A DNA stretch of 64,000 nt from Alphaproteobacteria bacterium (GTDB lineage: Bacteria > Pseudomonadota > Alphaproteobacteria > JANQMY01): NCBI GenBank assembly GCA_028289425.1, contig JANQPL010000017.1, positions 124,001 to 188,000 of the forward strand. Direction: 5' to 3'. Position numbers and translations under genes: made by a program. A model generated the notes under the pieces. The model was not told where the DNA came from and ran no database searches. It worked only from the letters and a program-made list of their open reading frames with translations. Positions 1-64,000 of the stretch are shown here, one piece after another (position 1 is the first letter of the stretch; each line of letters starts with the position of its first letter).

Positions 1-927
1 TCGCGCCGATACTCCAACGTTACTGTCCTGATGGGAGGGTGGTCCTCAGAAAGAGAGGTCAGTCTGGTAAGCGGCGCTGCCTGCGCCGAGGCGCTTCGCA
101 AGGCGGGATACGATGTAACGGAACTGGATGTGACCCGTGACATCGCAACTGCGCTTAAGGATTTGAGACCGCAAGTCGCGTTTAACGCCCTCCACGGTCC
201 TTGGGGTGAAGATGGTTGCGTTCAAGGTCTGTTGGAGATCTTGGAAATTCCGTACACCCATTCAGGCGTTTTGGCGTCGTCGCTGGCGATGGACAAGGAA
301 AAGGCAAAGCACGTGTTTCGCGCTGTCGGTCTTCCTTGTGCCGACAGTGTTGTCGTTCGGCGAAAGGATTCGCTCACCCAAAATACGATCGACCCACCTT
401 ACGTCATAAAGCCGATCAATGAAGGATCCAGCGTTGGAGTTTATCTGGTTCGTGCGGGTGACAATCTTCCTCCGCCAAATTTTGATTCCACCGACGAATC
501 GGAAGATGACTTGGTGATGGTGGAAGAGTTCATTCCCGGGCGGGAACTCACTGTTGCTGTGATTGGTGACCGAGCTCTGACGGTCACAGAAATACATCAG
601 GATGCGTCCTTCTACGATTATCATTCGAAGTATGCGCCGGGTGGGTCGCAACATACATTGCCAGCAGCATTGCCGGACAAAGTCGTCCAAGACGCCCTCC
701 AGATAAGTCTGGATGCCCACAATGCACTGGGCTGCCGAGGCGTCACGCGATCCGATTTCCGCTATGACGATACAGGTGGCGCAGCCGGGCGGCTTATACT
801 TCTTGAATTGAATACGCAACCGGGAATGACGCCGACCTCACTTGTGCCCGAACAAGCAGCGCATGCTGGAATGACTTTTCCTGAATTAGTTCAATGGATA
901 ACAGAGGACGCTTCATGTTCTCGGTAA
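1..927 (+). CDS. ddl: D-alanine--D-alanine ligase, 5'-truncated by the window edge
   Basis: Makes the D-Ala-D-Ala dipeptide for peptidoglycan precursors in the cytoplasm, using ATP. The reading frame is open from base 1; the residues before the ATG at 31 ([10 protein letters not shown] then [12 protein letters not shown]) fit the usual Ddl N-terminus, so the true start lies upstream of the window and ATG 31 is internal. ATP-grasp features follow: [14 protein letters not shown], then [15 protein letters not shown], then the metal/substrate segment [15 protein letters not shown] near the C-terminus. The 3' end overlaps ftsQ by 13 bases, as expected for translational coupling in the division cluster. 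The family call is secure; only the start is missing. Confidence 0.96.
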
Positions 928-1829
928 GGAGAAAACCTCAGCGCAAAAAGACCAAATCGCAGCAACTCGGTGCAATTCACATTGGGCCTGCGCGAGTCCG
1001 GCGATCGAAAAGATCCGGCGCGCGTCGGTGGAAGGATTGGCGTCGGTCCGTTTACGGATATCGTCCCGCAATTGTTTTTGCATCCTGCGTCTCGATTGCC
1101 GTTGCCGTATACGGCGCATTTGCCGGAGGCTATGTGGCTCAACTTGCTACGTTCGCAGGTGAAGCCATAGACAAAAAAATTCAGGCAATGGGTGTGCGGG
1201 TTGAGAGCGTGGTTCTCACAGGTCGAAAAAACTGCGACGTCGACGAAATAAAGCGCGCAATCGCTCTTGAGCGCGCAGACTCAATGTTGAATGTTAATAC
1301 TAAAGTGATTCGCAAAAGGTTGCTGGAATTGGGCTGGGTAGAGCAAGCTACAGTGCAGCGTTTGCTGCCTAACCGCATCAAAGTCGATATTGTGGAGCGA
1401 AAACCGTTTGCAGTTTGGCAACTAAACGGGTCGTTCTCGCTTGTCGACGTAACTGGGGCGGTAATAGAAGGGGGCAATACCGCCCAGTTCAGTCACTTGC
1501 CATTGATTGTGGGCGAAGGGGCAAATCTGCATGCGGAACGTCTGCACAATGCGTTGTCTCCGTACCCTGAAATACAAAGTAGGGTTAGGGCCGCGGTAAG
1601 GATCGGAAATCGACGCTGGAATCTAAGGTTAGCGTCGGGAATTGATGTAAAGCTTCCGGAAGGTTCACTTGAGGAGTCGTTGCGAGAACTTTCGATTCTC
1701 GAATCCGAGACAAGGTTACTCGTTCGCAACATTCGGGCCTTGGACCTTAGATTTCCCGATCGTCTGATCATTCAGACAAAGGATGGCACGATCACCGACA
1801 CAAAACAGCGTTCCGGTAAGGAGACCTAA
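915..1829 (+). CDS. ftsQ: Cell division protein FtsQ
   Basis: Bitopic inner-membrane divisome protein that links the cytoplasmic FtsA/FtsZ ring to septal wall synthesis. About 304 residues: a basic cytoplasmic N-terminus, one hydrophobic segment ([20 protein letters not shown] region), a POTRA domain beginning at [12 protein letters not shown] and ending near [13 protein letters not shown], then a beta domain. An in-frame ATG at 894 exists, but ATG 915 has a good ribosome-binding site (AGAGGA, 8 bases upstream) and gives the MFSVRRK start. It overlaps the end of ddl and ends directly before the ftsA ATG. Confidence 0.93.
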
Positions 1830-3134
1830 ATGGCGTCTTTGATCGGATCGCAAACCATTAGAGACAAGCTGATCAGTTCCGGCCGTCAAGGGGTTGTGGC
1901 GGCTCTTGATATTGGAACCTCCAAGATCTCGTGTTTCATTGCCCGGCTCGAGCGGGCCGGTGACAGTGAAAACAGCGTGGTTCGCGTAGTCGGCATTGGG
2001 CATCAAGTTTCCCGCGGCGTGAAATCTGGGTCGGTGGTAGACATGGACGCGGCCGAGGAAGCGATTAGGTCCGCAGTCGACGCCGCCGAGCGGATGGCAG
2101 GTGTCACGGTCCGCCATGTAATCGTGAATCTGACAAGTGCCACCCTGGCAAGTCATACGTTTTCGGTGGACGTCTCCATCGCCGGGCACGAAGTGCGCGA
2201 ACAGGATCTGCGGCGCGTTCTGCACCATGGTCAAGCTCAGGCAATTTTGCCCGATCGACAAGTGATCCACGCGATTCCTGTGGGCTACAGCATTGATGGA
2301 AGCCGGGGTATTCGCGATCCCCGCGGCATGTACGGCGAACGGTTGGGCGTGAACATGAATGTGGTTACAGCTTCGCTGGGCCCCATGCGCAATTTGGCGA
2401 TCTGCGTTGAACGTTGCCATTTGGAAATCGCCGGGTTCGTCGTATCGCCCTACGCCAGCGGTCTTGCATGCCTCGTCGAAGACGAGATGGATCTTGGTGT
2501 TACCTGTATCGACTTGGGGGGCGGAACCACATCTGTATCCGTGTTTTTCGAAGGGAACCTTCTCTACGCCGACGTCATCCCTGTCGGGGGACAACATGTG
2601 ACGAACGATATCGCACGCGGACTTTCGACGCCCGTCGCACATGCCGAAAGGATGAAGACGCTTTACGGCAGTGCTTTGGCAAGCCAATCGGATGATCGGG
2701 AGACAATCACCGTACCTCAGGTCGGCGAAGACGACGACGGTAATGTGAGCCAAATACCAAAATCAATGCTCACTAGGATAATTCAGCCGCGCCTCGAAGA
2801 GACATTTGAGCTTGTCAACGATCGATTAAGCCAAAGTGGCGCCAGCGCGGTCGCGGGCCGGCGGGTAGTGCTAACCGGCGGTGCAAGTCAAATGAACGGT
2901 ATTGAACTACTGGCAAGCCGCATTCTTGAAAAGCGGGTGCGATTCGGCAGCCCAATTCGAATCGTTGGTTTGGCCGAAGCGACCGGTGGCCCCGCATTTT
3001 CCGCCTGTTGCGGTTTATTGGGATTTTCTGCCCGAGCGCCGGCGGAAGTCGTGGAAATGGAGCAGTCACCGGACAAAACGGTTCATTCAGGCCGCTTTGC
3101 AAGGATAGGCCGCTGGATTAGGGAAAATTTTTGA
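1830..3134 (+). CDS. ftsA: Cell division protein FtsA
   Basis: Actin-like ATPase that tethers FtsZ filaments to the membrane. 434 residues. The phosphate-1 motif (VVAALDIGTSKISC) is near residue 25, a phosphate-2 type loop (CIDLGGGTTSVSVF) is mid-protein, the adenosine motif VVLTGGASQMNG is near residue 345, and the extreme C-terminus (FARIGRWIRENF) looks like the amphipathic membrane-targeting helix. The start ATG follows the ftsQ TAA without a gap, with AAGGAG 7 bases upstream. A long open frame antisense to this gene is a shadow. Confidence 0.97.
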   Translation: MASLIGSQTIRDKLISSGRQGVVAALDIGTSKISCFIARLERAGDSENSVVRVVGIGHQVSRGVKSGSVVDMDAAEEAIRSAVDAAERMAGVTVRHVIVNLTSATLASHTFSVDVSIAGHEVREQDLRRVLHHGQAQAILPDRQVIHAIPVGYSIDGSRGIRDPRGMYGERLGVNMNVVTASLGPMRNLAICVERCHLEIAGFVVSPYASGLACLVEDEMDLGVTCIDLGGGTTSVSVFFEGNLLYADVIPVGGQHVTNDIARGLSTPVAHAERMKTLYGSALASQSDDRETITVPQVGEDDDGNVSQIPKSMLTRIIQPRLEETFELVNDRLSQSGASAVAGRRVVLTGGASQMNGIELLASRILEKRVRFGSPIRIVGLAEATGGPAFSACCGLLGFSARAPAEVVEMEQSPDKTVHSGRFARIGRWIRENF

Positions 3135-3232
3135 ATGAAACGAACAAAGAAAAATACAGCGATGCCTAGAATCACCAGGCAATATTCACGTCGAGGCGAT
3201 GTGTCACTCTTAAGAGATAACCGGAGGCAATC

Positions 3233-4927
3233 ATGAGCTTAAATTTGAGCATGCCTGAAGTGACAGAGCTCAAACCCCGCATCATCGTTTTTGGCGTTGG
3301 CGGGGCCGGGGGCAATGCGGTCGCAAATATGATTCAATCGAATTTGCAAGGCGTCGATTTCGTCGTTGCAAATACGGACGCGCAGGCGCTTTCACTTTCG
3401 CCGGCGGAACGCCGAATTCAAATGGGGACAAACGTCACGCAAGGACTGGGCGCGGGCTCCCGCCCAGAGATTGGCAGAGCCGCTGCCGAGGAATCGCTCG
3501 ACGAAATCATCGAAAACCTTTCTGGAAGTCACATGGCGTTTGTGACGGCCGGTATGGGCGGGGGCACCGGAACTGGCGCCGCACCTGTTATCGCTAGGGC
3601 CGCCCGCGATCAAGGGATTTTGACGGTTGGCGTTGTGACAAAGCCCTTTCAGTTTGAGGGCGACCGGCGTCTGCGCGTCGCTGAGGCGGGTATCGATGAG
3701 CTGCAGCAATATGTCGATACGCTGATCATCATACCGAACCAAAATCTCTTCCGAATTGCCAATGAGCGGACAACATTTGCCGAAGCATTTGCGATGGCAG
3801 ATGAAGTTCTGCATTCCGGCGTTCGGGGTATTACAGATCTTATGGTGATGCCGGGCCTGATCAATCTTGACTTTGCGGATGTGCGCACGGTCATGAACGA
3901 AATGGGCAAAGCTATGATGGGGACTGGCGAAGCCGAAGGCGAAAAACGGGCGATTGAAGCCGCTGAAGCCGCCATCTCGAATCCCTTGTTGGACGAGATT
4001 TCAATGAAGGGTGCGCGTGGTGTCATCATCAATGTGACCGGTGGCATGGACATGACTTTGTTCGAAGTGGACGAGGCCGCCAATCGCATTCGGTCGGAAG
4101 TGGACCCGGACGCGAACATCATGGTCGGGGCCACGTTCAACGAAGCACTCGATGGGTGCATGCGCATCTCCGTCGTGGCGACCGGCATTGACGTCCAGGC
4201 GAATGCGGCCCAGGGCACTGTGACCGCCCTGCCAGTGTCCGGTCAGCGGGAGTCTGACGAACTGCCAATTGTTTCTTCGTCTGGATTTAGTTCGACGCCT
4301 GCAAATCCGATCAGTGCGAGCATTGAGAATCTTGAAGCCCGGATGAATGCGACAAGGGCGTCGGAACCAACCGTTTCAGTTTCCAATTCGGGACTTGATG
4401 TCGAGGTGGAAGACAATGCGGCCGTTCAAGCCGCAGAAAGCAGTATTGCTGCTGCCAAGGCTGCATCATTTGAGAACAACACTCACCAAGATCAGTTCGA
4501 TTCTGGTTTGACAGCAAACGAATTTGCGATGGGGGCCGGGACCATTGAGCACGGTGCTCCTGAGCCTTTGTCGATGGAGACACTGGCGCCTCAAATTGCT
4601 GCAGACGAGCTGACAGTACCTCAAGAGACCCAGTCGAAAGCGTCGGCTGACATGTCTCTTCTTGAGCGTGTTAAGCGTCATGGTGCTTCCGGTCTCCTAC
4701 AGCGGGTCACGGGGGGACTTGGTGCAAAGGAAAACGCGCCTGTCCAGGTCAGTCGTGCGCCTGCGCCTGAGCGGAAAGAACCAGTGGCTTCGCGTCCATC
4801 GCCAACCGCGCCGGGGACAGCGGAACAAACCCCTTCCGCGGCCAATCCTGATGACGGTTTGTTGCCCTCTCTGGGCGAAGACGAACAACTGGAGATCCCC
4901 GCCTTTTTGCGGCGGCAAGCAAACTAG
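3233..4927 (+). CDS. ftsZ: Cell division protein FtsZ
   Basis: Tubulin-like GTPase that forms the cytokinetic ring. 564 residues. The N-terminal GTPase domain carries [10 protein letters not shown] (about residue 21) and the tubulin signature [10 protein letters not shown] (about 109-118); the T7 loop region [11 protein letters not shown] follows. A long, low-complexity C-terminal linker of roughly 230 residues rich in A, S, E and P separates it from the conserved tail peptide ([12 protein letters not shown]) that binds FtsA and other partners. The long linker is normal for alphaproteobacteria. ftsA lies 98 bases upstream; the ribosome-binding site is CCGGAGG. Confidence 0.98.
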
Positions 4928-5259
4928 TCAGTCAACAAAAAGCAGATTGGCACCAAAGGCTTATCAGCCTTTGGTGCCATGGATTCGCGGAAAAGACGGT
5001 TAGGGTAATATTGCGTAATAAAGATTTATTTGGTTCCTGATAAGTGGGTTGGTAACCCTCAGAACAGGGTCAAAGCGGCGCGACGGTAATTCTTCCTATC
5101 TCCAAGCCAAGCGTCGCCCGGAGTAAAGGTGGACGGTCGCAACAGCGGCTTTGCTGCGCAACTTTATGAAGGGGAGACGATTGGGTAGAGAGTTTGGGGA
5201 TCCCATCCGTGTCTGTTTTCAACCTAAGAACCCCACCCATCCCGCTAGAGGGGAATAGA
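4928..5259. other. ftsZ-lpxC intergenic region
   Basis: About 330 bases without a supported gene. It begins with a strong hairpin (listed separately at 4949). The remainder presumably holds the lpxC promoter, but no convincing -35/-10 pair was identified. A small GGGTT-GGT-AACCC palindrome at 5046-5058 is too short to interpret. Confidence 0.5.
4949..4978 (+). terminator. Hairpin after ftsZ
   Basis: Perfect 12-bp stem GGCACCAAAGGC / GCCTTTGGTGCC with a 6-base loop, starting 21 bases after the ftsZ stop codon. There is no T-run after it, so it is either a factor-dependent terminator or a stabilising 3' stem rather than a classical intrinsic terminator. Confidence 0.55.
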
Positions 5260-6204
5260 ATGACTGCCGTTCCACAAACGACGCTTCGGGGGGAAGTGGA
5301 AATTGCGGGCACTGCGCTGCATTCGGGCAAGTTTGTGCAGCTGCATATCAAACCGGCTCCACCGGACCATGGGATCGTATTTTATCGAACGGACCTGTCT
5401 GATGGTTTCGAAGCCTCGGATCGGGTCAAAGTGCCAGCCGACTTCAAGCTTGTGCACGACACCACGCTCGGGACAAGCTTGCGAAACTCTCATGGAGTGG
5501 AGGTATGTACCGTTGAACACCTCATGGCCGCGTTTGCTGGCTGCTCTGTCGATAACGCCATCGTCTTGATCGACGGTCCAGAGGTGCCGATACTAGACGG
5601 CAGCTCAAAACAGTTTGTGCGACATTTGGATAGTGCCGGGATTTGCGCCCAAGACGTTAGTCGCCGGTACATTCGCGTTATTGAGAGTATTTCTGTTGCG
5701 TCAGAGAATAAGTCTTTGGAACTGCTGCCTTTTGATGGTTTTGAGGTGGCGATGTCAATCGATTTTGACGCGGCAGCGGTCGGGCGGCAGCACCATGAAA
5801 TTACGCTCGTGAATGGCGCATTCCGCGACGAAATATCTAGCGCCAGAACTTTTGGCTTTAGCCACGAGGTCCAAAAGCTACGGTCGCTTGGCCTGGCGTT
5901 GGGCGGGTCATTAGATAATTCTATCGTTGTTGAGGGCGACCGAATTCTGAATGATGGTGGCCTGCGCTACAATGACGAGTTCGTTAGGCACAAAATTCTC
6001 GACGTCATTGGTGATTTATATCTGGCCGGGGCGCCCATTCTGGCGCGCGTCGTCGGTGTTCGCTCAGGTCACACTCTTAATAGCTGCTTACTGAGGGCGC
6101 TTTTCGAGTCACCAGAGAAGTGGGTTTATGAAACTCGTCAACAATCGATCATCGAGCGAGAGAGCCACGTGGCAGGCACGGCGAAAGAAGTTGCTGTCGC
6201 CTGA
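5260..6204 (+). CDS. lpxC: UDP-3-O-acyl-N-acetylglucosamine deacetylase LpxC
   Basis: Zinc enzyme for the committed step of lipid A synthesis. About 314 residues. The N-terminus TTLRGEVEIAGTALHSG is the usual LpxC opening. Zinc ligands are visible in the CTVEHLMAAF histidine and in the RHKILDVIGDLYL segment; the general-base histidine lies in SGHTLNS. An in-frame ATG at 5194 would add 22 residues unlike the family, and GAGGGG sits 6 bases before ATG 5260, so 5260 is preferred. Follows ftsZ as in many alphaproteobacteria. Confidence 0.96.
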   Translation: MTAVPQTTLRGEVEIAGTALHSGKFVQLHIKPAPPDHGIVFYRTDLSDGFEASDRVKVPADFKLVHDTTLGTSLRNSHGVEVCTVEHLMAAFAGCSVDNAIVLIDGPEVPILDGSSKQFVRHLDSAGICAQDVSRRYIRVIESISVASENKSLELLPFDGFEVAMSIDFDAAAVGRQHHEITLVNGAFRDEISSARTFGFSHEVQKLRSLGLALGGSLDNSIVVEGDRILNDGGLRYNDEFVRHKILDVIGDLYLAGAPILARVVGVRSGHTLNSCLLRALFESPEKWVYETRQQSIIERESHVAGTAKEVAVA

Positions 6205-6238
6205 GACCTTAGTCCCACATCTGCGCTAGGAATGAGGG

Positions 6239-6694
6239 TTAGACACTTTCAGCCGGAAGCTGGTCGGTGTCTTCACTATTGGCGGTCTGCTCAGACTTTA
6301 TGGTTTGATCAGCCGATAAAGACTTGACCAGGCTCGCTACCGCCGTTCTCACCGACGGGTCTCTTATCTCGGAGAAGTTCCGGACGAGTTCAATTGTCGT
6401 GCGACTTCTACCTCCATGAGGTAGCACGCGGCCCGACGTTTGTGGCTCGACCCCTTCAAAGAAGTAGGCCACACCCACGTCCAGATGTCGGGCGATTTCG
6501 AACAATCTGCCAGCACTGACCCGATTGGCGCCCGTTTCGTATTTCTGGACCTGCTGATAGGAGATATTGAGGGCGCCGGCGAGCTGCTCCTGCGTAAGGC
6601 CAAGTACCGTGCGGCGCCTACGGATCTGTTCTCCAACGTGTTCATCGACGCGCTTAGCCAGTCGAGCATTGCTGTCGGTTGTCGAAATATCCAC
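6239..6694 (-). CDS. XRE-family helix-turn-helix transcriptional regulator
   Basis: 151-residue DNA-binding protein convergent with lpxC. A Cro/C1-type helix-turn-helix occupies about residues 18-75: VGEQIRRRRTVLGLTQEQLA, then ISYQQVQKYETGANRVSAGRL, then IARHLDVGVAYFFEG. This is the layout of the PraR/SinR-like regulators widespread in alphaproteobacteria. The C-terminal half has no recognised domain and no S24 peptidase signature, so it is not a self-cleaving repressor. The start codon is GTG, with AAGGGA upstream. Targets are unknown. Confidence 0.85.
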   Translation of the reverse strand: MDISTTDSNARLAKRVDEHVGEQIRRRRTVLGLTQEQLAGALNISYQQVQKYETGANRVSAGRLFEIARHLDVGVAYFFEGVEPQTSGRVLPHGGRSRTTIELVRNFSEIRDPSVRTAVASLVKSLSADQTIKSEQTANSEDTDQLPAESV

Positions 6695-6944
6695 TTACGG
6701 TCCCTTTTTCTAAAGAAATACCTTGAGAAATTAGGTAGGCGCCCTTCCAAACTCGGCGGTCTCCGATTGAAATGATCCGAACAGCAGAAAAGGCAAGTGC
6801 AAACAACAACTTTTTTTGGCGGCTCGCGGCACCAGCGATGAATCAAATATGAGCTCAAGCAATGGCCTTGGATTGAAAGCGGGGTTTCTATAAGAATGAC
6901 GGGGTGGGAGTGCGTCTCAGTCGTTTGAAGGGTATTGGATCAAT

Positions 6945-7826
6945 ATGTGTGACGTGAGTAGTGATAGGACCTCCATTGACCGGTCGAATTGGTCTGCGGT
7001 CGGTCGGCAAACTAAGAGATTTGGTGTCGTCATTGTCGCTGCCGCTTTCCTGGCAGCTTGCGGAGGTGATCGCCGGTCCGAACCCAAACAAGCCGAGTAT
7101 GTAGAACGCTCTGTCGAGGAACTCTACAACGATGCCTATGAGACGATGCAAAAGGAGATCTATAATCTCGCGGCGCTCAAGTTTGATGAGGTCGAACGCC
7201 AGCACCCTTATTCTCAATGGGCTAGGCGGGCCATGCTTATGTCAGCCTATTCCTACTACAAAAGCAATAAATATGAAGACGCGATAATCGCAACCGAGAG
7301 GTTCATAACGCTTCATCCAGGCAACGAACATGTGGCGTATGCCTATTACCTGAAAGCGATCTCATTCTATGAGCGAATCGTAGATGTACAGCGTGATCAG
7401 AAGGTCACACAACAATCACTGAATGCGCTTCGAGAAGTGGTTCGGCGATTTCCAACATCCGAATATGCGCGAGACGCGAGATTAAAGATCGATATGGCAG
7501 AGGACCATTTGGCGGGTAAAGAGCTTTCCATTGGTCGATACTATCTTCGAAAAGGGCAATATATTTCGGCGATCAATCGTTTTCGGACTGTTGTAGAGAA
7601 ATACCAAAGGACAAGCCACGTGCCCGAAGCTCTTCATCGTCTCACTGAAGCCTATATGGCAATCGGTATTGACCGAGAAGCGCAAACAGCAGCCGCAGTT
7701 TTGGGGTACAATTATCCGAATGAAGAATGGTACGAAGATTCGTACGAACTGCTCGAGGGTGACGATCTTGAGCCAGCGATTAACGAACGGTCTTGGATTG
7801 CGAAAGCTTGGAATAACGTCTTCTAG
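6945..7826 (+). CDS. bamD: Outer membrane assembly lipoprotein BamD
   Basis: Lipoprotein component of the BAM complex that inserts beta-barrel proteins in the outer membrane. 293 residues. A lipoprotein signal ends at the lipobox LAAC (Cys39 when the ATG at 6945 is used). TPR-type helices follow, starting at EELYNDAYETMQKEIYNLAA and including YEDAIIATERFITLHPGNEH. The family is also named ComL/YfiO. The 38-residue N-region before the Cys is somewhat long, so a later start such as GTG 6954 cannot be excluded. It lies between lpxC and recN, its usual alphaproteobacterial location. Confidence 0.95.
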   Translation: MCDVSSDRTSIDRSNWSAVGRQTKRFGVVIVAAAFLAACGGDRRSEPKQAEYVERSVEELYNDAYETMQKEIYNLAALKFDEVERQHPYSQWARRAMLMSAYSYYKSNKYEDAIIATERFITLHPGNEHVAYAYYLKAISFYERIVDVQRDQKVTQQSLNALREVVRRFPTSEYARDARLKIDMAEDHLAGKELSIGRYYLRKGQYISAINRFRTVVEKYQRTSHVPEALHRLTEAYMAIGIDREAQTAAAVLGYNYPNEEWYEDSYELLEGDDLEPAINERSWIAKAWNNVF

Positions 7827-7835
7827 AGGCCTGGC

Positions 7836-11628
<3,793 letters not shown>

Positions 11629-11638
11629 TCCATATTCT

Positions 11639-13465
11639 CTACTGCTGGGGAAATGGTTGTGTGGCCCATTCAAGCCAAGTTTGAGTGTCCGGATTAAGCA
11701 GGGGAGACAACATATCTCTGACCCTGGCGTGGTAACTGTTCAGCCAGTCAATTTCTTCATTCGTCAATAGCCGAACGTCGATCAGTGTGCGGTCGATGGG
11801 TGCCAGCGTAATCGTTTCAAATGCCATCATTGGTCGTTCCCCACCTTCGATGGGTTCGGGCGGTAACGTGATCACAAGATTTTCGATCCGGATGCCGTAT
11901 TCGTCGGTTTTGTAGTATCCCGGCTCGTTGGAAATGATCATGCCGGGCTTCAACGGCACGTTGAAGGATCTTTTTGAAATGCTCTGAGGCCCTTCGTGTA
12001 CGCCCAAATAGCTGCCAACACCATGCCCCGTGCCATGGTCGAAGTTAAGGCCCGCTTTCCAAAGGGCAAGTCTTGCCAATACGTCCAGCTCGGCGCCCGT
12101 CGTCCCTTCTGGAAATCGAGCTGAAGCCAAACTGATGTGACCCTTCAGAACACGAGTGAAACGATCTCTGTGTTCCGCTGTGGGTGTGCCGATCGCGACG
12201 GTTCGAGTGACATCGGTCGTTCCATCCAAATACTGCCCACCGGAATCGACCAAAAACAAGTTGCCCGGCTCCAACTTGCGGTTCGTTCCTTCCGTGACCC
12301 GATAGTGGACGATGGCACCATTCGGTCCCGCGCCGGAAATTGTCTCGAAGCTGATATCGCGCAGTTCGCCGTTTTCCGAACGAAAGTCTTCCAATTTGCG
12401 AACCGCAGAAATTTCATCGATGTCGCCGTTGGCGGACTCTTGCGAAAGCCAATGCAAAAACTTGGTGAGTGCGGCACCATCTCGATGGTGGGCTTTCCGT
12501 GTGCCGTCGAGCTCTGTCGAGTTCTTTATGGCTCTAGGAAGGAGGCATGGATCGTCGGACCTTTTGATATTGGCGCCCGACCGTTCCAACGAACTAGTGA
12601 CCGCATAGGGCGTCGTACTCGGATCAATAAGTACGGTCTGCCCGGCCGCACCGATCTTTGAGAGAGACTCTGTAAACGCTTGTGGAGGATGCACTGACAC
12701 AGCGTTCCCCAAATGCGTGAGCAGCTGGTTTGTCACCTTTTTCTCGTCAACAAACAAGGAAAAGTGGCCGTCATCATGTAGCAAACCCCGGCAAAGGGGC
12801 AGGGGTGTGTGTGCCACGTCGGCTCCTCGCACATTCAGAAGCCAAGCGATTGACGCGGGGGCAGTCAAAACGGCGGCAACCGCGTGTTGTTCCTTTATGA
12901 GTGCAGCGATTTCTTTTCGTTTGTCTACAGACGATTTGCCGGCGTAGTCTATCGTATGTGGTACGAGTTGCTCAAGTGGTTCGGGTGGCCGATCAGCCCA
13001 GATGCCGTCAACAAGGTTTTCCTCAACCTCAATGAACTCGACCCCCAAGTCTTTGGTTTCTTTGCGAAGACGTTGTATCGACGCTTCAGTGTGCAACATA
13101 GGATCGAAACCGATCTTGGAGTCCTTTGGTGCGTTATCACAAATCCATTTTCCGACGGATACATCCATGATGGGCACGATCTCGAACAGTTCCGTGTCGA
13201 CTTGATTTCGAGCCGCGATCGTGTACCTGCCGTCGACAAACACTGCGGCCTTGTCGTTTAGGACAACCGCAATGCCAGCGGATCCGGTAAATCCAGTTAA
13301 CCAAGCAAGGCGCTCAAAACATGGAGGTGTGTACTCGTTCTGGTATTCATCATCATGCGGAATAATAAGCCCGTGCAATCCGCCTGTGGTCAGGGACTGG
13401 CGCAACGCGCCGACGCGGGTCGGACTTGATTTTGAATCGCTATGGTCGTCGAATGTCTGAAACAT
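11639..13465 (-). CDS. Xaa-Pro aminopeptidase, M24B family (three-domain form)
   Basis: Metallopeptidase that removes an N-terminal residue preceding proline. 608 residues, the length of the long eukaryote-like aminopeptidase P with two creatinase-type N-terminal domains before the C-terminal pita-bread catalytic domain. Dinuclear metal ligands are visible in FLVDSGGQYLDGTTDVTRT (the two Asp), FDHGTGHGVGSYLGVHEGP (His), SNEPGYY (Glu) and GIRIENLV (Glu). Convergent with ligA with only 10 bases between them. The family call is secure; the physiological substrate is not known. Confidence 0.93.
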   Translation of the reverse strand: MFQTFDDHSDSKSSPTRVGALRQSLTTGGLHGLIIPHDDEYQNEYTPPCFERLAWLTGFTGSAGIAVVLNDKAAVFVDGRYTIAARNQVDTELFEIVPIMDVSVGKWICDNAPKDSKIGFDPMLHTEASIQRLRKETKDLGVEFIEVEENLVDGIWADRPPEPLEQLVPHTIDYAGKSSVDKRKEIAALIKEQHAVAAVLTAPASIAWLLNVRGADVAHTPLPLCRGLLHDDGHFSLFVDEKKVTNQLLTHLGNAVSVHPPQAFTESLSKIGAAGQTVLIDPSTTPYAVTSSLERSGANIKRSDDPCLLPRAIKNSTELDGTRKAHHRDGAALTKFLHWLSQESANGDIDEISAVRKLEDFRSENGELRDISFETISGAGPNGAIVHYRVTEGTNRKLEPGNLFLVDSGGQYLDGTTDVTRTVAIGTPTAEHRDRFTRVLKGHISLASARFPEGTTGAELDVLARLALWKAGLNFDHGTGHGVGSYLGVHEGPQSISKRSFNVPLKPGMIISNEPGYYKTDEYGIRIENLVITLPPEPIEGGERPMMAFETITLAPIDRTLIDVRLLTNEEIDWLNSYHARVRDMLSPLLNPDTQTWLEWATQPFPQQ

Positions 13466-13514
13466 TGTAACAATATGGGATCTGGCTGTTCATCACACAA
13501 GATGAGCCTTGCGT

Positions 13515-14402
13515 TCAATTGGGTAGCCTAGAGAGCAAAAGGCTGGACCAATCGCCAATTTGATACCGCGCTACCAATCGAAAGCCGACTATTCTGTAGG
13601 CACTTAACACAGACGCTTCTTGCTCCACAAGCATGCCGGACAAAATGATAAAACCGGCCGGCGCGGCCACTCCTCGAAGATCAATCGCGAGGCGTTTGAG
13701 AGGTTTGGCGAGGATATTTGCAAAGATCAGGTCATACGGTGCCGCCGCGGCTACGGCAGAGTGGCGTGTGCCATCGGCGACCGCAAAACGGATGTGAGGG
13801 GCTGCCGTGTTTTGGTCCGCATTTGAGCGTGCGACCGATACCGCAATTGGATCGATGTCCGTTGCCACGCAACTCCGCCGAACCGATTTCGCAAATGCGA
13901 TCGCCAAGACCCCCGAACCGCATCCGACGTCAAGTGCGTTTTTGGGAGCGCACTTCTTCAGCACATCGGACAGGTGCAGTAGGCATCCTTGAGTCGTCTC
14001 ATGATGACCCGTTCCGAACGCCAACCCTGCGTCAATTTCCACGCCAATGGATCCGTTTGCGCCGATTGGTTTCTGATGCGATCCATATACGGTAAAAGCC
14101 CCCGCACGTACTGGCGTCAGCGAATTCAGGGAATGTGAAACCCAATCGCGATCTGGTACGGTCACCACATCCACACTATCCATCGGGATTCCCAAGATGT
14201 CGGCGACCATCCTACTAACGCCGTCGGTGTCAGCAGTATCTTCGGCGGCATTCACGATGGCTTCGATTCGCCAATTGTCGACGCTCTCCTCTACATAGGA
14301 GAAGCTCGAGAAGGCGTCGGGTTCTGCGGTTTCAATTATCTCTACGGCCTGTTCCGCGTCCGCGCGTGATGAGCGGTAAAACAGGATTTGGTGAAGACGC
14401 AT
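13515..14402 (-). CDS. prmA: Ribosomal protein L11 methyltransferase
   Basis: SAM-dependent trimethylation of ribosomal protein L11. 295 residues. The SAM-binding motif ALDVGCGSGVLAIA is preceded by GLAFGTGHHETTQGCL, which is diagnostic for PrmA; an NILAKPL segment (motif IV-like) follows. The ATG overlaps the helicase stop codon (TAATG), so it is translationally coupled to the upstream helicase gene. Confidence 0.93.
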   Translation of the reverse strand: MRLHQILFYRSSRADAEQAVEIIETAEPDAFSSFSYVEESVDNWRIEAIVNAAEDTADTDGVSRMVADILGIPMDSVDVVTVPDRDWVSHSLNSLTPVRAGAFTVYGSHQKPIGANGSIGVEIDAGLAFGTGHHETTQGCLLHLSDVLKKCAPKNALDVGCGSGVLAIAFAKSVRRSCVATDIDPIAVSVARSNADQNTAAPHIRFAVADGTRHSAVAAAAPYDLIFANILAKPLKRLAIDLRGVAAPAGFIILSGMLVEQEASVLSAYRIVGFRLVARYQIGDWSSLLLSRLPN

Positions 14403-16720
14403 TATGGGCGTTGAACAAAACTGTCGACGACCTTCTTCCGGCCGGCTTTTTCAAACAAGACGGTCAGCTTGTTGCCATCGACAATCTCTATTGTTCCGTA
14501 GCCAAACTTTTGGTGAAAAATGCGTTCTCCAGCTGAGAAGTGTGCGGCATCCGGCAAGCTCGTAGTTACGAGCTCCGATTGGTGTTCGATCATTGGTGCA
14601 GAGTTGGGCGCAACCCCGTTTGCCCTGGCGGCTTGCGCGCGCCTCCATCCAGGACTTTCGTATGTGCCCTCAAACACCGATTCTTGCAGGGGCGATCGGC
14701 CCGCTGAGGCTTGGCCGCCGTAAAGTCCGCGCTCTGTCTCCACGCTCACGTGGTCTTTGGGCAATTCTTCGATAAAGCGGGAAGGGATAGAGCTCTGCCA
14801 TTGTGCATGGATGCGCCGATTGGCAGCGAATGATATGAAAGCGCTTTCCTTCGCTCGGGTCAGCCCCACATAGGCTAGTCGCCGTTCCTCCTCTAAGCCA
14901 GAGGTTCCGTTTTCATCAAGCGAACGTTGATGAGGAAAAAGGCCCTCTTCCCATCCTGGAAGAAATACGACTGGAAACTCGAGCCCTTTCGCCGCATGAA
15001 GTGTCATCAGATTTGCTTTGTGGGCATTATCTGACTGTTCCATGTCCATGACGAGAGAGACGTGCTCCAAAAATCCCGAGAGATTCTCGAATTCATCCAT
15101 CGACCGAACGAATTCCCGCAGGTTGTCGAGGCGCCCTGGGGCGTCGGCGGATTTATCGTTTTGCCACATCTCCGTGTAGCCGGATTCGTCCAAAACGATT
15201 TCGGCAAGATCAGTGTGGGGCAGGGCAGGCACAAGCTCGGTCCAGCGTTCAATCATGTCGATGAACCCGCGCAACGATTTGCGCGCTCTGGATGATATTT
15301 CGTCGGTTTCGACTAGCTTTTTTGCTGCTCTCAGCAAAGACAATCCTTCGGACCGGGCAAACCTCTGCAACACTTGGACAGACGCATCTCCAATGCCGCG
15401 TTTCGGCTTGTTTACGATACGCTCGAATGCCAAGTCGTCGCTGGAACTATGGATTAAGCGGAGATATGCCAGGGCATCACGAATTTCCGCTCTTTCGTAG
15501 AAGCGCGGGCCACCGACAACGCGGTAGGGGATGCCCAACATTATGAAACGATCTTCAAATTCCCGCATCTGGAAACTGGCGCGCACCAGAATTGCAACTT
15601 TCTCCAACGTGATGCCGGAAAGTTGCAGCGATTCAATTTCATCCGCTATGGCACGGGCCTCTTCTTCACCATCCCAGTATCCTTTTATGGAAACCGGTGT
15701 CCCGTATTCTTGGCGCGTCCATAGTGTCTTTCCCAGCCGATTTTCATTCGAGTCGATCAATCCGGACGCCGCGCCCAAGATTTGCGGCGTTGATCGATAG
15801 TTTTGCTCCAGTCGGATGATGCGCGCGCCGGGAAAGTCTTTCTCAAATCGCAGAATGTTGTCTACTTCGGCGCCGCGCCAACCGTAAATCGATTGATCGT
15901 CATCACCAACACAACAAATGTTTTGTCGCGATTGGGCAAGCAATCGGAGCCAAAGATACTGCGCAACATTTGTATCCTGATATTCGTCGACCATTATGTA
16001 GGCGAACCGTCGCTGATAGTCTTCCAGAATTTCAGGGTTGTCCTTCAGTAGTCGGACGCATTCACATATGAGGTCGCCAAAGTCTGCCGCGTTTAACGTC
16101 TTAAGCCGATCTTGGTACAGTTTGAAAAGAGTGCGGCCGTTGCCATTAGCATATCGTTGCGTTTCGGCTTCCGGTAGGGTGTCGTGATAAAGACCTCTGT
16201 TTTTCCATTGATCCAGAAGAGCGGCAAAGCTTCGTGCCGGCCACCTTTTTTCGTCTATCTTCTCAACAGCTAATAGCTGCTTTATGAGCCTGATTTGATC
16301 ATCCGTATCCAGAATAGTGAAATTCGAAGTCAGATCGACAAGCTCTGCATGTCGCCGGAGAATACGTGCCCCTATACTGTGAAAAGTACCAAGCCATTGC
16401 ATCCCTTCGACGGTGCCGCCAATCAGTGTACCGATCCGATCTTTCATTTCCCGGGCGGCTTTGTTCGTAAAAGTTACGGCCAATAGCTGCCCGGGCCACG
16501 CTTTGCCCGTGTTGAGCAAATGTGCCAGCCGGGTCGTCAATACACGTGTTTTGCCCGTACCCGCGCCCGCCAATACAAGAAGCGGCCCCTCCGCGGTCTC
16601 AACTGCCTCACGCTGCTCTTTATTCAGCCCATCCAAATAAGGCGCCGGCAATACGGGATCGCGCGACGATGAATTGTCATCTTCGGTTAGATCGAAGGGA
16701 TTGGAGTCGGAAGCCTTCAT
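14402..16720 (-). CDS. uvrD: UvrD/PcrA-type ATP-dependent DNA helicase II
   Basis: Superfamily 1A 3'-5' helicase used in excision and mismatch repair and in clearing replication obstacles. About 772 residues from ATG 16720. Motif I is LVLAGAGTGKTRVLTTR, motif II is VDEYQDTN, motif III is QSIYGWRGA, and motif VI is YVGLTRAKESAF; the C-terminal RNAP-interacting-like segment (ERIFHQKFGYGTIEIVDGN) is present. An in-frame ATG at 16768 would overlap the upstream ClC gene by 20 bases; 16720 gives a more normal N-terminus, but neither start has a strong ribosome-binding site. Confidence 0.94.
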   Translation of the reverse strand: MKASDSNPFDLTEDDNSSSRDPVLPAPYLDGLNKEQREAVETAEGPLLVLAGAGTGKTRVLTTRLAHLLNTGKAWPGQLLAVTFTNKAAREMKDRIGTLIGGTVEGMQWLGTFHSIGARILRRHAELVDLTSNFTILDTDDQIRLIKQLLAVEKIDEKRWPARSFAALLDQWKNRGLYHDTLPEAETQRYANGNGRTLFKLYQDRLKTLNAADFGDLICECVRLLKDNPEILEDYQRRFAYIMVDEYQDTNVAQYLWLRLLAQSRQNICCVGDDDQSIYGWRGAEVDNILRFEKDFPGARIIRLEQNYRSTPQILGAASGLIDSNENRLGKTLWTRQEYGTPVSIKGYWDGEEEARAIADEIESLQLSGITLEKVAILVRASFQMREFEDRFIMLGIPYRVVGGPRFYERAEIRDALAYLRLIHSSSDDLAFERIVNKPKRGIGDASVQVLQRFARSEGLSLLRAAKKLVETDEISSRARKSLRGFIDMIERWTELVPALPHTDLAEIVLDESGYTEMWQNDKSADAPGRLDNLREFVRSMDEFENLSGFLEHVSLVMDMEQSDNAHKANLMTLHAAKGLEFPVVFLPGWEEGLFPHQRSLDENGTSGLEEERRLAYVGLTRAKESAFISFAANRRIHAQWQSSIPSRFIEELPKDHVSVETERGLYGGQASAGRSPLQESVFEGTYESPGWRRAQAARANGVAPNSAPMIEHQSELVTTSLPDAAHFSAGERIFHQKFGYGTIEIVDGNKLTVLFEKAGRKKVVDSFVQRP

Positions 16721-16748
16721 GATTCTTAATATACCAAATTGGGCGCTC

Positions 16749-18359
16749 TCAGCGATGCTCTTCGACATTTCGCTCTATTAGGGCCCTATTGAAGGCTTTA
16801 AGGGCGTTGGCATGCGTAATTCGCCCGATCGGGTCTTCACCAGAGTCATTGCTGTAGACCAAAACGGCATCGACGCCGGCCTCATCAAATAATTTGAGCG
16901 CGTCGCTGAGAGGGGTGTCGGCAGTTAGATAAGGCGAACCATCCCGATCACCCGCAAGCCCTTCCGGTGTTTCCATCACGTCTCTTACTCGGATCATCTT
17001 AAGAATGTAGGCGTGAGCGCCTTCTCTGACTTGAAGTCCACGGCGTTCGAGCTGCCAATGGAAAAAGCTCTTTCCAAGCTGTGATTGAGTCAACACAGTG
17101 GCGATCGAAACAGCGACCAGGACGGCAACGCTAAGTTTCCATTCGCCGGTCAGCTCAAAAACGATCAGAGTTGTTGAGATGGGCGCTCCCAAAACGGCGG
17201 CCGAAACGGCTCCCATGCCAACCAACGCATATGCGCTGTGGCTGGTGGCTTGATCGGGAAAGAAAGATGCCGCCATGATGCCGAAAGCGCCCCCCGTCAT
17301 CGCACCAAGATAAAGAGATGGTGAAAACACGCCGCCTCCAAAGCGGCTGGCGAGAGTGATTGCGGTGGCTGCAGTCTTCATAACAATGAGTGAAATGAGA
17401 AGGTAGAAGCCAAACTTGCCGTTCAAAGCCGCATCCGTGGCACCGTACCCAACTCCGAGAACCTGAGGAAAGACAATCCCCATGGCGCCCAGCATCAATC
17501 CTCCGATCGCTGGACGCAGCCACAAAGGACATTCGATGCTGGATGCCAAATCGTCTGTGTACATGATCGCGCGCATAAAGATCATTGCTACCAGGCCGCA
17601 AATTATGCCTAGCATAGCGAAAGCGGGCATCTCCCAGTAGGACGTAAGGGTGTCCACCGGTACGATGAATGCAGGGAATTCACCAAGGTAGATCCGGGAT
17701 GTAACGGCGGCGACCACGCTTGAAATGACGATGGGGCCGAATGCGCGTAACGCATAATGGCCCAACACGACCTCCAACGCGAAAAGAACACCGGCGAGCG
17801 GTGCGTTGAATGAGGCGGACACGGCTGCGGCAACACCGCACCCCAATAGGGTCCGCGTAACTACACCTGAGTATCCAAGACGTTGGCCGATTTCAGAGGC
17901 GACGGCTGCCCCCAGATGGACAACTGGGCCTTCACGTCCAGCGCTTGCGCCGACGCCCAACGAAGCGCTGGTGCCGATCGCATTAAGCAGCGCTGTTTTG
18001 ATATTGATCCGTCCGGCGTAAAGGGTGCGTGCTTCAATGACGTCTGCGACACCCAACATCCGTTGGCTTCGCATGACGTTTTGCAGAAACAGACCAATTA
18101 GAACACCGCCCAGAGTGGGCAGTGCAAGAACTTGCCACCATGGGAGCAGCGCGAGTTGGGGGAAGAGTTCTTCAGAACCTGTTCGATATGCTAACCATTG
18201 CACGATCAGGATCAGTTCTCGAAACCCAATGGCTGCGTGGGCCACGGCGAGACCGATTAGTAGCGCAAAGAACCAGATTGTGGGCTGACGGTTTAGGGTG
18301 ACATTCTCGCGGACATACGTGACGAAATGGTTGGAATATCTGCGAACGGTCTCTTGCAT
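16749..18359 (-). CDS. ClC-family chloride channel/antiporter with CBS region
   Basis: Inner-membrane anion transporter. 536 residues with about ten hydrophobic segments up to residue 430. The ClC signature GASAGREGPVVHLG carries the gating glutamate (GREGP), and GGGVFSPSLYLG supplies a second anion-path motif. The C-terminus contains a CBS-type stretch (IRVRDVMETPEGLAG through ITHANALKAFNRAL) that may bind nucleotides. Whether it is an H+/Cl- exchanger or a channel cannot be settled by reading, although retention of the gating Glu is compatible with exchange. Confidence 0.92.
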   Translation of the reverse strand: MQETVRRYSNHFVTYVRENVTLNRQPTIWFFALLIGLAVAHAAIGFRELILIVQWLAYRTGSEELFPQLALLPWWQVLALPTLGGVLIGLFLQNVMRSQRMLGVADVIEARTLYAGRINIKTALLNAIGTSASLGVGASAGREGPVVHLGAAVASEIGQRLGYSGVVTRTLLGCGVAAAVSASFNAPLAGVLFALEVVLGHYALRAFGPIVISSVVAAVTSRIYLGEFPAFIVPVDTLTSYWEMPAFAMLGIICGLVAMIFMRAIMYTDDLASSIECPLWLRPAIGGLMLGAMGIVFPQVLGVGYGATDAALNGKFGFYLLISLIVMKTAATAITLASRFGGGVFSPSLYLGAMTGGAFGIMAASFFPDQATSHSAYALVGMGAVSAAVLGAPISTTLIVFELTGEWKLSVAVLVAVSIATVLTQSQLGKSFFHWQLERRGLQVREGAHAYILKMIRVRDVMETPEGLAGDRDGSPYLTADTPLSDALKLFDEAGVDAVLVYSNDSGEDPIGRITHANALKAFNRALIERNVEEHR

Positions 18360-18397
18360 CTTTTATTTTGATTTCGCTGTCGCGCCCGATCTTGTGG

Positions 18398-18910
18398 TCA
18401 ATTACATTGACCGATTGAACCTTCCGCGCAGATCGTTTTCCCATCAACCCAGCGGGCCCCTGAAAGATCTGCTTTTTGAAAGTCAACTCGGTCAAGCCGC
18501 GCGTCGGTGAAATCCGCTTCCTGAAGATTGGCTCGGAAGAAGCGCGCTCTGCTTAGTTCGGCTCCCTTGAAGCTCGCGCCGGTAAGATTGGCATTTGTAA
18601 AATCAGCGCCGCTTAACAATGCGCGGTCAAACTTCGTTTCGATGAGTTCCGTGTGAAGAAATTTGGCGCGTCTTCCGTCAACCAGCGTCAGATTTGCACC
18701 GGACAGATTTCCCCTGTTAAACCTTGCTTCCCTGAGCCGCGCTCCCTGCAAGTCCACACCCTCAAACGACCGTGAGTCCATGTAGCATCGATACCAGTCC
18801 ACGGCTGGTGTTGCGGGATCGGTGCATCCGGCGACGGCTGCCGATACGCCACCTAGCGGAGTCGTTACAAAAATGACAGAGCAGAGCATGAGGGCCCGCG
18901 ACACCATCAT
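18398..18910 (-). CDS. Exported pentapeptide-repeat protein
   Basis: About 170 residues. An N-terminal signal sequence (MMVSRALMLCSVIFVTTP) is followed by VSAAVAGC, which resembles a lipobox, so this could be a lipoprotein. A run of pentapeptide repeats (A/S-x-L/F-x-x) follows: FEGVDLQGARLREARFNRG and ANLTGASFKGAELSRARFFR are clear. Such repeats fold as a right-handed quadrilateral beta helix. The tail GKTICAEGSIGQC supplies two cysteines. Earlier in-frame starts would overlap the thioesterase gene. The function is unknown. Confidence 0.8.
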   Translation of the reverse strand: MMVSRALMLCSVIFVTTPLGGVSAAVAGCTDPATPAVDWYRCYMDSRSFEGVDLQGARLREARFNRGNLSGANLTLVDGRRAKFLHTELIETKFDRALLSGADFTNANLTGASFKGAELSRARFFRANLQEADFTDARLDRVDFQKADLSGARWVDGKTICAEGSIGQCN

Positions 18911-18923
18911 TTTTGCTTTGAGT

Positions 18924-19415
18924 TTACCTTTTGAGGGACAGCGAAGATCCAACACGTGCATCTTTGGGGAGTGCCTTATGGTAATCAAGTATTCGGGTCA
19001 AATTTTCTGAAATATTGTCTGGAAAGGGCGATGACTTTCGGATTTGCATGTCCACATGAACCGTCACGCGTTCTTCTGTTGCTGCCAGATAGCCATCATC
19101 GTCTTGAAACATCGCCATGAAGCAGTGAATGCGTTTCTGGTCATAATCTAGAAGTTGAAACTCTATTCTTAAAGGGGCATCCAACAAGACCTCACGCAAA
19201 TAGTGGACCTGCGATTGAAGTGCGAAAGTCGACGCATTGGCTCGTCGCAGATATTCTGGTCCTAGACCGATCTTGCCCCAAATGTGATCGATCGCCTTAT
19301 CAAAGGCCAACACATAGAATGCCATATTCATGTGGCCATTTTGGTCTATCCAATCAGGCCTCACTCGTATAATCGGAGCGACCATTGGTGCGCCAACCTG
19401 CTGATCTGGCCCCAT
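18924..19415 (-). CDS. 4HBT-superfamily acyl-CoA thioesterase
   Basis: 163-residue hotdog-fold protein, probably hydrolysing an acyl- or hydroxybenzoyl-CoA-like thioester. The catalytic-region motif is RVRPDWIDQNGHMNMAFYV, where the Asp and the following His-Met-Asn match the YbgC/4HBT pattern. It shares family level only with the thioesterases at 24412 and 46498. The ATG at 19415 lies 127 bases from the divergent glnE start. The substrate is unknown. Confidence 0.82.
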   Translation of the reverse strand: MGPDQQVGAPMVAPIIRVRPDWIDQNGHMNMAFYVLAFDKAIDHIWGKIGLGPEYLRRANASTFALQSQVHYLREVLLDAPLRIEFQLLDYDQKRIHCFMAMFQDDDGYLAATEERVTVHVDMQIRKSSPFPDNISENLTRILDYHKALPKDARVGSSLSLKR

Positions 19416-19542
19416 CTGTTAAGCATTCCTTTATGACGATTCACCGCTGTTTCGCAGGAAAGTAACGCCTGCATAAAGCGGATGTTAACGGCAATTGTCT
19501 CATAAGTCATTGACCGTCCCACAATCCCCAAAGGTGCGCACA

Positions 19543-22404
19543 ATGACAAGTAAGGCCAAGAAAAACCGCGAGTCCGGCGACGTAAATAAGCGAATTGATG
19601 AGTGGCGCCAGAAAGCGGGACGTGTCAATGCCGAAGCCGCCCTTCAGATTCTTGAAGATCCGACCAGTCGATCCGTTTTGAGGGTGGTGTTTTCGCGCAC
19701 ACCGTATCTGGCGAAATGCTGTTTGGCCCACCCAGATGCGGTTATTGAAGCGCTGAGTGGCGATCCGGCACGTGTAATTATGGAAGTGCAGCGAGACCTG
19801 AATGCCCTTGATCGCGCCACCGGTTCTGTCGCATCGCTCACAAGAGCCGTCCGTCCGTGTAAGGAAAGGGCGGTGGTTGCCATCGGTCTTGCGGATCTGA
19901 GCGGGCGCTGGGGCGTCACGGAAATTGGCGCTGCACTGAGCCGTCTTGGCCAACTTGCGGCCGAATCGGGACTGTCCTGGCTTTCGCGCCTTGCCTACCG
20001 CAATGGTGATATTGGATTTGGCGGCGACGCATTGCCGATTCCTCTCCCCGGCCTGTTTGTCGTTGGCGGTGCTGCGATTGCGACCGAAGAGGTTGGGTAT
20101 TGCGGTCCGATTGATCTAGCGATGATCTATGACGAAAAGGTCTTGAGCGGTTCGGGAGTGAAAGTAAGCCATGTGGTGCTCGAGAAGATAGCCACACAGC
20201 TTCGAGATGCGTTTCACGGAAATCGGGAAATGCCGGCAATCTTTGATGTGAACTTTAAGGCCGCCGCGGAAGCGGGAAAGCTCAACCTCAAAAGCGAGTC
20301 CGTTTTCAGAAAAAAGATGCTGCTCGAAAAAATCGGCGGCGACAACCCACGCCTGCACTCGTGGTTTTCCAATGCAGTGCCCGTGGCAGGCGACCGGCAG
20401 GCCGCAACAGAGTTTCTCAAGGATGTAAAACGAACATTCTGGGCATCGGATGTCGCCGCCAGCAGCATTCGCGGAGCAGTTGGGATCGACGACAAATCGG
20501 AAATCGGAATCGCTGAAATCGAACGACTGACGCAGACCTGTCGTTTGGCACTGGGCGGAAAAAATGAAGGCGTGCGTAACGGTTGTTCGACGGTGGTTTT
20601 TGATAGCGCTTCGAAATCCGGTGCCATAGACCGCTTGGCTGCGTCCCGACTCAGTTCGAATGTCAGCTTCACCCACGTTGCCAGGAATCGCCTTCAATTG
20701 GTGACCGGCCTTGCCGACAATATCGATTGTGATGATGATCTGCGTTCGGACTGTTCCATACTCTGTGGTTATTCCGAACTGGATTTGTTCGATCAGGTCG
20801 TTCAAGGGACGATTTCGGAGGCACGGCAGCATTGGTTGAATATTGTCATGCCCCCGACGGATTCGTCGCGTCGTGCAACAACGATTTCAATGGAAGAGGC
20901 CAACCTTGCCCGACTTGAGGAAATCGGATTTACCGATGGCCGGACTGTCGCGTCTACGGTCGACGCATGGGTGGCATCGCAGCAGGGCGAGGGCGGCGAA
21001 CGGCGACGTTATCTGTCGGAGATCGCACCTGGCCTACTGACCGAGATCGGACGGACGCAAGGACCGGACCAGGCCATAGAGTTGGTCGATGCAATTCTCG
21101 GTAAACTGCCAAGCGAATTTAAGCCGCTTGAACAACTCGCATCGGACTCCAAACTCGCGGATGCGTTAGTGGATTTTGCCGGCAACACGCCAGAGTTTGC
21201 ACAAAAAGCTTTGGACAACGACGTCGTCCTCACGGAGATTTTTGATCCGAGTTTTGAGATTCCAGTGTCACCGGAAGATTGGGTGACAAAGTTCCCTGCG
21301 CCAACCGCAAAGCGTGGCTGTGACAAAGCATTTGTCGACCGGCTTCACAAATGGCTATTGGAAAACGAAACACGCCTTTGTTTCTATGCGCTCTCCCGCG
21401 ATATTCCTGCCGAGGAACACAGCAAGTACCTGACAGTGCTGGCAGAAACGGCCGTTCAGGCCGTGTATGAAGGCGTTTCTGCCGAACTGGATGATCGTGC
21501 GGCGGATGTTGGCGGCCAAGTTGCGGTTATCGCGGCTGGGGACTTTGGCGCCGGGTCATTGAAGACCAACGCGCCACTAGATCTGGCTTTCGTATTCGAC
21601 TCCGGTGAATCAGAGGCAAATTATGAGAAGGCTTCCGATTTCTTCTCTAAATTTGCGGGTCGGATGAGTGAAGTACTGCAGTCCTCGGGGCAAGGCGAAA
21701 CAGCGCCAATGTTCCAGGTCGACCCAAGGCTCAGACCTGGCGGTGCGACCGGCGATCCTGCCTCTAGCATACCCGTTTACCTAAATTTCTATTCGAAGGA
21801 TGCCCGTCCGGAAGAGCATCTGGCACTGACGCGGGCAAGACTTATTTGCGGTCCTGCTGCCATCCGCCAGCGTTTAGAGGCAGCCATTACCGAATGCGTA
21901 ACCCAGCCGCGGAAGGCAGAGCGTCTAATGATTGAGGCCGACAAAGCCCATATGCGGGTGCAGAAACAAAATCCGCCGGAATCGATTTGGGACGTCGATC
22001 GGATCAGAGGTGGATTGGCGGATCTCGACTTCATCGCTGAAGTCTTGCAAGTGCGCCATGGCGCCGAAAACCCCTATGTGATGGCTCAATCCACACCAGA
22101 TGCGTTTTCCGCTCTTTCTCGCGCCGGATGTTTGGATCCTGATACCGCGACGGACCTGATTGAAAGTCACCTGTTTTGGTCTCGTCTTAGAACGATCCTT
22201 GCATTGTCGAGTGGCTTTAGCATGTCAACTCAGCGCCCGCGGCAACGGCTGGGAATGATGATCGCCGCGGCGGCGGGCGTAACCAATTTTGGATCGGTAG
22301 AGCCCTTGATACAGGGGCATGCGGAGCGTGTTGCGGCGCATTACCGCAAACTGGTACTCGGTGATGAGAACGCATCTCCAATCAACGCGGCAGTGGCAGT
22401 CTAG
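19543..22404 (+). CDS. glnE: Glutamine synthetase adenylyltransferase GlnE, with altered active sites
   Basis: By family, the bifunctional enzyme that adenylylates and deadenylylates glutamine synthetase under PII control. About 953 residues, the normal length, with two nucleotidyltransferase modules. In both modules the usual S-D-[IL]-D-L motif is changed: YCGPIDLAMIYD (P189, D191) in the N-terminal module and NAPLDLAFVFD (P678, D680) in the C-terminal one, so the first of the paired metal-binding aspartates is proline in each. The N-terminal module also lacks a recognisable RLRP motif (FDVNFKAAAEAG is in its place), while the C-terminal one keeps DPRLRPGG, EEHLALTRARLI and IRGGLADLDF. ATG 19543 with AAAGGTG upstream is preferred over TTG 19495. 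Activity is doubtful, at least for deadenylylation. Confidence 0.88.
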   Translation: MTSKAKKNRESGDVNKRIDEWRQKAGRVNAEAALQILEDPTSRSVLRVVFSRTPYLAKCCLAHPDAVIEALSGDPARVIMEVQRDLNALDRATGSVASLTRAVRPCKERAVVAIGLADLSGRWGVTEIGAALSRLGQLAAESGLSWLSRLAYRNGDIGFGGDALPIPLPGLFVVGGAAIATEEVGYCGPIDLAMIYDEKVLSGSGVKVSHVVLEKIATQLRDAFHGNREMPAIFDVNFKAAAEAGKLNLKSESVFRKKMLLEKIGGDNPRLHSWFSNAVPVAGDRQAATEFLKDVKRTFWASDVAASSIRGAVGIDDKSEIGIAEIERLTQTCRLALGGKNEGVRNGCSTVVFDSASKSGAIDRLAASRLSSNVSFTHVARNRLQLVTGLADNIDCDDDLRSDCSILCGYSELDLFDQVVQGTISEARQHWLNIVMPPTDSSRRATTISMEEANLARLEEIGFTDGRTVASTVDAWVASQQGEGGERRRYLSEIAPGLLTEIGRTQGPDQAIELVDAILGKLPSEFKPLEQLASDSKLADALVDFAGNTPEFAQKALDNDVVLTEIFDPSFEIPVSPEDWVTKFPAPTAKRGCDKAFVDRLHKWLLENETRLCFYALSRDIPAEEHSKYLTVLAETAVQAVYEGVSAELDDRAADVGGQVAVIAAGDFGAGSLKTNAPLDLAFVFDSGESEANYEKASDFFSKFAGRMSEVLQSSGQGETAPMFQVDPRLRPGGATGDPASSIPVYLNFYSKDARPEEHLALTRARLICGPAAIRQRLEAAITECVTQPRKAERLMIEADKAHMRVQKQNPPESIWDVDRIRGGLADLDFIAEVLQVRHGAENPYVMAQSTPDAFSALSRAGCLDPDTATDLIESHLFWSRLRTILALSSGFSMSTQRPRQRLGMMIAAAAGVTNFGSVEPLIQGHAERVAAHYRKLVLGDENASPINAAVAV

Positions 22405-22409
22405 CAGTA

Positions 22410-22628
22410 TTAGCTGTTGGAAGTTTTGTCGTCGTCCAGACGATGGATCTCGACGACACTTTCATTCTCCTGTGAACGCTGATCGTCTGCGGCTTTTTCG
22501 GCCTTAGTCCGTCCAAATCGGACGCGGTTTTCCTGAGACCGACGTTCTTTGGCCGCGCGGCGATGCAGTTTTCTTTGTTTGTTGAGATTGATGACATTGC
22601 CGACATCAATATTGTCTTCTTTAGTCAT
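22410..22628 (-). CDS. DUF4169 family small basic protein
   Basis: About 72 residues. The core VGNVINLNKQRKLHRRAAKE followed by RVRFGRTKAEKAA is the hallmark of DUF4169, a small alphaproteobacterial family of unknown function. ATG 22628 overlaps the end of the upstream ribbon-helix-helix gene (ATGACTAA, 8 bases), indicating coupling. It ends 6 bases from the convergent glnE stop codon. Confidence 0.85.
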   Translation of the reverse strand: MTKEDNIDVGNVINLNKQRKLHRRAAKERRSQENRVRFGRTKAEKAADDQRSQENESVVEIHRLDDDKTSNS

Positions 22629-22917
22629 CTGTTGCCTCGTCGTCCGTTTCTGAGCTGCCATTGCGATCAGCCAGCGCTTTGTAAAACTCTAAGACATAGA
22701 TGCGTATTGCACTAGACAGGCCGGAAGTTGGCAGTTGCGATTGGCCAGCTTCTTGCGAGTCAAGTGACCGCATCGCGTCAATTTCTTGAACAAGTCTGCT
22801 GATAGAAATTCTCTTGTTTGAGGCAATATCTCTCAAAGCGTCCCAGAAGATAGGTTCGAGCGATACGCTGGTGCGGTGACCGGAGATAGTGATGGAGCGT
22901 TTGGCGTGTTGAGGCAA
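22621..22917 (-). CDS. Ribbon-helix-helix domain protein
   Basis: 98 residues with an N-terminal ribbon-helix-helix-like segment: RSITISGHRTSVSLEPIFW is the strand and first helix, and ISISRLVQEIDAMRS continues it. The family is a putative DNA-binding or protein-binding small regulator common beside DUF4169 and fumC in alphaproteobacteria. It starts with TTG 16 bases after the fumC stop and has only a weak ribosome-binding site, so its expression probably depends on fumC translation. No antitoxin partner is visible; DUF4169 is not a known toxin. Confidence 0.8.
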   Translation of the reverse strand: MPQHAKRSITISGHRTSVSLEPIFWDALRDIASNKRISISRLVQEIDAMRSLDSQEAGQSQLPTSGLSSAIRIYVLEFYKALADRNGSSETDDEATDD

Positions 22918-22933
22918 GGGTTCTTTTGAAGTT

Positions 22934-24334
22934 TCAATCTGGTCCGATCATCTGTTCTGGCCGAACGATCTGATCAAACTCTTCTTCCGTCACGAATCCG
23001 AGGTTTGTGGCTTCCTCTCGCAGCGTAGTGCCATTTGCGTGCGCCGTCTTTGCCACCTTGGTGGCGTTGTCATACCCGATTTTTGGCGCCAGGGCGGTTA
23101 CCAGCATGAGCGAACGCTCCATAAGCTGTTTTATCTTTTCGCGATTTGGCTCAATACCGGCAACACAGTTATCGGTAAAGCTCACTGCAGCATCTGAAAT
23201 CAGGCGGATCGATTGCAGCAAGTTGTAGATTAGAACTGGTTTGAAGACGTTAAGCTCCATGTGCCCTTGAGTTCCGGCAATCGATACTGTGGTGTGGTTG
23301 CCGATCACCTGGGCGCAGACCATTGTGAGCGCTTCGCATTGAGTAGGGTTTACCTTGCCAGGCATGATCGAAGATCCAGGCTCGTTTTCCGGCAAACTCA
23401 ATTCGCCAAGTCCAGAGCGGGGCCCTGATCCGAGAAGCCGAATATCGTTTGCAATCTTGAACAGGCTTGCGGCGACCGTGTTCATGACGCCGGAAGCTTC
23501 CACGATTGCGTCGTGAGCGGCGAGTGCTTCAAATTTGTTGGCCGCCGTTGTGAAAGGCAGCCCGGTTGCTGACGCAACATTTTGGGCAAACTGCTCGGCA
23601 AATCCCTTTTTGGTATTGAGGCCCGTTCCGACAGCGGTTCCACCCTGCGCTAGCGGATATAGACGGGGCAGACATTCGCGCACCCGCGCAATTCCCAACT
23701 CAACCTGAACTGCATACCCTGAGAATTCTTGGCCAAGCGTCAGCGGCGTTGCGTCTTGCAGATGAGTCCTACCGATTTTGATGATGTCATTCCAGTCAGC
23801 AGCCTTTTTTATTAAGACCGCGTGCAGATGCGTAAGCGCCGGGATTAGCGAATGATGAATCTGTTCCACGGCACTGATATGCATTGCGGTGGGGAACGTG
23901 TCGTTGGACGATTGGCTACGGTTGACATGATCGTTTGGATGGACTGGTGTTTTCGATCCAATCTCGCCGCCCAGAATCTCGATTGCGCGGTTCGCTATCA
24001 CTTCGTTAGCGTTCATATTCGACTGAGTACCGGACCCCGTCTGCCAAACGACAAGCGGAAAATTGTCATCGAACTTGCCGTCCATCACCTCGGTTGCCGC
24101 GCTGACGATCGCTTGGCCAATCTTGTCATCAAGATTGCCCAGGTCCATGTTGGCCTGGGCTGCAGACCGCTTGATGATACCCAGCGCTCTCACCAAAGAG
24201 GGCGGCATGGTTTCAATTCCGATTTTAAAGTTCTTGAGTGACCTTTGGGTTTGGGCCCCCCAATACTTATCGGAAGGAACCTGTAAGGGACCAAATGAGT
24301 CGGTCTCAGTCCGGGTATTGTCATTTGTCGTCAT
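22934..24334 (-). CDS. fumC: Class II fumarate hydratase FumC
   Basis: Iron-independent fumarase of the TCA cycle, converting fumarate to malate. About 466 residues from ATG 24334 (an upstream in-frame start at 24355 adds seven residues not typical of the family). The fumarase/aspartase signature [15 protein letters not shown] is present, with [12 protein letters not shown] and [16 protein letters not shown] earlier. First gene of an operon with the RHH and DUF4169 genes. Confidence 0.96.
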
Positions 24335-24411
24335 TGCAGCATTCTCAATACGCACTAATCTGGGAATGGACTTAGCATTTTCGCCTCATTAGCACCATCG
24401 GGCCAGAAGAA

Positions 24412-24843
24412 TCAGCGCTTTCTGACCAAGCTGGTACCGGTGGCCTTCACCGCCACGGAACCATCCTGATCAAAGAGCGCGCCTTCTACAAAGGCTACTG
24501 ATTGTCCCAACTTTAATACTGTGCCGGTCGCTTTAACAATGCCCGGCTTCACCGCTTTTAAGTATGTCGTTTTGATTTCTAGGGAGGGGGCAAAAATCGT
24601 GAGTTTGGATTTGGCGATTGCTGCGACGGTCATCACCTCGTCAAGGGCGGCTGCAAGATATCCCCCTTGAATCACACCCGAAGGATTGGTGAATCGATCA
24701 TCCAAGTTGAACGAGGCGCGTATCGAACCGGTCGCCCAATCCGATTCCAAAACTTTGAAACCCAATAGTTGGGTTCCTTTAGATCCTTTACTTTTGTTGA
24801 AGATTTCAACAATTCGTTCATCGGTAAGTTCGTCACTCAACAC
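24412..24843 (-). CDS. PaaI-like hotdog thioesterase
   Basis: 143 residues. A single hotdog domain with NPSGVIQGGYLAAALDEVMT, the conserved segment carrying the catalytic Asp/Glu region of PaaI-type acyl-CoA thioesterases. It starts with GTG and has AAGGA upstream. It is divergent from a CoA-transferase gene 66 bases away, and the two may share a regulatory region and act on related CoA esters. Confidence 0.83.
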   Translation of the reverse strand: MLSDELTDERIVEIFNKSKGSKGTQLLGFKVLESDWATGSIRASFNLDDRFTNPSGVIQGGYLAAALDEVMTVAAIAKSKLTIFAPSLEIKTTYLKAVKPGIVKATGTVLKLGQSVAFVEGALFDQDGSVAVKATGTSLVRKR

Positions 24844-24909
24844 TTGATTCCTTATGATCCACTGGCTTCTATGCGCACTTATTCTTCACTACTTATGGAT
24901 TCGCTAATT

Positions 24910-26115
24910 ATGGCCTCTGATAAGTCGACTGTTTTGTCGGGAATGCGCGTGGTGGACCTGACGTCGGTTTTGTTGGGCCCCTATTGTACCCAGATTCTCG
25001 GAGATCTGGGAGCCGATGTGGTCAAGGTTGAGCCTCCGGAAGGAGATCTGCTGCGCTGGGGCGGAAAACCGCCTCGATCGAAAGGCATGGGCCCCATCTT
25101 CATGAATGTGAATCGCAACAAAAGATCTATTTGTTTGGATCTCAAGCGAGATGATGCCAAAGAGGTGTTGGCGAAGCTTGTTCAGCAGGCGGATGTGTTC
25201 ATACACAACATAAGGGCAGCCGGAATCGAACGCCTCGGGTTTTCCTATGAAGAGGTTGTGAAACTGAAACACGACATTGTCTATGTGCATTGCGCCGGCT
25301 ATGGCCGAGGAGGGGCTTATGCTGGGCGTCAGGCCTATGACGATTTGGTGCAAGCGGCGAGCGGTGCGGCGACTCTGTTAAGTCGTTTCGACGGAAATGA
25401 CGATCCAAGGTACTTGCCGTCTCTGATCGCAGATAAAAGCACTGGCCTCCATGCGGCATATGCAACACTGGCCGCCATCATCCACAGACTCAGAACTGGT
25501 GAGGGACAGTTCGTTGAGGTTCCAATGATGGAGAGCTTCACATCTTTCGTGATGTTGGAACACTTGTTTGGAGCTACTTTCGACCCGCCAACCGGTCCGA
25601 TCGGATATCGACGCGTGCTAAACCCCAATAGGCGGCCCTACAAGACAAAAGACGGCTATCTGGGAATTGTTCCTTATTCGGATAGCCAATGGGAAGAGTT
25701 TTTTCGTCTGGGCGGGAAACCTGAAGTGTTCAAGGATCCGAAGTTCGCCACATTCACCGAACGAACAAAGCATATTCAAGAGCTCTACGCTTTGATCGAA
25801 GAGGTTGCGGCGTCAAAGACGACGCAGGAATGGCTTGACGTTTTGGATAAGGCGAACATTCCCGCCATGAAAGTAACAGATCTTGATGACGTGCTCGATG
25901 ATGAACATTTGAACAGTGTCGATTTCTTTAGGAAAATGGATCACCACAGCGAGGGAAAATACATTTCGATGCGCCATCCAATTGGCTTTGAGAAGTCGCC
26001 AGCGAAAACTGAGCGGCACCCGCCGGGTCTTGGGGAGAACGGCGCTGAGATTTTGATGGAACTCGGATACTCCGAAGACGAATCAAGTTCTTTGCTGAAA
26101 AAACAATCAAGTTAG
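24910..26115 (+). CDS. Class III (CaiB/BaiF) CoA-transferase
   Basis: Transfers CoA between carboxylic acids through an aspartyl intermediate. About 401 residues from ATG 24910. The N-terminal Rossmann segment is MRVVDLTSVLLGPYCTQILG followed by DVVKVEPPEGD; the catalytic Asp is in RQAYDDLVQAASG; GEGQFVEVPMMES and GYLGIVPYSDSQWEE match the family. ATG 24895 is a possible alternative; still earlier starts run into the divergent thioesterase gene. The acyl substrate cannot be predicted. Confidence 0.9.
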   Translation: MASDKSTVLSGMRVVDLTSVLLGPYCTQILGDLGADVVKVEPPEGDLLRWGGKPPRSKGMGPIFMNVNRNKRSICLDLKRDDAKEVLAKLVQQADVFIHNIRAAGIERLGFSYEEVVKLKHDIVYVHCAGYGRGGAYAGRQAYDDLVQAASGAATLLSRFDGNDDPRYLPSLIADKSTGLHAAYATLAAIIHRLRTGEGQFVEVPMMESFTSFVMLEHLFGATFDPPTGPIGYRRVLNPNRRPYKTKDGYLGIVPYSDSQWEEFFRLGGKPEVFKDPKFATFTERTKHIQELYALIEEVAASKTTQEWLDVLDKANIPAMKVTDLDDVLDDEHLNSVDFFRKMDHHSEGKYISMRHPIGFEKSPAKTERHPPGLGENGAEILMELGYSEDESSSLLKKQSS

Positions 26116-26124
26116 ATAAGCTTC

Positions 26125-26143
26125 TGACGCGACCTATGCGTCA
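26125..26143. terminator. Short hairpin between convergent genes
   Basis: TGACGC / GCGTCA stem with a 7-base loop in the 33 bases between the CoA-transferase and sspB stop codons. There is no clear T-run on either strand, so a bidirectional terminator is only likely, not shown. Confidence 0.35.
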
Positions 26144-26148
26144 ACAAC

Positions 26149-26664
26149 CTATTTCTTGCGGAAGGCGTCGAGGCTGACGACCTCACCGGTTGTCGTTTTG
26201 CCCTCGTCATCGGCAGTTGTATCGTCAGGGTCTTGCGGGTTTGCACCGGGAAGCGGCACGTCAGTACCGATGTCGGCGCTTTTCCCTATAGAAGGATTTT
26301 CTGGGTCGCTGCCGGAATTAAATTGCAATCCAAATTGGACGCTCGGATCAAAAAACCCGTTGATCGCCGCAAATGGAATGACAAGCGTCTCGGGGACCTT
26401 GTTGAATTTGAGTCCCACTCGAAACTCGTCCTCGTCGACTTCCAGTCCCCAGAACTGGTGTTGGAGTACGATGGTCATTTCTTGCGGGTACTGACTTTTG
26501 AGTGCCGGTGAAATCTGCACGCCTTCAAAGTTTGTGTCGAATGAAACATAGAAATGGTGTTCGCCGGGGAGGCCTTCCAATGCGGCACGCTGCAACGCAC
26601 TTCTGACAACACCGCGCAAGGCATCTTGTGCCATTAGATCATAGCGCATGTGATCGGTTGTCAT
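26149..26664 (-). CDS. sspB: SspB-like ClpXP adaptor (alphaproteobacterial type)
   Basis: Adaptor that binds the ssrA degradation tag and passes tagged proteins to ClpXP. About 171 residues. The core LMAQDALRGVVRSAL, GLPGEHHFYVSFDT, MTIVLQHQFWGLEV and FFDPSVQFGLQF is characteristic of the alphaproteobacterial SspB family. An acidic, low-complexity tail (DPDDTTADDEGKT) precedes a C-terminal VVSLDAFRKK, which fits the flexible tail ending in a ClpX-binding motif. ATG 26664 is preferred over the upstream in-frame start at 26721. The tmRNA gene encoding the tag lies directly upstream on the same strand. Confidence 0.93.
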   Translation of the reverse strand: MTTDHMRYDLMAQDALRGVVRSALQRAALEGLPGEHHFYVSFDTNFEGVQISPALKSQYPQEMTIVLQHQFWGLEVDEDEFRVGLKFNKVPETLVIPFAAINGFFDPSVQFGLQFNSGSDPENPSIGKSADIGTDVPLPGANPQDPDDTTADDEGKTTTGEVVSLDAFRKK

Positions 26665-26754
26665 TGTTGCCCCATCGCTCCCGGGTCGAAGAGTTATCTC
26701 AAGGTAACAGTACGAACCCAACCCAAAGAGTCAAACCCTCCGGAATCCACACAT

Positions 26755-27035
26755 CAGTGAGGGGCTTCTGTTGCCCGGCGCCCCTCAAGCCGCGCTTACC
26801 TAATTATTAGGCAGCGAGCGCCATTTCGTTATCATTGGCACTTGTAAAAATGGTCCGATATCGGTGGTACCATGCCGAGCAAAAGAAACACCTTTAGACG
26901 CTCGTCGATCCTATTTCGCCCCCAAAACCTTAATGCGCTAAAACCCTTAGTTCTGGTGGAGGCGCCGGGTACCGCCCCCGGGTCCGATACGCTTATTACG
27001 TGCTCGTTTATCGCCATAGCCGGTGCGACCGGCAC
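26755..27035 (-). ncRNA. ssrA: tmRNA, circularly permuted two-piece form
   Basis: Rescues stalled ribosomes and tags the nascent protein for proteolysis. On the minus strand, the acceptor piece comes first and ends at 26954 with CGCCTCC-A-CCA; its T arm is CCGGG-GGCGGTA-CCCGG. After an excised segment of about 30 bases, the coding piece begins at 26923 with GGGGGCGAAATAGGATCGAC. GGGGGCG and CGCCTCC form a 7-bp acceptor stem with a G-U third pair, the alanyl-tRNA synthetase identity element. The tag reading frame (26839 down to 26807) encodes ANDNEMALAA followed by TAA. The acceptor-first order is the alphaproteobacterial permutation. The outer ends are approximate: the 5' end is placed after a TATAAT box and the 3' end after a GAGGGGC / GCCCCTC hairpin (26759-26786). 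Confidence 0.93.
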
Positions 27036-27039
27036 TTTT

Positions 27040-27045
27040 ATTATA
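27040..27045 (-). promoter_or_regulatory. ssrA -10 box
   Basis: Perfect TATAAT on the minus strand, 5-7 bases before the inferred 5' end of the tmRNA acceptor piece. The -35 region is weak (TTTAAT at 17-bp spacing), so the assignment rests on the -10 and position. Confidence 0.6.
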
Positions 27046-27142
27046 GTGTTTCCAAACGGTTAATTAAACCCTTCATCGGCGCTACATTGGTGCGCCAAAC
27101 TCTGCTACATTCCGAAAGAGATTCCTCTGATCGCCGTCAAAC

Positions 27143-27937
27143 ATGAAGCAATATCTGGATCTTATGCAGTATGTCCTGGATAACGGGACAAAGAAGGGAG
27201 ATCGCACGGGTACGGGCACGTTAAGTGTCTTCGGCCACCAGATGCGGTTTGACTTATCAGATGGGTTTCCGCTGGTAACGACTAAGAAGCTGCATCTCAA
27301 ATCAATCGTGCACGAGTTGTTGTGGTTCCTGAATGGTGACACGAATGTTCGATACTTGCAGGAAAACGGCGTTTCGATCTGGGATGAATGGGCCGATGAA
27401 AACGGCGATTTAGGGCCGGTATACGGCGCTCAGTGGCGTTCTTGGCCGACGGCCGACGGCCGACACATCGATCAAATCGAAAACCTGATATCTGACATTA
27501 AGGAAACCCCTGATTCGAGGCGACTGCTGGTATGCGCGTGGAATGTTGGTGAGGTGGATAAGATGGCATTGCCCCCTTGTCATTGCATGTTCCAGTTCTA
27601 TGTTGGCGACGGCAAGCTTTCTTGCCAGCTCTATCAGAGAAGCGCCGACATATTTTTGGGCGTGCCTTTCAATATTGCTTCCTACGCATTGCTGACCATG
27701 ATGATTGCACAGGTGACAGGGCTAGCACCCGGCCACTTTGTTCACACGTTCGGTGATGCTCATCTGTATCTGAACCATATTCAACAGGCACAAGAGCAGT
27801 TGAAGCGAAGACCCCATAAATTGCCAAAAATGATCTTGAATCCTGAGGTCCAAGACATCTTTTCGTTTCGTTACGACGACTTCAAACTGGTTGGATATGA
27901 AAGCCATCCCCACATAAAGGCGCCCGTCGCAGTTTAA
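27143..27937 (+). CDS. thyA: Thymidylate synthase ThyA
   Basis: Converts dUMP to dTMP using methylene-tetrahydrofolate. 264 residues, the standard short form. The active-site cysteine is in [28 protein letters not shown] and [13 protein letters not shown]-type segments (here [17 protein letters not shown]) are present. Followed 10 bases later by folA, its usual partner, since ThyA generates the dihydrofolate that FolA reduces. Confidence 0.98.
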
Positions 27938-27947
27938 GTCTGGGCCA

Positions 27948-28436
27948 ATGCGCATTTCATTGATTCTGGCAAAATCGACCAACAACGTCATCGGCGACAA
28001 AGGCGCTATTCCATGGCGATTGCCGGACGACATGAAATTCTTTCGACGTATAACAATGGGCAAGCCCATCATAATGGGCCGCCGCACATTCCAATCGTTG
28101 AAAAAACCATTGCCCGGGCGGCAGAACATTGTGCTTACCAAAAATCCGACCTTTTCCGCTTCAGGCGCCATTGTGGTTACCGATTTTGACAGTGCCCTCT
28201 GGGCGGCCGCGGATGTGGAGGAAGTTATGGTAATTGGTGGCGCCCAAATTTATGAGATGGCGCATCCCATTGCGGATCGCATTTATCTCACACAGGTGGA
28301 TGCGGTGATTGACGGCGATACCGCCTTAAACTTCGATCTGGAAACTGGATTTGAGGAGACCTGCCGACAAGAGCATCCGGCGGACGCTCGCCACGTCTAC
28401 TCCTTTAGTATCATCGTGTTGGATCGAATTCATTAG
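27948..28436 (+). CDS. folA: Dihydrofolate reductase FolA
   Basis: Reduces dihydrofolate with NADPH. 162 residues. Motifs: GDKGAIPWRLPDDMKFFR (substrate pocket, with the usual Asp), GKPIIMGRRTFQS (cofactor), and EVMVIGGAQIYE. In an operon with thyA. Confidence 0.97.
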   Translation: MRISLILAKSTNNVIGDKGAIPWRLPDDMKFFRRITMGKPIIMGRRTFQSLKKPLPGRQNIVLTKNPTFSASGAIVVTDFDSALWAAADVEEVMVIGGAQIYEMAHPIADRIYLTQVDAVIDGDTALNFDLETGFEETCRQEHPADARHVYSFSIIVLDRIH

Positions 28437-28648
28437 AAGTTCTGCCGTGCAGAGTGGTGGCCCAGTGCATGCTGAAATCCTGTCGGATTTGAGCGAAGGG
28501 CTCTGTGTGAATGGGGGCTGAACGGAATGGGTGCTTTGAAAGTTTTTTTCGATTAAATTCGGCCGGATACTCTTCCTATTGCGATCAAGTTTCGCTAGAG
28601 AATTTGTGAAACGTCTGATTGCACCAAAGACCTCGTTTGGAGGGTGTG

Positions 28649-29050
28649 ATGATGCAATTTGGATTTCGCCCGTCGATTCTATTGGTCCTCTTGTTTCTTG
28701 TTTTTGCGGGAGGACAAAGCGCCGCCAATGAACCATTGGACCTTTTGGAAGGAGCTTTCGGCAACACAATCTCAATTGTTAACTCGGTTGGGGATGAAAC
28801 TTTGGTCTGGCTGAATGCGGACCGCACCTACGAGAGCAAAGTGCCGAATGGTGAACGGCATAAGGGAGTTTGGTCCGTGGAGGGAGATTTGATTTGTTTC
28901 AGGATTACTGAGCCCGCAAGCCAATCCAACAATGTTCCGATCTGTGGACCGTTGATTGCAAACAAAGGACCTGGTGACCAATGGGAATCGATGGTGTCGG
29001 ATGGTTCGGTTGTGACCATATCAATTAAGGAAGGCGTCGTAGGGAAATAG
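28649..29050 (+). CDS. Small exported protein, paralogue 1
   Basis: 133 residues, not recognised as a named family. The signal peptide (FRPSILLVLLFLVFAGGQSAA) gives a mature protein of about 105 residues. GAFGNTISIV opens the mature part, followed by a GVWSVEGDLICF block, a second Cys (VPICGP) and NKGPGDQWESM. Those blocks align in order with the protein encoded at 29194, so the two are tandem paralogues. The two cysteines could form a disulfide in the periplasm. ATG 28649 has GGAGGG 5 bases upstream. About 210 bases of non-coding DNA with no obvious promoter precede it. Function unknown. Confidence 0.75.
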   Translation: MMQFGFRPSILLVLLFLVFAGGQSAANEPLDLLEGAFGNTISIVNSVGDETLVWLNADRTYESKVPNGERHKGVWSVEGDLICFRITEPASQSNNVPICGPLIANKGPGDQWESMVSDGSVVTISIKEGVVGK

Positions 29051-29193
29051 TTGACGCTGGAGGCGGGCGGGCGCCGCTGTGTTTTGGTGTCAAGAAGTCA
29101 ACACTGGGTCGATTAATTGGATATTTGATCAAAGTCGATCGTTCTGGGTGTGGAGCAAGGTCAAGATATTTGCAAACCAATAAGGAGATTTGA

Positions 29194-29550
29194 ATGAGAG
29201 TTTTTACTGGAGCTCTTGTAGGATTGTTTGCACTGTCAGGCACCGCTTTGGCGGGCGACTTGAGCGGCATCTTTGGCAACACGATCGTCATTACAGATGC
29301 CAACGGTGCTATTACGTCCGTATTGATAAATGAAGATAATACGTACACTGCCAAAACACCGGACGGAACCGAAGTCCCCGGCACCTGGGAGGTCGCTGAA
29401 GGGCAGGCGTGTTTTAACTCTGCCGATGCGGAAGGGAATCCTGTCCAAACGTGCAGCGCTGACATACTTGGTAAGGGGCCAGGCGATTCATGGACGGCCA
29501 GCGGTGAAAATGGCGATTCAACAGTTACCGTCGTTGAAGGTCAGGGTTAA
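29194..29550 (+). CDS. Small exported protein, paralogue 2
   Basis: 118 residues. The signal peptide (FTGALVGLFALSGTALA) is followed by SGIFGNTIVIT, a central GTWEVAEGQACFNS, a second Cys (VQTCSAD) and GKGPGDSWTAS. The block order G-x-FGNT, G-x-W-x-V-E, Cys, Cys, G-P-G-D-x-W matches the protein at 28649, although sequence identity outside these blocks is low. The start is preceded by AAGGAG. An intrinsic-type hairpin follows. Separated from paralogue 1 by 143 bases, which leaves room for its own promoter. Function unknown. Confidence 0.78.
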   Translation: MRVFTGALVGLFALSGTALAGDLSGIFGNTIVITDANGAITSVLINEDNTYTAKTPDGTEVPGTWEVAEGQACFNSADAEGNPVQTCSADILGKGPGDSWTASGENGDSTVTVVEGQG

Positions 29551-29574
29551 AGTCTGACGCTTATTGACTTGCTC

Positions 29575-29600
29575 AGGGGCGGTTCGGCTGAGCCGCCCCT
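29575..29600. terminator. Terminator hairpin between convergent genes
   Basis: Stem AGGGGCGG / CCGCCCCT with a 10-base loop, followed by a short T-rich stretch (TTTCTG). It can serve the small exported gene on the plus strand and mrp on the minus strand. Confidence 0.7.
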
Positions 29601-29612
29601 TTCTGCTGCGGA

Positions 29613-30737
29613 TTACTCAAAAACGATGTTTGGTGCTTCGGTCGCGTGGGTACCTTGCTTTTGAGAAACCGTCTCCGCAATTGAGACAAAACATGCGGCC
29701 GGGGCGCTATCTGGTTGCGATGCGACAATCGGCGTCCCCGAATCCGAGTTTTCGCGAATTTCTACATAAATTGGAACATCACCTAGAAATGTGTGCCCAG
29801 CCTGCTCTGCAGTGCGTTTGGCGCCGCCTTCTCCAAATATGTACGATTTCTCTTTTGTGTTGGGACTGACGAAATAGCTCATGTTCTCCACAAGGCCAAG
29901 GATCGGCACATTCGTCTTCTCGAACATGGCAATCGCCTTACGGGCATCGATCAGCGCCACCTCTTGTGGGGTTGAGACAATAACTGCGCCGGTCAATGCC
30001 GCCTTTTGGGCTAGCGTCAGTTGCGCATCGCCCGTCCCTGGTGGCATATCCACAATGAGAAAATCGAGATCCCCCCACAAGACGTCATTCAACATCTGAG
30101 TTAGTGCGCTGCCAACCATTGGGCCACGCCATATCATCGGCGTCTCGTCATCGATGAGGTAGCCGATTGACATCGTTTTTAGGCCGAATTTTTCAATCGG
30201 CAACAGTTTCTTGCCATTGCCGGATGCTGGCTTGTCTTTGATGTCCAACATCCTGGGAATTGACGGTCCGTAAATGTCCGCATCAAGAAGGCCAACCGAG
30301 TGACCGAGCTTTCTCAATGCCAAGGCGAGGTTTACCGCTACAGTGGACTTGCCGACACCGCCCTTTCCGCTGGCAACGGCAATGATTGATCCTATCCCGC
30401 TCAATGGTGAATCAACCTGCCGTGGCGGCGTTCTTGATACGGATTTGGGAGTCGTTGCTTGCGATGCCCGAACGCTATTGCCAGGTGGCTTGTGTGCGGT
30501 CAGTACGGCCGTCACTGAAAGCACGCCGGGAATGTCATACAACGCTTTTTCAGCGGCTGATCGCACCGGCTCGGCTCGCTGTCCGCGCGCTGCCGAGACC
30601 TCCAATGAAAAACCGACATGCCCGCCCTTTATCACAAGCCCGCGAACCATGTCGGCCGCCACTATGTCAATCCCCGTGTCATCGTCGACGACCGTACGCA
30701 GTCTTTGGAGGATCATTTCCCGGGTCAGATTGGCCAT
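29613..30737 (-). CDS. mrp: Mrp/ApbC-type P-loop ATPase, iron-sulfur carrier family
   Basis: Cytosolic ATPase of the Mrp/NBP35 family that binds and transfers Fe-S clusters. 374 residues. An N-terminal MIP18/DUF59-like domain (about 1-90) precedes a deviant Walker A, ASGKGGVGKSTVAVNLALA; DIYGPSIPRML and VDMPPGTGDAQLTL follow. The position where CxxC cysteines sit in many Mrp proteins reads ENMSYFVSPNTKEKSYIFG here, with no cysteine. Loss of that motif is common in alphaproteobacterial homologues, so cluster binding may use other ligands or be absent. Confidence 0.92.
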   Translation of the reverse strand: MANLTREMILQRLRTVVDDDTGIDIVAADMVRGLVIKGGHVGFSLEVSAARGQRAEPVRSAAEKALYDIPGVLSVTAVLTAHKPPGNSVRASQATTPKSVSRTPPRQVDSPLSGIGSIIAVASGKGGVGKSTVAVNLALALRKLGHSVGLLDADIYGPSIPRMLDIKDKPASGNGKKLLPIEKFGLKTMSIGYLIDDETPMIWRGPMVGSALTQMLNDVLWGDLDFLIVDMPPGTGDAQLTLAQKAALTGAVIVSTPQEVALIDARKAIAMFEKTNVPILGLVENMSYFVSPNTKEKSYIFGEGGAKRTAEQAGHTFLGDVPIYVEIRENSDSGTPIVASQPDSAPAACFVSIAETVSQKQGTHATEAPNIVFE

Positions 30738-31047
30738 ATAAAGATTGTGTGCTTTACCGCGATAACAGACGAACAGCTTGAAAAACTTGACCGGCGTTCC
30801 ACATAAAGGACAAAACCGGTGTCCATGTGTGACACATAGCGAGCTTAGATTGCGCGCAGTATCCTTGTGTCATATAAACCGAGGCATGCTCGATTCCAAG
30901 GTTTGGTAAGGCAATTTGGAAGCCCAATTCAAACTAGAAATTCATTCTAATTCAATTAAATCTAGCGAAGTGCCACCGGGTTTTGAGCGGCGACATGCGC
31001 GCTCAGAAACATTTGGCTAGCAAGGTCCACAGGAAAAGGAAGAACGA
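30738..31047. other. mrp-hflK intergenic region
   Basis: About 310 bases between divergent genes, with no supported ORF. It should hold both promoters. An AT-rich stretch (30930-30965) precedes hflK, but no clear -35/-10 pair is visible. The imperfect inverted repeat around GTGTCCATGTGTGACACAT (near 30821) was noted. Confidence 0.4.
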
Positions 31048-32175
31048 ATGCCCTGGAACAACCAAAATGGAGGAGGCTGGCAGAGCGGTGGTCGTGGCCC
31101 GTGGGGGCAGGGGCCCGGCGGAGGAAGGGGCGGGCCTCAACCGCCCGATTTGGAGGACCTGCTAAAGCGAGGGCAAGATCGATTTAAGAGTGTGTTGCCG
31201 GGCAATATAGGCGGCAGCGGTATCGTCATTCTGCTTATCATCGTCATGGCGGTTTGGGGGCTGAGCGGTTTTTACCTGGTCCGCGCCGAAGAAGTCGGCG
31301 TTGTCACTCGCTTCGGAGAATTTCTCGGCGAAACAAAAGGAATCAAACAACCAGGACTTCACTATCATTTGCCTTATCCAATTGAAAATGTCCGCACCGT
31401 GAGTGTCCTTAAGCGAAACCAGTTTGATGTGGGATTTGAGAAGGCGAATGCCAATAGGCGGGAACGTGATGTGTCTGAAGAGAGCCTAATGCTCACGGGT
31501 GACGAAAACATCGTCGATTTGGATTTCTCGGTTTTTTGGATGGTGAAGCGTGCAGACCATTTTTTGTTCAATATTCAAAATCCTCAGAGCACGATCAAAG
31601 CTGTCGCTGAAAGCGTTATGAGAGAAGTCGTAGGTCGAAGTGAACGCCAAGCAATACAGACGGAGAACCGCGCACAAGTTCAAGCTGAAGTCGTGAAACT
31701 CATGCAGGAGACGCTTGACGCCTATGGCGCGGGCATCGAAATCGTTGAAGTCCAGCTTCAGGCGGTCAACCCGCCTGAACAGGTGATTGATGCGTTTCGG
31801 GATGTGCAGGCGGCCAAACTTGACTTGGAACGGTTAAAGAACCAGGCCGAAACCTATCAAAACAGGGTCATCCCGGAAGCCCGCGGTGAGGCCGAAAAGA
31901 TCCTTCAGCAAGCTCAAGCGTATAAGCAGCAGACGATTGCCGAAGCGCAGGGTGAAGCGCAACGGTTCCTGTCAATCTACGAAGAATACCGGCAAGCTAA
32001 GGACGTTACGCGACAAAGGATCTTTCTGGAAACGATGGAACGGGTCTTAGCGGACATGAACAAGGTGATCGTCGATGAAGCCGGTGGGTCAGGTGTTGTG
32101 CCGTATTTGCCGTTGCCGGAATTGCAGCGGCAAAACAGAGCTCAATCAACGGCGCAATCTGGAGGGACGAACTGA
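31048..32175 (+). CDS. hflK: FtsH protease modulator HflK
   Basis: Inner-membrane SPFH/prohibitin-like protein that forms a complex with HflC and regulates the FtsH protease. 375 residues. A glycine-rich N-terminus (WNNQNGGGWQSGGRGPWGQG) is typical of HflK; one transmembrane segment (IVILLIIVMAVWGLSGFYL) is followed by the SPFH domain, then a coiled-coil region rich in A, E and Q. The TGA overlaps the hflC ATG (TGATG), so the two are coupled. Confidence 0.95.
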   Translation: MPWNNQNGGGWQSGGRGPWGQGPGGGRGGPQPPDLEDLLKRGQDRFKSVLPGNIGGSGIVILLIIVMAVWGLSGFYLVRAEEVGVVTRFGEFLGETKGIKQPGLHYHLPYPIENVRTVSVLKRNQFDVGFEKANANRRERDVSEESLMLTGDENIVDLDFSVFWMVKRADHFLFNIQNPQSTIKAVAESVMREVVGRSERQAIQTENRAQVQAEVVKLMQETLDAYGAGIEIVEVQLQAVNPPEQVIDAFRDVQAAKLDLERLKNQAETYQNRVIPEARGEAEKILQQAQAYKQQTIAEAQGEAQRFLSIYEEYRQAKDVTRQRIFLETMERVLADMNKVIVDEAGGSGVVPYLPLPELQRQNRAQSTAQSGGTN

Positions 32176-33056
32176 TGGGACGTTTCATGACAATTCTGGG
32201 CGTCATCGTCTTTGGCGCGCTTGCATTTACTGCACTGAATAGTGTGTTCATCGTCCATCAAACAGAACAGGCCATCGTCTTGCAGTTTGGCGATCCGAAG
32301 CGCGAAATCAAAGAGCCCGGCCTGGGGTTCAAAACACCGTTTGTACAAAACGTTGTTTACCTCGAAAAACGCATTCTCGACCTTGATGCGCCGGTGGAAG
32401 AAGTTATCACATCCGATCAGAAGCAGCTTCTGGTTGATGCGTTTGCGAGATTTAGGATCAATCAACCGCTTAGGTATTACACAAGCCTGAGAACACAGGA
32501 TCAAGCGGAGCGGCAGCTTGCCAACCAGTTGAACTCTAATTTGAGAAATGTGATTGCTGCGGAAGATTTCACGGCGGTCATTTCGACCAAACGAAGCGAG
32601 CTAATGCGTCGTATTGCTGATGAGCTGAATAAGAGCTCTCAGCGGTTCGGAATCGAGATCGTTGATGTGCGCATCAAGCGAGCGGATCTGCCTCAACAAA
32701 ATAGTCAGGCGATCTATCAGCGGATGGAGACCGAGCGTAAGCGTGAGGCTGCTGAGTTTAGGGCCCAGGGTCAGGAGGCCGCCCTAAGAATTCGCTCATC
32801 TGCGGATCGCGAAGTGACCGTTCTCAAAGCCCAAGCAAGGCGCGATTCGGAGATTATTCGCGGTGAGGGTGATGCCGAACGTAACAAGATTTTTGCCGAG
32901 GCATTTGGCCAAGATCCAGACTTCTTTGCCTTCTATAGATCGATGCTGGCTTACGAAGCCGCCCTGCGGGAAGGCGATACCACAATGATCTTGTCGCCCG
33001 ACAGCGAGTTCTTCCGGTATTTCGGCGACCTGGACGGAAAAGGCCGTAGCCGCTGA
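32175..33056 (+). CDS. hflC: FtsH protease modulator HflC
   Basis: Partner of HflK. 293 residues with an N-terminal membrane anchor (FMTILGVIVFGALAFTALN), an SPFH domain that begins at FIVHQTEQAIVLQFGDPKRE, and a coiled-coil region including RKREAAEFRAQGQEAALRI. Coupled to hflK by a TGATG overlap. Confidence 0.95.
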   Translation: MGRFMTILGVIVFGALAFTALNSVFIVHQTEQAIVLQFGDPKREIKEPGLGFKTPFVQNVVYLEKRILDLDAPVEEVITSDQKQLLVDAFARFRINQPLRYYTSLRTQDQAERQLANQLNSNLRNVIAAEDFTAVISTKRSELMRRIADELNKSSQRFGIEIVDVRIKRADLPQQNSQAIYQRMETERKREAAEFRAQGQEAALRIRSSADREVTVLKAQARRDSEIIRGEGDAERNKIFAEAFGQDPDFFAFYRSMLAYEAALREGDTTMILSPDSEFFRYFGDLDGKGRSR

Positions 33057-33128
33057 GGGTGACATGGTGCTCGCCTGAGGGCTGCCGAACGGAGATCGCA
33101 AAATGCTACGACTTGGAAGGGCGCACCG

Positions 33129-33314
33129 GTGGTCGATTTGTTGGTTGCGGCAGGCCTTGTACTTGCCCTAGAGGGCGCAGCGTACGCCCTTTTTCCCGAA
33201 ACCATGAAGCGTTTGATTGCGGTAGCACTCGCCACCGACGATACGACAATTAGGTTTACGGGCCTGGTTTGCGTTTTGCTGGGGGTTGGGCTTGTCTGGC
33301 TCGTGCGCGGGTAG
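33129..33314 (+). CDS. DUF2065 (YjeT-like) small membrane protein
   Basis: 61 residues, almost entirely hydrophobic: helix one VDLLVAAGLVLALEGAAYAL, helix two FTGLVCVLLGVGLVWLV, with FPETMKRLI between. This is the DUF2065 pattern, usually found next to hflC as here. It starts with GTG. Function unknown; the location suggests a link to the HflKC-FtsH membrane complex. Confidence 0.85.
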   Translation: MVDLLVAAGLVLALEGAAYALFPETMKRLIAVALATDDTTIRFTGLVCVLLGVGLVWLVRG

Positions 33315-33497
33315 CCGATTTTGTCCTTTTGGGGCCCCCAATGTTAACAAAACTCTTACCATAAATACGCCTAAATTAGCCGGTAGGCCCATCTTGACGC
33401 CGAGTGCAAGACGGACGTAATCGCCATTGGTGGGTTGCGACTGAGTTCCGAATAAGGTCAATAATGCACCGCGGCGAATATTAAGGAGAAATAAGGC

Positions 33498-34997
33498 GTG
33501 AACGATCGAGCTGTAAGTAGAGTCAGCAGGTTTCAGGATTTTGGCTCGCGGAGCGTAGAGGGCATATTGTTCGTCCTAGTGGCCCTTGCGATTTGTCTGT
33601 CGTCAAAAGCGGCACTCGCCAAAGCCCCTCCGGAGACATTCGCTGATCTCGCTGAACGCCTGTCTCCCGCTGTGGTCAACATTTCTACTTCTCAGACAAT
33701 CAAGCGACAGGACCGAGACTCGGTACCGTTGCCTGAGTTTCCACCAGGATCGCCCTTTGAAGACCTTTTTCGCGATTTTTTCGATCGTAACGGCGGCGGT
33801 CGACAGCCCCGCCGCGTGACGTCGTTGGGCTCGGGATTTGTGATCGAACCGAACGGCATCATCGTGACCAATAATCACGTCATTGAAGAAGCCGATAAAA
33901 TCACGGTGAATTTCGTCGATGGGACAACACTGCCTGCCGAAATTCTTGGGAGGGATCCGAAAACCGATATCGCGGTTTTGAAGGTCAAGTCGGACAAGCC
34001 GTTAGCTCACGTACAGTTTGGGGATGCTGACGACGCTCGTGTCGGCGACTGGGTTCTTGCAATCGGCAACCCGTTTGGACTGGGTGGGTCGTTGAGCGCC
34101 GGTATTATCTCAGCTCGGAACCGAGACATCAGTGCTGGCCCCTACGATGATTTCATCCAAACGGATGCGGCCATCAATCGGGGTAACAGCGGAGGCCCGT
34201 TGTTCAATACCGCAGGACAGGTGATCGGAGTTAACACAGCAATCATATCACCTTCCGGTGGTTCGATTGGAATCGGTTTTGCGGTGCCGTCGAGCTTAGT
34301 GGTGCCTGTGGTAGCGCAGCTCAAAGAATTCGGCGAAACCCGTCGCGGATGGCTGGGCGTGCGAATTCAGACCGTGACGGAAGAGATTGCTGAAAGCTTG
34401 TCACTAACAAAAACGCATGGTGCTCTGGTTGCCGGCGTAACCGAAGGTGGCCCAGCCGCCAAGGCTGGCTTGAAGCAAGGTGATGTGATCGTCAAGTTTG
34501 ACGGACGTTTGGTAGAAGAGATGCGGAATCTGCCGCGCATGGTGGCGGAAACAGAGATAGGCAAACTCGTCCCCGTTGAAGTCATTCGAGATGGCAAGAA
34601 GATTGGCAAACAAGTCAGAATTGAACGGTTGGAGGAATCGGAAACCGTTGCATCAGCGGCGGTTGATAACGACTCACCGGTCGAAGGCGAAGAAGAGCGT
34701 GAAAGCCTTGGGCTGACGCTGTCGATGATTACGCCTCAATTGCGCGACACGTTCAACATCGATGACAATATCGAAGGGGTCCTGGTAACAAATGTCGATC
34801 CAGACAGTGCCGCTGCCGAAAAGCAAATCCGGCCCGGTGACGTGATCGTCGAAATTGGCCAGGAAGAGGTTTTCCGGCCCGATGATGTGGTGAATGTCGT
34901 GCGGCGCGTCACGCGGGAAGACAAGAAGTCCATTTTGTTAGGCCTGAACAGGCGCGGAGACTTTCGGTTTGTCGCCGTAAGGATTGATAAGAGCTAG
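33498..34997 (+). CDS. DegP/HtrA-type periplasmic serine protease
   Basis: Protease-chaperone for misfolded envelope proteins. 499 residues. An N-terminal hydrophobic signal (EGILFVLVALAICLSSKAAL) is followed by the trypsin-like domain with the triad His127 (TNNHVIEEA), Asp157 (KTDIAVLKV) and Ser231 (NRGNSGGPLF), then two PDZ domains (about 280-375 and 410-495). The start is GTG with AAGGAG upstream. It follows hflKC, a common alphaproteobacterial arrangement. DegP versus DegQ naming is not resolved. Confidence 0.94.
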   Translation: MNDRAVSRVSRFQDFGSRSVEGILFVLVALAICLSSKAALAKAPPETFADLAERLSPAVVNISTSQTIKRQDRDSVPLPEFPPGSPFEDLFRDFFDRNGGGRQPRRVTSLGSGFVIEPNGIIVTNNHVIEEADKITVNFVDGTTLPAEILGRDPKTDIAVLKVKSDKPLAHVQFGDADDARVGDWVLAIGNPFGLGGSLSAGIISARNRDISAGPYDDFIQTDAAINRGNSGGPLFNTAGQVIGVNTAIISPSGGSIGIGFAVPSSLVVPVVAQLKEFGETRRGWLGVRIQTVTEEIAESLSLTKTHGALVAGVTEGGPAAKAGLKQGDVIVKFDGRLVEEMRNLPRMVAETEIGKLVPVEVIRDGKKIGKQVRIERLEESETVASAAVDNDSPVEGEEERESLGLTLSMITPQLRDTFNIDDNIEGVLVTNVDPDSAAAEKQIRPGDVIVEIGQEEVFRPDDVVNVVRRVTREDKKSILLGLNRRGDFRFVAVRIDKS

Positions 34998-35025
34998 CCG
35001 CCAAAGAACGCATGATCGGACGCCT

Positions 35026-35057
35026 TTGACCCTGCTGATCCTATTCTGCAGGGTCAA
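35026..35057. terminator. Hairpin between convergent protease and serB genes
   Basis: Perfect 10-bp stem TTGACCCTGC / GCAGGGTCAA with a 12-base loop. It overlaps the last codons of serB and lies about 28 bases beyond the protease stop. It lacks a T-run, so it may be a bidirectional 3' stabilising stem or factor-dependent terminator. Confidence 0.5.
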
Positions 35058-35949
35058 TCATTTGTTGGTCGGCGTAACCTTGAATATATAACAGTGTACG
35101 TAGGTCTGTGTGTCGGATCGAGACGTTCGCTCCAGCCTCAACAATAGGCTTTCCTCTGAAGGCAACGCCGATTCCTGCGCGTTCAATCATGGCAAGGTCG
35201 TTCGCTCCGTCCCCTACGGCGATTGTGTCTTCATATTCAATCCCTTGATCCGTACACAGCCGTTCCAGTGCCTCCAGCTTGGCTGACCTTCCCAAGATGG
35301 GCTCAGTTACGCGACCAGTTAGTGTGCCGTTTGAGATTTCGAGAGTATTGCCAAAGTTGTTGTCGAATCCGACTTGCTCTGCAACGCGAGATGTAAAAAA
35401 TGTAAAACCGCCAGACACTAATGCCGTTGTCGCGCCATTTGCTTTCATCGTTTGAACCAATATCCGCGCTCCCGGCATTAGCTGAATACGCTCGCGATAT
35501 GCTGTAAGCAGGACTTCCTCTGGCAAGCCCGCCAGCATTTTCACGCGTTCACGAAGCGCAGCCTCGAAATCGAGTTCGCCGCTCATCGCGCGTTCCGTGA
35601 TGTTGCTTACCTCCGCTCCAAAACCCGCCAAATCTGCCAACTCGTCAAGGCACTCGCACTGGATGATGGTTGAATCCATATCGGCGATCAAAAGCTTGGC
35701 GGGGGAATCGCGTTTTGGCAGCAGAGCGCAGTCGACCGGCAGGTTGCCAAGAATTGGATCGAGAGTAGCTTTTGCGCTTGGGGCCTCCTCCGACTGAAGC
35801 GTCATCCGATAGCAGGTCCCGTCACTGAGGCACTGCCGCTCGGCCGGTGCAAGGCCGGCCCTTCTCAGTGCTTTCTCAATTTGCGATATCAAAGGGACAC
35901 TCAACAGATTCTGTCCCAATGGTGCGGCCATTGTGAGGGTAAATTCCAT
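35041..35949 (-). CDS. serB: Phosphoserine phosphatase SerB
   Basis: Last step of serine synthesis, hydrolysing phosphoserine; a HAD-superfamily enzyme. About 302 residues. The catalytic Asp motif is LLIADMDSTIIQCECLDE; VSGGFTFF and AVGDGANDLAMIE supply HAD motifs II and IV. An N-terminal ACT-like region precedes it. ATG 35949 is preferred over GTG 35955. Divergent from miaA with only 23 bases between starts. Confidence 0.94.
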   Translation of the reverse strand: MEFTLTMAAPLGQNLLSVPLISQIEKALRRAGLAPAERQCLSDGTCYRMTLQSEEAPSAKATLDPILGNLPVDCALLPKRDSPAKLLIADMDSTIIQCECLDELADLAGFGAEVSNITERAMSGELDFEAALRERVKMLAGLPEEVLLTAYRERIQLMPGARILVQTMKANGATTALVSGGFTFFTSRVAEQVGFDNNFGNTLEISNGTLTGRVTEPILGRSAKLEALERLCTDQGIEYEDTIAVGDGANDLAMIERAGIGVAFRGKPIVEAGANVSIRHTDLRTLLYIQGYADQQMIDPAE

Positions 35950-35972
35950 TAACACAGGCTCAAGATTGCTCG

Positions 35973-36911
35973 ATGAAGAGGATTGTTCTTATTGCAGGAC
36001 CCACATGCAGCGGCAAGTCGAAGGTTGCACTGGGCCTGGCGATGAAGTTCGGCGGAGCTATCATCAATGCGGACTCCATGCAGGTCTACCGCGAAATTCC
36101 GATCTTGAGCGCGCAACCAGCCAACGAAGAGATGCAAGGGGTGCCACATCACCTCTACGGACATATGAGTGCCCATCAACACTATTCAACCGGTGCTTGG
36201 CTTGCGGACGCCTCCGCCGCCATAGAATCGTCGCATGCAAAAGGAGCCGTGCCAATTGTGGTTGGCGGGACGGGGCTTTACTTTGACGCCCTGTTAAATG
36301 GGCTGGCCCAAATCCCTGCGATACCAGGATATGTGCGGAATCACGTGCGTATGCTGGGTGACAGGCATGGGGTCGCTGCTATTAGGGCGCGTCTCCGATC
36401 CCTGCATCCAAGCGGGCATCTGGAATTTGAGTGTATGGATTTCCAAAGGGCCGCTCGGGCGTTGGAAGTGCGTCTGGCGACAGGCAAACCACTGAGTTAC
36501 TGGCAAGGAAAAGGAAGGGCAAGTCCATTTGAACAGGAGGCATTTCTACCCGTCGTGCTGCTGCCGTCACGACATGAAATCTATCGCCGGTGCGACCAAA
36601 GATTTGACGATATGCTCGCCATGGGTGCGTTAGACGAGACTGCACACCTGTTGGCGCTCCAACTGCCCCTCAGCCGCCCAGCAATGAAGGCCCTAGGGGT
36701 TCAGCAGCTGGCGCGGCATCTGAGCGGGGAAATCTCCCTTGAAGAGGCTGCGATGCAGGCGAAAACAGCTACGCGCCGCTATGCGAAAAGGCAGTTTACC
36801 TGGATTTCAGGTCATATGATTTCGTGGAATACCATATATGAGCAAGATTCGGAACGAATTTTGTCGAAAATCTTTTCGATTATTAAAGAAAATGGGTTGA
36901 CCATAGAGTGA
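35973..36911 (+). CDS. miaA: tRNA dimethylallyltransferase MiaA
   Basis: Adds a dimethylallyl group to A37 of tRNAs reading codons starting with U. 312 residues. P-loop IAGPTCSGKSKVALGLA, then IINADSMQVYREI, then IVVGGTGLYFDALLNG are all family motifs; the C-terminal KTATRRYAKRQFTWIS is the usual end of the catalytic region. Upstream of the ilv operon but separated by 77 bases. Confidence 0.94.
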   Translation: MKRIVLIAGPTCSGKSKVALGLAMKFGGAIINADSMQVYREIPILSAQPANEEMQGVPHHLYGHMSAHQHYSTGAWLADASAAIESSHAKGAVPIVVGGTGLYFDALLNGLAQIPAIPGYVRNHVRMLGDRHGVAAIRARLRSLHPSGHLEFECMDFQRAARALEVRLATGKPLSYWQGKGRASPFEQEAFLPVVLLPSRHEIYRRCDQRFDDMLAMGALDETAHLLALQLPLSRPAMKALGVQQLARHLSGEISLEEAAMQAKTATRRYAKRQFTWISGHMISWNTIYEQDSERILSKIFSIIKENGLTIE

Positions 36912-36988
36912 GCCCCGACTAGGGTGCGCTGCTTTCAATGCCGGGCCTTGTTGCTCGGATTTTTATTGCTCAATTGGAGATTGAAGAC

Positions 36989-38746
36989 ATGTCATCCGAT
37001 CCGAAATCTGGCGCCGGTCTGATCCTGCAGGCTCTGGAGGATCAAGGTGTTGAGGTAATTTTCGGCTATCCCGGCGGCGCCGTCTTGCCGATTTACGATG
37101 AGATCTTCAAGCAAGACCGCATCAAACACGTACTCGTTCGCCATGAACAAGGCGCTGTCCATGCTGCCGAAGGGTATGCACGGTCGAGCGGTAAACCGGG
37201 TGTGGTGTTGGTGACATCCGGCCCTGGTGCCACAAATGCTGTGACAGGGCTCACCGACGCTCTGATGGACTCAGTGCCCGTCGTTTGTCTCTCCGGGCAG
37301 GTAGCGACCCATCTCATCGGGTCCGACGCATTCCAAGAGTGCGATACGGTCGGCATTACCCGCGGCTGTACGAAGCACAATTGGTTGGTCAAAAGTGCCG
37401 CAGATCTGCCCCGCGTCATTCACGAAGCATTCTACGTTGCCAAAAGCGGCCGTCCGGGCCCTGTTGTTGTCGACGTACCCAAGGACGTTCAGTTCGAAAC
37501 AGCGGATTATGTCGGACCGGCAAACGTGCGGCACCGCACTTATCGCCCTCAATTGAAGGGCAGCATGGAGAGCATTAAAGAGGCCGTCGACCTCATTGCG
37601 GCTGCTGAGCGACCGATATTTTATACGGGCGGTGGTGTTATCAATTCTGGGCGAGCGGCCACTCAATTGCTGCGCGAATTTGTGAGGGCAACAGGGTTTC
37701 CGATCACGTCTACCCTTATGGGTCTGGGTGCGTATCCGGCCAACGACCCCCAATGGCTTGGCATGTTGGGAATGCACGGGACCTATGAAGCGAACTGGGC
37801 GATGAACCAGTGCGATTTGATGATCAATATCGGCGCGCGGTTTGACGACCGCATTACCGGACGGCTCGATGCGTTTTCGCCTAACTCAAAAAAAATCCAC
37901 ATAGATATCGATCCATCGTCGATCAATAAGAACGTTATGGTCGACGTCGCAATTGTCGGCGATGCGGCGCATGTGCTTGAAGATCTCACGCGGGTTTGGA
38001 AGTCGTCAGCGCGACCTCCACGCAAACAAGGGCTCGAAGCGTGGTGGGAGCGGATTGGCGAATGGCGGGCAAAAAACAGTCTTTCCTTTGAAAACTCGCA
38101 ATCCGTCATCAAGCCGCAATACGCAATTCAGCGGCTTTACGAACTGACCAAACATCGTGAAACATACATCACCACAGAAGTGGGGCAGCATCAGATGTGG
38201 GCTGCTCAGCACTACCATTTTGATGAACCAAACCGGTGGATGACATCTGGCGGGCTTGGAACGATGGGATATGGATTGCCGGCCGCAATCGGTGTTCAGA
38301 TGGCGCATCCGGAAAAATTGGTCATTGATGTGGCGGGAGAGGCGTCCATCTTGATGAATATGCAGGAACTGTCGACTGCTGTTCAGTACCGTTTACCGGT
38401 AAAGGTCTTTATACTGAACAATCAATATATGGGCATGGTGCGTCAGTGGCAGGAACTTTTACACGGGGGACGTTATTCGGAAAGCTACACCGCAGCATTG
38501 CCCGATTTTGTGAAATTGGCAGAGGCCTATCACGCCACAGGGTTACAAGTAACGTCGCCCGCGGATGTAGACGGTGTGATCGAAGAGATGATTAAAACGG
38601 ATGGCCCTGTGGTTGTGGACTGCGTAGTGGATAAGGAAGAAAACTGCTTTCCGATGATTCCATCCGGTGCCGCTCATAACGACATGATTCTCGGCCCGGA
38701 AGACGCCAGCCAGCAGATTTCGGACGAAGGGAAAGTTTTAGTGTAG
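36989..38746 (+). CDS. ilvB: Acetolactate synthase large subunit
   Basis: Thiamine-diphosphate enzyme making acetolactate or acetohydroxybutyrate, the first common step of branched-chain amino acid synthesis. About 585 residues. The catalytic glutamate is in VRHEQGAVHAAEGYAR; the ThDP-binding motif starts at VAGEASILMNMQELSTA (GEA in place of the usual GDG) and ends in NNQYMGMVRQWQ. ATG 36989 with GGAGA 8 bases upstream is preferred over the in-frame ATG 36938. The small subunit and ilvC follow in the same direction. Confidence 0.95.
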   Translation: MSSDPKSGAGLILQALEDQGVEVIFGYPGGAVLPIYDEIFKQDRIKHVLVRHEQGAVHAAEGYARSSGKPGVVLVTSGPGATNAVTGLTDALMDSVPVVCLSGQVATHLIGSDAFQECDTVGITRGCTKHNWLVKSAADLPRVIHEAFYVAKSGRPGPVVVDVPKDVQFETADYVGPANVRHRTYRPQLKGSMESIKEAVDLIAAAERPIFYTGGGVINSGRAATQLLREFVRATGFPITSTLMGLGAYPANDPQWLGMLGMHGTYEANWAMNQCDLMINIGARFDDRITGRLDAFSPNSKKIHIDIDPSSINKNVMVDVAIVGDAAHVLEDLTRVWKSSARPPRKQGLEAWWERIGEWRAKNSLSFENSQSVIKPQYAIQRLYELTKHRETYITTEVGQHQMWAAQHYHFDEPNRWMTSGGLGTMGYGLPAAIGVQMAHPEKLVIDVAGEASILMNMQELSTAVQYRLPVKVFILNNQYMGMVRQWQELLHGGRYSESYTAALPDFVKLAEAYHATGLQVTSPADVDGVIEEMIKTDGPVVVDCVVDKEENCFPMIPSGAAHNDMILGPEDASQQISDEGKVLV

Positions 38747-38811
38747 GAACGGGCTTCCCTTAGAGTGAGAAGCACATTCCCAACGCGCGGGGACTCGGAC
38801 TGGATTAAGTG

Positions 38812-39324
38812 ATGACAGAAAGTCAGAGCCAAGAACGTCACGTCTTGGCGATTTTAGTGGATAATGAAGCGGGTGTTTTGGCGCGTGTGATCGGCTTGTT
38901 TTCCGGTCGAGGTTACAACATTGACAGCTTGACAGTTGCCGAGGTTGATGTCGAAGCACACACGTCTCGAATAACAGTTGTCACCATTGGCACACCAATG
39001 GTGATTGAACAAATCCGGGCCCAGTTGGAAAGACTTGTGCCCGTACACAAAGTGGTCGATCTGACGGTGCGCGGCCCGTCTGTGGAAAGGGAAATGGCTT
39101 TAATAAAGGTCGTCGGAACCGGCGATAAGCGGGTCGAGGCACTTCGCCTCTCGGAAGCATTCAGGGCTAGAGTGATTGACACGACGCACTCGTCTTTTGT
39201 TTTCGAGCTTACCGGCGCGTCCGACAAGATCGACGCCTTTGTCGGGCTGATGAGGCCGCTTGGCCTCACGGATGTCTCGCGCACCGGTGTGGTGGGGATC
39301 TCTCGTGGTCCCGAAGCGATGTAG
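38812..39324 (+). CDS. ilvH: Acetolactate synthase small (regulatory) subunit
   Basis: ACT-domain regulatory subunit conferring valine feedback inhibition. 170 residues. The N-terminal ACT domain contains HVLAILVDNEAGVLARVIGL and FSGRGYNIDSLTVAEVD; a second ACT-like domain (VEREMALIKVVGTGDKRVE) follows. GTG 38809 is an alternative start one codon earlier. Confidence 0.95.
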   Translation: MTESQSQERHVLAILVDNEAGVLARVIGLFSGRGYNIDSLTVAEVDVEAHTSRITVVTIGTPMVIEQIRAQLERLVPVHKVVDLTVRGPSVEREMALIKVVGTGDKRVEALRLSEAFRARVIDTTHSSFVFELTGASDKIDAFVGLMRPLGLTDVSRTGVVGISRGPEAM

Positions 39325-40371
<1,047 letters not shown>

Positions 40372-40433
40372 TCAGCAGTCCTAACCTTCTGATGTGTAGG
40401 TCAAAGCCCGGTGGCCTAACGGATTAACGGGTA

Positions 40434-40456
40434 GGCGCCGGTGGACGACCGGCGCC
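40434..40456 (+). terminator. Terminator hairpin after ilvC
   Basis: Stem GGCGCCGG / CCGGCGCC with a 7-base loop, followed by a pyrimidine-rich CTTCCTTCT. Lies 62 bases past the ilvC stop. Confidence 0.65.
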
Positions 40457-40640
40457 CTTCCTTCTGCTCAGCATCGAATCAGCTCATTAAGACTTTTTTA
40501 AGCGGCCAATCCCAGATTGCCGCACGTTGGCCATTTTTTTCTTTTCAAATCATGTGCTTTAGCGACAAGATCGTCACGTCAAATTAACCAAATTTGGAGC
40601 ACACTCCGAATTGTAAAAGTTCGACGAACTGGGGTGATGA

Positions 40641-41690
<1,050 letters not shown>

Positions 41691-41837
41691 GGCCATCATT
41701 TCGGAAAACTGCCGATTATTGGTAGTTTAGGTTATTGGATCCATGAATCGGGATTATCTCATTTGACAGCATGGCGCTGTCTTCGGCACTAGTCGAAAAA
41801 AGATCCTGTAGGCAAAGAAGGTATTGGGACGGCTCCA

Positions 41838-42818
41838 GTGATTGATCGCGTTGGTAGGAGCCAATCCGGGGACATAGCAACAAGGTCACGACCTTACGTG
41901 ACCCTTCTGGCATTTTTGATTTTCGTGTCTGCTGTGTTGCTGTTTATCGGCAGAGCGGATCCGACCGCATTTGAGAAAAGCCGACTTTGGGTACTTGATG
42001 GCATTGCTCCCGTACTGGAGACGGTATCCAAACCCGTGATGTCGGCCATCGACTATATCGGGCGCGCCGACGACTTAGTCACTCTCTATGAAGAAAATGA
42101 CCGATTGCGCGAAGAAAATTTGCAGCTGCAGGACTGGCGAGAGGCAACAATTCGTTTAGAGCAGAAGCTCGAGCGATATCAAGCGCTTCTAAATGTACAA
42201 ATCGACCCAAAAATGGATTTTGTGACAGGACGGGTGATCGCTGAAACGGGTGGGCCTTTTCTACGAACCTTTGTCGTCAATTTGGGGCGTGATCAGTCAA
42301 TTGAGAATGGGTATGCGGTGATTGATTCAAGCGGTCTAATCGGTCGCGTGGTTACCGCCGGCAAGGAAGCCTCTCGCATTCTTCTGCTTACAGATCTAAA
42401 TAGCCGGGTTCCCGTATTTGTCGAGCCAGAACACGTCAGAGCAATTCTATCCGGGGACAATCGGAATAGTCCTTTTCTGGAGCATTTGCCCAAGAACTAC
42501 CGGCCCCAAGTTGGCAGCCGCGTGGTGACATCTGGAGATGGAGGTCTGCTCCCTCCCGGACTGCCGATTGGGATGGTTACCCAGCAACAGCCCGGGGGGC
42601 AGTTTAGGGTCGCCTTATTCTCAAACTTGTCACAGACAGATTTCGTAAGGGTCGTTCAGTATGAGTTCCCAAAAGTCTCGACGGATGCATCGGGCCCCCA
42701 ACCAGAGGGGCGAGATCAGGAAGGTGCGGCGAAATCAGAAACACTCAGCAGTTCCACTTCATCAGGGGCAGCCACACAAGCGGCCGATAGCTCACTCCGC
42801 AATGATTTAGTCGAGTAG
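41838..42818 (+). CDS. mreC: Rod shape-determining protein MreC
   Basis: Bitopic membrane protein of the elongasome that activates PBP2. 326 residues. One N-terminal transmembrane segment (VTLLAFLIFVSAVLLFIG), a coiled coil (LYEENDRLREENLQLQDWRE), and a periplasmic beta-domain; the C-terminal tail is low-complexity (S, T, A, E). The start codon is GTG; an in-frame ATG does not occur near the start. 147 bases of non-coding DNA separate it from mreB. Confidence 0.94.
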   Translation: MIDRVGRSQSGDIATRSRPYVTLLAFLIFVSAVLLFIGRADPTAFEKSRLWVLDGIAPVLETVSKPVMSAIDYIGRADDLVTLYEENDRLREENLQLQDWREATIRLEQKLERYQALLNVQIDPKMDFVTGRVIAETGGPFLRTFVVNLGRDQSIENGYAVIDSSGLIGRVVTAGKEASRILLLTDLNSRVPVFVEPEHVRAILSGDNRNSPFLEHLPKNYRPQVGSRVVTSGDGGLLPPGLPIGMVTQQQPGGQFRVALFSNLSQTDFVRVVQYEFPKVSTDASGPQPEGRDQEGAAKSETLSSSTSSGAATQAADSSLRNDLVE

Positions 42819-42834
42819 AAGATCGAGAAAACCA

Positions 42835-43350
42835 ATGGAAGCGCAAGCTCCAAATCAAATCGCCAAAGCGTTTTGGCAGTGCACGCCGGGAATGATTGCC
42901 CTAATTGGAGTTCTCATTTCTCTCATTCCGTTCGGGTTGGTTTCGCATTGGTTGGTGTTTCCAGCACTCGCCCTTACGACGGTTTATTTTTGGGCAATCA
43001 ATCAGCCCAGCCTCTTGCCACCTGCGGTGATTTTCATGATCGGGCTCGCGCAGGACTTTTTCTCCGGTGGCCCCGTAGGATTGTGGGCGTTTGTATACCT
43101 AGTGGCATATGCAAGCGTATTGTCTCAAAGAAACATACTTTACTCTCAGCCGTTCGCAGTCCTTTGGGGGGGCTTTTTGGTCCTGTCCTTGGTCGTCGGC
43201 GTCCTAATCTGGCTTGTTGGCAGCTTCTATTATTCGCAGGTGCTAAACGTTGGGCCAATTGCATTACAGGTCCTGTCCACGTCGCTAGTCTATCCGATTA
43301 TGAGCAAGATCTATTCGCAAGTTCAGACCAACATCAGCATTGCTTCGTAA
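42835..43350 (+). CDS. mreD: Rod shape-determining protein MreD
   Basis: Small polytopic membrane protein of the elongasome. 171 residues and about five hydrophobic segments, including MIALIGVLISLIPFGLVSHW and the GLAQDFFSGGPVGLWAFVYL loop typical of the family. Sixteen bases after mreC and 21 before mrdA. Confidence 0.9.
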   Translation: MEAQAPNQIAKAFWQCTPGMIALIGVLISLIPFGLVSHWLVFPALALTTVYFWAINQPSLLPPAVIFMIGLAQDFFSGGPVGLWAFVYLVAYASVLSQRNILYSQPFAVLWGGFLVLSLVVGVLIWLVGSFYYSQVLNVGPIALQVLSTSLVYPIMSKIYSQVQTNISIAS

Positions 43351-43371
43351 TGCAGAGTTTTTTGGTGAGAT

Positions 43372-45252
43372 ATGAGCGTCAAAGACAATGAAAGGTATCT
43401 GGCTTTTTCAAGAAGAGCCGCCCTTTTGTCTTTTGGCACGCTAGGTGCCTTCGGGACAATTGCAGCTCGCTTGTATTATCTGCAGGTGTCGAAATCACGC
43501 GAGTATAGTCTGAAGGCGGAGGAAAACAGAATAGACCCAAGGGTAATTGTCCCTTTGCGAGGTCGAATTCTTGATCGGTTCGGCGTCGAACTCGCCAGCA
43601 ATCAGCAAGATTACCGCGTAATTCTGGTTCCGGAAAACGCGGAAGACGTAGAAATGGTGCTGGAGTCACTTGCGCACATTATTCCGCTCAATGACGAATT
43701 GCGTCAGTCGATCCTGAAGAAAGCGCAATCGCAACGCGATTTCGTGCCGATCAAGGTTGCGGGCCACCTGACCTGGGAAGAATTCTCGCGGGTAAATGTC
43801 AGGGGACCCGAACTTGCCGGCATCGAACCCGTCGTGGGCGAAACGAGACACTATCCGTACAGAGAGGATTTGTCCCATGTTTTGGGTTATGTCACCCGGC
43901 CTGATGCGGACGACCAAGCAGAAGACCCGCACCCTCTATTGCGTCAAGAAGAGTTTCGAATTGGCGGTGACGGCATTGAGCGATTGACTGACAAGTCTCT
44001 TCGCGGCAAGCCGGGCTACCGCCATGTTGAAGTAAATGCTTTAGGACGGGTAGTTGGTGAAATCAGGCGTGTCGATGGTCAAGCCGGAGATGACGTCGTC
44101 CTTACGATCGACGTCGCTCTTCAAAAGTTCGCGGCAGAACGTATGCGTGGAGAGAGCGGCTCGGCCGTCCTCATGGACATTTACTCAGGGGACGTTTTGG
44201 CGCTGGTTTCCGAACCTGGCTTCGATCCGCAGGGGTTTAACCGCGGTTGGACGCCTGAGCAGTGGAAAGAGCTTCTCGACAATCCGCTTAAGCCTCTCAT
44301 CAACAAGAGCATTGCGGGTCAGTATCCGCCTGGATCGACCATCAAGCCGATGATTGCCCTGGCTGCATTGGAGCAGGGAGTGGTGCGGCCTTCGGAGGCT
44401 GTCTTCTGCAGCGGTAAAAGGCCCCTGGGCTCCCACGTGTTTCATTGCTGGAAAAGGCATGGGCATGGCTGGATGGATTTGAAGGGGGCAGTGAAGCACT
44501 CTTGCGACATCTATTTCTATGAAATTGCAAACCGTCTCGGCATTGATCAGATGGAAGAGTATCTCAAACGTTTTGGTTTGGGTGAGAGATACGAGTTTGA
44601 TTTGCCGGGCGAGAAGCCGGGCCTTGTCCCAAGCCGTGGCTGGAAAAAGGCAACGACCGGTGTTTCCTGGCAAAAGGGTGAGACTCTGATCACAGGTATC
44701 GGTCAAGGCTATCTGCTCGCGACGCCGCTCCAACTCGCGGTCATGACTGCTCGGTTCGCAAATGGCGGATTCAAGGTGAAGCCACGGCTTTTGCGTTCGG
44801 TTGGATCGGAGTTTGTCGAGCGCCCCAAACGCGATGTGATCAATTTCAATGCGAAAAATCTCGCCATTGCTCAAGACGCAATGAACGCGGTTTCAAACGA
44901 AGTTGGTGGAACGGCTTTTCGCAGCCGGGTCGACGTGAATGGCATGAAGATGGCTGGCAAAACAGGAACGGCACAAGTGCGCCGGATTACAAAAGCCGAG
45001 CGCCTAACGGGTGTTCTTAAGAACGAAGAACTGCCGTGGAAATTTAGAGATCACGCATTGTTCGTTGCTTTCGCGCCGGTAAAAGAGCCGCGATATGCTC
45101 TGGCGGTCGTCATCGAGCACGGCGGCAGTGGTTCCAAGAAGGCGGCGCCGATCGCGAAAGACATTATGGAAGAAACCCTGAAGCGTGATCCGCTTCGGCG
45201 TTCGGCGGTGTCACCGCTCGCCCAAATCACTGATCTCGAGGGGCAGGGTTAG
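43372..45252 (+). CDS. mrdA: Penicillin-binding protein 2 (elongation transpeptidase)
   Basis: Class B PBP that cross-links lateral wall peptidoglycan. 626 residues. After a membrane anchor (ALLSFGTLGAFGTIAARLYY), the dimerisation domain leads to the transpeptidase domain: SxxK is PPGSTIKPMIALAALE, the second motif is KHSCDIYFYEIANRL (SxD form), and KTGT is AGKTGTAQVRR. Coupled in the mre operon; followed by rodA after 2 bases. Confidence 0.96.
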   Translation: MSVKDNERYLAFSRRAALLSFGTLGAFGTIAARLYYLQVSKSREYSLKAEENRIDPRVIVPLRGRILDRFGVELASNQQDYRVILVPENAEDVEMVLESLAHIIPLNDELRQSILKKAQSQRDFVPIKVAGHLTWEEFSRVNVRGPELAGIEPVVGETRHYPYREDLSHVLGYVTRPDADDQAEDPHPLLRQEEFRIGGDGIERLTDKSLRGKPGYRHVEVNALGRVVGEIRRVDGQAGDDVVLTIDVALQKFAAERMRGESGSAVLMDIYSGDVLALVSEPGFDPQGFNRGWTPEQWKELLDNPLKPLINKSIAGQYPPGSTIKPMIALAALEQGVVRPSEAVFCSGKRPLGSHVFHCWKRHGHGWMDLKGAVKHSCDIYFYEIANRLGIDQMEEYLKRFGLGERYEFDLPGEKPGLVPSRGWKKATTGVSWQKGETLITGIGQGYLLATPLQLAVMTARFANGGFKVKPRLLRSVGSEFVERPKRDVINFNAKNLAIAQDAMNAVSNEVGGTAFRSRVDVNGMKMAGKTGTAQVRRITKAERLTGVLKNEELPWKFRDHALFVAFAPVKEPRYALAVVIEHGGSGSKKAAPIAKDIMEETLKRDPLRRSAVSPLAQITDLEGQG

Positions 45253-45254
45253 GC

Positions 45255-46406
45255 ATGAGCGATCTCATCGGTGGACGTGGCGCCGTAGGGACCTATTGGA
45301 ACAAGGTCCTCGATATTCATTGGGCGTTTGTGTTTCTGCTTTGCGTCATTGCAAGTGTTGGGTTCGGGATGCTGATTTCGGTCGCCGAAGGCCAGTTGGA
45401 CCCATGGGCGTCAAGGCAAATGATTCGATTTGCCATTGGGCTTGGCATTCTGGTTGTCGTCGCCATTGTCGACATCCGAATTTGGATGACCTTGGCATAT
45501 CCTGCCTATGCCTTGGCGCTATTGCTTCTGGTCTGCGTCGAGTTATTTGGTACGGTTGGGATGGGGGCGCAGCGCTGGATTGAATTTGGCGTGTTTCGCC
45601 TGCAGCCGTCCGAGCTCATGAAGATCACGCTGGTACTTGCACTGGCAAGATATTTTCATGGGATCACTCTTGAGCAGGTGTCGCGTCCACTGTATCTGCT
45701 GGCGCCCCTCCTGCTGATTACGATGCCGGTGATATTGGTGTTGCGGCAGCCGGATCTGGGCACATCACTTCTTCTCGCCATTGGCGGTTTTTCGCTCATC
45801 TTCCTTGCGGGAATAAGTTGGAAATGGTTGGCGGCGGCCGGCGCTGCGGCCCTGGCTGCTTTACCGATCGCTTGGCAATTCGTTCTTGCACCCTATCAAA
45901 AAGCTCGCATTCTCACTTTTCTTGAGCCTGAAGCGGACATTCGTGGTGCCGGCTGGCACATCCTGCAATCGAAAATTGCGCTGGGGTCTGGCGGTGTATT
46001 CGGGAAGGGCTGGCTGCAAGGCACTCAAAGCCATCTGGACTTTTTACCGGAAAAACAGACCGACTTCATTTTCACGATGCTCGCAGAAGAGTTTGGTTTG
46101 GTGGGCGCCTCAACGCTGTTAGCACTGTATCTGTTGGTGCTGGGATATGGTTTGGCCATTGCTATGCAATCGAGAAGCCAATTCGGCCGATTGGTTGTGA
46201 TGGGCGTGTGTGTCACCTTCCTGCTCTATATCCTCATCAACACGTCCATGGTTGTCGGTATGATCCCTGTTGTCGGTGTGCCACTGCCTCTCGTTTCGTA
46301 TGGCGGAACGGCCATGATGACCCTCATGTTTGGTTTCGGACTACTCATGTGCGTGTATGTTCATCGCGACGTGGATGTTCCAAGGCACGCCAATTCACTG
46401 ATCTAA
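45255..46406 (+). CDS. rodA: Peptidoglycan glycosyltransferase RodA
   Basis: SEDS-family lipid II polymerase working with PBP2. 383 residues with about ten transmembrane segments. Family motifs include GAQRWIEFGVFRLQPSELMK, GSGGVFGKGWLQGTQSHLDF, LPEKQTDFIFTMLAEEFGL and VSYGGTAMMTLMFGFGLL. Confidence 0.96.
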   Translation: MSDLIGGRGAVGTYWNKVLDIHWAFVFLLCVIASVGFGMLISVAEGQLDPWASRQMIRFAIGLGILVVVAIVDIRIWMTLAYPAYALALLLLVCVELFGTVGMGAQRWIEFGVFRLQPSELMKITLVLALARYFHGITLEQVSRPLYLLAPLLLITMPVILVLRQPDLGTSLLLAIGGFSLIFLAGISWKWLAAAGAAALAALPIAWQFVLAPYQKARILTFLEPEADIRGAGWHILQSKIALGSGGVFGKGWLQGTQSHLDFLPEKQTDFIFTMLAEEFGLVGASTLLALYLLVLGYGLAIAMQSRSQFGRLVVMGVCVTFLLYILINTSMVVGMIPVVGVPLPLVSYGGTAMMTLMFGFGLLMCVYVHRDVDVPRHANSLI

Positions 46407-46497
46407 CCAAAACACGATGCGAACTGAGCGGTTGTTTCCTGTTCATGCTACATGTGGTGCTGACGGCAATTTTACAGGCGCACCGCGCTGAGACACG

Positions 46498-47010
46498 ATG
46501 AGCGAACGGGAAAAATATAAAGACTTTGATTGGGACCTGCCGGACCCCTTTGCAATTACAATTACCGTTCAAGTGGGTGACATCGACAATTATGGCCACG
46601 TAAACAATGCCGTCTATGTGGGGTGGCTTGATGCCTGCGCCTGGCAGCATTCCGTAAACGTCGGAGTGACAAAGGAAGACTGCGACCGGCTTGGCCGAGG
46701 CATGGTCGTTCGCAAAACACAAATCGAATATGTCCGTCCTTGTTTTGACGGAGAAAAGGTCTGGATTGGGAATTGGGTGACATTGGCGGATGGCCGGTTA
46801 AGAGCAAATCGGCGCTTTCAGATCGTTCGTGACAGTGACGGTGCAACCTTGGTGCGGGCGCTACTTCACTATGTATGCGTCGACCTTGAAACGGGCCGTC
46901 CATCAAGATGGCCTGTGGAATTCAAAGAACGCTACGTGGTGCTCGACTCAGTGGGGTCGGAGGTATCTCAAGCCGGCTATTCTTTCCAGCCGGGTGTGGA
47001 GCGGGCATAG
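46498..47010 (+). CDS. 4HBT-superfamily acyl-CoA thioesterase
   Basis: 170-residue hotdog-fold protein. The motif VQVGDIDNYGHVNNAVYVGW matches the catalytic segment of the 4HBT/YbgC group (Asp, then GHVNN), and VRKTQIEYVRPCFDG continues the fold. Located 91 bases after rodA. The substrate is unknown. Confidence 0.83.
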   Translation: MSEREKYKDFDWDLPDPFAITITVQVGDIDNYGHVNNAVYVGWLDACAWQHSVNVGVTKEDCDRLGRGMVVRKTQIEYVRPCFDGEKVWIGNWVTLADGRLRANRRFQIVRDSDGATLVRALLHYVCVDLETGRPSRWPVEFKERYVVLDSVGSEVSQAGYSFQPGVERA

Positions 47011-47401
47011 CGCGGCCCTCTAAATCTGCATCAGAATTCAAGGCCTTCGTTCCCAATAGCGAATTGCGAAATCTCAATTCACCGCCGATGGCCACCAACA
47101 AAGTGGTGTAGCGTCCTAGGGAGTAGGTGTAGTGGTTTACCGCACGTGCTTGTCGTTGTTGATAGAGGGCGAGCTTAAGCCTGCGCAGTATGGCGTCACA
47201 GACGTCAAGACTCACTTGCTCCAGCCAATCTGCCGGGCAGTAGATCAAGGTTGGGATCAATTTCTTCCGCCGATAGCCTGGAATGCGCGCCCGAATTGAC
47301 CGCCGAAACGCCGCTCTGGCCGAACTCCTCTTCTGTTCATTCGCCTCGTTCTCAAATCGGCCGGCAACGGCCAGCGAACTGTCAGTCGGTTGGTGATACA
47401 T
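46922..47401 (-). CDS. Uncertain hypothetical protein, possible leftward gene of the phage islet
   Basis: Open frame of 159 residues. Its last 88 bases overlap the 3' end of the thioesterase gene antisense, which argues against the C-terminal part. The middle (ILRRLKLALYQQRQARAVNH then YTYSLGRYTTLL) is basic and looks helical, and it lies downstream of the leftward promoter and operators at 47637-47678. It may be a real small phage-type gene whose 3' end has been lost; no family is recognised. Confidence 0.3.
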   Translation of the reverse strand: MYHQPTDSSLAVAGRFENEANEQKRSSARAAFRRSIRARIPGYRRKKLIPTLIYCPADWLEQVSLDVCDAILRRLKLALYQQRQARAVNHYTYSLGRYTTLLVAIGGELRFRNSLLGTKALNSDADLEGRAMPAPHPAGKNSRLEIPPTPLSRAPRSVL

Positions 47402-47410
47402 GGGTCACCT

Positions 47411-47515
47411 CTAGAGCGTTTCCAGGTGAAGTGGAATCCGGTTCACCGTTCGGAAACGCGCAAAACAAAGAATCTGGAGCCGTTTTGCGTTTCTAAGAAA
47501 ACCAAACGGCTCTAG
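47411..47515. repeat. MITE-like palindromic repeat
   Basis: About 105 bases bounded by near-inverted ends, CTAGAGC-GTTT and AAACGGCTCTAG, enclosing a GGTGAAGTGGAATCCGGTTC segment and CGCAAAACAAAGAATCTGGA. This composition resembles a dispersed intergenic repeat that is abundant in many Rhizobiales genomes. It lies in the leader of the leftward transcript of the phage islet. No transposase is present. Confidence 0.75.
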
Positions 47516-47522
47516 CCCATTT

Positions 47523-47592
47523 GCGCGCCTGTCTCGGCGCGCAGACATCCGGGGGCCGAGCGGCGAGGGGAGGTGGGACGCTCAGCCCCCGG
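47523..47592. other. Two consecutive strong hairpins
   Basis: GCGCGC / GCGCGC (47523-47542, 8-base loop), then CCGGGGGC-C-GAGCG paired with CGCTC-A-GCCCCCGG (47549-47592, 13 paired bases with one mismatch, 16-base loop). Both are in the leader of the leftward transcript, downstream of its promoter; they could act as terminators, attenuators or be part of an inserted element. No T-run is present. Confidence 0.5.
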
Positions 47593-47636
47593 CAAACCAC
47601 CCATCGATCGGGGGGACATCGATGAGATAGGCATAG

Positions 47637-47664
47637 CTTATATTATTGGTCAAACCTATGTCAA
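47637..47664 (-). promoter_or_regulatory. Leftward promoter of the phage islet
   Basis: On the minus strand: -35 TTGACA (47659-47664), 16-bp spacer, -10 TATAAG (47637-47642). The spacer is filled by operator-like site A, and site B abuts the -35, so a repressor bound there would block it. Confidence 0.6.
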
Positions 47665-47678
47665 TTGGTAAAGCCAAT
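47645..47678. promoter_or_regulatory. Two operator-like 15-bp sites (left)
   Basis: Site A is ATTGGTCAAACCTAT (47645-47659) and site B is ATTGGTAAAGCCAAT (47664-47678). They have the same consensus, ATTGGTnnA[AG]CCnAT, with dyad symmetry, and their centres are 19 bp apart. The same motif occurs at 48402 in the rightward promoter. Confidence 0.6.
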
Positions 47679-47696
47679 AAATCGTAGGGCAGGGAA

Positions 47697-48323
47697 TCAA
47701 TAGTGACGAACTGCGTCGGTCACTCGGCCCACCACGTCTACCGCCTCTTCCGGAAAGATCGTTTCATGGGAGGGGTCCGTCGAGAATGGCTCAAGGCGCG
47801 GTGGGTTGTTTCGCCATCTTTTAAGTGTCGCGCGGCCATCCTGGCGGAACACGTAGAACTTGTTGTCCACCAATTCTTTGTCGGAATAATCAATTATAAT
47901 TATAGTATCCGGCGGAAACTCTCGGTTGCAAGATGTTCCGCTTACTTTAAGCGCAATGAGAGTGGACACGTCGGACGCAATCGCGATGAAACGCTCCGCG
48001 TCACCCGGCTGATATGGGTCTTCTATCGACACGAACTGGCCTGCCTCCACCCAACTGATCAACGGAACTGCACGTATCGGCTCCTTGATCGGACTAAGGT
48101 CGGCCCCCCAATCCACATTACTCTCAGGGTTGCCGAATTCAAGCCAAATCGGCGTTACGGACAAAACTTTTGCGAGTAAGGTTATTTTGTTTCGTTCTGG
48201 GTCATAATCACCATTCTCCCATTGGGAGATTGTCGCTTGTGTTACGCCTAAACTGGCGGCCAGTTCTTTTTGGGATCGGCGCTTTTGCTTGCGCGCATGT
48301 CTTATTCTTTCGCCGATCGACAT
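47697..48323 (-). CDS. CI-like self-cleaving repressor (XRE helix-turn-helix plus S24 peptidase)
   Basis: 208-residue phage-type repressor. The helix-turn-helix is at about residues 5-57 (RRSQKELAASLGVTQATISQ); the LexA/CI-type autocleavage peptidase covers the C-terminal part. The likely scissile bond is Ala94-Gly95 (SWVEAGQF), the nucleophile Ser131 (VSGTSCNREF), and the general base Lys168 (RATLKRW). All catalytic parts are present, so RecA-stimulated self-cleavage, and hence SOS induction, is expected. Flanked by two outward promoters with matching operator sites. Ends with HY; an intact gene. Confidence 0.88.
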   Translation of the reverse strand: MSIGERIRHARKQKRRSQKELAASLGVTQATISQWENGDYDPERNKITLLAKVLSVTPIWLEFGNPESNVDWGADLSPIKEPIRAVPLISWVEAGQFVSIEDPYQPGDAERFIAIASDVSTLIALKVSGTSCNREFPPDTIIIIDYSDKELVDNKFYVFRQDGRATLKRWRNNPPRLEPFSTDPSHETIFPEEAVDVVGRVTDAVRHY

Positions 48324-48340
48324 GACCGTGTCTCAGTTTC

Positions 48341-48355
48341 AATTTGGGGCAAATT
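48341..48355. promoter_or_regulatory. Palindrome upstream of the repressor start
   Basis: AATTTG-GGG-CAAATT, perfect 6-bp arms, 18-32 bases before the repressor ATG on the minus strand. It differs from the ATTGG-type sites, so it may be a site for another protein, a 5' leader stem or a chance palindrome. Confidence 0.35.
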
Positions 48356-48392
48356 GTAATTTATCCCAATACATCTGCATAAGCTATGCCTA

Positions 48393-48421
48393 TTGAAATG
48401 TATTGGTTTAACCGATATATT
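48393..48421 (+). promoter_or_regulatory. Rightward promoter of the phage islet with embedded operator
   Basis: -35 TTGAAA (48393-48398), 17-bp spacer, -10 TATATT (48416-48421). The spacer contains ATTGGTTTAACCGAT (48402-48416), the third copy of the 15-bp operator-like motif. Directs transcription of the genes at 48484 and 48726. Confidence 0.65.
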
Positions 48422-48483
48422 AATAGGATAAACTTATTCAATGACAGGTTTTGCGCACCCACCACGCGTCGGAAAGGAAAACC

Positions 48484-48726
48484 GTGATCACACCCGACAA
48501 TGCGGTCGTGTTGACCGATACCGATGCAGGAAATCGAACAATCGTCGCCCATCTTGGGGGGCGTGAACTCACTCTTCGCCACCATGAGCGAACTTATCGG
48601 GTTGGGTTTGCGGCGTCTCCTTCTGAAACCTGGAGAGTGTTCACCCATTGGCGACCGGCGGCATTGGCATTTGCCATGCTGTATCACACCGAAAAATCCC
48701 TCTCCAGCCTGGAAGGCCAAGCATAA
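48484..48726 (+). CDS. Hypothetical protein, phage islet
   Basis: 80 residues, no recognised family. GTG start at 48484 with AAAGGAAAA upstream. Soluble, mixed composition (ERTYRVGFAASPSETWRVFT is the most structured part). Its TAA overlaps the next ATG (TAATG), and it lies 63 bases beyond the -10 of the rightward promoter, the place where an early or Cro-like gene would be. No helix-turn-helix is visible. Confidence 0.55.
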   Translation: MITPDNAVVLTDTDAGNRTIVAHLGGRELTLRHHERTYRVGFAASPSETWRVFTHWRPAALAFAMLYHTEKSLSSLEGQA

Positions 48727-49307
48727 TGGCTCGGCGCGGACGTAAACGGTCTCTCCATGCACGGCGCCGGCAAACCACCGTTCGGGGCCGGCGCCCGATT
48801 GATAATGGGACGGAATTGTCCATTCGGCGTCGGCTCGAACTGGTCGGCCGGGCCGATCCTGCTTTGAGCGACAGCGCACTCGGCATTCTATTCGCGCGCG
48901 ATTGGATCAACGAAAGCCAATATAAGGCGGGTTCGCTATTCGCCTCCTTCCGTCAGGCGGCTTACGGCAAGTCCTTTGCACCGGTTGCCCATTACGGCGA
49001 CTATGTGGATGACTATGTGCGTCGGTCGGCGGAGGACCGTTTGACTGAGAACGAGCCCTATCTCGTTTCCATGACGCGGGCCTATTTGCGCGGCGACCGC
49101 ACCTTGAAACAGGCGAGCAGCGGAATACGAAGTGTCACTTGGAATGTCAGTATACTGTCCATAATTCCCAATTGGGCGTTGCGGCCGTCAAGCGACGCCC
49201 TGAGTGTTTTGGAAGCGCAGCACCGAGAGGATTTGATCGCCGGCCTTGATCTTCTTACGGAGGAATATGGCACAAGCGCGGACCAGCGCAAAAAAAGTCG
49301 GGCGTAG
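48726..49307 (+). CDS. Hypothetical phage-islet protein
   Basis: 193 residues with an Arg-rich N-terminus (MARRGRKRSLHARRRQTTVR) followed by an acidic-to-neutral body, DPALSDSALGILFARDWINE and YKAGSLFASFRQAAYGK. The body resembles small proteins found in alphaproteobacterial prophage early regions, but no family name can be given. ATG 48726 overlaps the previous stop codon. Followed by a good intrinsic terminator. Confidence 0.6.
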   Translation: MARRGRKRSLHARRRQTTVRGRRPIDNGTELSIRRRLELVGRADPALSDSALGILFARDWINESQYKAGSLFASFRQAAYGKSFAPVAHYGDYVDDYVRRSAEDRLTENEPYLVSMTRAYLRGDRTLKQASSGIRSVTWNVSILSIIPNWALRPSSDALSVLEAQHREDLIAGLDLLTEEYGTSADQRKKSRA

Positions 49308-49383
49308 ACTATTTTTCCATTTACGTTTGTCGGTCATCATGGTATAGATGCGACGTAATACAGAATTACGAAAAGTGCGAAAC

Positions 49384-49413
49384 AGGCGCGGCCAAATCGG
49401 CGGCGCCTTTTTT
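49384..49413 (+). terminator. Intrinsic terminator, rightward
   Basis: AGGCGC / GCGCCT stem with a 13-base loop followed by a six-T run (TTTTTT, 49408-49413). Ends the rightward transcript 77 bases past the second islet gene. Confidence 0.8.
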
Positions 49414-49463
49414 GTGCCCAATTGGCACACGGTGCGGCGGGGAGGACGAAAGGCATTTTCCGT

Positions 49464-49799
49464 ATGCCCCGCAAATCTATTTCAAATGGAAAAGGCTCAG
49501 CACGTCCAAACGCGCGGCGGGACAATCACCGAGCTGCGATAGATGTACCAGGACTGTTGAAAGCGCTTGAAGCGCACGTTCTAGCCGAGGCCAGCCTTTC
49601 TGCGACGCACCTTGATGCACCCCCGTCCAAAAGAGAAGAGATGCGGCGGTTTCAAGCATTGAGCCTAGTAGTTGAACGAGAAGACGTGCCGCCATCTGAA
49701 TGGCCCAGCCTTGCTGCAAAAATTGAGCGGTATTTGGCAGAAGGGCGCGTTGCAGACGAAACATCACTTCGATCAATTGACGGTGGCGTTGCGTCCTGA
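49464..49799 (+). CDS. Hypothetical protein, possible small phage DNA-packaging-like relic
   Basis: 111 residues. The segment VPGLLKALEAHVLAEASLSATHL faintly resembles the start of small phage terminase-type proteins, but the rest does not continue the match, and the frame may be shifted. It lies beyond the terminator, so it would need its own promoter. Weak evidence. Confidence 0.35.
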   Translation: MPRKSISNGKGSARPNARRDNHRAAIDVPGLLKALEAHVLAEASLSATHLDAPPSKREEMRRFQALSLVVEREDVPPSEWPSLAAKIERYLAEGRVADETSLRSIDGGVAS

Positions 49800-49931
49800 A
49801 CAGGCGGTCCGGGAGGAAATCTCTTCGATGAGTGGTTTGACCATACTGGAAGTACATCACACGTTCTGCTACGAGTGACCTAATTTTGAAGCAAGATATT
49901 TTGTTGGCCAGCCGATTGGATCTCAGCGACT

Positions 49932-50432
49932 ATGGATCTCACAATTGAAGACCAGTTTAAGATTGGAATGCGCCGTCTTGCGGGTGCCGTCAACTTAGTG
50001 ACGACCGGCGGCGGTGGCGTCGTGCGACAAGGCTTAACGGCAACCGCGGTTTGCTCGCTGACGATTGATCCGCCGACGCTCTTGGCGTGTGTCAACAAAT
50101 CGGCGAGTGCGCATGATGCGATCGCGGATAACGGTGCTTTCTGCGTGAATGTTCTCGCCGAGTCTCAGCGTGATCTTGCGAATCTGTTCTCAGATAATGA
50201 CGCAATTGACCAGAGGTTCTTGGAAGGGAGTTGGTTGGAATTGGAGACTGGGGCACCCGTGCTGGATGGATGTCTTTGTAGTTTCGATTGTAAGGTGCTT
50301 GAGCGTTTGGAACGATCGACGCACACGATTTTTGTTGGGCAGGTAGTGGCGGTTGCGGAGTCTGAAAACCAACCGCCACTCCTATATTTTGATGGTCAGT
50401 ACGCAACTTTGCCCCAGCAGATAAAACGGTAG
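49932..50432 (+). CDS. Flavin reductase-like FMN-binding protein
   Basis: 166 residues, split-barrel flavin reductase domain. FKIGMRRLAGAVNLVTTGG, LTATAVCSLTIDPPTLLACV and NGAFCVNVLAESQRDLAN are the standard blocks of the DIM6/NTAB family. Such proteins supply reduced flavin to partner monooxygenases; none is adjacent here. Confidence 0.9.
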   Translation: MDLTIEDQFKIGMRRLAGAVNLVTTGGGGVVRQGLTATAVCSLTIDPPTLLACVNKSASAHDAIADNGAFCVNVLAESQRDLANLFSDNDAIDQRFLEGSWLELETGAPVLDGCLCSFDCKVLERLERSTHTIFVGQVVAVAESENQPPLLYFDGQYATLPQQIKR

Positions 50433-50459
50433 ATTTGGAACCCTTGCTTTTTTGCGCGA

Positions 50460-51290
50460 TTACTTCCTTAGCTCTGCCGCGAGCGCGTAAGTTTTTCGTT
50501 TCAGAAAAGCCATTAACTCAACCCGATCTTTGTATTGAGCAAGTTCCGAGTGTGCGATGAGACCCCCGACCACCATGTCCACGCGAGTGCCGATGCGTCT
50601 GTGCACTTCATTGAAGAGGAGTGAAAGGCGCAGCGTAGGACTTAGATGGCTTGCGAGCTGAAATAGTCGGCTGTTCTGACCGTCAAAGTAAATGGGAACG
50701 ACCGGCGCCCCACCTTTCAAGATTAGCTGTGAAGTGAACGGTTTCCATGTCGGATCCACCGCGCGGCGGTGATACGGTTTTGGAACGGTCGATACGGTAC
50801 CTCCGGGAAACACAATAATTGTCCCACCGTTGGCAAGGTGGTTGCGCGCATCGGCGCGGGTTTTGAGGTTTGTTCTAAGTGCAATCTCATTTTCACTGAA
50901 ATCGATGGGGAGGAGATAGGGTCGAATTTCCGGTGCGCGATAGAGCACGCTGTTCGTAAGGATTCTGAAATCCGACCTGACTTTCGAAATCAGATAGCTG
51001 ATGACGATGCCATCCAGTACGCCGAACGGGTGGTTTGCTACCACGACCAATGGTCCGGTTTTCGGGACTTTCCGGAAGCCATCTTCGTTGTAACGAACGT
51101 TGAGTTTGAGATGTCGAATGGCGGCATCCCAAAAGCTCTCTCCCGCGCGCGGATTGGCCTGATTGTCGAGGTACATGCGCCGCAGCTTCGGTTGTCCAGT
51201 CAACCGTTCGATCGATCGAATGACCGTCCTTCTCAGCCGGCCATCCCCCTCTGTGACGTAAGAGAATTCGTCGATATTCGACTCAGTCAT
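50460..51290 (-). CDS. PlsC-like lysophospholipid acyltransferase
   Basis: 276-residue membrane-associated acyltransferase, probably acylating a lysophospholipid or ornithine-type lipid. Catalytic motif NHPFGVLDGIVISY is the HX4D block (His, then Asp five residues later); FPGGTVSTVP and GAPVVPIYFDG are blocks III and IV. No acyl-carrier partner is adjacent. Confidence 0.85.
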   Translation of the reverse strand: MTESNIDEFSYVTEGDGRLRRTVIRSIERLTGQPKLRRMYLDNQANPRAGESFWDAAIRHLKLNVRYNEDGFRKVPKTGPLVVVANHPFGVLDGIVISYLISKVRSDFRILTNSVLYRAPEIRPYLLPIDFSENEIALRTNLKTRADARNHLANGGTIIVFPGGTVSTVPKPYHRRAVDPTWKPFTSQLILKGGAPVVPIYFDGQNSRLFQLASHLSPTLRLSLLFNEVHRRIGTRVDMVVGGLIAHSELAQYKDRVELMAFLKRKTYALAAELRK

Positions 51291-51389
51291 CCTCTTCGCT
51301 TTCCTATCTCGTCATCACGCTACGGGCAGCGAAGCGGAAGGCGCTGCCCCGCCAAGCATAATGTCGCGTTCAATTTGAGTCCCTCCTAC

Positions 51390-51872
51390 TCAGTCAATGC
51401 GCTTTTCGGAAATAATCACACCATCTTTATCAGCATAAAGATAATACCCGGGCAGAAATGTGACGCCGGCAAATTTCACAGGCTGGTCGATTTCCCCGCG
51501 GTTTGACTTGAGGCTTTTTCGCGGAACGTGACCGAGGGCCTTTATTCCCACCCGAGCTTCTTCGAGCTCAACTCGGTCGCGCACACAACCATTGACCACA
51601 ATTCCACTCCACCCATTCTCCTCGGCAAGTTTTGCCAAATTCCCCCCAACCAAAGCACATTTGGTCGATCCTCCACCATCAACCACCAGCACGCGTCCTT
51701 CTCCATTGGTCTCTAGTAACTGACGAACTTTCGTATTGTCTTCAAATGTCCTAAGCGTAACGATTGGGCCGTGGAATTCGCTCACGCCGCCGTAGTCGGA
51801 AAACAACGGTTGGCAAACACTGACGGCTCCCTCGTTTGCGTCACACAGGTCTGTTGTTGCAAGGGTCTTCAT
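51390..51872 (-). CDS. rraA: RraA-like regulator of RNase E activity
   Basis: About 160 residues. [17 protein letters not shown] opens the fold; [18 protein letters not shown] and [15 protein letters not shown] are the family core, with the Arg-Asp of the aldolase-like active site (CVRDR). In some family members this pocket carries oxaloacetate decarboxylase or HMG aldolase activity, so the RNase E role is only inferred by name. ATG 51872 is preferred over TTG 51881. Confidence 0.85.
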
Positions 51873-52195
51873 TGAGCTCAATTTCGTGTCCTAAATGTTA
51901 ACAAGGCTACCTTCTGTACCACCCAGATGCCGATCTTCCGTCTCCGAACCACTTATATGTTTAAAAGTGACTGGAACGTAACCGGTCGCATCAGCGAAGT
52001 CTAACTTTGGATTATACCCAATAAGCCTCAAATCTTACTGGCGGTCCTGCCGATGGTTAACCATTTTTGCCCTTTGCAGAAATGCCAATCTTCTCTGATC
52101 CTTGCAGGCTTGGGCGAGCTAGAATCTCACTGCATATGGCCGTTTGAAATCTTCTGATCCAACGGCTAAAACAGGCGGCGAAAGGACATGATGGC
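51873..52195. other. rraA-mutA intergenic region with an ATGGTTAACCAT palindrome
   Basis: About 320 bases between divergent genes without an ORF. A perfect 12-bp palindrome, ATGGTTAACCAT, lies at 52053-52064, about 130 bases before mutA. It reads TTAACCAT in both directions, a sequence close to the half-sites of the CtrA-type alphaproteobacterial response regulator. No cobalamin riboswitch signature was found here. Confidence 0.45.
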
Positions 52196-54244
52196 ATGGC
52201 TTCGAACGACCATTTACCGCTGGGCAGTGAATTCGTCGCGCCGACGAAAGAAGAATGGCGCGCGCTGGCGGAAAAGGCACTTAAGGGCGGGACCATCGAG
52301 GGCGACCTTCAATCGCAGACATATGATGGCATAAACGTAAGACCCCTATATACGAGGGAAGATTGGGCGCCTGACAGCGCATCGCCTCTCGAACTTGCCA
52401 CGTTCATTCGGCGAGGCACTTACCCGGACCAAGGCAATACACCCTGGTCCGTGGGGCAAGTATACGTACATCCTGATCCGGATGAAGCTAATGCGCAAAT
52501 CCTTCAAGATCTTCAGGGTGGGGTCAACTCCATCGAGTTGAAATTTGATCGAGCGGTACGGCTTGGGCATTCAGAATCGGAGGCACAGCTTCGGGAAGCC
52601 ATCGGCGATCAGGGTGTGGCCTTACATGACATCGGCGACCTAGGCCGTGCGCTGAATTCCGTCCAACTGGATTTGGTGGATGTGTCAATTGATGCCGGCA
52701 GCCAATTTCTGCCAGCTTCGTTGGCATTGGTGGAACTCTTCGCAAAACAGGGGGTTTCCGGGAACAATGCAAACGTTGCTTTCAATGCAGATCCAATCGG
52801 ATGTGCGGCTGAGGGTGGTCGTCTGTCCAGTTTCGATGAAAGCCTAAAGGAGGTGACTGATCTTGCGCTTCTCGTTGGATCGAAATTTTCTAACGCAACA
52901 TGCGTCATGGCAAGTTCGTCCGTTTATCACAATGCCGGTGCGACGAATGTTTTTGAGCTAAGTGTTTTGTTGGCAACTGGTGTGAGATATCTGAAATCAC
53001 TGATCGAGGCGGGTTTGCCGATTGAACAAGCATTCGCTCAAATACGTTTCACGACCGCTGTTGATGCCGATTTGTTTTCGTCGGCCGCAAAGATTAGGGC
53101 GCTTCGGCTTTTATGGTCCCGGGTGGCCGACGCTTCCGGGTTTTCGAATCCGAATTCGAGAATAGAGGCCGTCACTTCAGAACGCATGCTGACTAAGTAT
53201 GATCCATGGGTGAACATATTGCGGGGGGCAACCGCCGGCTTTTCTGGTGTTCTGGGCGGGGCGGACCGCGTCACAATCTATCCTTTCGACAAGGTCATTG
53301 GTCTGCCGACGACCCTTTCGCGTCGTGTCGCTCGCAATACACATGCAATTCTTGCAGAAGAATCGATGTTGACGCGCGTAGCGGATCCGGCGGGCGGGTC
53401 ATGGTACCTTGAGACTTTGACGCAAAATATTGCAAAGCTTGCTTGGGAGGGTTTTCAACAAATTGAACGAAATGGTGGCGTGATAGCCTTATTGCAAGAC
53501 GGTAGTATTGCCAACGCCATCGGCGAAATGCGTCGGCAAAGAATTGAAAACGTCTCGCGGCGGATTGAATCCTGTGTCGGTGTCAACGAGTTTCCTAACC
53601 TTGAAGAAGAAAGCTTGGAGGTGGTTAGGCCCGACTTGGATGTGATCCGGGAACAGTCATTGTCGATTTTGGAAGCGGCGCCCAAACAGAATTATCGGTC
53701 ATTGGATTTAGCAGAACACGCTGGACAGATCTCGAGGGGGGCTCCGTTTTTGCCCCGTACGGGCAATGAATTGGTGGAGCCTCTCCCAAGTTTCCGCGAC
53801 AGTGCCTTTTTTGAGGCATTGAGGGAGAAGAGCGACGCAGCCTTGGCTGAAATGGGATCACGCCCCAAAGTGTTCTTAGCGAATTGGGGAACGCCTGCGG
53901 AATTTACAGCGCGGATGACATTTGCCAAGAACCTGTTCGAGTCGGGCGGAATTGAGGCACAGGTAAACGGTGGCTACACAACCGAAGACGGTTTGGTCGA
54001 AGCCTACAGGTCAAGTGGCGCCAAGCTGATCGTTCTGTGTTCGACCGATCGACAGTATGAAGAATGTGGGGAGGCGCTTGTTCGCGTATTGAAGGGCTGC
54101 AATCCGCTAATTACATATGTGGCGGGGCGACCCTCAAACAAAGATCAGCTTCACGAGTTGGGTGTCGATCAGTTTCTGTTCGCCGGGATGAACGTATTGG
54201 AACTCTTGGAGCAAGCTCACGAACAGCTGAAGGAAAATCGATAG
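52196..54244 (+). CDS. mutA: Methylmalonyl-CoA mutase small subunit
   Basis: 682 residues, the beta (non-catalytic) subunit of the heterodimeric B12-dependent mutase. The mutase barrel covers about residues 20-500 and ends in a B12-domain-like region (RPKVFLANWGTPAEFTARMT) without a DxHxxG cobalamin motif, as expected for this subunit. Starts with ATG after AAAGGA; ends immediately before the mutB ATG (TAG-ATG). Confidence 0.93.
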   Translation: MASNDHLPLGSEFVAPTKEEWRALAEKALKGGTIEGDLQSQTYDGINVRPLYTREDWAPDSASPLELATFIRRGTYPDQGNTPWSVGQVYVHPDPDEANAQILQDLQGGVNSIELKFDRAVRLGHSESEAQLREAIGDQGVALHDIGDLGRALNSVQLDLVDVSIDAGSQFLPASLALVELFAKQGVSGNNANVAFNADPIGCAAEGGRLSSFDESLKEVTDLALLVGSKFSNATCVMASSSVYHNAGATNVFELSVLLATGVRYLKSLIEAGLPIEQAFAQIRFTTAVDADLFSSAAKIRALRLLWSRVADASGFSNPNSRIEAVTSERMLTKYDPWVNILRGATAGFSGVLGGADRVTIYPFDKVIGLPTTLSRRVARNTHAILAEESMLTRVADPAGGSWYLETLTQNIAKLAWEGFQQIERNGGVIALLQDGSIANAIGEMRRQRIENVSRRIESCVGVNEFPNLEEESLEVVRPDLDVIREQSLSILEAAPKQNYRSLDLAEHAGQISRGAPFLPRTGNELVEPLPSFRDSAFFEALREKSDAALAEMGSRPKVFLANWGTPAEFTARMTFAKNLFESGGIEAQVNGGYTTEDGLVEAYRSSGAKLIVLCSTDRQYEECGEALVRVLKGCNPLITYVAGRPSNKDQLHELGVDQFLFAGMNVLELLEQAHEQLKENR

Positions 54245-56431
54245 ATGTCCAGCTTGCCGGATTTCACAAAGATCTCATTCGATGATCTGACCGCTTCTAA
54301 TGGGTCGCAGGGCAATGTAGCTTCGGGCAAGAGCAATGGGCATCTTAATAACGGCGCCGATTGGATGACGCCCGAGAATATCGCCGTGAAGCCGATTTAC
54401 GGTCCGGTGGATATTGAGGGACTCGATTTTCTGAATGGCTACCCCGGCATCGCACCTTACGTTCGTGGCCCCTATCCGACGATGTATGTCAATCAGCCCT
54501 GGACTATTCGGCAATATGCCGGCTTCTCTACTGCTGAGGAGAGCAACGCCTTTTATCGGCGTAACCTGGCGGCAGGCCAGAAAGGCTTGTCTGTTGCTTT
54601 CGACTTGGCAACTCATCGTGGTTATGACTCCGATCATCCGCGGGTCGCCGGTGACGTCGGGATGGCAGGCGTCGCGATCGATTCGATTTTGGATATGCGC
54701 ACGCTTTTTAGCGGCATTCCTCTTGATCAGATGAGCGTCTCCATGACCATGAATGGGGCGGTTCTCCCCATTCTTGCGTTGTACGTGGTGGCGGCCGAGG
54801 AGCAAGGGGTGGCGCCTGAGAAGCTTGCCGGAACAATTCAGAATGATATTCTGAAAGAGTTCATGGTACGGAACACTTATATTTATCCGCCGGGACCTTC
54901 GATCAAAATCATCTCGGATATTTTCGCCTTTACCAGCTCGAAAATGCCTAAATTCAACTCCATTTCGATATCCGGTTACCACATGCAGGAAGCCGGTGCG
55001 ACGGCCGACTTGGAATTGGCGTACACGCTTGCTGACGGTGTTGAGTATGTGCGCGCAGGCATCGGCGCCGGTCTTGAAGTGGACAGTTTTGCGCCACGCT
55101 TATCGTTTTTCTGGGCGATTGGCATGAACTTCTTTATGGAAGTGGCCAAAATGCGGGCGGCGCGGCTGCTCTGGTCCAAACTGATGAAGCAGTTTGGACC
55201 ACAAAACCCAAAATCGCTATCGCTGAGGACACATTGCCAGACATCTGGATGGAGCCTGACGGCACAAGACGTCTACAACAATGTGGTTAGAACCTGTATC
55301 GAAGCGCTTGCGGCGACCCATGGACACACCCAGTCGCTGCATACGAACGCTCTGGATGAGGCATTAGCGCTACCTACGGACTTCAGCGCCAGGATCGCGC
55401 GCAACACACAGCTTTTTATTCAGAAGGAGACAGGTACGTGCCGCGTCATCGATCCGTGGGGCGGGTCATATTATGTCGAACGACTAACCCATGATTTAGC
55501 GGAGCGGGCTTGGACCCATATTCAAGAAATCGAAGGCATGGGCGGGATGGCCAAGGCGATCGAGGCCGGCGTGCCAAAAATGCGAATTGAAGAGGCCGCG
55601 GCACGAACCCAGGCACGGATCGATTCCGGCCAACAAACTGTTGTGGGCGTTAACAAGTATCTACTGGATGAGCCCGAATCCATTGAAGTTCTCAAAGTCG
55701 ATAATCGAGTCGTTCGTGAAAAACAATTGGAACTGCTTCGCCAGTTGAGAGAAGAGCGCGATGAGCAGGAAACCACGTCAACTCTGAACGCGCTTACCAG
55801 GGCAGCAGAGACTGGCGACGGAAACTTGCTTGAGCTTTCGGTGAATGCGGCGCGAGCAAAAGCGACGGTTGGTGAGATATCGTTGGCTCTAGAGAAAGTG
55901 TTCGGGCGTCATAAGGCAGAAATAAATGCTGTCAGCGGTGTGTATTTGAGGGAGCTGGGCGACATGGCCGGTGCCACTGATAAAGTCCGCAAACTGATGG
56001 AAGATTTCGAGGCGAATGAAGGTAGGCGGCCACGCATACTTATCGCTAAAATGGGGCAGGATGGCCACGATCGTGGGCAGAAAGTCATTGCAACGGCATT
56101 CGCTGACCTTGGATTTGACGTGGATATTGGACCATTGTTTCAGACACCGGCCGAGGCGGCTCAACAGGCCGTCGAGAATGACGTTCACATCGTTGGTGTG
56201 TCATCTTTAGCCGCAGGTCACTTGACGCTTGTACCTCAATTGAAGTCGGAACTCGAAGCACTTGGCCGAGGGGATATATTGATTGTGGCGGGCGGAGTTA
56301 TTCCGCCTCAGGATTATGATGCACTATACGAGGCCGGGGCCGAGGCGATCTTCCCGCCCGGTACCGTCATTAGCGAAGCGGCTATCGATTTAGTTGAGAA
56401 ATTAAGCACAACGCTCAATCATTCTTCCTGA
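54245..56431 (+). CDS. mutB: Methylmalonyl-CoA mutase large (catalytic) subunit
   Basis: 728 residues. Interconverts methylmalonyl-CoA and succinyl-CoA with adenosylcobalamin, which links propionate and odd-chain catabolism to the TCA cycle. The barrel contains [20 protein letters not shown] and [20 protein letters not shown]; the C-terminal cobalamin domain keeps D606-G-H608-D-R-G611 ([12 protein letters not shown]), the cobalt-coordinating motif. Directly follows mutA. Confidence 0.97.
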
Positions 56432-56476
56432 CAAATAGCGGATAGAATCAGTGCATCCGCAGATGGATATGACTTT

Positions 56477-57493
56477 TTGAACAAATCCCAAAGATCACGA
56501 AGGCGCCTGACACTCGACCAATATGAGAACGGCGTCATTTCTTGCGATCGCACGATTCTTGCTCAGGCGATAACGCTCATAGAAAGCGCCCATCCGCTCG
56601 ACCAGGAATTGGCACAACAGTTACTAACGCGGCTTATGAAGCACAAGACAAAGACTGTCCGCGTCGGAATCACCGGTGTGCCCGGCGTCGGGAAAAGCAC
56701 ATTTATCGATGCGTTTGGAATGAATCTGACCGAAGCCGGTCACAAAGTTGCGGTGCTCGCAGTAGATCCCACCTCCAGCCGGTCTGGGGGAAGCATACTG
56801 GGGGACAAGACCCGTATGGAGCGCCTCTCAACAGATTCCCGCGCATTTGTGCGTCCCTCGCCAACCTCCGGCGTGTTGGGCGGCGTTGCTCGAAAGACAC
56901 GCGAGACGATCACCCTTTGCGAGGCCGCGGGATTTGACGTTGTTCTAATTGAGACAGTAGGTGTTGGTCAGTCGGAAATCGTGGTCGCCAATATGGTTGA
57001 CTTCTTTTTGGTACTCATGTTGCCCGGTGCCGGCGATGAGTTGCAGGGCATAAAGAAGGGTGTGCTCGAAATAGCCGATATGATTGCGATCAATAAAGCT
57101 GATGGCGCCAACAAGGAACGGGCGATGGCCGCCAGCGGCGAGTATCGCGCCGCGTTGCATATCCTCACGCCGCAAAGCAATAACTGGTCGCCGCCGGTGC
57201 TGACCTGTAGTGGACTGGACAATGAGGGTCTCGACGAGATTTGGCGGCAGATTTGTCTTTTCACGGAGACGATGACAAAAAGCGGAGAGTTCGAGCAGAA
57301 GCGCAAGCATCAATCCAAATCATGGATGAGGGAGATGCTCGATAACCGTATTTTGCAACAAATCCTTTCCAAACAAGAAATTCGATCTCTGATTAGCACA
57401 TTAGAGAGCGAAGTCATTGCCCAGAAGGTAACCGCCGTGGCGGCTGTCGAGAGGGTCATACAGTATGTCGGGGAACACAGCGCACAGCGTTGA
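56477..57493 (+). CDS. meaB: Methylmalonyl-CoA mutase-associated GTPase MeaB
   Basis: GTPase that protects and reloads the mutase with intact adenosylcobalamin. 338 residues. P-loop GITGVPGVGKSTFIDAFG, switch regions DPTSSRSGGSILGDKTRM and ETVGVGQSEIVVANM, NKxD motif in AINKADGANKE. The start is the TTG at 56477, since the N-terminal segment (LTLDQYENGVISCDRTILAQ) belongs to the family; the ribosome-binding site is weak. 45 bases after mutB, with a terminator beyond. Confidence 0.93.
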   Translation: MNKSQRSRRRLTLDQYENGVISCDRTILAQAITLIESAHPLDQELAQQLLTRLMKHKTKTVRVGITGVPGVGKSTFIDAFGMNLTEAGHKVAVLAVDPTSSRSGGSILGDKTRMERLSTDSRAFVRPSPTSGVLGGVARKTRETITLCEAAGFDVVLIETVGVGQSEIVVANMVDFFLVLMLPGAGDELQGIKKGVLEIADMIAINKADGANKERAMAASGEYRAALHILTPQSNNWSPPVLTCSGLDNEGLDEIWRQICLFTETMTKSGEFEQKRKHQSKSWMREMLDNRILQQILSKQEIRSLISTLESEVIAQKVTAVAAVERVIQYVGEHSAQR

Positions 57494-57515
57494 TTTTCGA
57501 CCAATCCGCAACAAA

Positions 57516-57539
57516 AAAGCGCCCCAAAAGAGGCGCTTT
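57516..57539. terminator. Bidirectional terminator
   Basis: AAAGCGCC / GGCGCTTT stem with an 8-base loop, with a preceding A-run and T-rich flank on the other side. Lies between the convergent meaB and TPR genes and can serve both. Confidence 0.8.
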
Positions 57540-57576
57540 CAATTGTTGTTCGTAATTCTAAACGAATTCCAGATGA

Positions 57577-58059
57577 CTATACCCGTTTAAGGGCGTCCTG
57601 ACATTCTTGATCTTCAGGGTCTAAGGCAGTGCATTGTTCGTAGTCCGCCTTGGCTTTCCGTTTCTCCCCCATTCTCTCAAAGACCAATCCGCGTTCATAG
57701 TAAGCGGCGGCATTGTCAGGATTGAATTCAATCGACTTGTTCAGATCATCAAGAGCTTCTGGCAGATTGCCAGCCGTGTGATTGTCCATACCGCGATTGT
57801 AGTGAAATGCAGCCATGTACAGAGGCTTTAGGCTCTCATCGTTGAACTTCAGCTGGTCTGAGTTCTCAATGACATAGGTGCAGGCCTCAATCCGCGCATT
57901 TACGTCAGGCGTCGCTTCGCGTCCTTTTCCGGCGCAATTTGTGGCGGCTTCTTCTTGCCGTTGCTCTTCGACCGTCTTCTCAGCTACAGCAGTGGTAGCG
58001 AACGCTCCCCCAAATGTCATGCCTAGGACGACGCCAGCCACCCAAAAATGTTTATTCAT
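57577..58059 (-). CDS. Exported TPR-repeat protein
   Basis: About 160 residues. The signal peptide (MNKHFWVAGVVLGMTFGGAFA) places it in the periplasm. Two to three tetratricopeptide motifs follow: HYNRGMDNHTAGNLPEALDD and AAYYERGLVFERMGEKRKAK are the clearest. Two cysteines (ATNCAG and IEACTYV) lie between signal and repeats. ATG 58059 has GAGGG 5 bases upstream; earlier in-frame starts have none. A protein-interaction role is likely, but partners are unknown. Confidence 0.75.
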   Translation of the reverse strand: MNKHFWVAGVVLGMTFGGAFATTAVAEKTVEEQRQEEAATNCAGKGREATPDVNARIEACTYVIENSDQLKFNDESLKPLYMAAFHYNRGMDNHTAGNLPEALDDLNKSIEFNPDNAAAYYERGLVFERMGEKRKAKADYEQCTALDPEDQECQDALKRV

Positions 58060-58856
58060 AAGAACCCTCATTGCTTCCCTTACTAAACCAAATCTCCATA
58101 CCCCGGTTTGAACCATAATCGGATTTCCCATCCCTGTCATGTCTCGGTCGAGATATCCTCCCTCCCATTACTAGTTCAAATGAATACTGTTTTAGAATCA
58201 ATGGATTAGAGGAAAGAAGCCTGTCGCGTTAGTGAAGAATATAGCGTCAATTCCAATGCAATGGTGGCGCTGGACACCAGCAACACAGAATAGGGATTTA
58301 CACATCTTCTGGTAGAAGTCACTAGTCGTGATTCTGGAAATTGCGGTATCGCCCTCATTTCTATTGGCTGAAAATCTCGAGCATTCGTGTTGCAGCAAAC
58401 TCAATTGTGCCGTCACGGAAGCGCTGTACGCCACGTGTTGCGCCGGTCAAAAGCCGCGAAATCATTGACTTTATGGAGCCGAGTTATCCGTCCGAATTCG
58501 TGAAATCCGACAGGGCGCCGGCCAATTGTCAAACTGCTTTATTCGTGTATGAAAAAGAGCGCGAGCCGCTGCCTGGCAGTCATCATTGCGGATGCAGGCA
58601 AAATGAGCGCAGTAGTACAGCATAAACGCTATTCGGCCAGATCCGGCAATGACGTCGCGATACGAAGCACTTGTCGCGCCGGGCAGTGAGCGACTTCGCA
58701 AGTTTAAATGGTTGCCTCCTGTAGTGTAAAACAGCACGATGGCGATTTCGTCTTCTTGAGCACTTGGATCACTGCCATTGGGGACGGCGCTAAACGATTG
58801 GAGGATTCGTTTTGCCCATCGCCAGGTCAATAGGTTAGGAAACAAAAATCAGTACA
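58060..58856. other. Long intergenic region before the GntR gene
   Basis: About 800 bases without a gene that can be supported. Several short open frames exist on both strands, but none has a recognisable family, good ribosome-binding site or signal. It might be a decayed gene. Confidence 0.4.
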
Positions 58857-59606
58857 ATGACAAAAAAATCTGGGCCTGATTTTCCAGTCGCTCGGCAGAC
58901 CCGGCCAACTCTGCAAAATCAAGTTTACGAAAGGATGCGCGATGCGCTTCTCGTCGGCCGGCTGAAGCCCGGGCAGAAAATGACGAACCGCCATTTGGCG
59001 AACGCAATGGGGGTAAGCGTAACACCCGTGCGCGAAGCGCTGCAAAGGCTGGTCGCCGAGCACGTGTTGAACATGCTTCCAAGCGGATCGGTCGTTGTGC
59101 CGGTCCTATCGGAGGCGGAGATTGTTGAACTGCACAATGTTACCAAGGCATTGGAAGGGCTGGCTGCGCGCATTGCACTTGAGAAGGCTGATCGCGAGTT
59201 CTTGCAGGACGTAATGGCTCAATCAGGCAGTCTTCAAGCGGCGTACCAATCTGATAACTGGCCCTCGGTGATTGAGGCTAATTATAAGTTGCACTTCAAA
59301 CTGTATGAACTTGCCGGTTCTTCCTACCTATTGACACTTATTCGGGGCCTTTGGATGCGGAAGGGCCCTCACTATACGTCCTTCTTTCCCGTCCATTACA
59401 GTCGCCACAGGGGCTCCCTTTTTTTGGACATTGTCACTGCATTTGAAGCGGGCAGGCTAGATCGGGCACACGAGGCGTTCGAAACGTTAATCGACCGCGA
59501 GTTTGAAACCTGGATCATGATTTCCCGTCAATCGAGCCGTCCAGCGATTATCGACGAGCCTATAGACAGCTCCGTGTTCGCACAAAAAGTCGATTCCGAC
59601 GAGTGA
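58857..59606 (+). CDS. GntR-family transcriptional regulator (FCD domain)
   Basis: 249 residues. The winged helix covers about 20-85 (NQVYERMRDALLVGRLKPGQ, NRHLANAMGVSVTPVREALQ), then an FCD ligand-binding domain with metal-binding-like residues (LHFKLYELAGSSYLLTLI, HYSRHRGSLFLDIVTA). FCD-type GntR regulators usually sense organic acids. Its targets are not obvious; the divergent or adjacent genes are a Tat-exported protein downstream and an empty 800-bp region upstream. Confidence 0.9.
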   Translation: MTKKSGPDFPVARQTRPTLQNQVYERMRDALLVGRLKPGQKMTNRHLANAMGVSVTPVREALQRLVAEHVLNMLPSGSVVVPVLSEAEIVELHNVTKALEGLAARIALEKADREFLQDVMAQSGSLQAAYQSDNWPSVIEANYKLHFKLYELAGSSYLLTLIRGLWMRKGPHYTSFFPVHYSRHRGSLFLDIVTAFEAGRLDRAHEAFETLIDREFETWIMISRQSSRPAIIDEPIDSSVFAQKVDSDE

Positions 59607-59800
59607 ATCAGAAAGTTTTAACGATCTGATCAACCAATAGGTAATTGATTGAGCGTTAAGCTGTATCTGTCGTTAAGGCCTTGATGGGTGAGCAAGGTTC
59701 GGCGGCAAACAGCGCCGTTTCACCACGGATCCGCTTCACCCTCTGCTAGGCCAAAAAGGTATTGGTCCAGTTAGTCATGCCTATTTGTGGAGTGGGCAGT

Positions 59801-61123
59801 ATGCGGTCGATCGTTCATAGCGCAGGCATTACAAGACGGCATTTGTTAGCCGGCAGTGCTTCTGTGCTTGGCGTCCTGCCCTTCGCATCTCCTGTCTTTG
59901 CACGCGTCGATGTGCAAGGCGGGCGCCTTTTCGAAGATGTCCTCACATATTACCAATTCGGGCACCACAGAACCGCTGCAGCGGCAAACAGATCGGCCGT
60001 CGATTGGATCTCTGATCGGATGATGCGGAGCGGAATGCGCGTTTCCACACCCACATGGCAATTGCGTTACTTCGAACTCGGGGAACAATCGCTCCACGTA
60101 AACGGTGAGCAGGTCGAATCCTTCCCGCTGTGGTATCCGAAAGTAACGCCCGATGAAGGCATCTCCGCGCCGCTGGCGGTTTTTGATCCCGAGGGCACGG
60201 GAGAGCCGATCGAAGGCAAAATTGCGCTCGTCCCAGTACGGTCACTCGAAGTTCACGACCAGTCTCTTCATGTTCGCCGCATTAACGAAATCGCGGTGCG
60301 GGGCGCAAAGGCGGCAATCGTTTGCAATCCACATGTAAGCAGAGATCAAAGTGAGCACCTTACCCACGACGTGCCCGCACCTTACAGCGAACGGCCTTGG
60401 CCCGTTCCGGTGATGAGCATTGCGCCCAAAAACTATGCGACCGTTCACAAGGCGGCGTTGGAAGGGTTGGACGCAAAAATGGTGCTGACCGGACAGACCA
60501 ACGACCATGCCCAGGCGCACAACATCGTCGGCGAGATTGATCGTGGCGGCCCAAAGATCGTCGTGTCGTCAGCCTTTACCGGCTGGCTGTCATGTGCCGG
60601 CGAACGCGGCGGCCCATTGTCGATTTTTCTCGCGTTGGCTGATTGGGTTGCCAAAAACACCTCCAAAGGCAGCTACATATTCGTCGCTCACTCAGGCGCC
60701 GAAGTTGGCTTCAGAGGCAGGAAGAATTTCGTCGAAACGTTGGCGCCCTCTCCCGGCAAAGTGGTGTGTTGGGTTGAGCTTGGGGGGTGCACAGCGACAT
60801 GGCGTTGGCAGATCTCCAATGTGGGGCTTGTGCGCGACGCATCGCACGGAGGCGTGGAGAATTTGGTGGTTTCCCGCGATCTGATGCCCCACATTCGGCC
60901 GGCTTTTAGCGCCCTGCCGGGGGTCCGCCCGCGTTCGCACAGCGCAGCAGGAGAGATACGGGACATTTTCCAAACGGGCTACCCGGCTGTTGGGCTATAT
61001 GGCTCGAACTATTACGCTCATGCGGCCGGGGATGATCCAAAAAACACTCATCCCGAGCTTCTTCAAGGCGTGACGAGCGCCATTGCAAATGCGTTGTCAA
61101 CCATGGAAGCATCATTCGCCTAG
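59801..61123 (+). CDS. Tat-exported M28-like protein, metal ligands apparently lost
   Basis: About 440 residues from ATG 59801 (GGAG 8 bases upstream; ATG 59777 and TTG 59762 are earlier options). The N-terminus has a twin-arginine motif (ITRRHLLAGSASVLG) and a cleavage site near VFA. A PA-like insert (about 110-230) precedes the M28 fold. In active M28 peptidases the zinc ligands are His, Asp, Glu, Asp and His; here the region is VVSSAFTGWLSCAGERGGPL with no HxD, SGAEVGFRGRKNF keeps only one Glu, and the later Asp is missing (CWVELGGCTA). A His is present in YYAHAAGDD. So the fold is M28-like but catalysis is doubtful. Confidence 0.75.
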   Translation: MRSIVHSAGITRRHLLAGSASVLGVLPFASPVFARVDVQGGRLFEDVLTYYQFGHHRTAAAANRSAVDWISDRMMRSGMRVSTPTWQLRYFELGEQSLHVNGEQVESFPLWYPKVTPDEGISAPLAVFDPEGTGEPIEGKIALVPVRSLEVHDQSLHVRRINEIAVRGAKAAIVCNPHVSRDQSEHLTHDVPAPYSERPWPVPVMSIAPKNYATVHKAALEGLDAKMVLTGQTNDHAQAHNIVGEIDRGGPKIVVSSAFTGWLSCAGERGGPLSIFLALADWVAKNTSKGSYIFVAHSGAEVGFRGRKNFVETLAPSPGKVVCWVELGGCTATWRWQISNVGLVRDASHGGVENLVVSRDLMPHIRPAFSALPGVRPRSHSAAGEIRDIFQTGYPAVGLYGSNYYAHAAGDDPKNTHPELLQGVTSAIANALSTMEASFA

Positions 61124-61147
61124 CTCAAATGTTCTGATGTCAGCGGT

Positions 61148-61930
61148 TTAGATGACGATGGTTCCCCGCTTCCAGGGGATGACGAACCGCTCTCCCTCGT
61201 GGGCACCTTCAACCGTCACCACTTGGTAGGCCGTTTCAAGAATGTTCCGTTGGAGGATTTCCTCAGGCCGCCCATCGCCAATGATCGAACCGTCCTTCAT
61301 CAAGACGATCCGATCACAGAACCGTCCGGCAAGTGTCAAATCGTGCAAGATGGCCAGAACCGTATTGTTGTCGTCTGCATATTGGCGGAGAATTTCCATC
61401 ACATGCAGTTGATGGTAGGGGTCGAGCGATGCGATCGGTTCATCAACGACGAGGATCGGCGCCTCCGCGGCAAGCGCCCGCGCCAACATCACACGCGCAT
61501 ATTCACCGCCCGACAGGTGTGCGACCGAACGCTTGCGCAAGTCGAATGTATCTGTCGCCCTTAGTGCCGCCTCCACCGGGGGGTCCAGTTTGTTTAACAT
61601 CCCAAGCGTTGCGGAATGGGCAAACCGCCCCAGGGCGACGACATCTTGCGCCGGTATGGGCCAATGAACCGGCGCGTCCTGGGGAAGGTATGACAGCGTT
61701 TTCGCAAGTTCTGCTCTCCGATATGAAGAAAGCGGTTTCTCAAAAATGGATGCCGTGCCGCCGCTTAATCCAATGAGGCGCAATAGCGACTTTGCCAATG
61801 TGGACTTGCCGGCGCCATTCGGTCCGACAATACCGACCAGCGTTTTTCGCGGAATGCTGAGCGACAGGTCCCGGATGATGCAGCGATCTTCGATTTGAAC
61901 GCGGATGTTCCGCAGGTCGATTGCGTTCAT
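61148..61930 (-). CDS. btuD: Cobalamin/iron-siderophore ABC transporter ATP-binding protein
   Basis: 260 residues. Walker A GIVGPNGAGKSTLAKSLLRL, signature LSGGEYARVMLARALAAEAP, Walker B ILVVDEPIASLDPYHQL and a downstream His (ILHDLTLA). Energises the FecCD-type permease next to it; overlaps its stop codon by ATGA. The cobalamin assignment is by context. Confidence 0.9.
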   Translation of the reverse strand: MNAIDLRNIRVQIEDRCIIRDLSLSIPRKTLVGIVGPNGAGKSTLAKSLLRLIGLSGGTASIFEKPLSSYRRAELAKTLSYLPQDAPVHWPIPAQDVVALGRFAHSATLGMLNKLDPPVEAALRATDTFDLRKRSVAHLSGGEYARVMLARALAAEAPILVVDEPIASLDPYHQLHVMEILRQYADDNNTVLAILHDLTLAGRFCDRIVLMKDGSIIGDGRPEEILQRNILETAYQVVTVEGAHEGERFVIPWKRGTIVI

Positions 61931-62973
61931 AGACCCGGCATCCGCTTCAGGATCAGGTAAAGAAAGAATGGAACACCGATAAAGGAGGTAAGAACTCCCA
62001 ACATCAGCTCCTGATTACCCGGCAGCAATCGCACAACGATATCTGCCGCCAATAAAAGTAACCCGCCCCCCAACGCACTTGGCAACAGTAGGGAACTCGG
62101 CATGTGACCGACCAACGGTCTCATAACGTGGGGTACCACAAGCCCTACAAATCCGATCGCGCCCGCGACGGCCACCGAAGCCCCGACACATAGCGTCGTC
62201 CCCAAAATGATCATCTGGCGTATACGGCGCAAATCCACACCTAGGCTTTGTGCGACATCCTCCCCCAAAGACAACGCGTCAAGACTTCTCCTGGACACTG
62301 CAAGTAAGCCCCACCCAACAGCCATGAACGGCAATGAAATCCCCACATCCACCAAGCTGCGGTCGCGGACGGACCCCAATAGCCAAAAAATCATTTCGCT
62401 CAAGGCAAACGGATTTGGCGACAGGTTCATCGCAAGGGACGTAAACGATACCGCTAAACTGCTCAGGGCGACACCGGCTAAAATGAGCGTTAACGGCGTC
62501 GTATCCCGTAGGCTGATCAAAAGCAAAATGGTCATGGTAACGCTCGCCGACGCGATTGCGATCAACGGCGTGGCAAACCAGAATAAGGATCCAAGCCCGA
62601 AATAGATGGACACAACGCCGCCGAAACCGGCGCTTGCCGACACGCCCATAATGCCGGGCTCAGCAAGCGGATTGCGGAACAGCCCTTGCAGGGCGGCACC
62701 GGCCGCTCCCAACGACGCACCAATGATGACGGCCAGAAATGTTCTTGGAAAGCGGATCTCCTGCATGATGATGGCGCTGACGGACTTGTCCTGTTCCGCC
62801 GGCCAGGACAACAATCCGGTCATTGCCTCCCAAAATCCGATCGGTTGATAGCCCGCAAAAAGGGAAACGACACAAACCACAGCCAGGACCGACCCTAGCA
62901 AGGCATTTACTTTTGAGCCGTTCCATGTGCCGGCGCCAATGCCCTCTGCCAATACGCCGCTATCCTGGTTCAT
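61927..62973 (-). CDS. btuC: FecCD-family ABC transporter permease, probably for cobalamin
   Basis: 348 residues with about ten transmembrane segments. The FecCD signature GASLGAAGAALQGLFRNPLA is present, with GIMGVSASAGFGGVV after it. ATG 62973 overlaps the end of the binding-protein gene. Family members carry B12, heme or siderophores; B12 is favoured by the BtuF-like partner and by neighbourhood. Confidence 0.92.
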   Translation of the reverse strand: MNQDSGVLAEGIGAGTWNGSKVNALLGSVLAVVCVVSLFAGYQPIGFWEAMTGLLSWPAEQDKSVSAIIMQEIRFPRTFLAVIIGASLGAAGAALQGLFRNPLAEPGIMGVSASAGFGGVVSIYFGLGSLFWFATPLIAIASASVTMTILLLISLRDTTPLTLILAGVALSSLAVSFTSLAMNLSPNPFALSEMIFWLLGSVRDRSLVDVGISLPFMAVGWGLLAVSRRSLDALSLGEDVAQSLGVDLRRIRQMIILGTTLCVGASVAVAGAIGFVGLVVPHVMRPLVGHMPSSLLLPSALGGGLLLLAADIVVRLLPGNQELMLGVLTSFIGVPFFLYLILKRMPGL

Positions 62974-63835
62974 CGCTTTGCTGCTTCGTAATGCGGGCTC
63001 TACCGTCGACTAAGGCATCGAGAACTTTCGTCACAAAAGGACCGGCACAGATCCAATCAGCGCTCTTAATTTCGATTGCCGGGCTTCTGTCGACCAAGGA
63101 TCTGTACTGCGGATGTTTGGCAAACCCCGTCCGGGCGGAGCGTGCGAACCGATCTTGAAAACTAAGAACCATCACTTCCGGTGGGCGATCAAGAAGTGTT
63201 TCCAGATCGATGTGCTGCCAGCCGGTGACGCCAAGGTCGGCTGCATAGTTGCGGAATCCGGCGTGCTCAAACAGATCGTCAACGAATGTGCCTTCGCCGG
63301 GCGAACTGCCTGAGGGCAGAAAGTAAACTGCTAAGGGGCGGTGGCCGGATGATGCTAGGTCTAATGCCTTCCGGCGCACATTTGCAAACCGCGCCGCAAT
63401 TTCGCTGCCCTTGTTTGGTCGTCCGATCGCATTGGCGAAAGTTCGGGTGACCTGTTCGATTTCGCTGAGCGAGTTTGCGTCCGGAGCCCGTACGATTTTG
63501 AAACCCATTCGTTCGAGGAATGACGCCTTTCGATGGTGCCCCCATGTATCGAGGATCACGATCTGGGTGTCGCTGGCCAGTATCTGCTCCACACTGTCCC
63601 CGACGATCGGAAATCCTATTGCCTGTTCCGCAAGGGGTGAAATGTCCGGGTTCGTCGCATGAACGGACAGGCCGGCAATCTGTGAAGGATGGGCCAACAT
63701 GAGGACGAATTGGTCAGCACAAACGGAAGTGGAGACGACGCGTGGCAGCGTACCGTCCGATGCCGGTGCGTTCGCGGTGACTATAGTCACCGCGAACAGC
63801 ACAATAGACCCAATCGTTCTAAGTTTGCCAATCAA
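62960..63835 (-). CDS. btuF: Periplasmic substrate-binding protein, BtuF-like
   Basis: 291 residues. A signal peptide (IGSIVLFAVTIVTANAPASD region) precedes a class III binding-protein fold with PRVVSTSVCADQFVLML and LGVTGWQHIDLETLLDRPPE. The start is TTG at 63835, preceded by AAGGTG, and overlaps the outer-membrane receptor stop by 17 bases. A BtuF role is inferred. Confidence 0.85.
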   Translation of the reverse strand: MIGKLRTIGSIVLFAVTIVTANAPASDGTLPRVVSTSVCADQFVLMLAHPSQIAGLSVHATNPDISPLAEQAIGFPIVGDSVEQILASDTQIVILDTWGHHRKASFLERMGFKIVRAPDANSLSEIEQVTRTFANAIGRPNKGSEIAARFANVRRKALDLASSGHRPLAVYFLPSGSSPGEGTFVDDLFEHAGFRNYAADLGVTGWQHIDLETLLDRPPEVMVLSFQDRFARSARTGFAKHPQYRSLVDRSPAIEIKSADWICAGPFVTKVLDALVDGRARITKQQSDEPG

Positions 63836-64000
63836 AGTTCACCTTTAGTCCGGCGAATGCGCCAATCCCTCTTGTTTCGAACCCGAAGACCTCTTGATAA
63901 TCCGCATCAAGAACGTTTTCAATGCGGCCGAACAGGGTCACATAGTCCGTCACGTCGAAAGATCCTGCCAAATTTAGCAGCACAAAGGAATCGAGGACCA
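63819..64000 (-). CDS. btuB: TonB-dependent outer-membrane receptor, C-terminal end only
   Basis: The final 60 or so residues of a receptor running off the right edge. The segment DVTDYVTLFGRIENVLDADY and QEVFGFETRGIGAFAG are the usual last beta strands of BtuB-like receptors, ending NFDWQT and TAG at 63819. Preceding operon genes confirm an uptake system. The B12 riboswitch, if present, would be beyond the window. Confidence 0.85.
   Translation of the reverse strand, partial: VLDSFVLLNLAGSFDVTDYVTLFGRIENVLDADYQEVFGFETRGIGAFAGLKVNFDWQT

Follow-up and report, generated by a model that had tools for sequence, protein, structure and literature searches.

The window analysed here, a stretch of 64 kb (G000:C12:124001-188000), comes from the genome of an alphaproteobacterium, which comprises 5.42 Mb on 20 contigs and is 99.75% complete. 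It carries a small islet lying between a thioesterase gene on the left and a flavin reductase gene on the right, and further genes to the left are read from their ORFs as what we take to be mreB-mreC-mreD-PBP2-rodA. The islet is found at a shared position in the congener G001, a metagenome-assembled genome (MAG PL25b_bin.64) of the same genus. This single genome, the sole other member of the source's family and order in the comparison set, is the basis for all statements on islet conservation, and class-wide homologue searches covered 385 genomes. Integrase, replication and particle genes were absent from the islet in an ORF survey, and neither att-like repeats nor a tRNA were found at its borders. 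Elsewhere in the window, ARAGORN reports a permuted-type tmRNA gene (26716-27046, minus strand) with the tag ANDNEMALAA. The genes and larger elements of the islet are:

46922-47401, minus strand: ORF-L, 159 aa, 46% to the congener ORF, conserved core at about residues 43-109
47404-47523, no strand assigned: palindromic repeat of a dispersed type in the gap from PL to ORF-L, with weak similarity to the Brucella sRNA BASRCI27
47546-47630, minus strand: predicted RNA of two hairpins whose loops are rich in C (GUCCCCCCG and UCCCACCUCCCCUCGC), heading the predicted PL transcript
47697-48323, minus strand: CI/c2-type repressor, HTH_3 and Peptidase_S24, 208 aa (Pfam, PHROG and P22 c2 alignment)
48484-48726, plus strand: ORF1, 80 aa, GTG start, 41% to the congener, C-terminal AALAFAMLYHTE conserved
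48726-49307, plus strand: ORF2, 193 aa, very probable divergent DUF6456/GafZ-family protein, start overlapping the ORF1 stop
49464-49799, plus strand: ORF3, remnant of a small-terminase-like protein of which only the N-terminal part, up to about residue 48, is left

Both domains of the repressor score above cut-off, namely an N-terminal Cro/CI helix-turn-helix (PF01381, E 1e-14) and a C-terminal S24 domain (PF00717, E 3e-11). The best PHROG match is the repressor family phrog_4 (E 1.5e-38), and the protein aligns at 31% with P22 c2, an alignment in which the cleavage site A94-G95 and the Ser/Lys dyad S131 and K168 coincide with those of c2, all being kept in G001. Between the two genomes, the repressor shows a dN of 0.08, a dS of 1.46 and a dN/dS of 0.056, and its dN is similar to that of RodA (0.07; RodA dS not computable). 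Judged by these rates, the repressor is under strong purifying selection, which argues for an inherited islet rather than a recently acquired prophage.

The repressor gene is flanked by two predicted outward promoters, PL and PR, and by six related 15-bp dyads, three per promoter:

47627-47641, no strand assigned: operator OL site C (start site/-10), ATAGGCATAGCTTAT; congener ATAAGTTAAACTTAT
47637-47642, minus strand: PL -10 TATAAG, identical in the congener
47645-47659, no strand assigned: operator OL site B (spacer), ATTGGTCAAACCTAT; congener ATTGGCTATGCCTAT
47659-47664, minus strand: PL -35 TTGACA, 16-bp spacer, identical in the congener
47664-47678, no strand assigned: operator OL site A (upstream, touching -35), ATTGGTAAAGCCAAT; congener ATTGGACAATCCAAT
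48379-48393, no strand assigned: operator OR site A (upstream, touching -35), ATAAGCTATGCCTAT; congener ATAAGCTATGCTTAT
48393-48398, plus strand: PR -35 TTGAAA, identical in the congener
48402-48416, no strand assigned: operator OR site B (spacer), ATTGGTTTAACCGAT; congener ATTGGTAATACCAAT
48416-48421, plus strand: PR -10 TATATT, 17-bp spacer; congener TATAAA
48423-48437, no strand assigned: operator OR site C (start site), ATAGGATAAACTTAT; congener ATAGGTAATTCTTAT

The dyads follow a rough consensus ATWRGY-N3-RCYWAT with 0-2 mismatches among the six arm positions of each, and the sites at 47627-47641 and 48379-48393 are exact inverted copies. In both clusters, site A abuts the -35 box from upstream, site B is nested within the spacer and site C covers the predicted start site. 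All six recur in G001 at the same relative places. A matrix built from the six G001 sites alone ranks the six window dyads 1-6 in the 64 kb, with 15.1-18.7 bits vs 13.1 for the next-best site, and the reverse test, in which the window matrix was run on the congener locus, likewise places the six G001 sites at ranks 1-6. Changes between the window and G001 are mostly matched in both arms, as in OL site B (ATTGGTCAAACCTAT vs ATTGGCTATGCCTAT). The presence of a repressor together with a predicted operator array is thus almost certain, and the repressor would bind these sites, presumably cooperatively.

The promoter boxes taken alone are not above chance (six found vs 4.9 expected), and the PL -10 TATAAG is devoid of the final T of the consensus -10; the weight rests on promoter conservation together with the operators. 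This conservation means constraint because synonymous sites between the two genomes are near saturation. Transcription probably starts at PL and PR. The sequence-only reading had described a phage-style immunity region in which a CI-like self-cleaving repressor sits between two such promoters. The repressor ORF and both promoters, TTGACA(47664-47659)-16 bp-TATAAG(47642-47637) and TTGAAA(48393-48398)-17 bp-TATATT(48416-48421), lie where it had placed them, and its three 15-mers are retrieved with 0 mismatches; these sites are real, but they were undercounted as six dyads are present. Its motif is not common, with four occurrences in the whole genome, three of them in the islet. The immunity region is borne out, with more support than that reading had given it, by the six conserved operators and by the intact cleavage site and dyad.

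Rightward, PR would direct the transcription of ORF1, ORF2 and ORF3. ORF1 has no Pfam, PHROG or NCBIfam match and is poorly conserved and fast-diverging (dN 0.65 between window and G001). It stands in the place of the gene for the DnaA-like GafY, which is absent; ORF1 shows no Bac_DnaA_C match, whereas GafY in locus L100 has one. A Cro-type second repressor was not found in the PR operon, ORF1 and ORF2 being without an HTH family match in Pfam, PHROGs and NCBIfam. ORF2 is kept by purifying selection (dN/dS about 0.09, with a large dS, between window and G001).

Pfam, PHROG and NCBIfam searches yielded no useful family match for ORF2, ORF3 or ORF-L, and PF20057 matches neither ORF2 nor any other protein of the source genome. 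Relatives of ORF2 occur in 12 further genomes of the 385 of the class: one is adjacent to TerL and portal genes in a short contig (G100, L061), one lies in another phage-like region (G079), those of G297 and G375 stand beside S24 repressors, and others are found alone among host genes. Two members of the family (L063 and L064, in G239 and G006) are located in small genomes beside tRNA nucleotidyltransferase-type and other housekeeping genes, a hint that the family may be more widely domesticated.

The profile of the ORF2 family (A7, 14 sequences) was compared with a DUF6456 profile (A8, 22 sequences collected with PF20057). Using hhalign, both profiles align with 97.7% probability and an E-value of 1.7e-12 over 133 columns, and the probability is 96.6% when GafZ-type members only are considered. 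Reciprocal HMM searches were run against 5,327 ORFs. With the ORF2-family HMM, DUF6456 proteins come directly after the family's own members, to E 0.09, before a first decoy at 0.14; with the DUF6456 HMM, 11 ORF2-family members precede the first decoy at 0.91, the window's ORF2 itself reaching only E 0.043. The AlphaFold model of ORF2 is of moderate confidence (pLDDT 76), and phage proteins are its best Foldseek matches, with a 'DUF6456 domain-containing protein' at rank 2 among viral matches (probability 1.00, E 1.1e-3) and sigma-70 region 4 folds appearing weakly below the phage matches. Foldseek against the PDB gave no meaningful match, tblastn of ORF2 and two relatives against 50,697 phage records found nothing, and neither did a search of IMG/VR with ORF2. 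Profile comparison and model together make ORF2 very probably a relative of DUF6456 proteins, and the domain is thereby extended to a family that Pfam does not recognise. GafA-type proteins are reported to carry the DUF6456 domain (PMC9638019), and GafZ, which in Caulobacter corresponds to the C-terminal domain of GafA, acts as a transcription antiterminator on the gene transfer agent (GTA) cluster (PMC11150451). By analogy, ORF2 may be active as a transcription regulator.

The G001 version of ORF3 matches 14 phage contigs, and in viral contigs the ORF3-type protein is encoded directly before TerL; in L044, TerL starts at the point where the relative stops. ORF3 in the window keeps the first 48 residues, the rest being replaced, so that a packaging function is presumably lost. 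The statement of the sequence-only reading that the islet lacks integrase and replication genes stands, whereas its lack of any structural gene does not, ORF3 being a truncated small-terminase-like gene.

A truncated ORF3, a fast-diverging ORF1 (dN 0.65) and an islet without integrase, replication or particle genes are also what a plain decayed prophage would leave, the repressor and its operators serving superinfection immunity only and ORF1-3 being passengers on their way out. A CI repressor alone can confer immunity. However, immunity alone requires neither ORF2, which is kept at a dN/dS of about 0.09, nor the leftward RNA, and both promoters and all operators are conserved despite near-saturated synonymous sites, so that plain decay is unlikely. 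Taken as a whole, these sequence comparisons point to a phage immunity region that has been kept under selection and encodes a GafZ-family protein in its right arm. The domesticated module proposed earlier thus holds for the repressor, the operators and ORF2, which combine purifying selection with a shared position in the congener.

Leftward, the predicted PL transcript begins with the two-hairpin RNA. Its fold has a z-score of -4.0 in the window and -4.7 in G001, vs -1.6 on the plus strand; 23 of the 23 pairs are kept in both genomes, six of them vary and one varies on both sides. The comparison of two sequences is support, not proof, for a conserved PL RNA fold. A terminator-like tail, ACTTTTTT, comes after the second hairpin in G001, and the window copy has no U-tract at this place. 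Rfam has no match on the PL RNA strand. Between this RNA and ORF-L, the repeat at 47404-47523 resembles BASRCI27 on the plus strand only weakly (Rfam E 6.5e-4, 30 bits, below the gathering score of 59.8), and the repeat that G001 has in the same gap is found many times over in both genomes. The ORF-L profile has matches in only three other genomes of the 385, one of them weak and with stops. Homologues in G004 and G139 (tblastn at these loci, E 2e-5 and 2e-4) lie directly downstream of a rogA-like gene divergent from gafY-gafZ. DUF6477 was considered for ORF-L but is not claimed at E 0.065.

The leftward RNA could itself be the main product of the islet, as a DNA-damage-controlled sRNA whose C-rich loops pair with the ribosome-binding sites of host mRNAs. 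The two C-rich-loop hairpins, their z-scores, the full retention of their pairs and the terminator-like tail after the second stem in G001 are consistent with such a role. Nevertheless, covariation is drawn from two sequences with one double change, no Rfam family matches on that strand, the window copy is devoid of the U-tract, and the second hairpin may be no more than a terminator of the repressor or PL transcript, all of which makes an sRNA as main product very improbable. The PL RNA may still have a function.

Targets of the GafZ-like protein were sought in the same genomes. Neither the source genome nor G001 yielded a DUF2460 gene or a PF04860 portal gene; the same markers were retrieved from G010 and from Caulobacter vibrioides, the genome used as a control. 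TerL was rejected as part of a GTA cluster, as its sole strong match in the source genome is in an integrase-primase-TerS-TerL element on another contig. With neither DUF2460 nor PF04860 portal genes, and with the sole strong TerL in an unrelated element, ORF2 is left without a visible target. That element (G000:C7:334045-342900, L122) has consecutive integrase, primase-like, TerS-like and TerL genes, with no recognised capsid or tail genes, and may be described as phage-satellite-like.

Further dyads of islet grade number at least six in the source genome and at least nine in G001, vs about 1.3 expected in each, an expectation derived from one 64-kb window. They are located as follows:

G000:C3:131541, C3:416903, C6:41224, C7:36045, C1:127362 and C12:270758: remote islet-grade dyads, with G001 counterparts L136-L152

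Six remote dyads share a downstream boxA-like sequence (GCTCTTTGA repeat; GCTCTTTGACAGGTGAAT-like), and two pairs occupy orthologous positions in both genomes, one beside a permease gene and the other beside a VOC/glyoxalase-like gene. This excess and the two orthologous pairs would fit a repressor that serves the host and governs a small, scattered regulon, the islet being only its autoregulated home. On the other hand, the remote sites are single and not in arrays, the six that carry the boxA-like GCTCTTTGA repeat may belong to a dispersed element or to another regulator, and the counts are lower bounds set against a null from one window; a host regulator of this kind is improbable.

The reading preferred here remains that of a retained immunity region controlling a GafZ-like gene. 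The CI/c2-type repressor would occupy the two three-site clusters flanking its own gene and shut off both outward promoters, PR serving the operon of ORF1 and ORF2 followed by the broken small-terminase-like gene, and PL a transcript that yields the two-hairpin RNA first and then runs toward ORF-L. When DNA is damaged, RecA would stimulate the repressor to cleave itself at Ala94-Gly95; repression would then cease, and both the GafZ-like regulator and the PL RNA would be made. SOS induction through cleavage is predicted from the intact site and dyad, and the whole mechanism, in which an SOS-cleavable CI represses a GafZ-like regulator, is given a probability of about 0.65. It is possible, if doubtful, that the islet goes further and forms an orphan, vertically inherited DNA-damage switch, in which the GafZ-like regulator and the C-rich RNA answer to the cleavable CI and remote operator sites are conserved in the host genome; such a switch would be a phage late-gene circuit taken over for the host, in a form close to the ancestor of rogA-gafYZ. 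The sequence-only reading is partly supported as an interpretation; the ORF2 family, the parallel with rogA-gafYZ and the structured RNA from the leftward promoter had escaped it.

Compared with lambda CI at OL/OR and P22 c2, the islet shares an HTH and S24 repressor with an outward promoter on either side, two sets of three operators whose centres lie about 18-23 bp apart, and an Ala-Gly cleavage site with a Ser/Lys dyad. It differs from both in its 15-bp ATWRGY-N3-RCYWAT-like operators at upstream/-35, spacer and start-site positions, in having no recognised cro, and in what lies behind PR, namely a GafZ-like gene with a small-terminase remnant instead of replication genes.

HTH and S24 repressor genes divergent from ORF2-family or DUF6456 genes are also encountered among host genes in G297, G375, G116 and G101. 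Unlike the islet, the pairs of G297 and G375 have a TerL within about 2.5-7 kb, and that of G101 has TerL and portal genes about 22 kb away. The regions G297:C9:361000-395000 (L123, L057) and G375:C5:6000-40000 (L058, L124), which come from different genera of the same family, have in common a TPP enzyme gene, the HTH and S24 repressor, the ORF2 homologue and TerL, with further phage-like and host genes interspersed, and are candidates for a conserved prophage or an unrecognised gene-transfer-agent-like cluster.

The origin of GTA control loci, in which a LexA/CI-like repressor stands beside a GafZ-type gene, is to our knowledge not clearly established. In Caulobacter, RogA, an HTH and LexA/CI-like repressor without catalytic residues, represses gafYZ (PMC9632790). 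As in the RogA-gafYZ system of Caulobacter crescentus (PMC9632790, PMC11150451), the islet combines a repressor with an HTH and a LexA/CI-like domain and an operon with a DUF6456 (GafZ-type) gene, and its layout is that of G004 and G139, with the repressor and ORF-L on one side and the DUF6456 gene on the other. Unlike rogA-gafYZ, the islet has no GafY and its genome no detected GTA markers (DUF2460, PF04860 portal); the target promoter of RogA carries GGAA-N4-TTCC repeats, whereas the islet operators differ and form a six-site lambda-like array, and the catalytic dyad, intact in the islet repressor, is lacking in RogA. In the best reading, the retained immunity region is an architectural parallel to the rogA-gafYZ control loci. 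A GafZ-like gene under a phage repressor, repressor/DUF6456 pairs in several alphaproteobacterial lineages and ORF2-family genes by terminase together suggest that rogA-gafYZ derives from phage immunity and late-gene control. With a GafZ-family gene under a catalytically intact phage repressor and a lambda-like operator array, the islet makes this phage origin testable.
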